A DNA stretch of 43,388 bases from Deltaproteobacteria bacterium (GTDB taxonomy: Bacteria > Desulfobacterota > GWC2-55-46 > JADFVP01): positions 1-43,388 of the forward strand of contig JAJRZX010000106.1 of assembly GCA_024275045.1 (NCBI GenBank), in the 5' to 3' direction. Shown here piece after piece: positions 1 to 43,388 of the stretch. Every line of letters starts with the position of its first letter. Position 1 is the first letter of the stretch. The notes below the pieces were generated by a model, which had not been told where the DNA came from, searched no databases, and worked only from the letters and a program-made list of their open reading frames with translations. Both the position numbers and the translations under genes were made by a program.

Positions 1-575
1 ACTTTAAACTTATCAAGGTTCTTACCGTAATAATCTCTCATATACTTGTCAGTGACAAGGTCCTCAGCCTCTTTTTTTATCCGCTCCTGCGCGTTCTTTT
101 GTTCTCTCTCAACCACGGCGTTAAAGGTGAGGTCTTCCCTGAGGTCATCCATGGTCATATGACTTCTCTCAAGAACTTTCTCTATGGTGTCACCCTTGCG
201 CAGCCTCTTCTCCAGTTTCTTACGGCTCTCGTTGAACTCCTTGTCCGTAATCTTATCCCTCTTATTCTTAACAGCGTACTTGTATATAAGCTTACTGTTT
301 ATAAGATCCTCAAGCGTTTTTTTCCTTATGGCCTTGTAACGAGTGTCCGTAACAGTGGTATGAAAACTCTGCATGGGCATAATGCTGTTCACGGCTATGC
401 GGAGCCCCTCCTCTGTAATAACATCGCCGTCCACACTGGCAACAGCATCCTTAACTGAACGTATTAGCGGCAGGTCTTCTGCCTTCTTCTCGGCGGATAT
501 AGCCGTACTGTTGATAAAAAAAGCCGTAAGAAGCATACCTGCCGTAAGGGCCGGCCATTTCAAAGACATTGACAT
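1..575 (-). CDS. SurA-like periplasmic peptidyl-prolyl isomerase/chaperone, N-terminal part (cut by window edge)
   Basis: The reading frame runs off the left edge, so only about 191 N-terminal residues are seen. It begins with a signal peptide (hydrophobic core around residues 8-26, likely cleavage after ISA), followed by the helical N-terminal domain typical of SurA/PpiC chaperones: a VDGDVIT segment, a KTLEDLINSKLIYKYA helix, an I-T-D-K-EF segment and a YYGKN-KF end before the expected parvulin domain, which lies outside the window. SurA-type proteins fold outer-membrane proteins in the periplasm. The start at 575 is chosen because GGAGG lies 8 bases upstream; a second ATG lies two codons in. 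It follows cytochrome genes on the same strand but is separated from them by a strong terminator, so it is probably transcribed separately. The catalytic domain cannot be judged. Confidence 0.8.
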   Translation of the reverse strand, partial: MSMSLKWPALTAGMLLTAFFINSTAISAEKKAEDLPLIRSVKDAVASVDGDVITEEGLRIAVNSIMPMQSFHTTVTDTRYKAIRKKTLEDLINSKLIYKYAVKNKRDKITDKEFNESRKKLEKRLRKGDTIEKVLERSHMTMDDLREDLTFNAVVEREQKNAQERIKKEAEDLVTDKYMRDYYGKNLDKFK

Positions 576-773
576 CTACTTTACCTCCATATTAACTACG
601 AAATTTTAGGACAAAAATACCCACTGCTTATTGTACATTACTATGTTACGAATGTTAAATAAAATAAGTATTATCAAGGAATTAAAATATTTTAACGTCC
701 TGAGTATCACGGCGCTGAGACCCTCTGAAAAAACAGGTTGTCTGAGCGGCAATACAGGAATGTATATAAAAAA

Positions 774-804
774 AGAGGGCCGGAAAACCGGCCCTCTTTT
801 TTTT
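774..804 (-). terminator. Rho-independent terminator after the tetraheme cytochrome gene
   Basis: A perfect 10-bp GC-rich stem (774-783 with 788-797) with a 4-base AAAA loop is flanked by A-runs on the left and T-runs on the right, so it can terminate in either direction. It lies about 20 bases past the stop codon of the minus-strand cytochrome gene and separates it from the SurA-like gene. Confidence 0.9.
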
Positions 805-824
805 GTACAGAAGTGTTGATGTGA

Positions 825-1838
825 TTACTTGTTGTGGCAGGTTCTGCAAACTCCGGAACCCATGTTACCACCAACTCTTCTGAGGAATACACCATCAGCG
901 GCGTTGAGGCCGGTGAAGTCGTTGTTGGCATCCCTTGTGTACTCAGGGTAGCTACCATTGCTGAAGTGCGGATCGTGACAGCTGGCGCACTCAACGTTCT
1001 CTTTAGGACCTGTTGCTGTGTTGGACCTGAGGAGATCAGCGATTGTCGCGCCGGAGGTTACGAAACCACCTATGGACCACCTGTTTGTTGTCATCCACTT
1101 GTAGTAAGCTGTGGTTGCCTCAAGGCCGATTGTGAGGTCGATGTTACCAATGGTTGTGCCTGTTGACCTCAGGGAAGCCCTGGGTGTTGCAGAACCATAG
1201 CCCAGGTACTTGACATTTACGGGATGGTCGTTTGTGAGATCTGTGCCAAGGTCAGTCCTGTCACCGGCAGGCATTACGCTCGTGCCGAGGGCTACTGTAG
1301 CAGCGCCACCGTGATCCCAGAAGGTCCAAGACTGTGTGGTGTTGGCCATGGCAAGACCTTTACCGGGTGCGTTTACGAGGTTATCAAAGGTTGTAACACC
1401 ATCATGACAGCTGAGGCATGCAAGTGAAGAAGACCCTGAGGCCGGCTTCGCTACCGTGCTTCCGCCAATGGTATTACCATAACCGATGTAGGAATCAGAG
1501 TTAGGCATATTCCTGTTCCAGAGAGGCCTGGCGTCTGTGTTGGAATGGTGAGGTGTATGACAGAACACACATATCTGTGTTGTACCTGTCTCGTCACCGC
1601 CGGCTCCCCTTGTCCTGATGTGCCTGCCGAAAGCGCCAAGGTTATGCCTTGAACCGGCAACACCGTTGGCTGTCATGCCCTCAGCGTAGTCACCGGGTCC
1701 GGATACGGAGATGGACTGTGAACCAGCTTCGAGAGAACCGGCACCAGAACCGGAGTAGGTAAGGTCTACGGCGTTTGATGTACCGGCGTAGAAAAGTCCC
1801 ATTGTTGCAACTACGGCGACAGCTAAAAATCTTTTCAT
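825..1838 (-). CDS. Periplasmic tetraheme c-type cytochrome (paired CXXCH family)
   Basis: This 337-residue protein has a signal peptide (residues 1-23, cleavage near SNA) and four CxxCH heme-attachment motifs: CVFCH (90-94), CLSCH (141-145), CASCH (284-288) and CRTCH (331-335). Two are followed by PH (CHTPH, CHDPH), as in the doubled-CXXCH family. It is exported and probably carries electrons in the periplasm or at the outer membrane. It is a paralogue of the gene at 4190-5077, sharing the SRHNLG segment, the four-motif spacing, the NDHPVNV stretch and the FLRRVGGN...CRTCH end. AAGGAG precedes the ATG. It has its own consensus promoter and a leader with a terminator-like hairpin. The redox partner and substrate cannot be told from sequence. 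Confidence 0.88.
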   Translation of the reverse strand: MKRFLAVAVVATMGLFYAGTSNAVDLTYSGSGAGSLEAGSQSISVSGPGDYAEGMTANGVAGSRHNLGAFGRHIRTRGAGGDETGTTQICVFCHTPHHSNTDARPLWNRNMPNSDSYIGYGNTIGGSTVAKPASGSSSLACLSCHDGVTTFDNLVNAPGKGLAMANTTQSWTFWDHGGAATVALGTSVMPAGDRTDLGTDLTNDHPVNVKYLGYGSATPRASLRSTGTTIGNIDLTIGLEATTAYYKWMTTNRWSIGGFVTSGATIADLLRSNTATGPKENVECASCHDPHFSNGSYPEYTRDANNDFTGLNAADGVFLRRVGGNMGSGVCRTCHNK

Positions 1839-1895
1839 GTTTTTTCTCCTTGTTAAACATCTGAAGTTGTTATTGGAGAGGAGGTTCTTTCACAC

Positions 1896-1943
1896 AAAAA
1901 AGTCCTCCAACCACTGCCTTATCTCTACATGCAGTATCGAGGC
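1896..1943 (-). promoter_or_regulatory. Terminator-like hairpin in the leader of the tetraheme cytochrome gene
   Basis: On the minus strand the leader contains CCTC + ACTGC pairing with GCAGT + GAGG (plus-strand 1904-1907 and 1913-1917 with 1931-1935 and 1939-1942), followed at once by C and six T (1896-1901). This is a plausible intrinsic terminator or attenuator about 60 bases before the start codon. An overlapping alternative hairpin (GGAGG with CCTCC) exists, and TCTCC just after it could also pair with the ribosome binding site. No known riboswitch core was recognised. Confidence 0.45.
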
Positions 1944-2006
1944 ATCCATCGCCTTTGGTTACAATGAGACCCGCCATGAGCCCAGAACCATTTCTACTTT
2001 AAGTCT

Positions 2007-2034
2007 ATTATACAGCAAAATTAAGACTTGTCAA
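2007..2034 (-). promoter_or_regulatory. Consensus sigma70-type promoter of the tetraheme cytochrome gene
   Basis: On the minus strand there is a perfect TTGACA (-35, 2029-2034) and a perfect TATAAT (-10, 2007-2012) separated by 16 bases. Transcription would start near 2000, giving a leader of about 160 bases before the ATG at 1838. Both hexamers match the consensus fully, which suggests strong expression unless the leader attenuates it. Confidence 0.85.
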
Positions 2035-2090
2035 GGAAAAATTAATACTATTTTAATAAAAACTCACGGCAGCGTCATTAGGACCTTTGC

Positions 2091-3167
2091 CTATGTTTTT
2101 TCCTTGTTTTTGCTTTTCTTTTTGCCTTTATCACCGGCCTTTTTAGCGGCCTCTCTCTCCTTGTACTTCTCACCAAGGAACTCATATATGTCTACGCGTT
2201 CGTTCCATGAATCAGTGACATATATAAAGTCATCCTTATCAATAGCAATGCCCGCGGGCAGTATCATATGCCCCCTGTCGTTGCCGTAGCCGCCAAAGGC
2301 CATGAGCATCTTGCCCTCGTCGTCAAATATCTGTACGTTATTAAAGGCAGCGTCAACTACATAGACATGCCCCTCGCTGTCAATGGCCACGCCCTTGGGA
2401 CGGGCGAACTCACCGGGGGCGTCTCCGAATTTGCCGTAGGCATAGAGAAACCTGCCCTTAACGTCAAAGACCTGCACCCTGGCGTTCATGGTATCAACCA
2501 CATAGAAGTTACCCTGTTTGTCAACGGCTATGGCCGAGGGATAATTAAAGCTGCCCTCTTCCTTGCCCCTCTCGCCTATGGTCTGCTTGTATTTAAGGGT
2601 CTTCAGGTCAAAGGTCTGCACGTTGTGAAGGTGTGTATCCACCACGTAGAGTATCCCGTTTTTATTATCCACTGCCATGCCCGTGGGCTGCTTAAAGGGC
2701 ATGCCCGGAGAGAGATAGCTCAGCAGACGGCCTTTATGGTCAAGTACGCCTACCTGGTCCGTCCTTGTATCAGAGACAAAAATGCGGCCCGTGTCATCAG
2801 TTGTCACACCAATGGGCTTGGAGAATATCTTCGTACCCGAGGCGCCTATTGAGGTAACCTTCTTCTTCAGAAAGTCATATATAAAGATATCTGTATGGGC
2901 GGTATCAGTGACAAGTATCCTGCCGTCCTTATCCACATGAATATTATTGGGTTTTCTCATGGTAAAGGATGTATTGGCGCCAAGAAGCACACTGCCCACA
3001 ATGGATACGCCCTTAATGTCCGTACCGCTGCGGAATGATTTTACATACTTAATCCGCGGCCTGTCCGGCGGCCCGGGCCATACAAGGTCCGGTATCTCCG
3101 GAGGCGTACAGCTGACAAGAAGGAGCGGGACAATTAAAATCATCAGGGCTTTCAGTATCTTACTCAT
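2091..3167 (-). CDS. NHL-repeat beta-propeller lipoprotein
   Basis: The 358-residue protein begins with a lipoprotein signal peptide ending in the lipobox LVSC (Cys near residue 20), so it should be lipid-anchored outside the cytoplasmic membrane. The rest is a run of about six NHL blades with the recurring pattern P-x-G-(I/V)-A-V-D...G-x-(I/L)-Y-V-x-D, consistent with a six-bladed propeller used as a binding scaffold. The C-terminus is a lysine-rich tail. The start at 3167 is preferred over an upstream frame extension because the signal peptide begins there and GGAGAAG lies 10 bases before it. It follows a triheme lipoprotein cytochrome and a tetraheme cytochrome on the same strand, suggesting a role in assembling a surface electron-transfer complex; that role is inference. 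Confidence 0.82.
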   Translation of the reverse strand: MSKILKALMILIVPLLLVSCTPPEIPDLVWPGPPDRPRIKYVKSFRSGTDIKGVSIVGSVLLGANTSFTMRKPNNIHVDKDGRILVTDTAHTDIFIYDFLKKKVTSIGASGTKIFSKPIGVTTDDTGRIFVSDTRTDQVGVLDHKGRLLSYLSPGMPFKQPTGMAVDNKNGILYVVDTHLHNVQTFDLKTLKYKQTIGERGKEEGSFNYPSAIAVDKQGNFYVVDTMNARVQVFDVKGRFLYAYGKFGDAPGEFARPKGVAIDSEGHVYVVDAAFNNVQIFDDEGKMLMAFGGYGNDRGHMILPAGIAIDKDDFIYVTDSWNERVDIYEFLGEKYKEREAAKKAGDKGKKKSKNKEKT

Positions 3168-3399
3168 ATTTATTCTTCTCCGAAAAGGCTGAATTGTTAG
3201 GTCCACCCGGGAACCTGTTGTCTTAAAAGTACGGCCCTTGAAGGGGTCTTAAGCCACCCCTCTTTAAAACCAGAAAAAATTTTACTACGAGGCCCGGATT
3301 TAGTCAAGTACTCTAATTAGCCGTCCTGCCAAAGAGGAAAGCAGGACTTAACGGCCTCATCATTATAGATAAAAACTCAGGGACAGGGGTTGAGAAACA

Positions 3400-4041
3400 C
3401 TACTTCCACCTCTCTGTCTCAAGGGAACGGCCCTTTAATATACTGTGACACCTTAGGCAATTAGCCCTTGGCCAGAAGGTAAAGGCCACCTTGCCGTGAC
3501 ACCTTCCGCACCACTTGCCCTTCCATATCTCATCCATGGTAATAGGGTTGGCCCCGGCCTCGGGGATAAAGATCTTGGGGTGACAGTTACTGCATTTAAG
3601 CCAATATGTATGTATGGAGTGAGGGAAGATAACATTGGCCATAAGAGGGACCTTGGCCTCTATGAAGATATTAAGGTCAAGCATGGGCTTTTCCTTGTCC
3701 TTGGGGTCAAGGGTGCCGCGGGGGTTTATGAACCCGCCCATAACAGAGGCCGTCCAGTTCACAAGGCCCTCTGTGTCCTTTGGAAGAGAGTTAAGGGCCG
3801 TTGGCTCACCGGGCAGGACTTTCATGGAAGCCCTCTGCACAACGCTGCGGTAAAACTGCTCGTAGTAATCAGACATGTGCCCGCCTGCCTTATCTACCTC
3901 TTCCTGCTTTGTGCCTGCCTTGAAGTTAAGGAGATAATCCACATTATCCGTACCGCACCCCCAGAGCCCCCATACAAGCAGGGCAGAGACCACGGATAGA
4001 AGCAGCCGTCTTGAGAGTTTTTCCTTAGCAGATACCTTCAC
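3400..4041 (-). CDS. Triheme c-type cytochrome, probable lipoprotein
   Basis: This 213-residue protein has an N-terminal hydrophobic signal segment (about residues 12-28) followed by WGCG, which could be a lipobox Cys although Trp at -2 is unusual. The C-terminal third holds three heme motifs, CSNCH, CGRCH and CLRCH, plus extra histidines (FPHSIHTYW) that could be distal ligands, resembling class III / c7-type small multiheme cytochromes. The central part carries no recognisable domain. It lies between the tetraheme cytochrome (4190-5077) and the NHL lipoprotein (2091-3167) on the same strand, with gaps of about 150 and 230 bases, so the three probably form one operon. It should act in the periplasm or at the outer membrane. 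Confidence 0.82.
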   Translation of the reverse strand: MKVSAKEKLSRRLLLSVVSALLVWGLWGCGTDNVDYLLNFKAGTKQEEVDKAGGHMSDYYEQFYRSVVQRASMKVLPGEPTALNSLPKDTEGLVNWTASVMGGFINPRGTLDPKDKEKPMLDLNIFIEAKVPLMANVIFPHSIHTYWLKCSNCHPKIFIPEAGANPITMDEIWKGKWCGRCHGKVAFTFWPRANCLRCHSILKGRSLETERWK

Positions 4042-4189
4042 AGTCTCTATTTACTACCTCCCCTTATTGCCCTTACAAGGCAACGACCCGAGAACGGGCC
4101 GCCTAAAACTCCCTTTTTTGTCCTCAATACCGGAATACCGGTAAAAATTACTATAAAAAAAACTTTTTTGTAAAGGCGCTTAACAAAAC

Positions 4190-5077
4190 TTACTTTCCGT
4201 GACATGTACGGCACACGCTTGATGCGTAATTACCGCCAACACGCCTCAGAAATAGCCCGTCAGCGTCATCCCAGTTCTTGAATGTGCCTGAAATCTCATC
4301 CCAGCTCTTGTTGTTAAAGTGCGGGTCATGGCAGCTTGAGCACTCTATCCTGCCGTCTCGGAGAAGGTCTCCAATGGTGGCCGTATCAGAGATATACCCC
4401 TTTATGGACCAGAGGTTGGAAAAGAGCACCCTGTTTGGAACAGCCCCATCGAAGTCAAGACCTGTTTTCAGGTTTATCTGACTGATTATGGTCTTTCTCA
4501 GCCTTAAAGACGCCACCTTGCCGCCTCTGAAAAATACATTCACGGGATGGTCGTCCGTAAGGGTTGGCGCAAGCACAAGGCGCGTATTTACAGTAGGTGC
4601 CGAGGTCTTTTTATCAGTTACGGTACAACCCCAGGCTCCGGGGGTCTCTACTTCAGGAACCTTTCTCTTACCCGGGGAGTTGGCAATGCTGTCAAAGGCC
4701 GTTGCCCCGTCATGGCAGCTGAGGCAAGCCAGAGACGGTGACCCCAGGCCGGTAGTTGAGGGTTTTGCCCCCGGGTTATTGGATACAGGGGCATTGGTGC
4801 CATAAGCCGTGTAACTTGTGGAGGCCCCGGCCTTACCTGTCCAGAGAGGGCCTTTTTCTTTTAATGGAGTGTGGGGGGTATGACAGTAGATGCAGATCTG
4901 AAAGGTAGTCTCCGTCCGTACGGCATCACCGTACCTGCCGAGGTTGTGCCGTGAAAAACCAATGCCATTGGCCGCGGAACCCACCTCGTAATCGCCCTCG
5001 TAGGTTCCGGAGTAACCAAGACCCGCGTAGCCTACGACAAACATCACAGAAAAAATGGCGGTAAAAAGAGCTCTCAT
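4190..5077 (-). CDS. Periplasmic tetraheme c-type cytochrome, paralogue of the gene at 825-1838
   Basis: The protein (295 residues) starts with a signal peptide (MRALF..., hydrophobic to about residue 22) and has four CxxCH motifs: CIYCH, CLSCH, CSSCH and CRTCH. CIYCHTPH and CSSCHDPH carry the PH pair of the doubled-CXXCH family. It shares layout and several stretches (SRHNLGR, the CLSCHDGAT region, DDHPVNV, FLRRVGGN) with the other tetraheme protein, so the two arose by duplication. I take the ATG at 5077; an in-frame GTG at 5101 is possible but lacks a ribosome binding site, while AAGG precedes 5077. It heads a probable operon with the triheme and NHL lipoproteins and is preceded by a leader of about 315 bases. 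Confidence 0.85.
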   Translation of the reverse strand: MRALFTAIFSVMFVVGYAGLGYSGTYEGDYEVGSAANGIGFSRHNLGRYGDAVRTETTFQICIYCHTPHTPLKEKGPLWTGKAGASTSYTAYGTNAPVSNNPGAKPSTTGLGSPSLACLSCHDGATAFDSIANSPGKRKVPEVETPGAWGCTVTDKKTSAPTVNTRLVLAPTLTDDHPVNVFFRGGKVASLRLRKTIISQINLKTGLDFDGAVPNRVLFSNLWSIKGYISDTATIGDLLRDGRIECSSCHDPHFNNKSWDEISGTFKNWDDADGLFLRRVGGNYASSVCRTCHGK

Positions 5078-5257
5078 ACCTTTGACCTTAATATGGCCCA
5101 CTCTGAGAGCGGACGTTTTTAAGACACCTCTTTTAAAGAGGAAGCGCCCGGCATCACAGCGAGCACCGGTTCAATAACCATTGTATAGCCCTACACCATA
5201 ATCAGGAGCCGCCTTAAAACCGCCTCCCTGTCAAAGATGTATACCTCATGTTAAAGT

Positions 5258-5392
5258 TGCACCCCCTGTAACGAGACCTGCAGCAATGAGGATATCCACA
5301 CCCCCTTCATGCTGCCCCGTACCCGCGGCCAGACTTACCCCGGCCGCATAAAGCATAATTCGTTCATAAAGGAGCTGAGGGTGCAGTTCCAC
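5258..5392 (-). ncRNA. Candidate structured leader RNA upstream of the cytochrome operon
   Basis: On the minus strand, TGCACCC (5379-5385) near the predicted transcript start pairs with GGGTGCA (5258-5264) about 120 bases later, closing a domain. Inside are two strong hairpins: GCGGCC/GGCCGC (plus-strand 5325-5347) and GCAGC-ATG-AGG pairing with CCT-CAT-GCTGC, with one bulged base on each side. A closing stem with two internal hairpins is a compact three-way-junction layout often seen in regulatory RNAs. I recognise no known riboswitch family; in particular the GEMM core (GCAAAGCC) is absent. The RNA call is inference from pairing alone. Confidence 0.4.
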
Positions 5393-5398
5393 TTTTAT

Positions 5399-5427
5399 AT
5401 TTTATCACGGAATATGATGAGGGGCAA
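5399..5427 (-). promoter_or_regulatory. Sigma70-type promoter of the cytochrome/NHL operon
   Basis: The minus strand reads TTGCCC (-35, 5422-5427), 17 bases, TAAAAT (-10, 5399-5404). The -10 matches five of six consensus bases. The start would be near 5392, about 315 bases before the cytochrome start codon at 5077. Confidence 0.65.
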
Positions 5428-5511
5428 GGCTTTGTTGCAAGACAAGGACCTGCGCTATTAAGGAGGACGCCACCCCCTTTTACGGCAAAGGGACTCTAAA
5501 CGCAAGGTTTC

Positions 5512-5540
5512 TTGACTGCCCGAGGTGAGGCTGATATACT
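5512..5540 (+). promoter_or_regulatory. Sigma70-type promoter of tldD
   Basis: TTGACT (5512-5517) and TATACT (5535-5540) are separated by exactly 17 bases and each matches five of six consensus bases. Transcription would start near 5547, leaving a leader of about 19 bases that contains AGGAGG (5554-5559) just before the ATG at 5566. Confidence 0.85.
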
Positions 5541-5565
5541 TTTTTGAATCAAAAGGAGGTTTTTT

Positions 5566-6960
5566 ATGAGCCTGTGTTCCGGTTTCGAGCCCGAAGCGGT
5601 CTTAAAGACAGCACTTGCCCACGGTGGGGAGTTTGCCGACATCTTTGTAGAAGAAGCGGTAAAGACCAATATTACGTTTGAAGACAAAAAAATCGAAAAA
5701 GTCATTACAGGCATAGACCGCGGCTGCGGAATAAGGGTTATCGCAGGGCTTAAGACCTTTTACGCCTATACCAACGAGATATCCGCACCATCCCTTAAGG
5801 GACTTGCAGAGGTTGTGGCAAAAGGGGTGGCAGAGGGTACATCAGCGGGCACGGTCCGGAAGATGATCCAACAGAGGGCTCCGGGTTTTGAGATAAAAAA
5901 CAACCCCTCTGAGGCGGCCCTTGCCGAGAAGGCGGATTTTGTAGTACGCGCCGATAAAGCAGCAAGGGGGTTTGATAATAGAATCGTACAGGTCAAGGCC
6001 CTTTACGGCGATGTATCACGAAAGCTTGCCATGATAAATTCACTTGGCCAGTGGGTGGAAGAAGAAAAAACAGGTTTTGTCTTCTTTACCTCTGCCATTG
6101 CGGCTGATGGCGATGTGCTGCAGACAGGTTACGAGCCCCTTGGCGGGGCAATGGGGCTTGAGGCGTTCATCACTACCCCTCCTGAAGAGGTGGCCATCAG
6201 GGCGGCAAAGAGGGCAGTGCAGATGCTCGGCGCAGAGCGGGCCCCTGCCGGCACCATGGCCGTAGTACTCTCAAGCGAGGCCGGGGGCACCATGATACAC
6301 GAGGCCGTTGGACACGGACTTGAGGCAGACCTTGCCCTTGCCGGGCTCTCTGTCTACTCTGATAGAGTAGGCGAGACAGTGGCCTCACCCCTTATAACGG
6401 TTATTGACGACGGCACCATACCCTTTAAGAGGGGCTCTGCATTTTTTGATGAAGAGGGCTCTCCCACTCAAAAGACCGTACTTATAGAAAACGGCGTACT
6501 CAAGGGTTATATGTATGACAGGCTAAGCGCCATGAAGGCAGGGGGAGGGGCAAAGTCCACGGGCAACGGCAGACGCCAGTCCTATCGCTACAAACCCATA
6601 CCGCGCATGACAAATACCATGATAGCCCCCGGCCATACCCGTCCCGAGGAGATAGTAAGCTCCCTGGAAAAGGGTTTATTCGTAAAAAAAATGGGCGGCG
6701 GGCAGGTAAACACCGTAAACGGCGACTTTGTATTCGAGGTAACAGAGGGCTTCATTATTGAAAAAGGCAAGATAGGCGTACCTGTAAGAGGGGCTACCCT
6801 TACGGGCAATGGTCCGGAAATACTACAAAAAATCGATATGGTGGGCTCTGATCTCGGTTTCGCCATCGGGACCTGCGGAAAAGACGCCCAGGGCGTCCCT
6901 GTAGCCGATGCCCAGCCAACGCTGCGCATACCTGAGATTACCGTAGGCGGTGGCATCTGA
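5566..6960 (+). CDS. tldD: TldD-family metallopeptidase
   Basis: The 464-residue product matches the TldD/PmbA (modulator of DNA gyrase) family in length and layout. It carries the zinc-site motif HEAVGH at residues 245-250 (HExxxH) followed by GLEAD, which marks the catalytic TldD subunit rather than TldE. The N-terminal domain has the typical EDKKIE...GCGIRVI stretch, and the C-terminal part has NGRRQSYRYKPIPRMTNT and ends in PEITVGG. TldD works with TldE in the cytoplasm as a protease that processes small peptides and unfolded protein. No tldE partner is in the window. The ATG at 5566 is fixed by an ideal AGGAGG and a promoter just upstream. It appears to be monocistronic: a 416-base gap separates it from the ATP synthase genes. 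Confidence 0.93.
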   Translation: MSLCSGFEPEAVLKTALAHGGEFADIFVEEAVKTNITFEDKKIEKVITGIDRGCGIRVIAGLKTFYAYTNEISAPSLKGLAEVVAKGVAEGTSAGTVRKMIQQRAPGFEIKNNPSEAALAEKADFVVRADKAARGFDNRIVQVKALYGDVSRKLAMINSLGQWVEEEKTGFVFFTSAIAADGDVLQTGYEPLGGAMGLEAFITTPPEEVAIRAAKRAVQMLGAERAPAGTMAVVLSSEAGGTMIHEAVGHGLEADLALAGLSVYSDRVGETVASPLITVIDDGTIPFKRGSAFFDEEGSPTQKTVLIENGVLKGYMYDRLSAMKAGGGAKSTGNGRRQSYRYKPIPRMTNTMIAPGHTRPEEIVSSLEKGLFVKKMGGGQVNTVNGDFVFEVTEGFIIEKGKIGVPVRGATLTGNGPEILQKIDMVGSDLGFAIGTCGKDAQGVPVADAQPTLRIPEITVGGGI

Positions 6961-7376
6961 GCAAAAAGCAAAAAAAAGTGCGGGGCTGAGAGTCTGAAGA
7001 ATACGCCTTAACGCACCGCATAAAAGACCACAGTCATACTCGCAAGGTGGCGGTTTATCCGCATCATGCTTCGTTGGAGATGTGTTTTACGCATCTCAGG
7101 CGCTTATGAATCACAGTGTAAACATGTGGCAGGCGTACTTATAAAAGGGGCTTTTGCCTGCTCCCGACAAAAATGCATTTTACACCTAAAAAGGTGCTCT
7201 ACGCACATAAAAACAGGGTGAGCCGCGCACCGCACCCGGCTTATCCATAATTATCTTGACAATTCCTCGCCTCGTGTGTTAGGAATTGCTTGATTAATCT
7301 GTAAAATTTATTCCTTTTAGAGATAAAAACCTGGGGAGGGCGAGGCGCTCCCCTTTGTTATCGGGAGACAAGGGTA
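6961..7376 (+). other. Intergenic region upstream of the ATP synthase operon
   Basis: No gene is visible in these 416 bases. A TTGACA lies at 7256-7261 but no good -10 follows at normal spacing. An inverted repeat ATTCCT/AGGAAT spans 7262-7286. A GGGGAG/CTCCCC hairpin (about 7333-7353) followed by TTT lies about 20 bases before the first operon gene and resembles a weak terminator. GGGAG (7363-7367) is the ribosome binding site of the first ATP synthase gene. Confidence 0.5.
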
Positions 7377-8351
7377 ATGTTAACGCTGGACCTTACCACT
7401 ATATACCAGATTATCGGTTTCTTCGTCCTTCTTATCATCCTTAACCGGTTGCTCTTTAAGCCCCTTCTTAAGGTCATGGAAGAGAGAGAGAGGCATACCG
7501 GGGGGACTGTAAAAGAGGCCGAAGAGATAGAAAAAGAGATAAAAGAAGGTCTTGCAGCCTATGAGAAAAAACTTCTCGAGGCCCGTGTAAAGGGCGGCGA
7601 GGTGCGGCAGAAGTTAAAAGAAGAGGCCCTTGCCGAAGAAAAAAAGCTCCTTGAGGCCGCAGGCGCCGAGGCGTCAAAAGAGCTCTCCCTCATGCGAGAT
7701 AAGATTACCGCGGAAAAGGACTCCGCCATTACAAAACTCACGGCAGAGACAAAATCCATCTCAAGAGAGATAGCCGGAAGACTTATTGAGAGAAAACTGG
7801 CCATTATCCTTATAGCGGGTTTTCTTACCGCTCTTCCCGTTTTATCAATGGCCGCGGAGCACAGCGAAGAAGGCGGAGGTCACGGCCTTGGATTATGGAA
7901 GATAATCAACTTCATCCTCCTCGTGGTGGGCGTTTACCTTGTCTGGACAAAGGTTATCAACGTGGCCCTTGACAAGAGAAGCGCCGAGATAAAAAAGACC
8001 CTTGATGACGCGGCGGCCATGAAAGCGGTGGCAGAGAAATCCGCCCTCCTGTATAAAGAGAAGCTCAATGCCCTGGACTCCAAGCTTGCCTCCATTACCG
8101 AGGAGCTCAGGTTAGAGGGTCAGGCAGAGAAAAAACGCCTTATACTTGAGGCCGAGCAAGCGGCGAAGAGGCTGAAAGAGCAGGCAAAGGCCACGGCAGA
8201 GCAGGAAGTAACAAAGGCCCGCCTGGAAATCAGGGGCGAGGTTGCCGAACTTGCCATAAAGATGGCAAGAGAGATCCTCGAAAAAGAACTAAACCCAGAG
8301 GACCAGCAGCGCCTTGTTAAAGAGTACATCTCAAACCTGCGCCTGAATTAA
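7377..8351 (+). CDS. ATP synthase Fo subunits b' and b fused in one polypeptide
   Basis: The 324-residue product contains two ATP synthase b-type stalk units in one frame. Residues 8-31 are a membrane anchor followed by a long charged coiled coil to about residue 140 (b', as in separate AtpX/AtpF2 proteins). A hydrophobic stretch at 141-158 ending in a signal-peptidase-like SMA-AEH then leads, via a His/Gly-rich linker, to a second anchor (174-194) and a second coiled coil ending in KEYISNLRLN, matching AtpF (b). Residues 141 onward look like the signal-bearing N-terminus of a deltaproteobacterial AtpF joined directly to the end of b'. No ATG, GTG or TTG lies in frame near the junction. GGGAG precedes the start. 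It opens the operon bfused-atpH-A-G-D-C. A sequencing or assembly deletion at the junction is an alternative. Confidence 0.85.
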   Translation: MLTLDLTTIYQIIGFFVLLIILNRLLFKPLLKVMEERERHTGGTVKEAEEIEKEIKEGLAAYEKKLLEARVKGGEVRQKLKEEALAEEKKLLEAAGAEASKELSLMRDKITAEKDSAITKLTAETKSISREIAGRLIERKLAIILIAGFLTALPVLSMAAEHSEEGGGHGLGLWKIINFILLVVGVYLVWTKVINVALDKRSAEIKKTLDDAAAMKAVAEKSALLYKEKLNALDSKLASITEELRLEGQAEKKRLILEAEQAAKRLKEQAKATAEQEVTKARLEIRGEVAELAIKMAREILEKELNPEDQQRLVKEYISNLRLN

Positions 8352-8488
8352 GGGCCCCGGGGGCCGTCTCCGCGCGCGGCGGTGGTTTGCGGCATAAGAT
8401 ACTGAGGCGCGCATAAGCGTACAACAACAAAAACAGCCGCGAGGCTGTGATATATACACATACATCCGGTAAAAATTAACCGTAAAAG

Positions 8489-9034
8489 ATGAAAAACACA
8501 ATTATTACAAAAAAGTTGGCCTCTGCCCTCATGAACGTGGGCATTGACGAGCACTCCACTGAGAGGCTGGGCAAAGACCTCCTGACGCTAATCGAAATCT
8601 TCTCGGCGAACAGCGAGCTTACGGGAGTTCTCCTTAACCCCATGCACGGACTGCAGGCACGCCAGGACCTTATGCAGAAGATCTCCCGTACAGCCGAGGT
8701 CAGCACTGTTATTGAAAAATTCATGAACTACCTTATTGAATCAAGGCACGTTCGCCTCTTAAGAGACATAGAGACAGCCTACTCAAGGCTTGATGATGAG
8801 CTCTCTGGCAGGCTGCGCGCCATTATAGAGGCCCCCTCCGAGCTCTCGGAAGGGCTTAAGGCTGAGATAAAGACAAAGCTTGCCGGGATTACCGGTAAGG
8901 ACGTTGTACTGAACTTCAAGAGCGACCCATCTCTAATCGGTGGCCTTGTAATAAAACTGGACAATACCGTTATCGACGGCAGCATAAAGACTCAGCTCGA
9001 ACTCTTGCGTACCAAAATGATTGCAAGAGGCTAA
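8489..9034 (+). CDS. atpH: ATP synthase F1 subunit delta
   Basis: The 181-residue product has the size and layout of the delta (OSCP) subunit, which joins the peripheral stalk to the top of F1. The N-terminal helical domain contains the family's LA-AL...G-ID segment and NPM(H)G...R-LM. The C-terminal part ends with the conserved DPSLIGGLVIKLDNTVIDGSIKTQLELL block. It lies between the fused b'/b gene and atpA, as in standard operons. A 137-base gap, rich in short G/C palindromes and with no recognised gene, separates it from the fused gene. The Shine-Dalgarno before this ATG is weak (only GTAAAAG-like bases). Confidence 0.93.
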   Translation: MKNTIITKKLASALMNVGIDEHSTERLGKDLLTLIEIFSANSELTGVLLNPMHGLQARQDLMQKISRTAEVSTVIEKFMNYLIESRHVRLLRDIETAYSRLDDELSGRLRAIIEAPSELSEGLKAEIKTKLAGITGKDVVLNFKSDPSLIGGLVIKLDNTVIDGSIKTQLELLRTKMIARG

Positions 9035-9062
9035 TTAAAAAATTTTCAAGGGGTGGACTGAG

Positions 9063-10592
9063 ATGATAAAGGCAGAAGAGATAAGTAACCTTATCAGGAC
9101 CAGTATCGAGGGTTTTGAGAAAGAGGTAGACATTCAGGAGGTAGGAACCGTTATCTCCGTGGGTGACGGAGTTGCCAGGATATACGGTCTGGAAAAGGCC
9201 ATGGCCGGTGAGCTTGTGGAGTTGTCAGCAGGTCTCTTCGGCATGGTGCTTAACCTTGAAGAAGACAACGTGGGCGTAACCGTACTTGGCGAGGACTTTG
9301 GCATTAAAGAAGGCGATACCGTAAAGCGTACGGGCAAAATTGTGGAGATACCCGTTGGCGAGGGGCTCATGGGCCGCGTTGTAGACGCCCTTGGCAACCC
9401 CATTGACGATAAGGGCCCCATAGAGTCCTCTGAGTCCAGAAGAATCGAGATAAAGGCCCCTGGCATCGTAGCGAGAAAATCCGTTAAGGAGCCTCTCCAG
9501 ACAGGCATTAAGGCCATTGACGCCATGATACCCATAGGGCGCGGCCAGCGTGAGCTCATCATTGGCGACCGCCAGACAGGCAAGACCGCCATTGCCATTG
9601 ATACGATAATCAACCAGAAGGGTCTGGACGTCTTCTGCATATACGTTGCCATAGGTCAGAAACAATCAACAGTTGCGCAGATAGTAAAAAAACTCACCGA
9701 GCACGGGGCCATGGACTACACGGTTATCGTAGCCGCCACGGCATCAATTCCCGCGCCTCTGCAGTTCATATCCCCGTACTCGGGATGCACCATAGGCGAG
9801 TATTTTAGAGACAGCGGCAGACACGCCCTTATCGTATATGACGATCTATCCAAACACGCCGTAGCCTACAGGCAGCTCTCGCTGCTGCTCCGTAGACCTC
9901 CGGGCCGTGAGGCATTCCCAGGAGACGTATTTTATCTCCACTCAAGGCTCCTTGAGAGGGCATCAAAACTCAGCGACGCCCTTGGCGGAGGCTCACTTAC
10001 GGCTCTGCCTATTATTGAGACTCAGGCCGGAGACGTATCGGCTTATATTCCCACAAACGTCATATCCATTACAGACGGTCAGATTTACCTTGAGTCCGAC
10101 CTCTTCTACTCAGGCATACGCCCGGCCATTAACGTTGGTCTCTCAGTCTCCCGTGTTGGCGGCAGCGCGCAGGTAAAAGGCATGAAGCAGGTTGCCGGTA
10201 CAATGCGCCTTGAGCTTGCCCAGTACAGAGAGCTCGCGGCCTTTGCCCAGTTCGGCTCAGACCTTGACCCGGCCACGCAGCGCCAGCTTGCCCGAGGTGA
10301 GCGCCTTGTTGAGATACTGAAACAGAACCAGTACTCCCCGCTCTCCGTGGAAAAACAGATTATCGTAATTTACGCCGCCACAAACGGCTTTGTAGACGAT
10401 TATCCCCCTGAAGACCTTGTACGGTACGAACAAGAGCTCTACACCTTCTTTGAGACGAGAAAGGCCGATCTTCTGGCAGCCGTAGCAGAGAAGAAAGTCC
10501 TTGATGATGACTTGAAGGCAAAGGTAAAGGCCGCCCTCGAAGAGCTCAAGGGCCTCTTTGTCCCAAGCAGCAGCAAGGTTGCGGCAGAGTAG
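9063..10592 (+). CDS. atpA: ATP synthase F1 subunit alpha
   Basis: The 509-residue product is a full-length, well-conserved alpha subunit, the regulatory nucleotide-binding subunit of the F1 hexamer. The Walker A motif GDRQTGKT is at residues 168-175, preceded by the typical [19 protein letters not shown]-type stretch. The [17 protein letters not shown] signature (the arginine finger region) is present near residues 355-372, and the C-terminal helical domain is complete. AGGGGTGG lies just before the ATG. It follows atpH by 28 bases and precedes atpG by 40 bases, so the three are clearly cotranscribed. Nothing unusual was seen in the sequence. Confidence 0.98.
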
Positions 10593-10632
10593 CATAATAG
10601 AAAAAACCACTTTAGTGATGGAATAAAAAACT

Positions 10633-11511
10633 ATGCCCGGCTTAAAAGACATACAACGCCGTATTAAGAGCGTAAAAAACACCCAGCAGATTACAAAGGC
10701 CATGAAGATGGTGGCCGCCGCCAAGCTGCGCCGCGCTCAGGAGAACATCGAGGCCGCGCGCCCATATGCCGAGAAGATGGCCGAGCTTGTCTCCTCACTT
10801 GCCTCCATGAGCAGCCCTGAGAGCCATCCGCTTCTGGCAAGCACCGGTGGGCCCAGAACAGGCCTTCTCGTCGTCACCTCTGACCGAGGTCTATGCGGCG
10901 GTTTTAATACCTATCTCATCAGAAAGGCCGAGAACTTCATGTCCGAGAAAGGCAGTGATAACGTCAGCCTCAGCCTCACGGGCAAACGCGGGCTTGACTA
11001 CTTTAAGAGACGTAACGTTCAGATTATTGACTCAAAACCCGCTACCTCCGTAACCCCTTCTTATGAATCGGCGCGCGAGACCGCCCTTAAACTCATAGGG
11101 CTCTTTTTAGGGGAGGAGCTTGACGAGGTTCATATCATATACAGCCGCTTCGAGTCCGCCCTGACGCAGACCCCTGTGGTGCAGCGTCTGCTGCCCCTTG
11201 CGCCTGAGGCAGGTGAGAGAGAAGAGAGCGGCGCAGAGGAAGGCGAGAGCACAGAGGTTCTTTACGAGCCCTCTGTGGATCAGGTCCTTCAGAACCTTCT
11301 TCCAAAATATATAGAAGTACAGATATACAGGGCGCTCCTTGAGTCCGCCGCCAGCGAGCACGGCGCGAGAATGACGGCCATGGACTCAGCCTCAAGAAAC
11401 GCCTCTGATATGATAGGCTCCCTCACGCTTCGCTACAACAGACTGCGTCAGGCTGCTATTACAAGTGAGCTGATGGAAATCATAAGCGGATCCGAAGCCC
11501 TTAAGGATTAG
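10633..11511 (+). CDS. atpG: ATP synthase F1 subunit gamma
   Basis: The 292-residue product is the central rotor shaft of F1. The N-terminus PGLKDIQRRIKSVKNTQQITKAMKMVAAAKLR-type block is split here by the family's normal variation and is nearly canonical. The core holds TSDRGLCGGFN and the C-terminus holds the MTAMDSASRNASDMI signature and the LRYNRLRQAAIT...EIISGS helix that enters the alpha3beta3 hexamer. A short acidic insertion (about residues 195-212, EAGEREESGAEEG) lies in the surface domain, where length varies between species. It lies 40 bases after atpA and 58 bases before atpD, within the same operon. Confidence 0.97.
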   Translation: MPGLKDIQRRIKSVKNTQQITKAMKMVAAAKLRRAQENIEAARPYAEKMAELVSSLASMSSPESHPLLASTGGPRTGLLVVTSDRGLCGGFNTYLIRKAENFMSEKGSDNVSLSLTGKRGLDYFKRRNVQIIDSKPATSVTPSYESARETALKLIGLFLGEELDEVHIIYSRFESALTQTPVVQRLLPLAPEAGEREESGAEEGESTEVLYEPSVDQVLQNLLPKYIEVQIYRALLESAASEHGARMTAMDSASRNASDMIGSLTLRYNRLRQAAITSELMEIISGSEALKD

Positions 11512-11557
11512 GTTTAAGGCCGCGCCCGTTAAACAATTTAAGTAATAAAAGCAGTAA

Positions 11558-12988
<1,431 letters not shown>

Positions 12989-13210
12989 CCTGGGCCCGCT
13001 TAAAAAGGCAAAGGCGTACGGGGATTTGTGGAGTGTGGGGGAGTTATTGGGGTGATGATAGGGATGCTTGAGGCTTTATGTTTAAGGGGTGGGCACTGCC
13101 TGCCAAAAGACTCAGCAATACCAGAGAGACAGGTTATACCGGATTAACCGGATAAGAAAAACTTCACAGGCTAATTAGCCGATTAAAAATATCAAAAAAA
13201 GCGTAAACTT

Positions 13211-13624
13211 ATGGCTGACAACTTTTTACTTGAGATAATAACCCCTTCGAGAAAACTTCTCTCTCTTGAGGCCGAAGAGCTTACTGCCCCGGGGGAGCTT
13301 GGAGAGTTCGGCATATTGCCGGGGCATATGCATTTTTTCTCTCTTCTACGCGCAGGCGAGGTCTCCTACAAGTCAGGGGCCGAGAGAGGCCGCATAGCCA
13401 TCAGCACGGGTTACGCCGAGGTTGGCCCGGATAAGACCATACTCCTTGTGGACAGCGCCATGACAGAGGCCGAGATAGACACAGGTGAGGCCCGCGAGGC
13501 CATTACCGAGGCCGAGGCCAAGATGAAGGGACATGAAGAGGACGACCCTGCTTACAAGGCCGCTGCCGATGACATTGAGTACGCCGAGGCCCGCATAACC
13601 CTGAAAGAAGGGCCGTCCAAGTAA
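13211..13624 (+). CDS. atpC: ATP synthase F1 subunit epsilon
   Basis: The 137-residue product has the beta-sandwich N-terminal domain of epsilon: ITPSRKLLSLEAEELTAPG followed by GEFGILPGHMHFFSLL and ISTGYAEVGPDKTILLVDSA. The C-terminal helical arm is acidic and complete. Epsilon links the gamma shaft to the c-ring and can inhibit ATP hydrolysis. It is last in the operon and is followed by a strong terminator. It lies 222 bases after atpD, and no clear Shine-Dalgarno precedes its ATG, so its translation may be weaker or controlled separately. The membrane subunits a and c (atpB, atpE) are not in this window; in deltaproteobacteria they often sit elsewhere. Confidence 0.95.
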   Translation: MADNFLLEIITPSRKLLSLEAEELTAPGELGEFGILPGHMHFFSLLRAGEVSYKSGAERGRIAISTGYAEVGPDKTILLVDSAMTEAEIDTGEAREAITEAEAKMKGHEEDDPAYKAAADDIEYAEARITLKEGPSK

Positions 13625-13646
13625 GATAAAAAATTCTGAGAACAAC

Positions 13647-13679
13647 AAAAAAGGGCCCTTTTTTAAAGGGCCCTTTTTT
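13647..13679 (+). terminator. Rho-independent terminator of the ATP synthase operon
   Basis: A perfect 12-bp stem, AAAAAAGGGCCC (13647-13658) with GGGCCCTTTTTT (13668-13679), encloses a 9-base loop. It begins 23 bases after the atpC stop codon. The symmetric A and T runs allow it to work in both directions, so it may also close the minus-strand membrane protein gene that ends at 13773. Confidence 0.92.
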
Positions 13680-13772
13680 ATATTCAAGGGATTATCATTG
13701 CGAAAGATACAGTTCTTGACGTAAAAAAATATTTTCAACCGCTGATTTTAATGGTGGGCCGTGCCCACCCTA

Positions 13773-14225
13773 CTAAACTGCCTTCTGGTGGCGCAGTCTG
13801 CCTGACAACCTCAGGCCATCACGCATGCTTAGGCCCATTAATGTTAAATTTACCGCCCCTGCCAATAACTCTAAAACCTGAACCACATAAAATCCGCCGT
13901 CAAAGAGACCGGCAGCTGCACGGTGCTCAAGAAAGATCGCGGAAGGCAGCAAAATCAGCAAACCGTTTAGAGCGATAAAGGGCATACGTCTCATCTTGGC
14001 CTTGACAAGGTGTGCCTTTCTGTTTTTTGATAGAGCAAAACCTGTTCCGCCTGTTAAAGCAATAGCCGGAACTAAGATAAAGAGCCCCGGTCTTAGTATC
14101 AAACCCTTAATCATTGCAACAGACTCATGTGACCCGAAAAACTCGACAAATACAGTGGATGTAAAAAAAACAGCTATGCAGAGCGTGGCCGTAAGAGCCG
14201 CAACAGGGTGAATAATTCGCTTCAT
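13773..14225 (-). CDS. Small four-helix membrane protein, divergent from a MarR regulator; function unknown
   Basis: The 150-residue product has four predicted membrane helices (roughly residues 6-26, 40-62, 80-97 and 106-128) and a basic C-terminus. Conserved-looking stretches are TGGTGFALSKNR, KMRRMPFIALNGLL and VQVLELLAGAVNLTLMGLSMRDGLRL. I recall similar short membrane proteins of unknown function paired with MarR regulators in other proteobacteria. The start at 14225 is chosen over a longer frame because GGAGGAG lies 8 bases before it and the upstream codons would run through the divergent promoter. It is transcribed away from the MarR gene with the shared operator between them, so it is the likely regulated target. 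The substrate, if any, is not apparent. Confidence 0.75.
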   Translation of the reverse strand: MKRIIHPVAALTATLCIAVFFTSTVFVEFFGSHESVAMIKGLILRPGLFILVPAIALTGGTGFALSKNRKAHLVKAKMRRMPFIALNGLLILLPSAIFLEHRAAAGLFDGGFYVVQVLELLAGAVNLTLMGLSMRDGLRLSGRLRHQKAV

Positions 14226-14247
14226 ATCTCTGTCTCCTCCCTTATCA

Positions 14248-14284
14248 TTGACATTATGTTGCCATAATGACACAATGTTGTCAA
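14248..14284. promoter_or_regulatory. Palindromic operator/promoter region between the MarR gene and its divergent neighbour
   Basis: The short intergenic region holds a perfect 7-bp inverted repeat, CATTATG (14252-14258) and CATAATG (14263-14269), with a 4-base spacer, the size and AT-rich type of a MarR dimer site. It is enclosed by TTGACA (14248-14253) and its inverse TGTCAA (14279-14284), which could act as -35 elements for the two diverging genes. Binding here would shut off both directions. Confidence 0.6.
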
Positions 14285-14303
14285 ATATAAAAAGGAGTAT
14301 TAC

Positions 14304-14741
14304 ATGAGACACACGCAGGAAGGGCATGTCTTTACCGAGATTGTTTTAGAAGTTTTCAGGCTCAGCGGACGGCTGATTGCGGAAGGAGACAAGATTACGG
14401 AGCCATATGGGCTCAGCAGTGCGCGGTGGAAAATCCTTGGTTCCATTGCAAGGTCAGATACTCCGCTCACAGTTTCGCAGATAGCTCGAGTAATGGGACA
14501 GACTCGTCAGGCTGTGCAGAGACTGGTTGATATTATGCAGAGTAATGGACTGCTCGCCTTTCTCAGAAACCCTGAGCATAAACGCGCCAAACTAATCACT
14601 TTAACAGATAAAGGAAAAGGAGTTTACGCAAGGCTGGAAGAGAAACAGATACCTTGGGCCAATGAACAGGCAAGCCGTCTAAATGGAGATAATCTGGCAA
14701 CTACCCTTGCCACTCTTAAGAAAATCTCAGAACTTTTTTAA
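14304..14741 (+). CDS. MarR-family transcriptional regulator
   Basis: The 145-residue product has the MarR winged-helix layout: an N-terminal dimer helix, GLSSARWKILGSIA, then the helix-turn-helix segment LTVSQIARVMGQTRQAVQRLVDIMQ (about residues 54-80), the wing NPEHKRAKLITLTDKG and a C-terminal dimer helix. MarR proteins are usually autorepressors that release DNA on binding a small phenolic or oxidant ligand. No conserved cysteine of the redox-sensing OhrR type is present, so a ligand is more likely. AAAAAGGAG precedes the ATG. It faces away from the 4-TM protein gene across a palindromic site, and the pair probably forms a self-contained regulated unit. Confidence 0.9.
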   Translation: MRHTQEGHVFTEIVLEVFRLSGRLIAEGDKITEPYGLSSARWKILGSIARSDTPLTVSQIARVMGQTRQAVQRLVDIMQSNGLLAFLRNPEHKRAKLITLTDKGKGVYARLEEKQIPWANEQASRLNGDNLATTLATLKKISELF

Positions 14742-14762
14742 AATAAACAGGAAGGCCACCCC

Positions 14763-15371
14763 CTACTCCACCTTCACGCCCTTTGGACGTATGGCGAGCT
14801 TTACCTGCCCGTCCTTCTCAACGACCATGACCTCCGTATCCTTTACATTATAATTGCGGGCTATCTTCTCTCTGGCGTCTTTTATACTAGCCATGAACTT
14901 GGCCTCGCTAAGGCCCTTTACCCCGGCCTTGCACCTTTTACGGGCTTCAATATACTTTTTATAAATAGGGCTGAGACTCTCTTCACCGCTATCCTGCTCT
15001 ACCTGCGTTTCCCCTCCTCCTGCCCTATCCTTCAAGGCCAGACCAGCGGGTGCAGGCACAGACACAGAAGACCCGTAGGTCTCGGATCTACGCACATACT
15101 CCCCTTCCTCCATTGAACGCAGGATACGCAGCCAGTACTGCCTGTATGAGTTAAACCTTGAGAGCAGGCAATTGAGCTTAAACTGGTCGGCAGTATTATT
15201 AATCGTCATATTCGTATAACGCATTATCAGGGACTCTATCTCTTTTTTGTGTATAAGGGGCTCGCGTTTTAACAGATGCATAAAGTACTGCTCATACTCC
15301 TGCTTGAGGCGCGTTATCTTGGTCTCCAGCGAGTCAAGCTTCTCGGTCATCTCAGAAGTAGCCAAATTCAA
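14763..15371 (-). CDS. MXAN_5187-like conserved protein, function unknown
   Basis: The 202-residue product begins with a coiled-coil region (about residues 8-35, EKLDSLETKITRLKQEYEQYF), continues with conserved-looking LIMRYTNMTINNTADQFKLNCLLSRFNSYRQYW, a variable Ala/Gly/Glu-rich linker, and a C-terminal domain with IYKKYIEARKRC...GLSEAKFMASIKDAREKIARNYNVKDTEVMVVEKDGQVKLAIRP. This matches my memory of the MXAN_5187 family, widespread in myxobacteria and other deltaproteobacteria and of unknown function; I could not check it. It has no signal peptide and should be cytoplasmic. The start is uncertain: the first codon is TTG, with GGGAG close upstream, and another TTG two codons later has better spacing. 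Confidence 0.6.
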   Translation of the reverse strand: MNLATSEMTEKLDSLETKITRLKQEYEQYFMHLLKREPLIHKKEIESLIMRYTNMTINNTADQFKLNCLLSRFNSYRQYWLRILRSMEEGEYVRRSETYGSSVSVPAPAGLALKDRAGGGETQVEQDSGEESLSPIYKKYIEARKRCKAGVKGLSEAKFMASIKDAREKIARNYNVKDTEVMVVEKDGQVKLAIRPKGVKVE

Positions 15372-15753
15372 ATCTCCCTTACGGTATAAATAATCTCAGC
15401 CTTTAAGAAGATAAAACAAGTGCCGCCCCGAAGCTCTGCCGGTGCGTAAAGACCATAAGGTTCACTTGCGGATTAAAGTGTAAAACAAGGCAGCCATTTA
15501 CATAAAAAGGGAGTATCTGCGTAAAAACCCCTTTAATCACCGATTATAAAACACCATACATTGTCCGCATCTCGTCCTGTTTCGTCAGTACCAAAAGTTA
15601 CATACACAATAACTCATAATTATGTTACCTTATAAGTATCGTCCCTTTGTCAAAGGGACTGTAAAAAATATCGCCTCCGAACTCTCTTACCGGGTAACAT
15701 TCTACCTCTACCCCGGCCACCGGGCAACCACTCATCAGAGGATACCACAGCAT
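15372..15753 (+). other. Intergenic region upstream of the HD-GYP regulator gene
   Basis: These 382 bases hold no gene I can support. The frame of the regulator stays open back to 15622 but that stretch does not resemble a receiver domain. An AT-rich segment (about 15595-15635) could hold a promoter, but no pair of convincing hexamers was found. Confidence 0.4.
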
Positions 15754-16833
15754 ATGGCTGGAAAAATACTTATCATAGATGATGAAGAGGCCGTACGCAA
15801 GGTCTTAAAGACCCATCTCGCCAAAGAAGGTTACAGGATTAATATCTCCTCAGGCGGCAAAGGCGTATTTGAGGACCTGAAGCAGAGCAGGACACAGGTT
15901 ATCATATGCGACATCAAGATGCCGGAGATAGATGGCCTTGAGGTACTTGACTACATAAGGCTTCATATGAAGACCGTTCCCGTTATTATGCTTACAGGGC
16001 TTACGGATATCTCTGTGGCAGTTGACGTAATGAAGCGGGGAGCCTTTGATTATGTTACCAAACCCGTAACCAAGAACGATCTCCTCAGCGCCGTGCAGAA
16101 GGCGTTCTCACAGCGGGAGCTGCTGCTTGAAAACCGCCGCCTCGCCCGTGAGGTAAAACGCTACCAGATACTCCTTGAACAGAAAATCATCGAGAGCCGC
16201 GAGAACCTTGGACACAGAAACGTGGAGCTATCAAAGGCATACGGCACGCTGAAATCCATGAACTTCCGCTTTGTGAACGTACTGGCCGAGACCATTGAGG
16301 CAAAAGACCATCACACGCGGGGCCACTGCAACCGTATGCGCATGTTATGCGTGGAGCTTGGAAGAATAATAGGTCTTGAGCAGAAAAACATCGAGCTCCT
16401 TGAGTACGCCTCAATGTTACATGATATAGGCAAGATCGGCGTCAATGAGTTAATCCTCAATAAAGAAGGGCCCCTCAACGAAGAGGAAAAAGAGCATGTA
16501 AGGATACACCCCGAGGTGGGCAGAAAAATCCTCAAGGGCATACCCCTTATGGAGGGAGTATCCGATATCATCTTATCCCATCATGAGAACTACGACGGCA
16601 GCGGATACCCCCGTGGGCTAAAGGGCGAAGCCATCCCACTTGGCGCAAGGATTATCAGCGCCGCAGACCTCTACGATGCCATGAGCAACGACCGCCCATA
16701 CAGAAAAGGCAGACCTCTTGATAATATAATAAAAGAGCTTAAGAGGGTATCAGGCACTCAGCTTGACCCGTACATAGTAGATGTATTTCTTGAGAACATG
16801 GAGACCATCGTTAAAAAAAGTGAGGTCCAGTGA
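15754..16833 (+). CDS. Response regulator with HD-GYP domain (probable c-di-GMP phosphodiesterase)
   Basis: The 359-residue product has an N-terminal receiver domain with IIDDEEA, the phosphoacceptor Asp at about residue 53 (IICDIKMPE) and the conserved Lys in VTKPVTK, followed by a coiled-coil linker (about 125-160) and a C-terminal HD-GYP domain. The latter shows HTRGH, the HD pair in HDIGKIG, HPEVG and HHENYDGSGYP, so the metal-binding residues look intact. Such proteins hydrolyse c-di-GMP when phosphorylated. The start at 15754 is where receiver homology begins. The stop codon overlaps the GTG start of the histidine kinase that follows, so the pair is translated together and probably forms a two-component system. 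The output is inferred. Confidence 0.9.
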   Translation: MAGKILIIDDEEAVRKVLKTHLAKEGYRINISSGGKGVFEDLKQSRTQVIICDIKMPEIDGLEVLDYIRLHMKTVPVIMLTGLTDISVAVDVMKRGAFDYVTKPVTKNDLLSAVQKAFSQRELLLENRRLAREVKRYQILLEQKIIESRENLGHRNVELSKAYGTLKSMNFRFVNVLAETIEAKDHHTRGHCNRMRMLCVELGRIIGLEQKNIELLEYASMLHDIGKIGVNELILNKEGPLNEEEKEHVRIHPEVGRKILKGIPLMEGVSDIILSHHENYDGSGYPRGLKGEAIPLGARIISAADLYDAMSNDRPYRKGRPLDNIIKELKRVSGTQLDPYIVDVFLENMETIVKKSEVQ

Positions 16834-18011
16834 TAAAACAAGGGGCCCTGCATAAGACAAAAAACATGAGTATGGATAAAAGCCTTGAGAACGCGGAAAA
16901 AGCCGTAAGCGCGAAAAGAGACGTAAGAGAGCTTAGCGGCATCAGTACCTATCTGCAGATGATACTGGATAACTCCAAGGCCCTTATTGTTACTACGGAC
17001 AGAATGGGCTGCATAGTGGAGTTCAACCGCGAGGGCGAGAGCCTGCTGGGGTACTCCAAGCAAGAGCTCTCGGGGCAATCCGCCTCCATACTATTTGATG
17101 ATGACTCCTCATCAAACGAGACCCTTCAGCAATGGCTGGAGGGGCTGAAACGTCCCGATGCCATACATAACCGTGAGGTAGTACTGAAGGCAAAATCAGG
17201 CCAGCTTGTTTACATCAACCTTACGGTCTCGCGCATGGTAAATGATGCGGGAAACACCATCGGCTCCGTTGCCATAGGCAAAGACATCTCAGAAGAGAAG
17301 AGGCTGCAGTTCAAGCTCATGCAGGCCGAGAAACTCGTGGGCATAGGCACGCTGGCAACAGGCATAGCCCATGAGATAAACAACCCCCTTGCAGGGGTAC
17401 TGGGCATGGCAGAGGCCATAAGAGACGAGGCCGATATTAACTTAATAAAAGAACACAGCGCGGATATAATAAAATACGCCACTGATGCCGCCAACATAGT
17501 CAAGGAGCTCTCCGCCTACTCAAGGGCTGCCACGGAGACATCAAAGACCTTATTTGATATGTCAGAGGTAATGGCAAGGGCCCTTAAGATGGCACGGCAC
17601 TCCATCTCACTCAGCCCCATAGAGGTAGTTGAGGATTTAGGGAAAAATTGCCATATTATGGGTAATGAAGGCGAATTTCAGCAAATTTTCGTTAACCTCA
17701 TACTTAATGCCGTCCAGGCCATGGACGGCAGCGGCAGACTGAGGCTGCGCTGTTATAAAGATAAACACCATATAAAAGCAGAGGTCTCGGACACGGGCCC
17801 CGGCATACCGCCTGAGTACGTTAATCACATATACGACCCCTTTTTCACCACAAAACCCATTGGACTCGGCACGGGCCTGGGCCTGTACGTAACGTACGGC
17901 ATAGTATCAAAACACGGAGGCACCATAGACGTTGAGACCGCCCCCGGCGCAGGAGCTGCTTTTTTACTCACTCTGCCGGAATTTATAGAAGGGCTGGAGA
18001 TGACACTGTAA
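16830..18011 (+). CDS. PAS-domain sensor histidine kinase
   Basis: The 393-residue product has no membrane segment, so it should be a cytoplasmic sensor. A PAS domain spans about residues 38-155 (DNSKALIVTTDRMGCIVEFN ... VAIGKDISE). The dimerisation domain contains the phosphoacceptor His181 in GIAHEINNPLAG, and the ATPase domain has NLILNAVQAM (N box), DTGPGIP (G1) and GLGTGLGL (G2). The family is NtrB-like. The GTG start at 16830 overlaps the regulator's TGA by four bases, with GAGG just upstream; a later ATG at 16866 lacks a ribosome binding site. A strong terminator follows. The signal sensed by PAS cannot be deduced; no heme or flavin ligand motif is evident. Confidence 0.92.
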   Translation: MIKQGALHKTKNMSMDKSLENAEKAVSAKRDVRELSGISTYLQMILDNSKALIVTTDRMGCIVEFNREGESLLGYSKQELSGQSASILFDDDSSSNETLQQWLEGLKRPDAIHNREVVLKAKSGQLVYINLTVSRMVNDAGNTIGSVAIGKDISEEKRLQFKLMQAEKLVGIGTLATGIAHEINNPLAGVLGMAEAIRDEADINLIKEHSADIIKYATDAANIVKELSAYSRAATETSKTLFDMSEVMARALKMARHSISLSPIEVVEDLGKNCHIMGNEGEFQQIFVNLILNAVQAMDGSGRLRLRCYKDKHHIKAEVSDTGPGIPPEYVNHIYDPFFTTKPIGLGTGLGLYVTYGIVSKHGGTIDVETAPGAGAAFLLTLPEFIEGLEMTL

Positions 18012-18020
18012 GGGATTAAG

Positions 18021-18048
18021 ATTTTAAGATATGTATTTTAAGATATGG
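18021..18048. repeat. Two direct copies of a 13-base AT-rich sequence
   Basis: ATTTTAAGATATG occurs twice in a row (18021-18033 and 18035-18047) just after the histidine kinase stop codon and before its terminator. No function is apparent. Confidence 0.8.
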
Positions 18049-18052
18049 ACGT

Positions 18053-18085
18053 AAAAAGCCGCCCCCTAAGGGGGCGGCTTTTTTT
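18053..18085 (+). terminator. Rho-independent terminator after the two-component genes
   Basis: A 14-bp stem (18053-18066 with 18070-18083) closes on a 3-base TAA loop; the GC core GCCGCCCCC is followed by a run of T. It lies about 40 bases after the histidine kinase stop codon and could work in both directions. Confidence 0.93.
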
Positions 18086-18131
18086 ATATTATATAATTCT
18101 TTATCTACGAATAAACGAGTAAAAGAGAGTC

Positions 18132-18270
18132 GTCAGGCCCCTTAGTAAAGCCCCTTTGTCAGGCCCCTTAGTAAAGCCCCTTTGTCAGGCCCCTTAGTAA
18201 AGCCCCTTTGTCAGGCCCCTTTGTCAGCCCCCCTTTGTCAGGCCCCCTTTTCACACCCCCTTTACAGGCC
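18132..18270. repeat. Tandem array of a 26-base unit with degenerate tail
   Basis: Three exact copies of a 26-base unit beginning GTCAGGCCCCTTAG lie at 18132-18157, 18158-18183 and 18184-18209. Shorter decayed versions (GTCAGGCCCCTTT, GTCAGCCCCCCTTT and so on) continue to about 18270, ending at the stop codon of the small exported protein. The unit is pyrimidine-rich on the plus strand and reads as non-coding. The copy number may vary between strains through replication slippage. Confidence 0.9.
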
Positions 18271-18272
18271 CC

Positions 18273-18554
18273 TTAGATATCTCCCACGTCTCTAATGAAG
18301 ACGTAGTGGAATGGCTTTTTAAGGAGCACATCCGCTGTATCGCCAACAGAGTTGGTAATAATGGAAAAAGGCAGGGCCGCTATAAAGATGCCTATCTCGG
18401 CAACAAAAAAGGCGGCTCCAACAGGTCTTAAGAAGGCCACGTCAGCAAGTACGCTGAGGTCCGAGGGCTTCTCATGGTGGTCAATAACAGCATGGGCCGT
18501 TGAGGTGGTAAGAAGAAGTGCAACAAAACAGAGGGCAATCATTATTTTCTTCAT
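18273..18554 (-). CDS. Small exported or membrane protein, unknown function
   Basis: The 93-residue product has a clear signal peptide (MKKIMIALCFVALLLTTSTAHA, cleavage after AHA) followed by a short polar stretch and a hydrophobic segment (about residues 43-66, RPVGAAFFVAEIGIFIAALPFSI), then KKPFHYVFIRDVGD. Small proteins with this R-P-x-G ... LPFS ... PF-Y-F-R layout occur in other proteobacteria with no firm function; this is from memory. It should be anchored to the inner membrane facing the periplasm. AAGGAG lies 6 bases before the ATG. It stands alone between a terminator plus tandem repeat and the gene run ending at 18633. Confidence 0.72.
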   Translation of the reverse strand: MKKIMIALCFVALLLTTSTAHAVIDHHEKPSDLSVLADVAFLRPVGAAFFVAEIGIFIAALPFSIITNSVGDTADVLLKKPFHYVFIRDVGDI

Positions 18555-18632
18555 GCTTAACTCCTTTTAGTAATTTCATCCGCAACCGCGAAAAAATCTA
18601 CTCTGATCAATATATACCTTTTTAAGATAAAA

Positions 18633-19481
18633 TTACACCATTATTTCACCTCTGCCGCCAGAGCGCGCCGCGGCTGCGGCAGACTCTTTTGAGACAAGGT
18701 CTCTAAATGCAGGATGATAAGGCCCTGCCACAATGCTCTGCTCAAGCTCGGCGGTATGCTGCAGGCCCATTCTGATTATCCTGATACCGGCATCCCTGAA
18801 AAGCAGGGAAATCTCCCCGCATAGACGCACCATCTCTTCCATTGTCCAGGGCTCATATTTGCCCTCACGAAAGAGGGTCTCAAGGGCCGTATTTTTCATC
18901 ACCACAGTAGGGTATACGCGTACAAAATCAGGCTCTAAGCCTATAATTTCCCGCACAGTATCAAGTACCGTAGATTCGTTGTCACCGGGAAGCCCGGGCA
19001 TGAACTGCAGCCCCACGGCAAGCCCCGCGCTCTTAAGATGCCCAACAGCGGCCACCGTATCCGCGGCAGAGTGGCCTCTATTGCTAAGTGCCAGCACAGT
19101 GTTATTCATGGACTGCACGCCAAGCTCCACGGTATCTACGCCGTGAGAGACCAGAAACCCTGCAATCTCCTCTGAGATACAATCAGGGCGCGTGGAGACC
19201 CTTATGCCGTCTATCAGACCACGGCGCAGAAAATCCTCTACAGGAGCGAGGCAGCGGACCTGCTCTGTTTTTTTCATGGCCGTAAAGGTGCCGCCGTAAA
19301 AGGCCGCCTCTTTTCTGCCCCTGCCCTTCCATGTGCCGAGATAGAGCTCTATCTGTGCCTTAATCTCAGCAGACGAGGGCGCGCCGAGGATACCTGTAAT
19401 ACGAGGCTGGTCGCAGAACACGCATATGGTCTCACAGCCCCCAAAGGGTATGAAAAAAGGTATTACCAGCATCCTGCTCAT
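18633..19481 (-). CDS. Radical SAM protein of the Elp3-like superfamily, linked to rnc
   Basis: The 282-residue product carries the radical SAM cluster motif CETICVFC (CxxxCxxC) near residues 15-22, preceded by LVIPFFIPFGG, and AAFYGGTFTAM, which binds S-adenosylmethionine. The DGIRVSTRPDCI, VDTVELGVQSMN and GLQFMPGLPGD segments match Elp3/coproporphyrinogen-oxidase-like radical SAM proteins. It lacks the acetyltransferase domain of true Elp3. It probably modifies RNA or a cofactor, but the substrate is unknown. Its ATG overlaps the stop of rnc by four bases and it is the last gene of the mnmA-mtaB-rnc chain, so cotranslation with RNase III is likely. Confidence 0.85.
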   Translation of the reverse strand: MSRMLVIPFFIPFGGCETICVFCDQPRITGILGAPSSAEIKAQIELYLGTWKGRGRKEAAFYGGTFTAMKKTEQVRCLAPVEDFLRRGLIDGIRVSTRPDCISEEIAGFLVSHGVDTVELGVQSMNNTVLALSNRGHSAADTVAAVGHLKSAGLAVGLQFMPGLPGDNESTVLDTVREIIGLEPDFVRVYPTVVMKNTALETLFREGKYEPWTMEEMVRLCGEISLLFRDAGIRIIRMGLQHTAELEQSIVAGPYHPAFRDLVSKESAAAAARSGGRGEIMV

Positions 19482-20257
19482 GCGTTTCCACCTGCCTCCG
19501 CGTCCTTATCTTCCCTCTCTATCTCTTCAAGGGCATGGGCCGCGGCTGCCTGCTCCGCCTCTTTCTTGCTCTTGCCTGTACCCCTGCCGCGGACACGGCC
19601 TCCTATGGAGACCTCCACCTCATATGTACGGTCATGTGGGGTGCCGCTCTTATCTGTTACAGAGTACAGAGGCGTGGCGCCAAGCGTTCTCTGTGCAAGC
19701 TCCTGCAGGGCGGGTTTATAATCAAAGTACCCGGGCTCTTTTACGGCATCCTCAATAAGGGGCGAGAAAAGCCTCTCCACACGGGTAAAAAACTCGTTAA
19801 AACCCTCCTCAATATAACGTGCGCCAAGGTACGCCTCAAAGAGCCCCGCAAGGATCCGTTCATTATCAGACCCACCGCTGCCAGCGAGCCCTCGGGACAT
19901 GAGCAGGTGTTCACCAAGGCCCATGTGACGGGCAAGTCCGCAAAGTACTCGCCTGTTTACAAGTCTGGCCCGTAGACCGGTAAGGCCCCCTTCCTGCATC
20001 TCAGGGTAGCGGTTAAAGAGTATATGGCTTATAGCGGCGTCAAGTACGGAGTCGCCCAAAAACTCAAGCCTCTCATTGGAGCGCGGCGCCTCAGAGGTGC
20101 CAACGGAGCCGTCATCGGCAACGGCCTCATTAAGAAAAGAGCTGTGCGTAAACACCTCTCTAAGGAGCCGGGTATCCTTAAAAGGCGGACATAGCGAGGC
20201 GTTGAACTCACTTAGTTCCAACAAATATCTCTCCATAAAAGAGAGTTCTTTTTTCAT
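19478..20257 (-). CDS. rnc: Ribonuclease III
   Basis: The 259-residue product has the RNase III catalytic signature NERLEFLGDSVLDAAIS (about residues 62-78), with the acidic residues that bind two magnesium ions, and a second acidic pair in LFEAYLGARYIEEG. The C-terminal double-stranded RNA-binding domain runs from DYKPALQEL to the KKEAEQAAAAHALEEI helix. It cleaves double-stranded RNA in rRNA maturation and mRNA decay. It overlaps mtaB upstream and the radical SAM gene downstream by four bases each (ATGA), so all are translationally coupled. The length and residues are normal for the family, with a short N-terminal extension. Confidence 0.96.
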   Translation of the reverse strand: MKKELSFMERYLLELSEFNASLCPPFKDTRLLREVFTHSSFLNEAVADDGSVGTSEAPRSNERLEFLGDSVLDAAISHILFNRYPEMQEGGLTGLRARLVNRRVLCGLARHMGLGEHLLMSRGLAGSGGSDNERILAGLFEAYLGARYIEEGFNEFFTRVERLFSPLIEDAVKEPGYFDYKPALQELAQRTLGATPLYSVTDKSGTPHDRTYEVEVSIGGRVRGRGTGKSKKEAEQAAAAHALEEIEREDKDAEAGGNA

Positions 20258-21657
20258 AAGACCTCTTTTCGAGATTCTTCAGAAGAGGAAGAAGAGGGTC
20301 TCGTAATCTCACCCCTCAGCCCCTTTGCCCACATCGGCCCCTTGAGGCGCATGGTAAGAAGCTCGTTCTCATGGGGCACTCTATCAGCACCACCCCCATC
20401 CTTTGCCTCAGGCTCTATTAGTACGTTAATATAATTACCGGTCTTACCATAAGCAAGGCCCGTCTCCCTGTCCCTTGTACCCTCAACAAGGACCTCGGCT
20501 GAGGTGCCGATAAACCTCTCACAAAAGTCCTTTTTCTTCTCCTCACCAAGGGCCCGGAGAAGGGCGCAGCGTTTTTTTATCTCAAGACCGTCTACACGGC
20601 CGGGCAGCGCCGAGGCCGCGGTACCTGACCTTGGAGAGAATGGAAATACGTGCAGGTATGCTATGGGCAGGTCTTTTAAGAGTGCATAGGTGTTCTCAAA
20701 TTCTCTCTGCCCCTCGCCCGGGAAACCTACGATAACATCAGAGCCTATGGCAATACCCTGCACCCTCTCCACAAGAGTAGTAACTACACGGGAAAAAAGC
20801 CCGCTATCGTGCCTTCTTCGCATAAGTTTTAAAATTCTATCATCACCGCTCTGCAAGGGAAGATGAAGGTGATTGCATATAGAGCGTCCACCTGAGATAA
20901 GTTCAACAAAATCCTCCGTAACCTCATCAGGGTCTATGGAGCTGACTCTGAAACGGCAGGGATATTTTTTAGACTCTATGAACTCCATTAAAGCGGTTAT
21001 ATCCCGTGGGGGGGTGAGGTCACGGCCCCATGCGCCAAGGTGAATACCCGTGAGAATTATCTCCTTAAAACCCCTCTCCACAATCTCTCCTATCTCCGCC
21101 TCTAAATCAACAAGAGGCAGAGACCTTGAGTGGCCCCTTGCCCGCGGGATAAGACAATAAGAACAGCTCATATCGCAGCCGTCCTGAATCTTTAAATTTA
21201 TACGCGTTCGCCCCGAGGCGGTACGGGCCCGAAGAGACCATGGCACGCCGCGGCCTTGTTCTGCGTCCGCACCTTCAGCTACAAGAGGGGCCCCGGCACG
21301 TCTGCCCCTCTGTACGTAACTTGCTATCTCGCCTTTAGCGGGGTTGCCAAGTACGTAATCCGCCTCATGGAGCGCAGAGAGCTCCGCTGAAGAGACCTCT
21401 GCGTAACACCCCGTGACAATGACCACCGCATTGGGGTTAAAACGTCTTGCCCGCCTGATAAGCCCCCGGGACTGCGTATCAGAGTTTGCCGTAACAGTGC
21501 AGGTGTTGATTATGCAGACATCCGCGGGGCCGGGAAAGGTTACGGCGCGGTAACCCGGAAGCGCGGCAAGTATCTCCTCCATGGCCGATGAATCATACTG
21601 ATTGGCCTTGCAGCCAAGAGTAGTGAGGCAAAAAGTCTTTGTACTCTGCTCTCTCAC
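20254..21657 (-). CDS. mtaB: tRNA t6A37 methylthiotransferase (MtaB type)
   Basis: The 467-residue product has the three methylthiotransferase parts: an N-terminal domain with three cysteines (TTLGCKANQYD, INTCTVT, TGCYAE), a radical SAM domain with CDMSCSYC (CxxxCxxC), and a C-terminal TRAM-like RNA-binding region. GCKANQYDS and the overall form match MtaB, which adds a methylthio group to t6A at position 37 of tRNAs, rather than MiaB or RimO. The GTG at 21657 is the preferred start: AGGAGG lies 7 bases upstream inside mnmA and the GTGA overlaps the mnmA stop. It sits between mnmA and rnc in a coupled chain, so two tRNA thiolation enzymes are made together. Confidence 0.9.
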   Translation of the reverse strand: MREQSTKTFCLTTLGCKANQYDSSAMEEILAALPGYRAVTFPGPADVCIINTCTVTANSDTQSRGLIRRARRFNPNAVVIVTGCYAEVSSAELSALHEADYVLGNPAKGEIASYVQRGRRAGAPLVAEGADAEQGRGVPWSLRARTASGRTRINLKIQDGCDMSCSYCLIPRARGHSRSLPLVDLEAEIGEIVERGFKEIILTGIHLGAWGRDLTPPRDITALMEFIESKKYPCRFRVSSIDPDEVTEDFVELISGGRSICNHLHLPLQSGDDRILKLMRRRHDSGLFSRVVTTLVERVQGIAIGSDVIVGFPGEGQREFENTYALLKDLPIAYLHVFPFSPRSGTAASALPGRVDGLEIKKRCALLRALGEEKKKDFCERFIGTSAEVLVEGTRDRETGLAYGKTGNYINVLIEPEAKDGGGADRVPHENELLTMRLKGPMWAKGLRGEITRPSSSSSEESRKEVL

Positions 21658-22793
21658 CCAATGGCCTCCTCTATCCACCCGCCGCCAAGGACCATGTCGC
21701 CTCTGTACAAGACCACGGCCTGCCCCGGTGTTACGGACTTTTGAGGACTCTCAAACTCCACGGTAATACTCTCATCATTATTTACACTTACACGGCAGGC
21801 AACCTCATCAGGGCTGTAGCGGATACGCGCGGTAATACCAGGTGCCTTAATAATCTCCGCCCCCGCCTCTGCCCCGTCTCTGCCTGTCCATATAATATTA
21901 CCCGCCCGAAGCCCCTGTGAGTAGAGCTCATGAGAGGGGCCCACCACAAGGCGGTTATTCACAGTGTCTATCTCAGATACATAAAAAGGCCCCTCAGCCC
22001 CTCCGAGGCCAAGGCCCTTTCTCTGCCCTATGGTGTACTGAAAAAGTCCCTCGTGGGTACCAAGGATTTTGCCGTTCCTGTCCGTTATCTTACCTCCACC
22101 CTTTTCTTTAAGACCGCCTTCCCGTGAGGCGATAAAATCTCTGTAGGTGCCGCTCTCTACAAAACATATCTCCTGGCTCTCTTTTTTCTCCGAGGTCTTA
22201 AGCCCGAGCTCCCTTGCCCTGGCGCGCACCTCAGACTTTCTCATACCACCAAGGGGAAAGAGCGTGCCATTAAGCTGGGCCTCTGTCATGGTAAAGAGAA
22301 AATAACTCTGATCCTTTGTCTTGTCCACGCCCTTAAAGAGCCGCGGCCTGCCGTTAATATTCTCTATACGGGCGTAGTGCCCTGTAGCCAGATACGCTGC
22401 GCCAAGTCCAAGGGCTTTTTTTCTAAGGGCATGGAACTTTAATATCTCATTACACTTAACGCATGGGTTGGGGGTCTTGCCCTGAAGGTAGGCGGCGGTA
22501 AAGTACTCAACCACCTCTTCCTCGAATAAATCCTTCATGTTAAGCACATAAAAAGGCACGTCCAGGCCACGGGCTACGCGCCGCGCGTCATGGAGGTCTT
22601 CAAGAGAGCAGCATCCACCTGTTACGGCCCCGCTCTCGGCCTGCGCATTCACATCATCCGCAGCATAGTCCCATAACTGCATGGAGACCCCAATGCAATC
22701 ATAACCATGCTCCTTTAAGAGCGCAAGGGCCACGGAGGAATCCACGCCTCCGCTCATGGCTACTACTACTTTTTCTTTTTTCTGAAGATTCAT
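21654..22793 (-). CDS. mnmA: tRNA-specific 2-thiouridylase
   Basis: The 379-residue product has the ATP pyrophosphatase P-loop SGGVDSS near the N-terminus, the catalytic cysteines in NPCVKCN and in ESQEICFVESG, the GHYARIE segment and the C-terminal beta-barrel domain with GLFQYTIGQRKGLG. MnmA makes the 2-thio group of wobble uridine 34 in tRNA for Lys, Glu and Gln using sulfur relayed from IscS, encoded nearby at 23417-24583. The ATG at 22793 is used as the start; an in-frame TTG is six codons upstream, and the ribosome binding site is weak (GGAAAAG). Its end holds the Shine-Dalgarno of mtaB. Confidence 0.95.
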   Translation of the reverse strand: MNLQKKEKVVVAMSGGVDSSVALALLKEHGYDCIGVSMQLWDYAADDVNAQAESGAVTGGCCSLEDLHDARRVARGLDVPFYVLNMKDLFEEEVVEYFTAAYLQGKTPNPCVKCNEILKFHALRKKALGLGAAYLATGHYARIENINGRPRLFKGVDKTKDQSYFLFTMTEAQLNGTLFPLGGMRKSEVRARARELGLKTSEKKESQEICFVESGTYRDFIASREGGLKEKGGGKITDRNGKILGTHEGLFQYTIGQRKGLGLGGAEGPFYVSEIDTVNNRLVVGPSHELYSQGLRAGNIIWTGRDGAEAGAEIIKAPGITARIRYSPDEVACRVSVNNDESITVEFESPQKSVTPGQAVVLYRGDMVLGGGWIEEAIG

Positions 22794-22942
22794 TTTTTTT
22801 ATCTTTTCCAAACAGCAAGTTCAAGTGAAGCACAAACAAAGGGCCGCGCGCCCCTTCTGTGTCTCAGGGCATACCTCTAAGTCCCACACCCCTTTAAAGA
22901 ATATTATATGAAAAAGGTACGCAAAAAAAGAGAAATAAAACA

Positions 22943-22969
22943 GACCCCCGGGTTTTTCAAGCGGGGGTC
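22943..22969 (-). terminator. Probable terminator of the isc operon
   Basis: An 8-bp stem, GACCCCCG (22943-22950) with CGGGGGTC (22962-22969), closes an 11-base loop. On the minus strand it is followed by TGTTTTATTT and lies about 37 bases past the iscU stop codon. Confidence 0.7.
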
Positions 22970-23005
22970 ACTCATAAGCGCGTTACTATTTACCTCGTAA
23001 AGCCG

Positions 23006-23383
23006 CTACTTCTTGGCCGGGTGCGTCTCCTTGTAGTTCTCAATGGCCGCGTGCAGGGCATCAGCCGCAAGGTTTGAGCAATGCATCTTTACGGGAGGCA
23101 GACCGTCAAGGGCCTCTGCAACGGTATCATTGGAGATACTGTCGGCGTCATCAAGGTTCTTGCCCTTTACAAGCTCTGTTACCATGGAGCTTGTTGCGAT
23201 AGCGGCTCCGCACCCAAAGGTCTTGAACTTTACGTCCGTTATCTTATCGTCCTCGACCTTAATGGTAAGTTTCATGATATCGCCGCAGGCCGGGTTGCCT
23301 ACAGTGCCCTCACCGCTGGGTTTTTCTATCTCGCCTACGTTTCTGGGGTTTGAAAAGTGGTCCATCACCTTTTTGCTGTACAT
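23006..23383 (-). CDS. iscU: Fe-S cluster scaffold protein IscU
   Basis: The 125-residue product is a complete IscU/NifU N-terminal scaffold on which 2Fe-2S clusters are built. The three cluster cysteines are Cys33 (PACGD, with Asp35), Cys58 (FGCGAAIA) and Cys102 (MHCSNLA). The typical IscU LPPVK-x-C motif is present as LPPVKMHC, which docks HscA. GGAG lies before the ATG. It follows iscS by 33 bases and ends the operon. No hscA, hscB or ferredoxin genes are present, so this is a minimal isc operon, as is common in anaerobes. Confidence 0.93.
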   Translation of the reverse strand: MYSKKVMDHFSNPRNVGEIEKPSGEGTVGNPACGDIMKLTIKVEDDKITDVKFKTFGCGAAIATSSMVTELVKGKNLDDADSISNDTVAEALDGLPPVKMHCSNLAADALHAAIENYKETHPAKK

Positions 23384-23416
23384 ATTATTGCTTCTCCTTT
23401 TTATAGGGTATATTTG

Positions 23417-24583
23417 TTATTTGGCTCCGGCATAAAGAGGGGACATGCTCCTCATCCGCTCCACTATGGGAGGCATGACCTCAATAATATAATCTATTTC
23501 AGCCTCTGTATTGTCTTTTCCAAAGCTGAACCTTACGGAACCGTGGCTCATCTCATGAGATAGGCTCATGGCAAGGAGCACGTGGCTCGGCTCAAGGCTG
23601 CCTGATGTGCAGGCAGAGCCGCTTGAGGCCGCTACTCCCATCATATCAAGACCAAGCAGCAGTGACTCGCCCTCTACGTACTCGAAACTGATATTGGCTG
23701 TATTTGGAAGCCTGTGCTCCACATCGCCGTTTATCTTTATATCAGGTATCTTGGCCGCTATTCCCTTCTCCAGCCTGTCCCTGAGTCCCGACATGTGCTT
23801 TACGTTCTCCTCCATACTCTCATTGGCCATCTCGCATGCCTTGCCAAGGCCCACAAGCCCGGCAACGTTCTCTGTGCCACCGCGGCGATTTCTCTCCTGA
23901 TGGCCTCCGTGCATAAGGGGGACAAGACGCACGCCCCGCCTTACAAAGAGGGCTCCCGTGCCCTTGGGCCCGTAAAGCTTATGCCCCGAGAGGGTAAGAA
24001 GGTCTACCTTCAGAGTCTTTACGTCTATGGGTATCTTGCCAACGGCCTGCACGGCATCCGTATGAAAGACAATGCCTTTTTCCCGCGCTATCTCGCCTAT
24101 CTCGTCTATGGGGAATATCACGCCTGTCTCGTTATTGGCGTACATAATCGAAATAAGGATAGTCTCCGGCCTTATGGCCGCTCTAAGCTCATCAAGGTCA
24201 AGCCTGCCCATGGCGTCCACTTTTAAATACGTTACCGCAAAACCCTCTTTTTCAAGGTACTTACAGGTATTTAAGACCGCCGGGTGCTCTACCACGGTTG
24301 TTATAATATGGTTGCCTTTATTTTTTTTGGCAAGGGCCACGCCTTTTATGGCATGGTTGTCGCCCTCTGTACCCGTGGCCGTAAAGACCACCTCAAGAGG
24401 CGCGCAGTTAAGGAGCGCGGCCACGCGCTCACGCGCCGTGTCCATTGCTGCCTTGGGGCCTCTCGCGGCCCAGTGAACGCTTGAGGGGTTACCCCAGTCA
24501 TCTCGTAAAAAGGGAAGCATCTCGTCAAGAACCTCGTGGTCAAGAGGCGTTGTGGCGTTGTGGTCTATATATATCTTTTCCAA
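23417..24583 (-). CDS. iscS: Cysteine desulfurase
   Basis: The 388-residue product is a pyridoxal-phosphate cysteine desulfurase that supplies sulfur to IscU and MnmA. It has the HNATTPLD N-terminus, TEGDNHAIKG, HTDAVQAVGKI, the PLP-binding Lys in SGHKLYGPKG, and the mobile active-site Cys in SSGSACTSGSLEPSHVL. The SSGSACTSGSLEPSHVL loop is the longer class I type (IscS/NifS). It begins with a TTG codon; AGGAGG lies 10 bases upstream. It lies between iscR and iscU, 54 bases after iscR. It could equally be called NifS; the neighbouring IscR makes the Isc role more likely. Confidence 0.95.
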   Translation of the reverse strand: MEKIYIDHNATTPLDHEVLDEMLPFLRDDWGNPSSVHWAARGPKAAMDTARERVAALLNCAPLEVVFTATGTEGDNHAIKGVALAKKNKGNHIITTVVEHPAVLNTCKYLEKEGFAVTYLKVDAMGRLDLDELRAAIRPETILISIMYANNETGVIFPIDEIGEIAREKGIVFHTDAVQAVGKIPIDVKTLKVDLLTLSGHKLYGPKGTGALFVRRGVRLVPLMHGGHQERNRRGGTENVAGLVGLGKACEMANESMEENVKHMSGLRDRLEKGIAAKIPDIKINGDVEHRLPNTANISFEYVEGESLLLGLDMMGVAASSGSACTSGSLEPSHVLLAMSLSHEMSHGSVRFSFGKDNTEAEIDYIIEVMPPIVERMRSMSPLYAGAK

Positions 24584-24637
24584 GTTAAGGAAACCTCCTT
24601 TAAGTAGCTTATTCCGTTAGACAAGGCCATACATACC

Positions 24638-25048
24638 CTATTTTGCATTCTCCGTAATATCTTCTATGCTTATGGAGTTCAGAAACTCCGCGATCTTCTG
24701 AGCAAGCCCCTTCCAGACCCCCTGCGTAGAACAGGTCACCGACCTCTCGCAGCCATTAGAGTCCTTATCCAGACAGGCCACGGGGTTTAGCGGCTCCTCT
24801 ACAACGGTTATTACCTCGCCTACGCTAATATCCGCCGATGGTCTCGCAAGTACGTATCCTCCGCCCGGCCCGCGTACGCTTCGTACAATCTCCCCTTTTC
24901 TGAGTTTTACAAAGAGCTGCTCCAGGTACGACAGAGATATACCCTCCATCTTTGAGATATCCTTAAGCGCCACAGGGGCATCGCCTGGATGTCTCGCAAG
25001 GCTTACCATTGCCCTTACGGCATATTGCCCCTTTGTGGATAATCTCAT
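24638..25048 (-). CDS. iscR: Fe-S-sensing Rrf2-family repressor IscR
   Basis: The 136-residue product has the Rrf2 winged-helix domain (MRLSTKGQYAVRAMVSLA, then VALKDISKMEGISLSYLEQLFVKLRK) and the wing RGPGGGYVLAR. Three cysteines at 92, 100 and 106 (C-x7-C-x5-C) match the 2Fe-2S ligands of IscR; the fourth ligand, His107 in E. coli, is Ser here, so another residue may complete the site. IscR senses cluster supply and represses its own operon. The gene heads iscR-iscS-iscU. The promoter carries an IscR type 1-like site, which strongly supports the name and autoregulation. Confidence 0.93.
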   Translation of the reverse strand: MRLSTKGQYAVRAMVSLARHPGDAPVALKDISKMEGISLSYLEQLFVKLRKGEIVRSVRGPGGGYVLARPSADISVGEVITVVEEPLNPVACLDKDSNGCERSVTCSTQGVWKGLAQKIAEFLNSISIEDITENAK

Positions 25049-25255
25049 ATTATAATACCTCTTGAACCTCTGAAATACCCCTGACGCCCTTCAAACCCCA
25101 ACCCCAAATAACCCTAAAAACACTTTAATATTCCCCTCTTACAAAACAAGGCAGATATAAATCGCCAAATACGAAGAGACCCTCACCTGCCGGGGACAAC
25201 CCCTGAGACATGGACCCCTTAATACCGGCCCTGGTTTGTAGGGGAATATTGTATA

Positions 25256-25288
25256 AATTTAGTATACCTTATTAATTTTGTCAAGTAT
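25256..25288 (-). promoter_or_regulatory. isc operon promoter with IscR type 1-like binding site
   Basis: On the minus strand, TTGACA (-35, 25279-25284), 17 bases and TAAATT (-10, 25256-25261) form the promoter. A 25-base dyad at 25264-25288 overlaps the -35 and spacer. Compared with the E. coli IscR type 1 consensus as I know it, 22 of 25 positions agree, including both outer ATA/TAT ends and the YYGAC half; the second half departs at three positions. IscR bound here would block RNA polymerase. The start would lie about 200 bases before the iscR ATG. Confidence 0.75.
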
Positions 25289-25347
25289 TAATTGAGACTC
25301 CCCGGGAAATGAAGAGCAGGGACGCGGGTTTTTAATTAAAGGTATAT

Positions 25348-26367
25348 TTAGCGGTGACCGGGCCTTATCTTTTTACGTATCCTGCCTACTTTTTGCTCAA
25401 CAAGCCTGTTAATAAGGAGGGCTGTTATGTGTACAAAGGGCAGAGTATAGATAAAGAGCCCTCCGCCCTTTGGGAGCACGCCGTTAAAAACAAAACCCAG
25501 TACCAGGAGAGCTACGAACCAGTGGGATAAAAAGAGCGGGTATGAGAGGTCGCCGAGAAAACGGTCCGCTGCTCCGAGGCGGCGGCCAAGAAGACCTGCA
25601 TCTACGTTAACAAGGCTGATGGTTAGAAAAAAAGCAAGTACCATGGAGAGGTAAAATCCCTCGAGGAACATGTCATTGAAGATAAAGTGCGTGAGGAATA
25701 CGTTGGATAGATACAGCGTCATGGCAATGCCCGCGAAAAGCAGCGGCCTTGAGGTCTTGAACCTGTCTTTTATAAAATATATAAGCGCACCTGCGCTAAA
25801 GGGCAGTGATGCAGGGAGCAGTGAAAAATACCTTGCCTCCAGAGAGAGCCCCCGCGTCACGGCATACCCGGTATAAAGAAGGCTCGCCGCAAACCAGAGT
25901 ATAACGAGATATTTTTTTCTTGAAAGCGCAAAGGCCATGACAAGGTAGAAGGTAAGCTCGATATTAAGGGACCATGACGGGGGAACAAGGTTTGCCACCC
26001 TTCTCTCGTGTAACCCGAAGATGGTAATGTTATGCACCCAGTCCATGATAGAGGCCGGAGGCTGAAGGTGGCCGTTAAATTCTCTTGCAAGCCCGGGGTT
26101 AAGGAGCACAAGTGCAAGGGTCAAAAACATAACAACAAGGTACGGCGGGTATATTCTGAGGGCCCTGTTGGTGAGAAATCTGCCAAGGCCCGTAAGGGAG
26201 TAAGCGTATCTCTCGTTAAGGACCAGGGTCATGAGGTACCCGCTGAGCATGTAAAAAGAATACACGGCATATGGCCCTGTCCAGTGTCCGTCTGTGTGAA
26301 AGAGGAAGGGCCAGAGGTGGGTAAGGACAACAAGAATGGCAAGGATATAGCGGTACGTTCCGAACAT
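25348..26367 (-). CDS. Acyltransferase 3 family membrane protein (OafA/YrhL-like)
   Basis: The 339-residue product has about ten membrane helices and matches acyltransferase 3 proteins, which move acyl groups (often acetyl) onto sugars or lipids across the cytoplasmic membrane. It starts with FGTYRYILAILVVLTHLWP, where the His near residue 17 is the usual catalytic base, and has YSFYMLSGYLM and a conserved Arg-rich turn (RALRIYPPYL). The end is basic. The protein has no SGNH domain. Its target could be a surface polysaccharide, lipid A or another lipid; the neighbouring MlaC-like gene makes a lipid substrate plausible but not shown. It stands alone, about 65 bases after the MlaC-like gene on the same strand. 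Confidence 0.85.
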   Translation of the reverse strand: MFGTYRYILAILVVLTHLWPFLFHTDGHWTGPYAVYSFYMLSGYLMTLVLNERYAYSLTGLGRFLTNRALRIYPPYLVVMFLTLALVLLNPGLAREFNGHLQPPASIMDWVHNITIFGLHERRVANLVPPSWSLNIELTFYLVMAFALSRKKYLVILWFAASLLYTGYAVTRGLSLEARYFSLLPASLPFSAGALIYFIKDRFKTSRPLLFAGIAMTLYLSNVFLTHFIFNDMFLEGFYLSMVLAFFLTISLVNVDAGLLGRRLGAADRFLGDLSYPLFLSHWFVALLVLGFVFNGVLPKGGGLFIYTLPFVHITALLINRLVEQKVGRIRKKIRPGHR

Positions 26368-26431
26368 TTTTAATGGTATATTCCCGGCAAGAGTTATGGG
26401 GCGGGCGGATGGCCTCTTATATAGAGAAAGC

Positions 26432-27052
26432 TCAGTTGCCGTCCTTTATCTTATCAACCTTCTCGGTTAAAGTGGCCACAAGATTCTCGAAGGAGGACTT
26501 CTTTATTATCCTGTTGAACTGCGTACGGTAGTTGCTTACAAGGCTCACGCCCTCGATTACAATATCATATACTACCCATTGGCCATTTTTCTGAATCATG
26601 CGGTAGGATATGGGTGTCTCCGTACCCTTGGTGGTTACAACCTTTGTCTTAACAAGCGCCCGTGTGTGTTTTTTGTTTATCTTCTCTGCTACGTATATGA
26701 CTCTCTCATCGGTCTGCTGCTCAATCTTGCTTATGTAGGAGTTCTCAAGGAGAACGCTGAAGAGTCTGACGAACTCGGCCCTCTCCTTATCTGTGCGCTT
26801 TCTCCAGTGTATGCCAAGCGACCGTCGTGTCATTTCCTTAAAATCTATAAGCTGCACCACAACGGTTCTTATACGGCTGCGGCGCTCTGTCTTATGAACC
26901 TCGCCCTGCATGGCCGGGTCTCTAAGCACAGCGAGTGCCTCATCAATGGTGGACTTTACACGCTCTGTTGCTTCACCGGCGTGCGCCGTAAGAGGGGAGA
27001 TAAAGATAAAGAGAAAAAATATTACCGTTAACGAGATAAAAAACTTTTTCAA
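26432..27052 (-). CDS. MlaC/Ttg2D-family periplasmic lipid-binding protein
   Basis: The 206-residue product has a signal peptide (hydrophobic 5-20, cleavage near AHA) and the MlaC fold throughout: FKEMTRRSLGIHWRKRT, then EFVRLFSVLLENSYISKIE, TKGTETPISYRMIQKNGQWVVYDIVIEGVSLVSNYRTQF and FENLVATL. MlaC proteins carry phospholipids across the periplasm; related HpnM proteins lie in hopanoid loci. The TTG at 27052 is chosen because GGGAGG lies 6 bases upstream and the signal peptide begins there. It faces away from a second, distant MlaC-like gene, with HpnN beyond. The cargo, phospholipid or hopanoid, cannot be told. Confidence 0.88.
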   Translation of the reverse strand: MKKFFISLTVIFFLFIFISPLTAHAGEATERVKSTIDEALAVLRDPAMQGEVHKTERRSRIRTVVVQLIDFKEMTRRSLGIHWRKRTDKERAEFVRLFSVLLENSYISKIEQQTDERVIYVAEKINKKHTRALVKTKVVTTKGTETPISYRMIQKNGQWVVYDIVIEGVSLVSNYRTQFNRIIKKSSFENLVATLTEKVDKIKDGN

Positions 27053-27219
27053 GGTCTGCCTCCCTTTGAGATAATACACAGTATATCTTAGAGATTTTAT
27101 TATAAAAGAGAGATTCCGGAGATGAGATTACAGGACAAGGTTTTCTGCCCTTATACCCTTACCGCTGAGATACAATCCTCAGAGGCAAGTCCTGTTTGCT
27201 GAGCGCTACTGTCCCTCGC

Positions 27220-27248
27220 TTGATAAGGGAGAGTATCTGTAATATACT
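27220..27248 (+). promoter_or_regulatory. Sigma70-type promoter of the second MlaC-like gene
   Basis: TTGATA (27220-27225) and TATACT (27243-27248) are separated by 17 bases. Each matches five of six consensus bases. The start would be near 27255, about 40 bases before the ATG at 27294. Confidence 0.75.
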
Positions 27249-27293
27249 ATATACCATAAAAATGGGTTTTACCACTATGAGCGAGGATTATTT

Positions 27294-27929
27294 ATGTATA
27301 ATAGAAAATCAATAAAATACCTCGGAATTATACTCCTCACCTTAATGATTGTCTCAGGAGGACAGGTCTACGGCGCAGTCAGCAGCGCTGACGTAAAAGA
27401 GGGCGAGGCCCTTATAGAGAGACTTGACAGCACCCTTCTGTCGGTAATGAAAGACGCCAAAACCCTTGGCTACGGCGGACGTTATAAGATACTAAAACCC
27501 GTCATAGAGCAGACTTATGATTTTACCTTTATAACGCGCTTCTCCGTAGGCAGGATCTGGAAGACCTTTAATGAGGACCAACACTCCAAACTCATAGACA
27601 GGTTCACCACCCTTAGCGTGGCCACCTATGCCGCGCGTTTTGACGGGTACGGAGGCGAGGAGTTCAGGCTTGTCTCAAGCAAACCCCTTAAGCGGGGACG
27701 CCTCCTTGTGCGTACGGAAATTGTAAAGACAGACGGCGAGATTATCCATCTGGATTATGTGCTTCGGAAAAAAGACGGCCAATGGCGGGCCATTAATGTT
27801 ATTGCCAACGGCGTAAGCGACCTCTCGCTGAAAAGGGCCCAGTATACGTCAATACTGAGAAAGAAAAAATTTGATGGGCTCATCAAAAAACTCGATAAAA
27901 AAATAGCCTCCTACGAGAAAAGAAGATAG
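27294..27929 (+). CDS. MlaC/HpnM-like periplasmic lipid-binding protein
   Basis: The 211-residue product has a signal peptide (hydrophobic 8-24, cleavage near VYG-AVS) and matches the MlaC family from about residue 35: GGRYKILKPVIEQTYDFTFITRFSVGRIWKTFNEDQHSKLIDRF, KTDGEIIHLDYVLRKKDGQWRAINVIANGVSDLSLKRAQYTSIL. The family carries lipids between membranes; the version called HpnM sits beside HpnN in hopanoid loci, which fits its place next to the hpnN-like gene (convergent, 159 bases away). It differs clearly from the MlaC-like protein encoded divergently at 26432-27052, so they are old paralogues and not a recent duplication. GAGG precedes the ATG. Confidence 0.85.
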   Translation: MYNRKSIKYLGIILLTLMIVSGGQVYGAVSSADVKEGEALIERLDSTLLSVMKDAKTLGYGGRYKILKPVIEQTYDFTFITRFSVGRIWKTFNEDQHSKLIDRFTTLSVATYAARFDGYGGEEFRLVSSKPLKRGRLLVRTEIVKTDGEIIHLDYVLRKKDGQWRAINVIANGVSDLSLKRAQYTSILRKKKFDGLIKKLDKKIASYEKRR

Positions 27930-28087
27930 TTTTTCCCAACCCCCCCATGCCGGGGTTAAAGCGTACCCTTAAACCCGCTCTTCTTTATAAAGGGCCGTAT
28001 TAAGGGAAAAACGCGTTATCTCTCCATCTCCGCCCACAGACTAAGAGCCCCGGGAGCCGTACTCTCCCCGCACCTCCGAGAGGGGGA

Positions 28088-30727
28088 TTAGCTCTCCTTG
28101 CCCTTGCCTCTTGAGAACAATAACGGCAGGACCCCAAGTGTTGATACAACCGTAAGGGCTATACCCACCATAAGAAGCTGCCCCATGCTGGCCATGCCCC
28201 TGTGGCTGGAAAAAGCCAGCCCCCCGAAACTTACAAGGGTTGTAAGCGCGCTGTAAAGCACGGCCCTTGAGGTGCTTGAACCAAGTAACCCCTCTATCTC
28301 ATCAGGCGCAGAGCGCACCCTGTGTACAACGTGAATGCCATTATCAACGCCTATGCCCAGGAACAGGGGCAGGGCTATGATATTGGCGAAGTTAAATGGT
28401 ATATGCAGCAATACCGTGGCAGCCCCCGTAAGTATGCCGGCATATATAAGGGGGGCGAGCACAAGGGCCGTGTACTTTACGTCTCGAAGCAGAAAGAGCA
28501 GTATGATGATGATAAAGACAAGGGCATAGGTAAAAGCCTGCCTGAAGGCCCTTACAACGGTCTTTCCGGACTCCATTATTACAACGGGCAGCCCTGTTGC
28601 CTGCGGCTCTACGGTGCGCACCTCCTCCACAAAATCAGTGAGGTTACGCGGGTCTGAGATATTTTTCTTCGGGAAGACCTTGATTACTCTCTCTCCGCCG
28701 CTGCCTACCCAGTGTGAGACGAGCTCCGGGGGCAGGTCAGCGAAAGATACGGGCTCGGCCTCAAGGGAGGTCCTTAAGGTCTTTAACCTCTCAGGCAGAG
28801 ACGCGAGGAGGCTCTTCTCAAACTCCCCGAGGGCCTCAGCACGGGCAGCAGGTCTCATGGCCGCGAGTTTTGTCTTAAGGCTGCTCATGGCGCGAAGCGC
28901 CGACTCTGCCGCGGCCTTCTCGTCAGGGTCAAGCGGGGTGGCAACAAAGGCCCTTAGCCCTCTTAGAAGAGCACGAATAGTCTCCATCCTGCTCTCCGGG
29001 GTTTTCTTACCATCAGCGGTACCGTCCATCTCAAGGTCCGGGCCCATGAGCAGAGAGACCTCCTCTATGATATCAAGCTTCTCATCCTGGTCCTTTGGTA
29101 TAAAATCCTCTATGCTCACGGCCTTATCCACAAGGTCAAGTCTCTTTAGAGCGAGTGCCGAGGAGGCGGCACTGTCCTTATCCTTAACCACCATTATGGT
29201 AAGGGGCGATGAGCCCGCCTCGCGCATAAGGTCGTTAAATGTGGCTACGGACTCCATTGAGGAATCCCGCAGATTCATGGGGTTGCTGTCAAAGCTCACC
29301 CACCCGAGAAGGACTAAACCAATCCCCCCCATAACCGCAAGCACAACAAACACGGGCGCTCTATTTTTGCGTAGACGCGCCATTACCCTGTCTGCGGCTC
29401 CTGCAAAAGGTGATGTAAGGGCGGCAACCGCCCTTTGCGACGGCCTTATGGGACGAAGTGAGATTAAGGCCGGCAGAAACGTAAGGCTCACCACAAGGCT
29501 GATAAATATACCCGTGCCCGAGATAAGACCAAGCTCCGAGACCCCGGAGTAGGCCGTTGGGATAAATGAATAAAAACCTGCCGCCGTGGTAATGGTGCAG
29601 ATAACAAGAGAGGCGCCCACATCTCCTGCGGCCTTTTTCATGGCCTCCTCATGTGAGTGGCCCCGCAGCGCAAGCTCCCTGTAACGCAGGCACAGGTGTA
29701 TGGCGTAATCAATACCCAGACCTATGTACAGGACCGCAAAGGCCATGGATATCATATTCAGGCTGCCAACGGCCACGGCCGCAAAGGCAGCCGTGGCTAT
29801 GATGCCGGCGATAAGCGTTAAGACCGATGATATAAGGAGAGTGAGACTTCGAAGCGCCACAAAGAGGATTACGCATACTGCAAGGAGGGCCAGAATACTG
29901 GCGATACCGGCGCCCTTGCTCACGCTCTTAAACTCCTCATTGGCAAGGGCCACGGAACCCGTGAGACGCACCCGTACCCCGTGGGCTCTATCGAGGCCAA
30001 GCTCATCCGCAAGGGCCCTTATCTTCACCAGCGCGGCCTCGCCCTGAAATAGCTCCGCAAAATCCAGTCGCGGCTGAACCACTATAAAACGCCTCTTACC
30101 CGCCAGGGTGCTCTTTTCTCCAAGCATTAGCTCCTGCCATGAGAGACGGTAAAAAGACCCCTCAAGGCTTGCCGCGGCCGCACCGGTAATGCCGTCCATA
30201 ATGGGTTTAAGGGCAAAGTCCTCGCCCTCCTCTACGGCCTCCATGGCAGAGGTAAGCATGGAAAAGAACCCGTCAAGGCTCTGATCCGCCATTAGGCGGC
30301 CAAGAAATGGCTGCACTACGGCCAGATGGTCCGAGAAGTCCGCAAGCTCATGGGCGTTAAGGTAAAGGAGCCCGCTTCTACGAAAGAACTCGCTTCCTCC
30401 GGGCAGATATACGCTCTTAAATAACGTTGTCTCACCGCGAAGCCGCTCTGCCAGCACACGGGCCGCGCCATCGGCCAGCTCAGGCGTGGCGCCCTCTATG
30501 ACTATCGCGATCTCACCGAAGAACTGGGGAAACTTTTCTTTATAGGAGATATATGTCTGACGCCAGGGGAGTTTCTCTGATATCATCTTCGAGGCGTCTG
30601 TATTTATCCCTATATGATGAGTGGTGTAATTAAAGAGAACCGCCGTTAGAAGCAGAGAGAGGATTACGGTCTGCCAGGCGTGGGCACAGACAAAGGCCAC
30701 CCACCATGAGACGATCCTGCCGGTCAT
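28088..30727 (-). CDS. hpnN: HpnN-like RND-family hopanoid/lipid transporter
   Basis: The 879-residue product has the layout of the MmpL/HpnN branch of RND proteins: one N-terminal membrane helix, a large periplasmic domain (about residues 50-270), five clustered helices, a second periplasmic domain (about 480-720) and five more helices. IGLGIDYAIHLCLRYRE and LGIGVDNGIHVVHRVR are the paired helix-4 motifs with an Asp that couples to protons. HpnN moves hopanoids to the outer membrane in Rhodopseudomonas and Burkholderia. The ATG at 30727 is preferred over the upstream TTG frame opening because AAGAAG lies upstream and the first helix follows directly. It may cooperate with the MlaC/HpnM-like gene beside it. 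Confidence 0.85.
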   Translation of the reverse strand: MTGRIVSWWVAFVCAHAWQTVILSLLLTAVLFNYTTHHIGINTDASKMISEKLPWRQTYISYKEKFPQFFGEIAIVIEGATPELADGAARVLAERLRGETTLFKSVYLPGGSEFFRRSGLLYLNAHELADFSDHLAVVQPFLGRLMADQSLDGFFSMLTSAMEAVEEGEDFALKPIMDGITGAAAASLEGSFYRLSWQELMLGEKSTLAGKRRFIVVQPRLDFAELFQGEAALVKIRALADELGLDRAHGVRVRLTGSVALANEEFKSVSKGAGIASILALLAVCVILFVALRSLTLLISSVLTLIAGIIATAAFAAVAVGSLNMISMAFAVLYIGLGIDYAIHLCLRYRELALRGHSHEEAMKKAAGDVGASLVICTITTAAGFYSFIPTAYSGVSELGLISGTGIFISLVVSLTFLPALISLRPIRPSQRAVAALTSPFAGAADRVMARLRKNRAPVFVVLAVMGGIGLVLLGWVSFDSNPMNLRDSSMESVATFNDLMREAGSSPLTIMVVKDKDSAASSALALKRLDLVDKAVSIEDFIPKDQDEKLDIIEEVSLLMGPDLEMDGTADGKKTPESRMETIRALLRGLRAFVATPLDPDEKAAAESALRAMSSLKTKLAAMRPAARAEALGEFEKSLLASLPERLKTLRTSLEAEPVSFADLPPELVSHWVGSGGERVIKVFPKKNISDPRNLTDFVEEVRTVEPQATGLPVVIMESGKTVVRAFRQAFTYALVFIIIILLFLLRDVKYTALVLAPLIYAGILTGAATVLLHIPFNFANIIALPLFLGIGVDNGIHVVHRVRSAPDEIEGLLGSSTSRAVLYSALTTLVSFGGLAFSSHRGMASMGQLLMVGIALTVVSTLGVLPLLFSRGKGKES

Positions 30728-30973
30728 ATTTGTCTTATCTTCTTTAACGTTCAATACAAGACCCTTATATGGGAGCGCCGGTGCTGACGTAAAAGGCGTT
30801 CCGAACTTACGGATAAATCTGAACAAGTTGAGTTTTACCGGACTCTATGCTATCTTCTCCCTCTGAAAGAGGACAAAAGGCGCGTTTTGGTATTACTTCA
30901 GAGCGCGGTAAAAATATATTCCTACACCGGAGCCAAAAATACAAGGGCTCTCTCTTAAAAGACGATTTTTCTT

Positions 30974-32368
30974 ATGAATATCAATGATAAAAGCAGTGCA
31001 GCCGGGACGGTAAGAACAGCCGTAATAGTGGCGGCGGGCATGGGCAGCCGCCTGGCCTCGGAGGAGGTGCCAAAACCCCTGTCTCCCCTTGTGGGCGTGC
31101 CTCTCATAGGGCGCGTCATGGCATCAGGGGCACAAGCGGGCATAAGGCGTTTTATTGTTGTTGTGGGCCATAAAGAGGAGCTCATGCGGGAGCGAGTGCC
31201 CGCGCTTACCCCAAGAGGGTGCGAGCTTCATATCATTGCCAACGCCCGTTACAAAGAGGCGAACGGAGTGAGCCTCATTGCCGGCATAAGAGCTCTATAC
31301 GAGGACTTTGCCCTCTTGATGTGCGACCACATCTTCAGCGCCGACAGGCTGGAGAGCTCCATACAAGCCTTTGACTCTGACGGAGTATCAAGGCTTGTGG
31401 TGGAAAGTAAAGAGGACTTTGACGGCGACCTTGAGGACGCCACCTTTGTCTCTGCGAAAGACGGTTTTATCTCCGCCATAGGCAAAGACCTTAAAGAGTT
31501 CGAGGCCGTTGATACGGGTTTATTCGTACTTGACGCAAAGGCTGTAAAAGAGGCAGGCGAAGCGGCCGGGCCCTCTCCTGGCATATCGGATATTATGCGC
31601 ATCCTTGGCCGCAACAAAACCCTTAAGGCCCATAATGCCGCAGGCGGTTTCTGGCAGGACGTGGATACACCCGCTGATATAAAACAGGCCGAAAAAAAGC
31701 TCTACGCGTCCCTTGTGAAACCTGCCGATGGTTTCATGGCAAGACATGTAAACAGGCGCGTAAGCCTCTTTATAAGCACACGTATCTGGCGCCTCGGTGT
31801 AACTCCAAATATGATCACCACGCTTACACTTGTACTGGGGCTCCTTGCGGGCCTTGCCTTCTCAGAGGGTAATACCGCGGGGTGGGGGCTTCTGGGGGCT
31901 GCGTTATTTCAGGCACACTCCATTATTGACGGCGTTGACGGAGAGCTCGCGCGGCTTTTATTAAAGGAAAGCCCCCTTGGTTTCTGGTATGATGTCTCAG
32001 CAGACAACATTACTCACATGGCCGTATTCGCGGGCATTGCAATGGGACAAAAAGCAGGTCATGCGCCGGGGCCGTGGAACGCACTGGCCCTGCTTGCCGT
32101 ACTTGGCGTGCTTATAAGCCTTATCGCGGTCTCGCCCATATTAAGACCCTCTTCTGCAGGAGGGAAAAAGAAACAGCCCGGACAAAAAGGGTCTCTCAAA
32201 AAGATTGTACAGACCCTTACAAGCCGTGATTTTACATATCTTCTCTTTCCGCTTGCCGTACTGGGCTGGCTGGGAGGCTTTCTCTGGGTAGCGACTGTGG
32301 GCACATGGATATACTCGATTCTCGTGATAATACTAAGGCTGCAGGCAAGAGGAAAGGCAGCGCCCTGA
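30974..32368 (+). CDS. Fusion of sugar-phosphate cytidylyltransferase and CDP-alcohol phosphotransferase (inositol IPCT/DIPPS-like)
   Basis: The 464-residue product has two enzymes in one chain. Residues 15-240 form a nucleotidyltransferase with the signature VAAGMGSRL...PKPLSPL, the catalytic-looking MCDHIFS and FWQDVDTP. Residues 255-460 form a CDP-alcohol phosphotransferase with about six membrane helices and the full motif D322-G-x2-A-R-x8-G-x3-D-x3-D344. The same two-domain order occurs in inositol-1-phosphate cytidylyltransferase/di-myo-inositol-phosphate-phosphate synthase (IPCT/DIPPS). It would make CDP-inositol (or a similar CDP-alcohol) and transfer it at the membrane. An inositol-3-phosphate synthase gene about 11 kb downstream supports the inositol reading. 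The acceptor, another inositol phosphate or a lipid, is unknown. Confidence 0.82.
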   Translation: MNINDKSSAAGTVRTAVIVAAGMGSRLASEEVPKPLSPLVGVPLIGRVMASGAQAGIRRFIVVVGHKEELMRERVPALTPRGCELHIIANARYKEANGVSLIAGIRALYEDFALLMCDHIFSADRLESSIQAFDSDGVSRLVVESKEDFDGDLEDATFVSAKDGFISAIGKDLKEFEAVDTGLFVLDAKAVKEAGEAAGPSPGISDIMRILGRNKTLKAHNAAGGFWQDVDTPADIKQAEKKLYASLVKPADGFMARHVNRRVSLFISTRIWRLGVTPNMITTLTLVLGLLAGLAFSEGNTAGWGLLGAALFQAHSIIDGVDGELARLLLKESPLGFWYDVSADNITHMAVFAGIAMGQKAGHAPGPWNALALLAVLGVLISLIAVSPILRPSSAGGKKKQPGQKGSLKKIVQTLTSRDFTYLLFPLAVLGWLGGFLWVATVGTWIYSILVIILRLQARGKAAP

Positions 32369-33354
32369 AGGCCCTACTCATAGCTGGCGGGCTTGTCCTT
32401 GCGCTCTACCTCATATGGTCCCTTGGCCCGGCAGAGGTCTGGGGTGAACTCTCAGGCGGTTGGTGGCCGGGTTTTATCGCAGTACTCGGTGCGTATGTAC
32501 TACAGCAGGGACTTGGCAGCTTCGCGCTCTGGCTCCTCGGCACAAGAGGCCGACGGGCGGGCTGGAAGTCCACTACCGCCCTTGGACTTACTCGAACTCG
32601 ATACATCGGCGAGGTCCTGAACTACGCCATGCCCACGGGCGGCATAGGCGGAGAACCCTACAAACTCATTACCCTTGCACGCAGCGAGGGCACTAACCCC
32701 GCCTTCAAGGCCCTTGCGGCGGCAAAGTTTCTTCATGTTGCGGCGGTGGGTCCCTTTGCCTTTATTATATTTTTCGGCGCGGCATGGCAAGGCGTTGGCG
32801 GCGAGTCCTGGAGTTTTACCTTTATCACCTTCTCTGTACTCATGGCGGCAATGACGCTCTTTCTCTGGATAATCGTGCTCTGGTCCCGTGTGGGACGAGA
32901 GCTCCTTGGCGGATACTACCGCATAAGAAGACGCGTCCCAAGACGGCTTCGCGGGCTTCGCCATTTTCTACATATTGATGTTGCGGCCTCAAAAGAGATA
33001 AAAGGGGCGCCGCTGCGCACCCTTATCGCTTATGCCTGCTACACGGGCATGTGGTTTGCCGCTGCCCTTGAGTGGATGGCCATATCGCATGTAATAAATA
33101 CAGGCAGAGGCGGACTCGGCCTTATCGAGGCAGGTCTCTTTGAGTGCGCCACCATTATCGTAGCCGCGCTTGTGCCCGTTCCGGCGGGCATGGGTACGCA
33201 GGAGACAGGCAAGGCCGCCATTGCGGTGCTTCTCGGGATGCCCCCGCATACAGGCCTTGCCATGAGCCTTATACGAAGGGCACGCGAGGCGCTTATGATA
33301 CTAACGGGAGCAGTACTTGCCCTTACAGGTAAAAGACAGGGTCCCCTTAAATAA
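32305..33354 (+). CDS. HpnL-like / UPF0104 (LPG synthase transmembrane) membrane protein
   Basis: The 349-residue product has about eight membrane helices and matches the lysylphosphatidylglycerol-synthase transmembrane/UPF0104 family, whose hopanoid-locus version is HpnL. Key stretches are GEVLNYAMPTGGIGGEPYKL (a lipid-flippase-like loop) and ALVPVPAGMGTQETGKAAI near the end. Members are thought to flip lipids or act with membrane glycosyltransferases. Its ATG lies 64 bases inside the end of the upstream fusion gene; no other in-frame start codon lies near the family's N-terminus, so the overlap is accepted. Cotranslation with the CDP-alcohol transferase suggests it flips that enzyme's product; this is inference. 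Confidence 0.75.
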   Translation: MDILDSRDNTKAAGKRKGSALKALLIAGGLVLALYLIWSLGPAEVWGELSGGWWPGFIAVLGAYVLQQGLGSFALWLLGTRGRRAGWKSTTALGLTRTRYIGEVLNYAMPTGGIGGEPYKLITLARSEGTNPAFKALAAAKFLHVAAVGPFAFIIFFGAAWQGVGGESWSFTFITFSVLMAAMTLFLWIIVLWSRVGRELLGGYYRIRRRVPRRLRGLRHFLHIDVAASKEIKGAPLRTLIAYACYTGMWFAAALEWMAISHVINTGRGGLGLIEAGLFECATIIVAALVPVPAGMGTQETGKAAIAVLLGMPPHTGLAMSLIRRAREALMILTGAVLALTGKRQGPLK

Positions 33355-33468
33355 ATCCCAACCAAAGGCGTCCCAAAAGGGGCTGCCTTGACAGCCGCAG
33401 GGGCAGATGCTACCTTAAAAATAAGCCGCCATAGATAATACCTTTCACGGATTAATCAGAATACGCCT

Positions 33469-34782
33469 ATGAGAATACATATAATTCAACCCACTCACTA
33501 CGCCGCGCCAGGGAGCAGAGAGTTATTCAAGACAAAAAAACTCAACCTAATGCCCCTAACCCTCGCCTATCTCGCGGCCCTTATGCCCGAGGGGTCCGAT
33601 GTAACCCTTACGGACGAGCGCACGCAGGACCTTGACCTGGAGCGGGACTTTGACCTTGTCCTAATCACCGTATGGACGATTAACTCTCTTCACGCCTATG
33701 AGATTGCCGATGCCTACAGGGCAAGGGGTCTTACCGTAATACTTGGCGGTCCGCATTGCTTTTTTTACGCTGATGAGGCCGCGGCCCACTCTGATGCCGT
33801 TGCCATTGGCGAAGGGGAAATAGTGCTGCCGGAGATTTTTCGTGACCTCAGCGCAGGTAAACTTAAGGCGCTGTACAGGGCTGAGACTTTTCACGATCTC
33901 AAGAACCTGCCGCTTCCACGCAGAGACCTGCTTAACGCACGATCTTTCTCACGCTTTCACACCATAGCCGTGCAGACGAGCCGGGGCTGTCCTTTTTCCT
34001 GCGAGTTCTGTGCCGAGCGTTTTTATCTCGGCTCCAGATACCGCATGCGTCCCGTAGAGGAGGTTGTGGCCGAGATAAAAGCCACGGGCAGTAAACGCAT
34101 ATTCTTCGCGGACAGCACTTTTTCAGGGAACAAAAAACGGACAATGGAGCTCATGGAGGGGCTCATCCCGCTGAAACTCCGCTGGAGCGCCCTCTGGACC
34201 GCCAACCGCGTCCTTGAGAGAGACTTTATGGTTCTGGCCAAAAAAAGCGGGCTCCTTCACGTAAACCTTGGCATTGAGAGCATTAATCAGGCCACACTTG
34301 ACGGCATGCATAAAAAGACCTCAAAGGCAGGCACCATCAAGGACGTGATAAAGGGGCTTCGAGACCTTGATATCAGCTTCTCCTTTAACCTAATATTCGG
34401 ATGGGATACGGACCACCTGGAGGACTTTTCCGCCACACTTAACTTCTTAAAGGAGAACAAGGTGCATGTAGCCTTCTTCAACTCCTTCTGCCCCTACAAA
34501 GGTACGCCTGTATACAAAAAATACCTCTCCGAGGGACGCATCCTCGACCCCGTGAACATCAACCGCTGGCCCGGAATATCGGCAAGGGTACACCCGAAGA
34601 ACTTCACCTCCGAGGAGCTGGCAAGGGGCATTAGTGATATGTACAGGGATTTTTACTCCTGGCCCTCCATAATCCATCGTCTGCCTCTGCCAACATCTGT
34701 CTCGGCCATAACCTCATGGGTGATGAACCTCTCGCAGAGAAAGATGGCAACTGGAAAATCCACCAATTTTGAGAGCTATTAA
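33469..34782 (+). CDS. B12-binding-type radical SAM protein, unassigned, in the hopanoid locus
   Basis: The 437-residue product begins with a cobalamin-binding-like Rossmann domain (about residues 1-140: MRIHIIQPTHY..., VILGGPHCFFYADEAA, AIGEGE), as in class B radical SAM methyltransferases, followed by a radical SAM domain with CPFSCEFC (CxxxCxxC, about 175-182), FADSTFSGN, and LGIESINQATLDGM. The DxHxxG motif of true B12 ligands is not evident, so cobalamin may bind without a His ligand or not at all. HpnP and HpnR, the hopanoid methylases, and HpnJ belong to this broad family, but I cannot match this protein to any of them. It lies between the HpnL-like gene and a second radical SAM gene. 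Confidence 0.72.
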   Translation: MRIHIIQPTHYAAPGSRELFKTKKLNLMPLTLAYLAALMPEGSDVTLTDERTQDLDLERDFDLVLITVWTINSLHAYEIADAYRARGLTVILGGPHCFFYADEAAAHSDAVAIGEGEIVLPEIFRDLSAGKLKALYRAETFHDLKNLPLPRRDLLNARSFSRFHTIAVQTSRGCPFSCEFCAERFYLGSRYRMRPVEEVVAEIKATGSKRIFFADSTFSGNKKRTMELMEGLIPLKLRWSALWTANRVLERDFMVLAKKSGLLHVNLGIESINQATLDGMHKKTSKAGTIKDVIKGLRDLDISFSFNLIFGWDTDHLEDFSATLNFLKENKVHVAFFNSFCPYKGTPVYKKYLSEGRILDPVNINRWPGISARVHPKNFTSEELARGISDMYRDFYSWPSIIHRLPLPTSVSAITSWVMNLSQRKMATGKSTNFESY

Positions 34783-35029
34783 GTTTTTTCATTGCCCGTG
34801 GCAAAAACAGCGGGAATTTTAGCACTTTTCATTGTCTGCGTCACCCCCCTGCGGCTGCTCGGTTATTTGCATACCCCCGGGGGCTGTGCTAAACTTTATG
34901 TAAAGGCTTACTCTTATTTAAGTCTGCGTCCTTACTCGAAAAAAAGGTAAGGGGAGAGTCAAGTCTTGATTTTAACCCCTCTTCAGGGCATATGGTTCAT
35001 CTCTTGTTATTATAAGGCATGTAAGCTCT
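34783..35029 (+). other. Intergenic region between the two radical SAM genes
   Basis: This 247-base gap is the only long break in the plus-strand lipid gene run. TTGCAT (34867-34872) and TAAACT (34890-34895) with 17 bases between could be a weak promoter for the second radical SAM gene and hpnA-ispH-hpnH. No gene is seen. Confidence 0.35.
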
Positions 35030-36091
35030 ATGGGAGCAGGAAGGAGCAAAAAAAAGGGACTTGGACCTGCCTTTATCATGGGAGGGTTGCGGCGGCTTTA
35101 TGACTCACGCTCCCTTTACGCGCAGCTTGTTCTTACCGATGACTGCAATCTTTCATGCAGTTACTGCAATGAGTACACAAAGGGCGCGCCTCTGCCCTCG
35201 CTCTCTGTATTAAAGGCGCGCGCACTTAGGCTTCACGTGCTCGGGGTACTGGTATTTGATATCCTTGGAGGCGAACCTCTTCTGCATAAAGACCTTGTCC
35301 CGCTTATTAGACACATAAAGGGTCTTGGAGGGAGCAGCGGTAATATTGTTACACTTATAACAAACGGTTTTCTTCTCACACCGTCCCTTGTGGACGAGCT
35401 TGGAGAGGCCGATCTTGATATGATGCAGATAAGCGTGGACTCGGCAAGGGCCACGAAAGACTCATGTAAATCCCTTGAGGCCCTTGGCACGAAGCTGCAT
35501 ATGCTGGCCCGGAGGGCCTCTTTTAAGGTAAAGGTTCAGTCCGTGCTTACTGAGTCTACATGCGGAGAATACGGGGAGTTTCGAAGGCTCCTTCAGGGGC
35601 TGCCCTTTGATTTCGGCTTCTCCCTGCTTCACGGCCCCGGAGGTCACCTTGCAATAAAGGGCGAGCAGTATGTGCGCCTCTTGAGGGAAGAAAAACTATT
35701 CGCAGGCATGAACCTCTATCGTAATCACGCCGAGGAGGCCCTGCTTGGAGATTTTTCACGGCCCTGGAAGTGCCTTGGGGGCAGCAAGTTTCTCTATGTA
35801 AACGCCGCCGGAGAGGTGCAGTACTGCAGCCAGAACCAGAGGTTTCGTAAACCCCTTGAGGAATTTACCACCTCTGACATAAGGCGCAACAATCACCACA
35901 AGGAGTGCGAGACCGGCTGCATGCTGGGCTGCGCCAGGCTCATCTCCCACGCCATGGGCGAGCCCCTTAAGACCATGAAGACAAGCCTCTCCATGCTGGC
36001 CGGCCTTAAGCACAAAAGCCGCAGAGAGAGAAAAGCAATGGCCTTTACGGTAGAACCTGAGAACGGCTTTGGAGATACCCCGAAAAGATGA
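35030..36091 (+). CDS. Radical SAM protein with C-terminal cysteine cluster, unassigned, coupled to hpnA
   Basis: The 353-residue product has the radical SAM motif CNLSCSYC (CxxxCxxC) near residues 39-46, followed by the ILGGEPLLHKDL loop that binds S-adenosylmethionine and an ISVDSARATKDS segment. The last third has WKCLGG...YVNAAGEVQYCSQN and C-x3-GCMLGCARL, an arrangement like the SPASM auxiliary cluster region of enzymes that bind extra 4Fe-4S clusters. The general plan resembles HpnH-like radical SAM enzymes but is not the same protein. Its stop overlaps the hpnA ATG by four bases (ATGA), so it is translated with hpnA. Its role in hopanoid or inositol-lipid tailoring is inferred only from position. 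The true start may be a downstream ATG. Confidence 0.7.
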   Translation: MGAGRSKKKGLGPAFIMGGLRRLYDSRSLYAQLVLTDDCNLSCSYCNEYTKGAPLPSLSVLKARALRLHVLGVLVFDILGGEPLLHKDLVPLIRHIKGLGGSSGNIVTLITNGFLLTPSLVDELGEADLDMMQISVDSARATKDSCKSLEALGTKLHMLARRASFKVKVQSVLTESTCGEYGEFRRLLQGLPFDFGFSLLHGPGGHLAIKGEQYVRLLREEKLFAGMNLYRNHAEEALLGDFSRPWKCLGGSKFLYVNAAGEVQYCSQNQRFRKPLEEFTTSDIRRNNHHKECETGCMLGCARLISHAMGEPLKTMKTSLSMLAGLKHKSRRERKAMAFTVEPENGFGDTPKR

Positions 36092-37077
36092 AAACTCTTG
36101 TAACAGGCGCCACGGGTTTTGTAGGCTCGGCCGTGGCACGGGCCCTTTTAAGAAGAGGCCGCAGTATACGCCTCCTTGTACGTGAGGGCAGCGATAGACG
36201 TAATATCGCAGACCTTGAGGCAGAGGTCGTCACCGGAGACCTTACAGATAAGGCATCTCTACTTAAAGCCCTGAAAGGGTGCGATGCCCTCTTTCATGTG
36301 GCAGCGGATTACCGCCTCTGGGTTCCCGAACCCCGTAACATGTATGAGGCCAATGAGACCGGGACAATCAATATCATGGAGGCGGCCCTCCACTGCGGGG
36401 TAGAGCGCATTGTATACACCAGCAGCGTTGCCACCATTGGGCTTCATAAAGACAAAAGCCCCTCCAATGAAGATACGTCTTCTACGATTAATGATATGAT
36501 AGGGCACTATAAACGCAGCAAGTTTCTTGCCGAGGAGGCGGTAGCGCGGCTGGCAGATAAAGAAGGGCTCCCTGCGGTTACGGTAAACCCATCCACGCCT
36601 GTGGGCCCACGTGATATACGGCCCACGCCAACAGGAGGGCTTATAGTAAACGCTATTTCAGGGAAGATGCCCGCATATGTAGATACAGGGCTTAATATCG
36701 TGCATGTAGATGACGTGGCAGAAGGGCATATGCTTGCATTTGAGAGAGGCAAGACAGGTGAACGCTACATACTTGGCGGTCATGACATGAGACTTGCCGA
36801 GATACTTGGCAAACTCGCTGAGATATCTGGCAGAAAAGCGCCGCGTGTATGCCTTCCACACGGTATTGTCGTACCCCTTGCGTACATATGCGAGGCATGG
36901 GCAAGGCTTGCAAATTCGGGTAACCCAATGGTTACAAAAGCCGGTGCAAGGATGGCAAAAAAATATATGTTTTTCCGAAGTGATAAGGCCAAGGCTGAGC
37001 TGGGTTACGCCCCGCGGCCCTCTGAAGATGCGCTGCGCGATGCCGTGATCTGGTTTAGAGAGAATAATTACGTTTAA
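36088..37077 (+). CDS. hpnA: Hopanoid-associated sugar epimerase HpnA
   Basis: The 329-residue product is a short-chain (extended) dehydrogenase of the NAD-dependent epimerase family with the Rossmann signature GATGFVGS (about residues 7-14) and the catalytic YxxxK as YKRSK. HVAADYRLWVPEP...MYEANETGTINIM and the ending FRENNYV fit HpnA, found in most hopanoid loci. It is thought to act on the sugar-like side chain of bacteriohopanepolyols, but its reaction is unproven. Its start overlaps the previous radical SAM gene's stop, and ispH follows 22 bases later. The name rests on family resemblance and context. Confidence 0.88.
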   Translation: MKTLVTGATGFVGSAVARALLRRGRSIRLLVREGSDRRNIADLEAEVVTGDLTDKASLLKALKGCDALFHVAADYRLWVPEPRNMYEANETGTINIMEAALHCGVERIVYTSSVATIGLHKDKSPSNEDTSSTINDMIGHYKRSKFLAEEAVARLADKEGLPAVTVNPSTPVGPRDIRPTPTGGLIVNAISGKMPAYVDTGLNIVHVDDVAEGHMLAFERGKTGERYILGGHDMRLAEILGKLAEISGRKAPRVCLPHGIVVPLAYICEAWARLANSGNPMVTKAGARMAKKYMFFRSDKAKAELGYAPRPSEDALRDAVIWFRENNYV

Positions 37078-37099
37078 GAGAACAGGAGTGAATGATTAA

Positions 37100-38014
37100 A
37101 TGGAAGTGCTGCTTGCCAGTCCAAGAGGGTTTTGCGCAGGTGTGGAACGGGCCGTGCGCACCGTTGAACGGGCCATTGAGCAATACGGCGCGCCAATATA
37201 CGTGCGCCACGAGATTGTACATAACCGCCATGTGGTTGATGAGCTAAAAGAAAAAGGCGTTATCTTCGTAGACGAACTTGATGAGGTCCCGGACAAGGCC
37301 GTGGTAATATTCAGCGCCCACGGGGTATCAAGAAAGGTAAAGGTCGAGGGCTCCTCTCGGGAGCTCATGGTCATAGACGCCACCTGTCCCCTTGTGACAA
37401 AGGTTCACAGAGAGGCGCGCCGCAACGCCGAGGAGGGGCTGGAGCAGATTCTCATCGGCCATGCCGGACACCCCGAGGTCATAGGCACCATGGGCCAGAT
37501 TAAAGGCAACATGCACCTTGTCTCAACAGCCGCCGATGTTGCGGTACTTGAGGTAAAGACCCCACATAAACTTGCCTATGTTACGCAGACCACCCTCAGC
37601 GTAGATGATATGGCCGATATTGTGGCGGCGCTCCGCAGCCGCTTCAAGGGTATTCGGGGGCCCACAAAAAAAAATATCTGCTACGCCACGCAGAACCGTC
37701 AGGACGCGGTAAAGGCCGTTATACAAAACATAGACCTGCTCATTGTGGTTGGGGCAAAAAACAGCTCCAACTCCAACCGCCTGCGTGAACTTGGCACAAG
37801 GTACGGCGTGCCCTCGTACCTTGTAAGCAGCGCCGCGGATATACAGGACAAGTGGCTCGAGGGCGCAAAGTGCGTGGCCATTACAGCAGGGGCCTCTGCG
37901 CCGGAGATTCTTGTGCAGGAAGTAATAGAGTACCTTCGCAAAAAAACCGGCGGTCTTACCATAAAAAACATTGAAGTTACAGATGAGGACGTAAAGTTCA
38001 GCCTGCCCATTTAG
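37100..38014 (+). CDS. ispH: 4-hydroxy-3-methylbut-2-enyl diphosphate reductase (IspH/LytB)
   Basis: The 304-residue product is a complete IspH, the last enzyme of the methylerythritol phosphate pathway, which makes IPP and DMAPP. It has the three cluster cysteines in GFCAGV, ATCPLVTKVH and CYATQNRQDAV, and the SAHGVS, HEIVHN and ITAGASAPE motifs. AGGAG precedes the ATG. It lies in the operon between hpnA and hpnH (22 and 32 bases apart), a placement seen in other bacteria that links isoprenoid supply to hopanoid synthesis. The rest of the pathway is not in the window. Confidence 0.97.
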   Translation: MEVLLASPRGFCAGVERAVRTVERAIEQYGAPIYVRHEIVHNRHVVDELKEKGVIFVDELDEVPDKAVVIFSAHGVSRKVKVEGSSRELMVIDATCPLVTKVHREARRNAEEGLEQILIGHAGHPEVIGTMGQIKGNMHLVSTAADVAVLEVKTPHKLAYVTQTTLSVDDMADIVAALRSRFKGIRGPTKKNICYATQNRQDAVKAVIQNIDLLIVVGAKNSSNSNRLRELGTRYGVPSYLVSSAADIQDKWLEGAKCVAITAGASAPEILVQEVIEYLRKKTGGLTIKNIEVTDEDVKFSLPI

Positions 38015-38046
38015 GGGCGGACAAAAGGACAGGTACAAGTTAAGAC

Positions 38047-39114
38047 ATGAGTGTTCCTCTTATACAACAGCTCCGTATCGGGGCTTATATAACCGCACAG
38101 AGCCTTAAGAGGAATAAGCGTTTTCCTCTGGTACTAATGCTGGAACCTCTCTTTGCCTGCAACCTTGCCTGCGCGGGGTGCGGCAAAATCGACTACCCGC
38201 CGGAGGTGCTTAAGAAAAGACTATCCGTGGACGAGTGCATTGGCGCGGCCCTTGAGTGCGGCGCGCCCGTGGTCTCCATACCCGGCGGCGAGCCCCTTAT
38301 TCATCCCCAAATAGGAGAGATTGTCAGGGGCCTTACGAACCTTAAAAAATTCGTATACCTCTGCACCAACGCCTTGCTATTAAAAGAAAAGATGGGACTC
38401 TTTGAACCGGGCCCCTATCTTACCTTCAGTATTCATCTGGACGGGCTTAAGGAGCGCCATGACAGCCTTGCGGGAAGCAGCGGCGTATTCGAGAGCGCCG
38501 TAGAGGCCATAAGAGCCGCCAGGGCAAAAGGGTTTCGCGTAACAACAAACACCACCATATACGGCAACGAGCCCATAAGCGAGACAATTGAGTTATTTGA
38601 CCTTATAACAGGGCTCGGCGTAGAGGGCATAACACTATCTCCGGCCTTCAGCTACGGCAGCGCAAAAGAACAGGACGGATTCCTTAAACGCAAAGAGGCC
38701 ATTGCAATTTCAAGAAAACTCCTCTTCGAGGGAGAGAAACGGGGCTGGAAGTTCAACCACAGCAGTCTTTTTCTCGACTTTTTAGCGGGGAATCAGAACT
38801 ACCGATGCACGCCCTGGGGCAATCCCACACGTAATATCTTCGGCTGGCAGAGGCCCTGTTATCTCCTTAACGAGGGTTACGCAGCAACATATAAAGAGCT
38901 CCTGGAAGAGACGGACTGGGAGAAGTACGGCTTTGAGAGGAACGCCAAGTGCGCAGACTGCATGGTGCACTGCGGGTATGAACCCACGGCTGTTATGGAT
39001 ACGATTCACCACCCCCTGAAGGCCCTTCTCGTAAGGCTAAGAGGCGTGAATACAAGCGGAGGGCATGAACCTGCGCCTTCGGCGCAGATAAAGACCCCGA
39101 GAGAGAGTACATAA
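38047..39114 (+). CDS. hpnH: Adenosylhopane synthase HpnH (radical SAM)
   Basis: The 355-residue product is a close match to HpnH, the radical SAM enzyme that joins adenosine to hopene (diploptene) to make adenosylhopane. It starts with the amphipathic MSVPLIQQLRIGAYI..., then CNLACAGCGKIDYP (CxxxCxxC, about residues 38-45), PGGEPLIHPQI, the LDGLKERHD segment and a C-terminal C-x2-C pair (ECADCMVHCGYEP-like) near residues 300-310. Electrons come from reduced ferredoxin-like partners. It ends the plus-strand hpnA-ispH-hpnH operon. The next step, by HpnG, is encoded on the opposite strand at 39900-40667. Confidence 0.95.
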   Translation: MSVPLIQQLRIGAYITAQSLKRNKRFPLVLMLEPLFACNLACAGCGKIDYPPEVLKKRLSVDECIGAALECGAPVVSIPGGEPLIHPQIGEIVRGLTNLKKFVYLCTNALLLKEKMGLFEPGPYLTFSIHLDGLKERHDSLAGSSGVFESAVEAIRAARAKGFRVTTNTTIYGNEPISETIELFDLITGLGVEGITLSPAFSYGSAKEQDGFLKRKEAIAISRKLLFEGEKRGWKFNHSSLFLDFLAGNQNYRCTPWGNPTRNIFGWQRPCYLLNEGYAATYKELLEETDWEKYGFERNAKCADCMVHCGYEPTAVMDTIHHPLKALLVRLRGVNTSGGHEPAPSAQIKTPREST

Positions 39115-39159
39115 GCAGCCCATGATAATAAAAGGGCGTCTCACCAAGACTCCGCTAAT

Positions 39160-39190
39160 ACCCCCCCCATCGCCGAAGGCGAGGGGGGGT
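39160..39190. repeat. GC-rich inverted repeat after hpnH
   Basis: A run of C, then ATCGCC, a GAA loop and GGCGA leads into a run of seven G (about 39161-39188), giving a stable hairpin with one bulged A. No U-tract follows on either strand, so it is not a classical terminator; it may be a transcript-end stabiliser. Confidence 0.6.
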
Positions 39191-39227
39191 AAAATTCTTA
39201 CACCCCGCAAAACAATCCAGGCGCCGC

Positions 39228-39770
39228 TTAAAATCCTATGGCAAGGCTTAGAAGGGCCTCGTCCTCGCCGGGGTTCTTATCCTGCGTATTGGCGTTGGAA
39301 AGATGCCCGAGACGCACTCCGAGACGAACCCGCTCGGTAATCTCATAGGCAAAGGTAAGGCCAAGGCGAAAGGTGAGCACACCGCCAAGGTCTCTGCTTT
39401 TACCCTTATGGTATCCGCCGATACCTGCCATGGGCGTTATAATGAATCTGCCGAAGGCAAGGTCTGAGTAAAAGCCCCCGTAGGCGTAAAAGGCCTCATC
39501 AGAGTTACCAAGAATCCCTATAAGGGGACCGATGAAGTAGTACTTCTTGCCCAGTCTCAGCTCCACGTTGGCCGTGAATGAGCCGTCTCCGTCATCTGTG
39601 TTATGAAAGGCATAGGCCCCAAGCCCTATGTCCGCGTAGTTGTAGGAATCCCCGGCAACGGTAAAAGCGCCGGAGCTGTAATAAGCCTCCCCTTTATCAG
39701 AGGCCAGAGCAGGTACAGCCAGAAAAATGGTGAGGGCAAGGACGGCCAGGGGCGTAAAAAGTTTGCGCAC
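39228..39770 (-). CDS. Outer-membrane lipid A 3-O-deacylase, PagL-like
   Basis: The 180-residue product has a signal peptide (cleavage after ALA) and a C-terminal phenylalanine (AIGF), as usual for outer-membrane barrels, with alternating hydrophobic strands. Near the end it has LRLGVRLGHLSNANTQDKNPGEDE-like residues; the HxSNA block and NPG-E resemble the PagL catalytic His-Ser...Glu. PagL removes an acyl chain from the 3 position of lipid A, weakening surface signalling. The barrel has about eight strands, as in PagL. It lies alone beside the hopanoid genes, oriented opposite to hpnH, and so may alter the same membrane leaflet that hopanoids enter. It could instead be a related barrel with no enzyme activity. 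Confidence 0.75.
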   Translation of the reverse strand: MRKLFTPLAVLALTIFLAVPALASDKGEAYYSSGAFTVAGDSYNYADIGLGAYAFHNTDDGDGSFTANVELRLGKKYYFIGPLIGILGNSDEAFYAYGGFYSDLAFGRFIITPMAGIGGYHKGKSRDLGGVLTFRLGLTFAYEITERVRLGVRLGHLSNANTQDKNPGEDEALLSLAIGF

Positions 39771-39899
39771 AATAGTCTCCAGTTAAGGCTGAGTTATAAA
39801 TTAAATGGAGCGGTAAAAAACGATTCAGGGAAGTATACCAGAAGGATAAAACGCTGTAAAGGGGATTATAGGGTGATGATATACGGCGTAAAAAAAGGC

Positions 39900-40667
39900 T
39901 TAAGATGAGAGGTGAGTTAAAAAACCCGCCTGAAGCAGGACCTGCCAGGCCCGGCTCATGACAGATAAGGCAAGGGCGTAAGAGCGGCGAAGCGCCATCA
40001 TCTCACTTACCATTGAGGGTCGTCTTACAGAACCCGCAATAATACGGGCCGGCCTTACACCGCCGTTAACGCCAAGGCATTCGTAGAGGTCGCGGGATAT
40101 CCCCTTATGGGCCTCATCGCAGACTACACGCATGACAAAAAGAGGCAGAGCGTTTTTCGCAGCTACAGCGGCCATACCCGCGCTCTCCATATCAACGGCA
40201 AGGGCCCCTGTCTTCTCATATAAGACGCCCTTGGCCTCTGCGTCAAGAATGGCACTCTCTGTACTTACAATAACCCCCTGCCTGCTCTTTAGTCCCTTCT
40301 CTCCAAGCGCCCCGCAGGCAAACTCAAGGGCCTTTGAGGCTCTCTCGTACACAGGCTCACCATCTGAGATAATGGAACTTGCGAGTATTATCTCACCAGC
40401 CTTTACAGCGGGGCTCAGCCCGCCGGCAAGACCGATATTTATAAGGGAGAGTACGCCCTTGTCTGCAAGAAACTCCGCACCTGCGCGGGCATTGTCTCTA
40501 CCCACACCGCAGAGCGTTGAGAGAAGCTCGCCTTCGCCGCCGCCATCAAGCACGGTCCTTCGAAGAGGAAAGGGTCTGCTGCTACCCACACTGGCCTCCT
40601 CCCACCGGCCGCGGCCCAGTATGGCGCGGGCCTCACCCTTAAGGGCTACAACAAGACCGTGACTCAC
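39900..40667 (-). CDS. hpnG: HpnG-type adenosylhopane nucleosidase
   Basis: The 255-residue product belongs to the purine nucleosidase/phosphorylase family (MTA/SAH nucleosidase fold): INIGLAGGLSPAVKAGEIILAS, then the ALAVDMESAGMAAVAAKN active-site helix with its Glu. In hopanoid loci this protein, HpnG, removes adenine from adenosylhopane to leave ribosylhopane. The GTG at 40667 overlaps the squalene-hopene cyclase stop by four bases (GTGA) and is preferred; a TTG lies upstream in frame. It follows shc in the same transcript and lies opposite hpnH, which makes its substrate. A C-terminal extension is basic and of unknown role. Confidence 0.88.
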   Translation of the reverse strand: MSHGLVVALKGEARAILGRGRWEEASVGSSRPFPLRRTVLDGGGEGELLSTLCGVGRDNARAGAEFLADKGVLSLINIGLAGGLSPAVKAGEIILASSIISDGEPVYERASKALEFACGALGEKGLKSRQGVIVSTESAILDAEAKGVLYEKTGALAVDMESAGMAAVAAKNALPLFVMRVVCDEAHKGISRDLYECLGVNGGVRPARIIAGSVRRPSMVSEMMALRRSYALALSVMSRAWQVLLQAGFLTHLSS

Positions 40668-42730
40668 AGACCTTGTCTTTTTAGTACGGGCAGCAGCCAA
40701 TCAGGTGGGACAGCAAGTGCCGACTCATCCTGCCTTGTGGGACGCCCCTCTTTCAGGCGACTGTAAACCCCAAGCGCCCAGAGCGGAAAGTACAGGCTGT
40801 AGCCGTGATACTTCAGGAAAAAGACCCTTGGAAAACCCGTACCCGTGTAAAATTTATCCTTCCACTCGCCATTGGAAGGCTGAGCTTTTTTCAGATAATC
40901 AACGCCTCGGCGCACGGCCTCGTCATCGCAGCCCACGATGCTCATAAGCCCCATAATGGCCCATGCCGTCTGCGACGGGGTGCTCTCGCCCATGCCTGCA
41001 AGGGCGGCGTTACTGTAGCTGTAACAGGTCTCGCCCCAGCCGCCGTCTATATTCTGCACGGAGCGCAGCCAGGCCGCGGCCTTTGTTATATAGGGCAGTC
41101 TCATGTCTTCACCTGCCTGCTTAAGCCCCACAAGCACAGACCAGGTGCCGTATATATAATTTACGCCCCAGCGTCCGAACCAGGCCCCGCACTCCTCCTG
41201 CTCGGAGCGCAGAAACTCAATGGCCTTTGCCACAGGCGGAAAATCCCTGCGGTAGCCCAGCATGGAGAGGGCCTCCACGCAGCGCCCCGTAACATCACTG
41301 GTCCCGGGGTCAAGAAGCGCACCGTGGTCCGCAAAGGGTATGTCGTTAAGATAGGTGTGGTTATTGTTTATATCAAAGGCCCCCCAGCTGCCATCGGAGT
41401 TCTGCATGCCAAGTATCCAGTTAACAGCCCTTCCCAGAGGCTCCAGATACTCTTCTGTCTCCATCACCCCTCCGCGCAGCAGCGCCATAACCACCATGGC
41501 CGTATCATCGGTATCAGGGTAAAAATCGTTCTCATACTGAAAGGCCCAGCCACCGGGCTCCAGCTGCGGCGCGTTACAGGCCCAGTCACCGGTGACTTTT
41601 ATCTGCCGCCGAAAGAGCCATTCTACGGCCCTCTTGCGGCCGTCCCATTTTTTTTCGCCTCTGCCGGCCTCTTCCATGGCCGAGAGACTGAGACAGGTAT
41701 CCCAGACAGGAGAGAAGCAGGGCTGACAGAAACTCTCATCACCTCTATCAAGAACAAGGTCGTCAAGGGCCTTTATGCCGCGCACCATAAGGGGATGATC
41801 TTTACTGTACCCAAGTACGCTAAGGGTTATAAGGGAGTTCACCATGGGCGGGAATATGGCCCCTATGCCGTTCTCGCAGTTCATTCTCTCTATGGTAAAC
41901 GCCTCAGCCAGCCTCGTGGCCTTCTCCCTCCAGAGAGGCGCGATAAAACGGTTGCCCTTCTTTATAAGGCGGTCAAGAAAGATAAAGAGGTTCTTCCGCA
42001 TCCGTCCGGCAACGTACTTGTCTATATGGCGGATACTCTCCGGCGGGGAGACAAAGAGCTCGGGCAGACCTTCCTCGGGCCTGAGAGTGCATACAGTGCG
42101 GCGAGAGCAGAATACAAGGAGGGTGACCATAACCGTGCGTGACCAGTAGGAGACCTTATTTATATGAAAAAAGAACCACCGCGGCAGCAGCATAAGCTGA
42201 ACAGGGATAGCCGGCACAGTGCGCCAGGGAATCTGACCGTAAAGGGCCAGCATTATACGCGTAAAGACATTAACATGGGCCGCTCCGCCAAGGCTGAGGA
42301 TTAGCTGTCTCGCGCGCACCATGTGCCCTGCATCAGGGGAATGACCTGATAACTTAAGTGCAAAGTACGCCTTTACCGTGGCGCTTATATCCGAGAACCC
42401 GCCCTCGTACAGTGGCCACCCGCCGTCCGGGAGCTGCCTCGCCATTATATAACGGGTAAAACGGGACCTTAGCCCCTTATCAATATCGCGTTCAAGAAAA
42501 CGCTGCAGGATTAAATACTCCGCCGGTATGGTTACATCGGCCTCAAGGTCAAAGGCCCAGAACCCGGCGGTCTCCTGACGCGCGGCAAGGGCGGCAAAGC
42601 TCTTGTTTATCACACTCTCAAGGCCGCTTACAGCCGGCTCAAGGTCATCGTGCCCCTGCTCCCGCGGCTCGGCTATCCTGAGAGCGTTGCCCCTCTGCGG
42701 CCTTTTCGCGAAATCATTTGACCTGTCCAT
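40664..42730 (-). CDS. shc: Squalene-hopene cyclase
   Basis: The 688-residue product is a full-length squalene-hopene cyclase, which folds squalene into hopene at the inner membrane. The catalytic acid motif DTDD is at residues 406-409, and several QW repeats (RQLPDGGWPLYEG, QNSDGSWGAF, QNIDGGWGETC, QPSNGEWK) stabilise the alpha-alpha barrels. The membrane-contact stretch MLLPRWFFFHINKVSYWSR is present. GGGAG lies 8 bases before the ATG. It is followed by hpnG with an overlapping start. No squalene synthase genes (hpnC, hpnD, hpnE) are in the window, so squalene must be made elsewhere. Confidence 0.97.
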   Translation of the reverse strand: MDRSNDFAKRPQRGNALRIAEPREQGHDDLEPAVSGLESVINKSFAALAARQETAGFWAFDLEADVTIPAEYLILQRFLERDIDKGLRSRFTRYIMARQLPDGGWPLYEGGFSDISATVKAYFALKLSGHSPDAGHMVRARQLILSLGGAAHVNVFTRIMLALYGQIPWRTVPAIPVQLMLLPRWFFFHINKVSYWSRTVMVTLLVFCSRRTVCTLRPEEGLPELFVSPPESIRHIDKYVAGRMRKNLFIFLDRLIKKGNRFIAPLWREKATRLAEAFTIERMNCENGIGAIFPPMVNSLITLSVLGYSKDHPLMVRGIKALDDLVLDRGDESFCQPCFSPVWDTCLSLSAMEEAGRGEKKWDGRKRAVEWLFRRQIKVTGDWACNAPQLEPGGWAFQYENDFYPDTDDTAMVVMALLRGGVMETEEYLEPLGRAVNWILGMQNSDGSWGAFDINNNHTYLNDIPFADHGALLDPGTSDVTGRCVEALSMLGYRRDFPPVAKAIEFLRSEQEECGAWFGRWGVNYIYGTWSVLVGLKQAGEDMRLPYITKAAAWLRSVQNIDGGWGETCYSYSNAALAGMGESTPSQTAWAIMGLMSIVGCDDEAVRRGVDYLKKAQPSNGEWKDKFYTGTGFPRVFFLKYHGYSLYFPLWALGVYSRLKEGRPTRQDESALAVPPDWLLPVLKRQGL

Positions 42731-43168
42731 AACCCTTACTCCCTGCGGGGTTCTCGATTAAACAAAAAGACACTACCTTAATCATAAATTAAGTTTACTC
42801 ATGTTTTAACCTATTGCAAGGAAAAAAAGACCACCCTTCACTCTTGCGCCACGCTCATTACAAAATATTTACTCAGCTCTAAAGCGGCATTTTAAGACCC
42901 CACAAAGCATATGACGCAAGGCCCCGGTGCCGCAGGTTTTTTTCTTGACTCCCCATGATTTTGGCCATAACATAAGAAGTACGATAAATTACAGCCTAAT
43001 ACTATTACTCCATCAACAGAGAAGGATCGCGTATACAGACCGGCTTAAGAGAGAAAGAGTATTTAACGGGGACTTGTATTCCAGACAAGAATAGAGCCCT
43101 CTTTTTTTTAAAAAAATACCTTTTAAAACCAGGTCAATGAAGTAACGTAATAAGGAGGGTCATACCCT
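42731..43168 (+). other. Intergenic region between shc and the inositol phosphate synthase gene
   Basis: These 438 bases separate two divergent genes. On the plus strand there is a plausible promoter (TTGACT/TAACAT, 42945-42973). On the minus strand a weak TTGCAA near 42820 lies upstream of shc without a clear -10. No gene or known RNA is seen. Confidence 0.45.
42945..42973 (+). promoter_or_regulatory. Possible sigma70-type promoter of the inositol-3-phosphate synthase gene
   Basis: TTGACT (42945-42950) matches five of six -35 bases and TAACAT (42968-42973) four of six -10 bases, with exactly 17 bases between. The leader would be about 190 bases, longer than usual, so another promoter nearer the gene is possible. 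Confidence 0.5.
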
Positions 43169-43388
43169 GTGTCCAAGATAAAGATAGCCATCGTGGGAGT
43201 GGGCAACTGCGCCAGCTCTTTACTTCAGGGGATACACTACTACAGGGATAAGACCGCAAAAGAGGCAGTTGGGCTCATGCACTGGGATATAGGCGGATAC
43301 GCCCCCGGCGACATAGAACCTGTCTGCGCCTTTGATATTGACAGCCGCAAGGTTGGCACGGATCTTTCCAACGCCATATTCTCACCCC
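43169..43388 (+). CDS. Inositol-3-phosphate synthase, N-terminal part (cut by window edge)
   Basis: Only the first 73 residues are seen. The start is a GTG at 43169 with AAGGAGG about 11 bases upstream. The sequence [19 protein letters not shown] holds the NAD-binding GxGxCA turn, followed by [24 protein letters not shown]-like residues and [10 protein letters not shown], the N-terminal layout of the actinobacterial/archaeal type Ino1 that makes inositol-3-phosphate from glucose-6-phosphate. This would supply the substrate for the cytidylyltransferase/CDP-alcohol transferase fusion at 30974-32368. The catalytic half is beyond the window. Confidence 0.88.

Follow-up and report, generated by a model that had tools for sequence, protein, structure and literature searches.

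The atp operon and the fused b'-b gene

Within the window, which is the whole 43,388-nucleotide stretch of DNA analyzed here, a single frame on the plus strand (positions 7377 to 8351; ATG start, 324 codons, and a TAA stop) joins atpX and atpF, the genes for the ATP synthase subunits b' and b, as a sequence-only reading had proposed. In a genome scan, Pfam ATP-synt_B (PF00430) matched the encoded chain twice (7401 to 7790 and 7896 to 8282), and each of the two domains has an N-terminal anchor (that of b being assigned from sequence) and a long coil. The b' part (residues 1 to 140; 7377 to 7796, plus strand) comprises a membrane anchor at about residues 6 to 25 and a coiled coil, and terminates in IAGRLIERK, where separate b' proteins read IAEKILxRxV(A) and stop; A133, K135, L137, and R139 of this end are nearly invariant across the fused copies. 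It is followed by a 19-residue hydrophobic stretch with an AxA-like motif at its end (residues 141 to 159; 7797 to 7853, plus strand), the putative internal signal peptide, with h-region LAIILIAGFLTAL and c-region PVLSMA. The predicted signal peptidase I cut lies between A159 and A160 (7851 to 7856, plus strand). The predicted mature b (residues 160 to 324; 7854 to 8348, plus strand) contains the second PF00430 stretch, is matched by b subunits in the PDB, and is laid out as an acidic, Gly/His-rich periplasmic stub, a membrane anchor (about residues 174 to 191), and a coiled coil. The separate orthologues in sister families identify the first half of the chain as b' and the second as b, in agreement with the two anchor-and-coil units that had been read from the sequence, and the junction (residues 138 to 142), the hydrophobic segment (141 to 158), and the SMA/AEH site (slash, predicted cut) lie where that reading had placed them. 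By family, each half of the fused protein is ordinary, one a b' and the other a b. The separate b' (AtpX/AtpG) and b (AtpF) of Desulfobacterota, cyanobacteria, and chloroplasts belong to the same families and share the b'-then-b order and the operon position.

The operon continues on the plus strand with atpH, an unfused gene for delta (8489 to 9034; PF00213, TIGR01145), and with atpA (alpha, 9063 to 10592), atpG (gamma, 10633 to 11511), atpD (beta, 11570 to 12988), and atpC (epsilon, 13211 to 13624), the last four assigned from their open reading frame translations; the gene order is thus b'b, delta, alpha, gamma, beta, epsilon. The subunit a gene is located on a different contig of the same genome. 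No other b or b' gene was found in the source genome (2.28 Mb, 99% complete), so the fused gene is its only stator source. The genome also encodes signal peptidase I and an RseP-like protease, each with the expected motifs (HELGH and LDGG in the latter). The mycobacterial b-delta fusion (NF009961; PDB 9vkp and 8j0s) likewise involves a stator subunit of ATP synthase, but it permanently joins b to delta, whereas here the partner is b' and delta is separate; the fused chain scored 32 bits against NF009961 (cut-off 328). Its score against the N-ATPase alternate b model (TIGR03321) was 98.5 bits, with a cut-off of 224.7, so it belongs to neither of these two kinds.

Upstream of the operon is a gap of about 400 bases (6961 to 7376), in which, as around the fused gene itself, neither Rfam matches nor inverted repeats were found. 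Just beyond it lies a gene for a TldD/PmbA-type metallopeptidase homologue (5566 to 6960); we know of no link between proteases of this type and membrane protein maturation. Farther upstream, on the minus strand (3400 to 5101), are genes for two predicted exported multihaem c-type cytochromes, each with several CxxCH haem-binding motifs.

Distribution and origin of the fusion

Among 48 genomes of the same order, one of uncultured Desulfobacterota-type bacteria, the gene was present in 42, representing seven families, and all 43 copies were fused (none split), far more than chance would give; the remaining six, which lack any match, reflect assembly gaps or loss. Each copy has an uninterrupted frame across the junction and covers residues 1 to 324 or nearly so, except in one genome (G021) whose contig starts inside the gene. 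A direct frame check established the fusion at 26 loci, and the carriers include a single-contig genome of 2.75 Mb (G012) as well as the Deltaproteobacteria bacterium metagenome genomes GWA2_54_12, GWB2_55_19, and UBA5799, names that suggest the uncultured Desulfobacterota class GWC2-55-46. The sequence-only reading had named a deletion at the junction as its main alternative. The window does come from a 156-contig assembly, but an assembly or deletion artefact that joined two separate genes is refuted by this conservation across independently assembled genomes, none of which has a stop at the junction, and we assign it practically no weight.

In sister families of the same class (f8, f10, and f11), b' and b are encoded by two genes. 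Their b' is about 142 residues long and ends in IAEKILERKVA followed by the stop, and their b has its own start and signal peptide, ending for example in SPVFA/AGEEGHGE. The other sampled members of the phylum are likewise split, and no b'-b fusion was found among these genomes or at any locus from outside the order; the FUSED flags on loci L116 and L130 were false, similar b and b' sequences having both matched one protein of 141 to 154 residues. At one sister-family locus (L044 in genome G055, about positions 1223 to 1229 of the reversed strand), the TAA of b' is directly followed, in the same frame, by the ATG of b, an arrangement that looks like the step before fusion.

In a tree built from 43 fused and 29 split b'/b pairs, a branch supported at 100/99 set the fused copies apart from the split ones, and 200 of 200 bootstrap trees agreed. 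The simplest reading of these sequences is a single origin of the fusion at the base of the order. Comparison with plasmid and phage families gave no full-length match to the fused protein. Searching the open-access literature turned up no previous description of a b'-b fusion in nature. We conclude that the fusion is genuine and conserved, arose once, and has apparently not been reported before. One genome (G009) holds two copies (L036 on contig C12 and L037 on C113) that share 89% identity and both lie close to the end of their contigs; these represent either two ATP synthase operons or a strain mixture in the assembly.

The junction segment

The residues expected around a signal peptidase cut are conserved across the 43 copies. 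Position -1 is A or G in every copy, position -6 is P in 38, and position -3 is a small residue in 40; among the three exceptions, L034 is merely aligned one residue off (it reads ALA/SGG), and L018 and L026 carry L. The window's own copy has S instead of A at -3, which is still allowed. No other small-x-small pair of the protein is as well conserved as residues 157 and 159 (93%, the next column pair reaching 79%), which bears out the signal-peptidase-like site that had been noticed at SMA/AEH. The h-region is 10 to 14 residues long (mean 12), strongly hydrophobic with a mean Kyte-Doolittle value of 2.95, and short for a stable membrane span; the net charge is +1.6 right before it and -2.3 right after it. 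As scored by motif and composition rather than by a trained predictor, the conserved motif is a predicted signal peptidase I site.

The split relatives suggest where this segment came from. Their b' stops at the same residue, and the signal peptide of their b ends in the same motif, AxA followed by A or S; the leader of split Desulfobacterota-type b has the same cleavable look as the segment in the fused chain. The chloroplast b also has a leader that is removed. Compared with the separate genes, the single fused chain retains the b' end in full together with the h- and c-regions and lacks the stop codon, the start codon, and the n-region of the signal peptide. Judged by these relatives, residues 141 to 159 are the ancestral N-terminal signal peptide of b, and the end of b' apparently stands in for its n-region.

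Purifying selection acts on the junction. Its dN/dS, pooled over 11 close pairs, was 0.15, compared with 0.13 in one coil and 0.10 in the other, and synonymous change was ordinary (pS of 0.435 versus 0.42 and 0.455 in the coils). Because both values resemble those of the coils, the junction is translated and selected as a peptide and does not conceal a strong start signal. These values bear on whether b might be made separately from an internal start inside the fused gene, a reading prompted by the ATG, GTG, or TTG codons found in some relatives close to the junction or immediately ahead of the b anchor. However, the copies share no start codon position, several relatives have none from -14 to +21 codons, and codon 141 shows an ordinary mix of synonyms. 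The sequence-only reading had reported no in-frame start near the junction; strictly, the ATG of M158 lies 17 codons past it, but this only candidate in the window's own copy is ATG in just 2 of 43 copies and has no Shine-Dalgarno-like sequence, so a conserved start there is not plausible. An internal start, whether placed at the junction or ahead of the b anchor, was rejected and is very improbable.

Proposed maturation of the precursor

The structure of the b' part constrains what can happen to the chain. Over residues 10 to 140 it aligns without gaps with 27 of 29 split b' proteins, and the spinach b' of the solved enzyme matches residues 2 to 137 and ends three residues later. AlphaFold2, applied to the whole chain, predicted b' as a single unbroken helix from residue 6 to 132, so no hairpin would bring its end back to the membrane; confidence was below 50 over residues 134 to 180, making the model uninformative for the junction and the b anchor region. 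In solved enzymes the C termini of b and b' lie far above the membrane, beside delta. The b subunit of E. coli spans 212 of 232 Å (PMC6131620). The b' C terminus cannot sit by delta while the residues that follow it are in the membrane; hence, either the tail is removed or the chain is used in an unfamiliar way.

We consider it probable, from the sequences compared here, that the product of the gene is a b'-signal peptide-b polyprotein, cleaved after A159 by signal peptidase I and a second time near residue 140 to free b'. One precursor would then supply the whole peripheral-stalk dimer of an F-type ATP synthase. The b' part would insert through its N-terminal anchor, with its coil staying in the cytoplasm, and the hydrophobic residues 141 to 159 would be recognized by the export machinery as a signal peptide whose n-region is the positively charged b' end. 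After cleavage by signal peptidase I, mature b would begin in the periplasm with its acidic, glycine/histidine-rich stub, as in relatives, cross the membrane, and form the second coil. A single cut would leave b' tethered to the membrane by its C terminus, so a second cut is predicted, close to residue 140, that would take off the remaining hydrophobic tail; its most plausible agent is RseP, an intramembrane site-2 protease, or else another membrane protease. We infer both cuts and the topology of the precursor from sequence, and the RseP-like protease as the agent of the second is a guess by analogy.

Two other fates of the chain were weighed against this polyprotein. If it were left uncut, it would act as a permanent single-chain stator with residues 141 to 158 as an extra membrane helix, a reading compatible with a frame that is open and conserved across the order and with the existence of permanent ATP synthase subunit fusions such as the mycobacterial-type b-delta proteins. 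Placing residues 141 to 159 in the membrane, however, would put b' residue 139 at the membrane surface, although the b' coil is unbroken, of normal length, and ends where the separate b' does, whose C terminus adjoins delta; moreover, the hydrophobic segment is short and carries the conserved AxA site. We regard the uncut stator as unlikely. Equally improbable in our judgment is cleavage by signal peptidase after A159 only, with the complex tolerating a b' that retains a hydrophobic C-terminal tail. Such a scheme accounts for the signal peptidase motif and for a second cut having no sequence motif of its own, but the b' C terminus could not take up its usual position if its tail were anchored in the membrane, and it would be unusual for a hydrophobic tail to hang free at the top of F1.

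Known systems offer parallels to the proposed two-cut polyprotein. The b'-b gene resembles FbcH of Bradyrhizobium japonicum, which Thony-Meyer, James and Hennecke are said to have described in 1991 (PNAS 88:5001) as a cytochrome b/cytochrome c1 polyprotein split at an internal signal peptide. Both encode two subunits of one bioenergetic membrane complex in a chain with an internal signal peptide, and both have relatives with two separate genes; the uninterrupted frame, the separate genes of relatives, and the conserved internal signal peptide with a signal peptidase I motif were all found here. The complexes differ, and in FbcH the protein ahead of the signal peptide, being integral to the membrane, can remain there, whereas b' should need a second cut. 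FbcH is the closest precedent for the proposed b'-b polyprotein. For the second cut, the anti-sigma factors RsiV/RsiP provide a comparison: one membrane protein is cut by signal peptidase and then by the site-2 protease RasP (PMC8844934). As proposed for b'-b, signal peptidase acts outside, an intramembrane protease follows, and the cytoplasmic part is released, but RsiV/RsiP undergo regulated destruction of one protein, whereas b'-b would undergo constitutive maturation of two subunits. Site-2 proteases are also described as clearing leftover signal peptides in E. coli (PMC8144685). Because such proteases act in these two settings, one of them fits as a candidate for the second cut.

Extended to the order, the proposal is that its stator derives from a b'-signal peptide-b polyprotein cut by signal peptidase I and then by an intramembrane protease, with proteolysis obligatory in ATP synthase assembly; for this wider claim we see the chances as evenly balanced. 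To our knowledge, bacterial ATP synthases are nearly always put together from subunits that are translated separately. The single origin would have fixed both stator rods in one precursor across the order, with b's own signal peptide as the joint, and a core energy enzyme probably obtains two of its subunits by the cutting of one precursor, which is rare in bacteria. If processed as proposed, the precursor would tie ATP synthase assembly to signal peptidase and, we infer, would by its design deliver b' and b in a 1:1 ratio to a stalk built from one copy of each. The gene also offers a well-defined case in which to study how bacteria excise a signal peptide that lies inside a protein and release the portion preceding it.

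In fused and split forms alike, the periplasmic stub of b (window positions 7854 to 7895, and the corresponding residues of relatives) is dominated by E, G, and H residues (EGGxHxxGSGM), a composition suggestive of a possible role in metal binding or in cutting.
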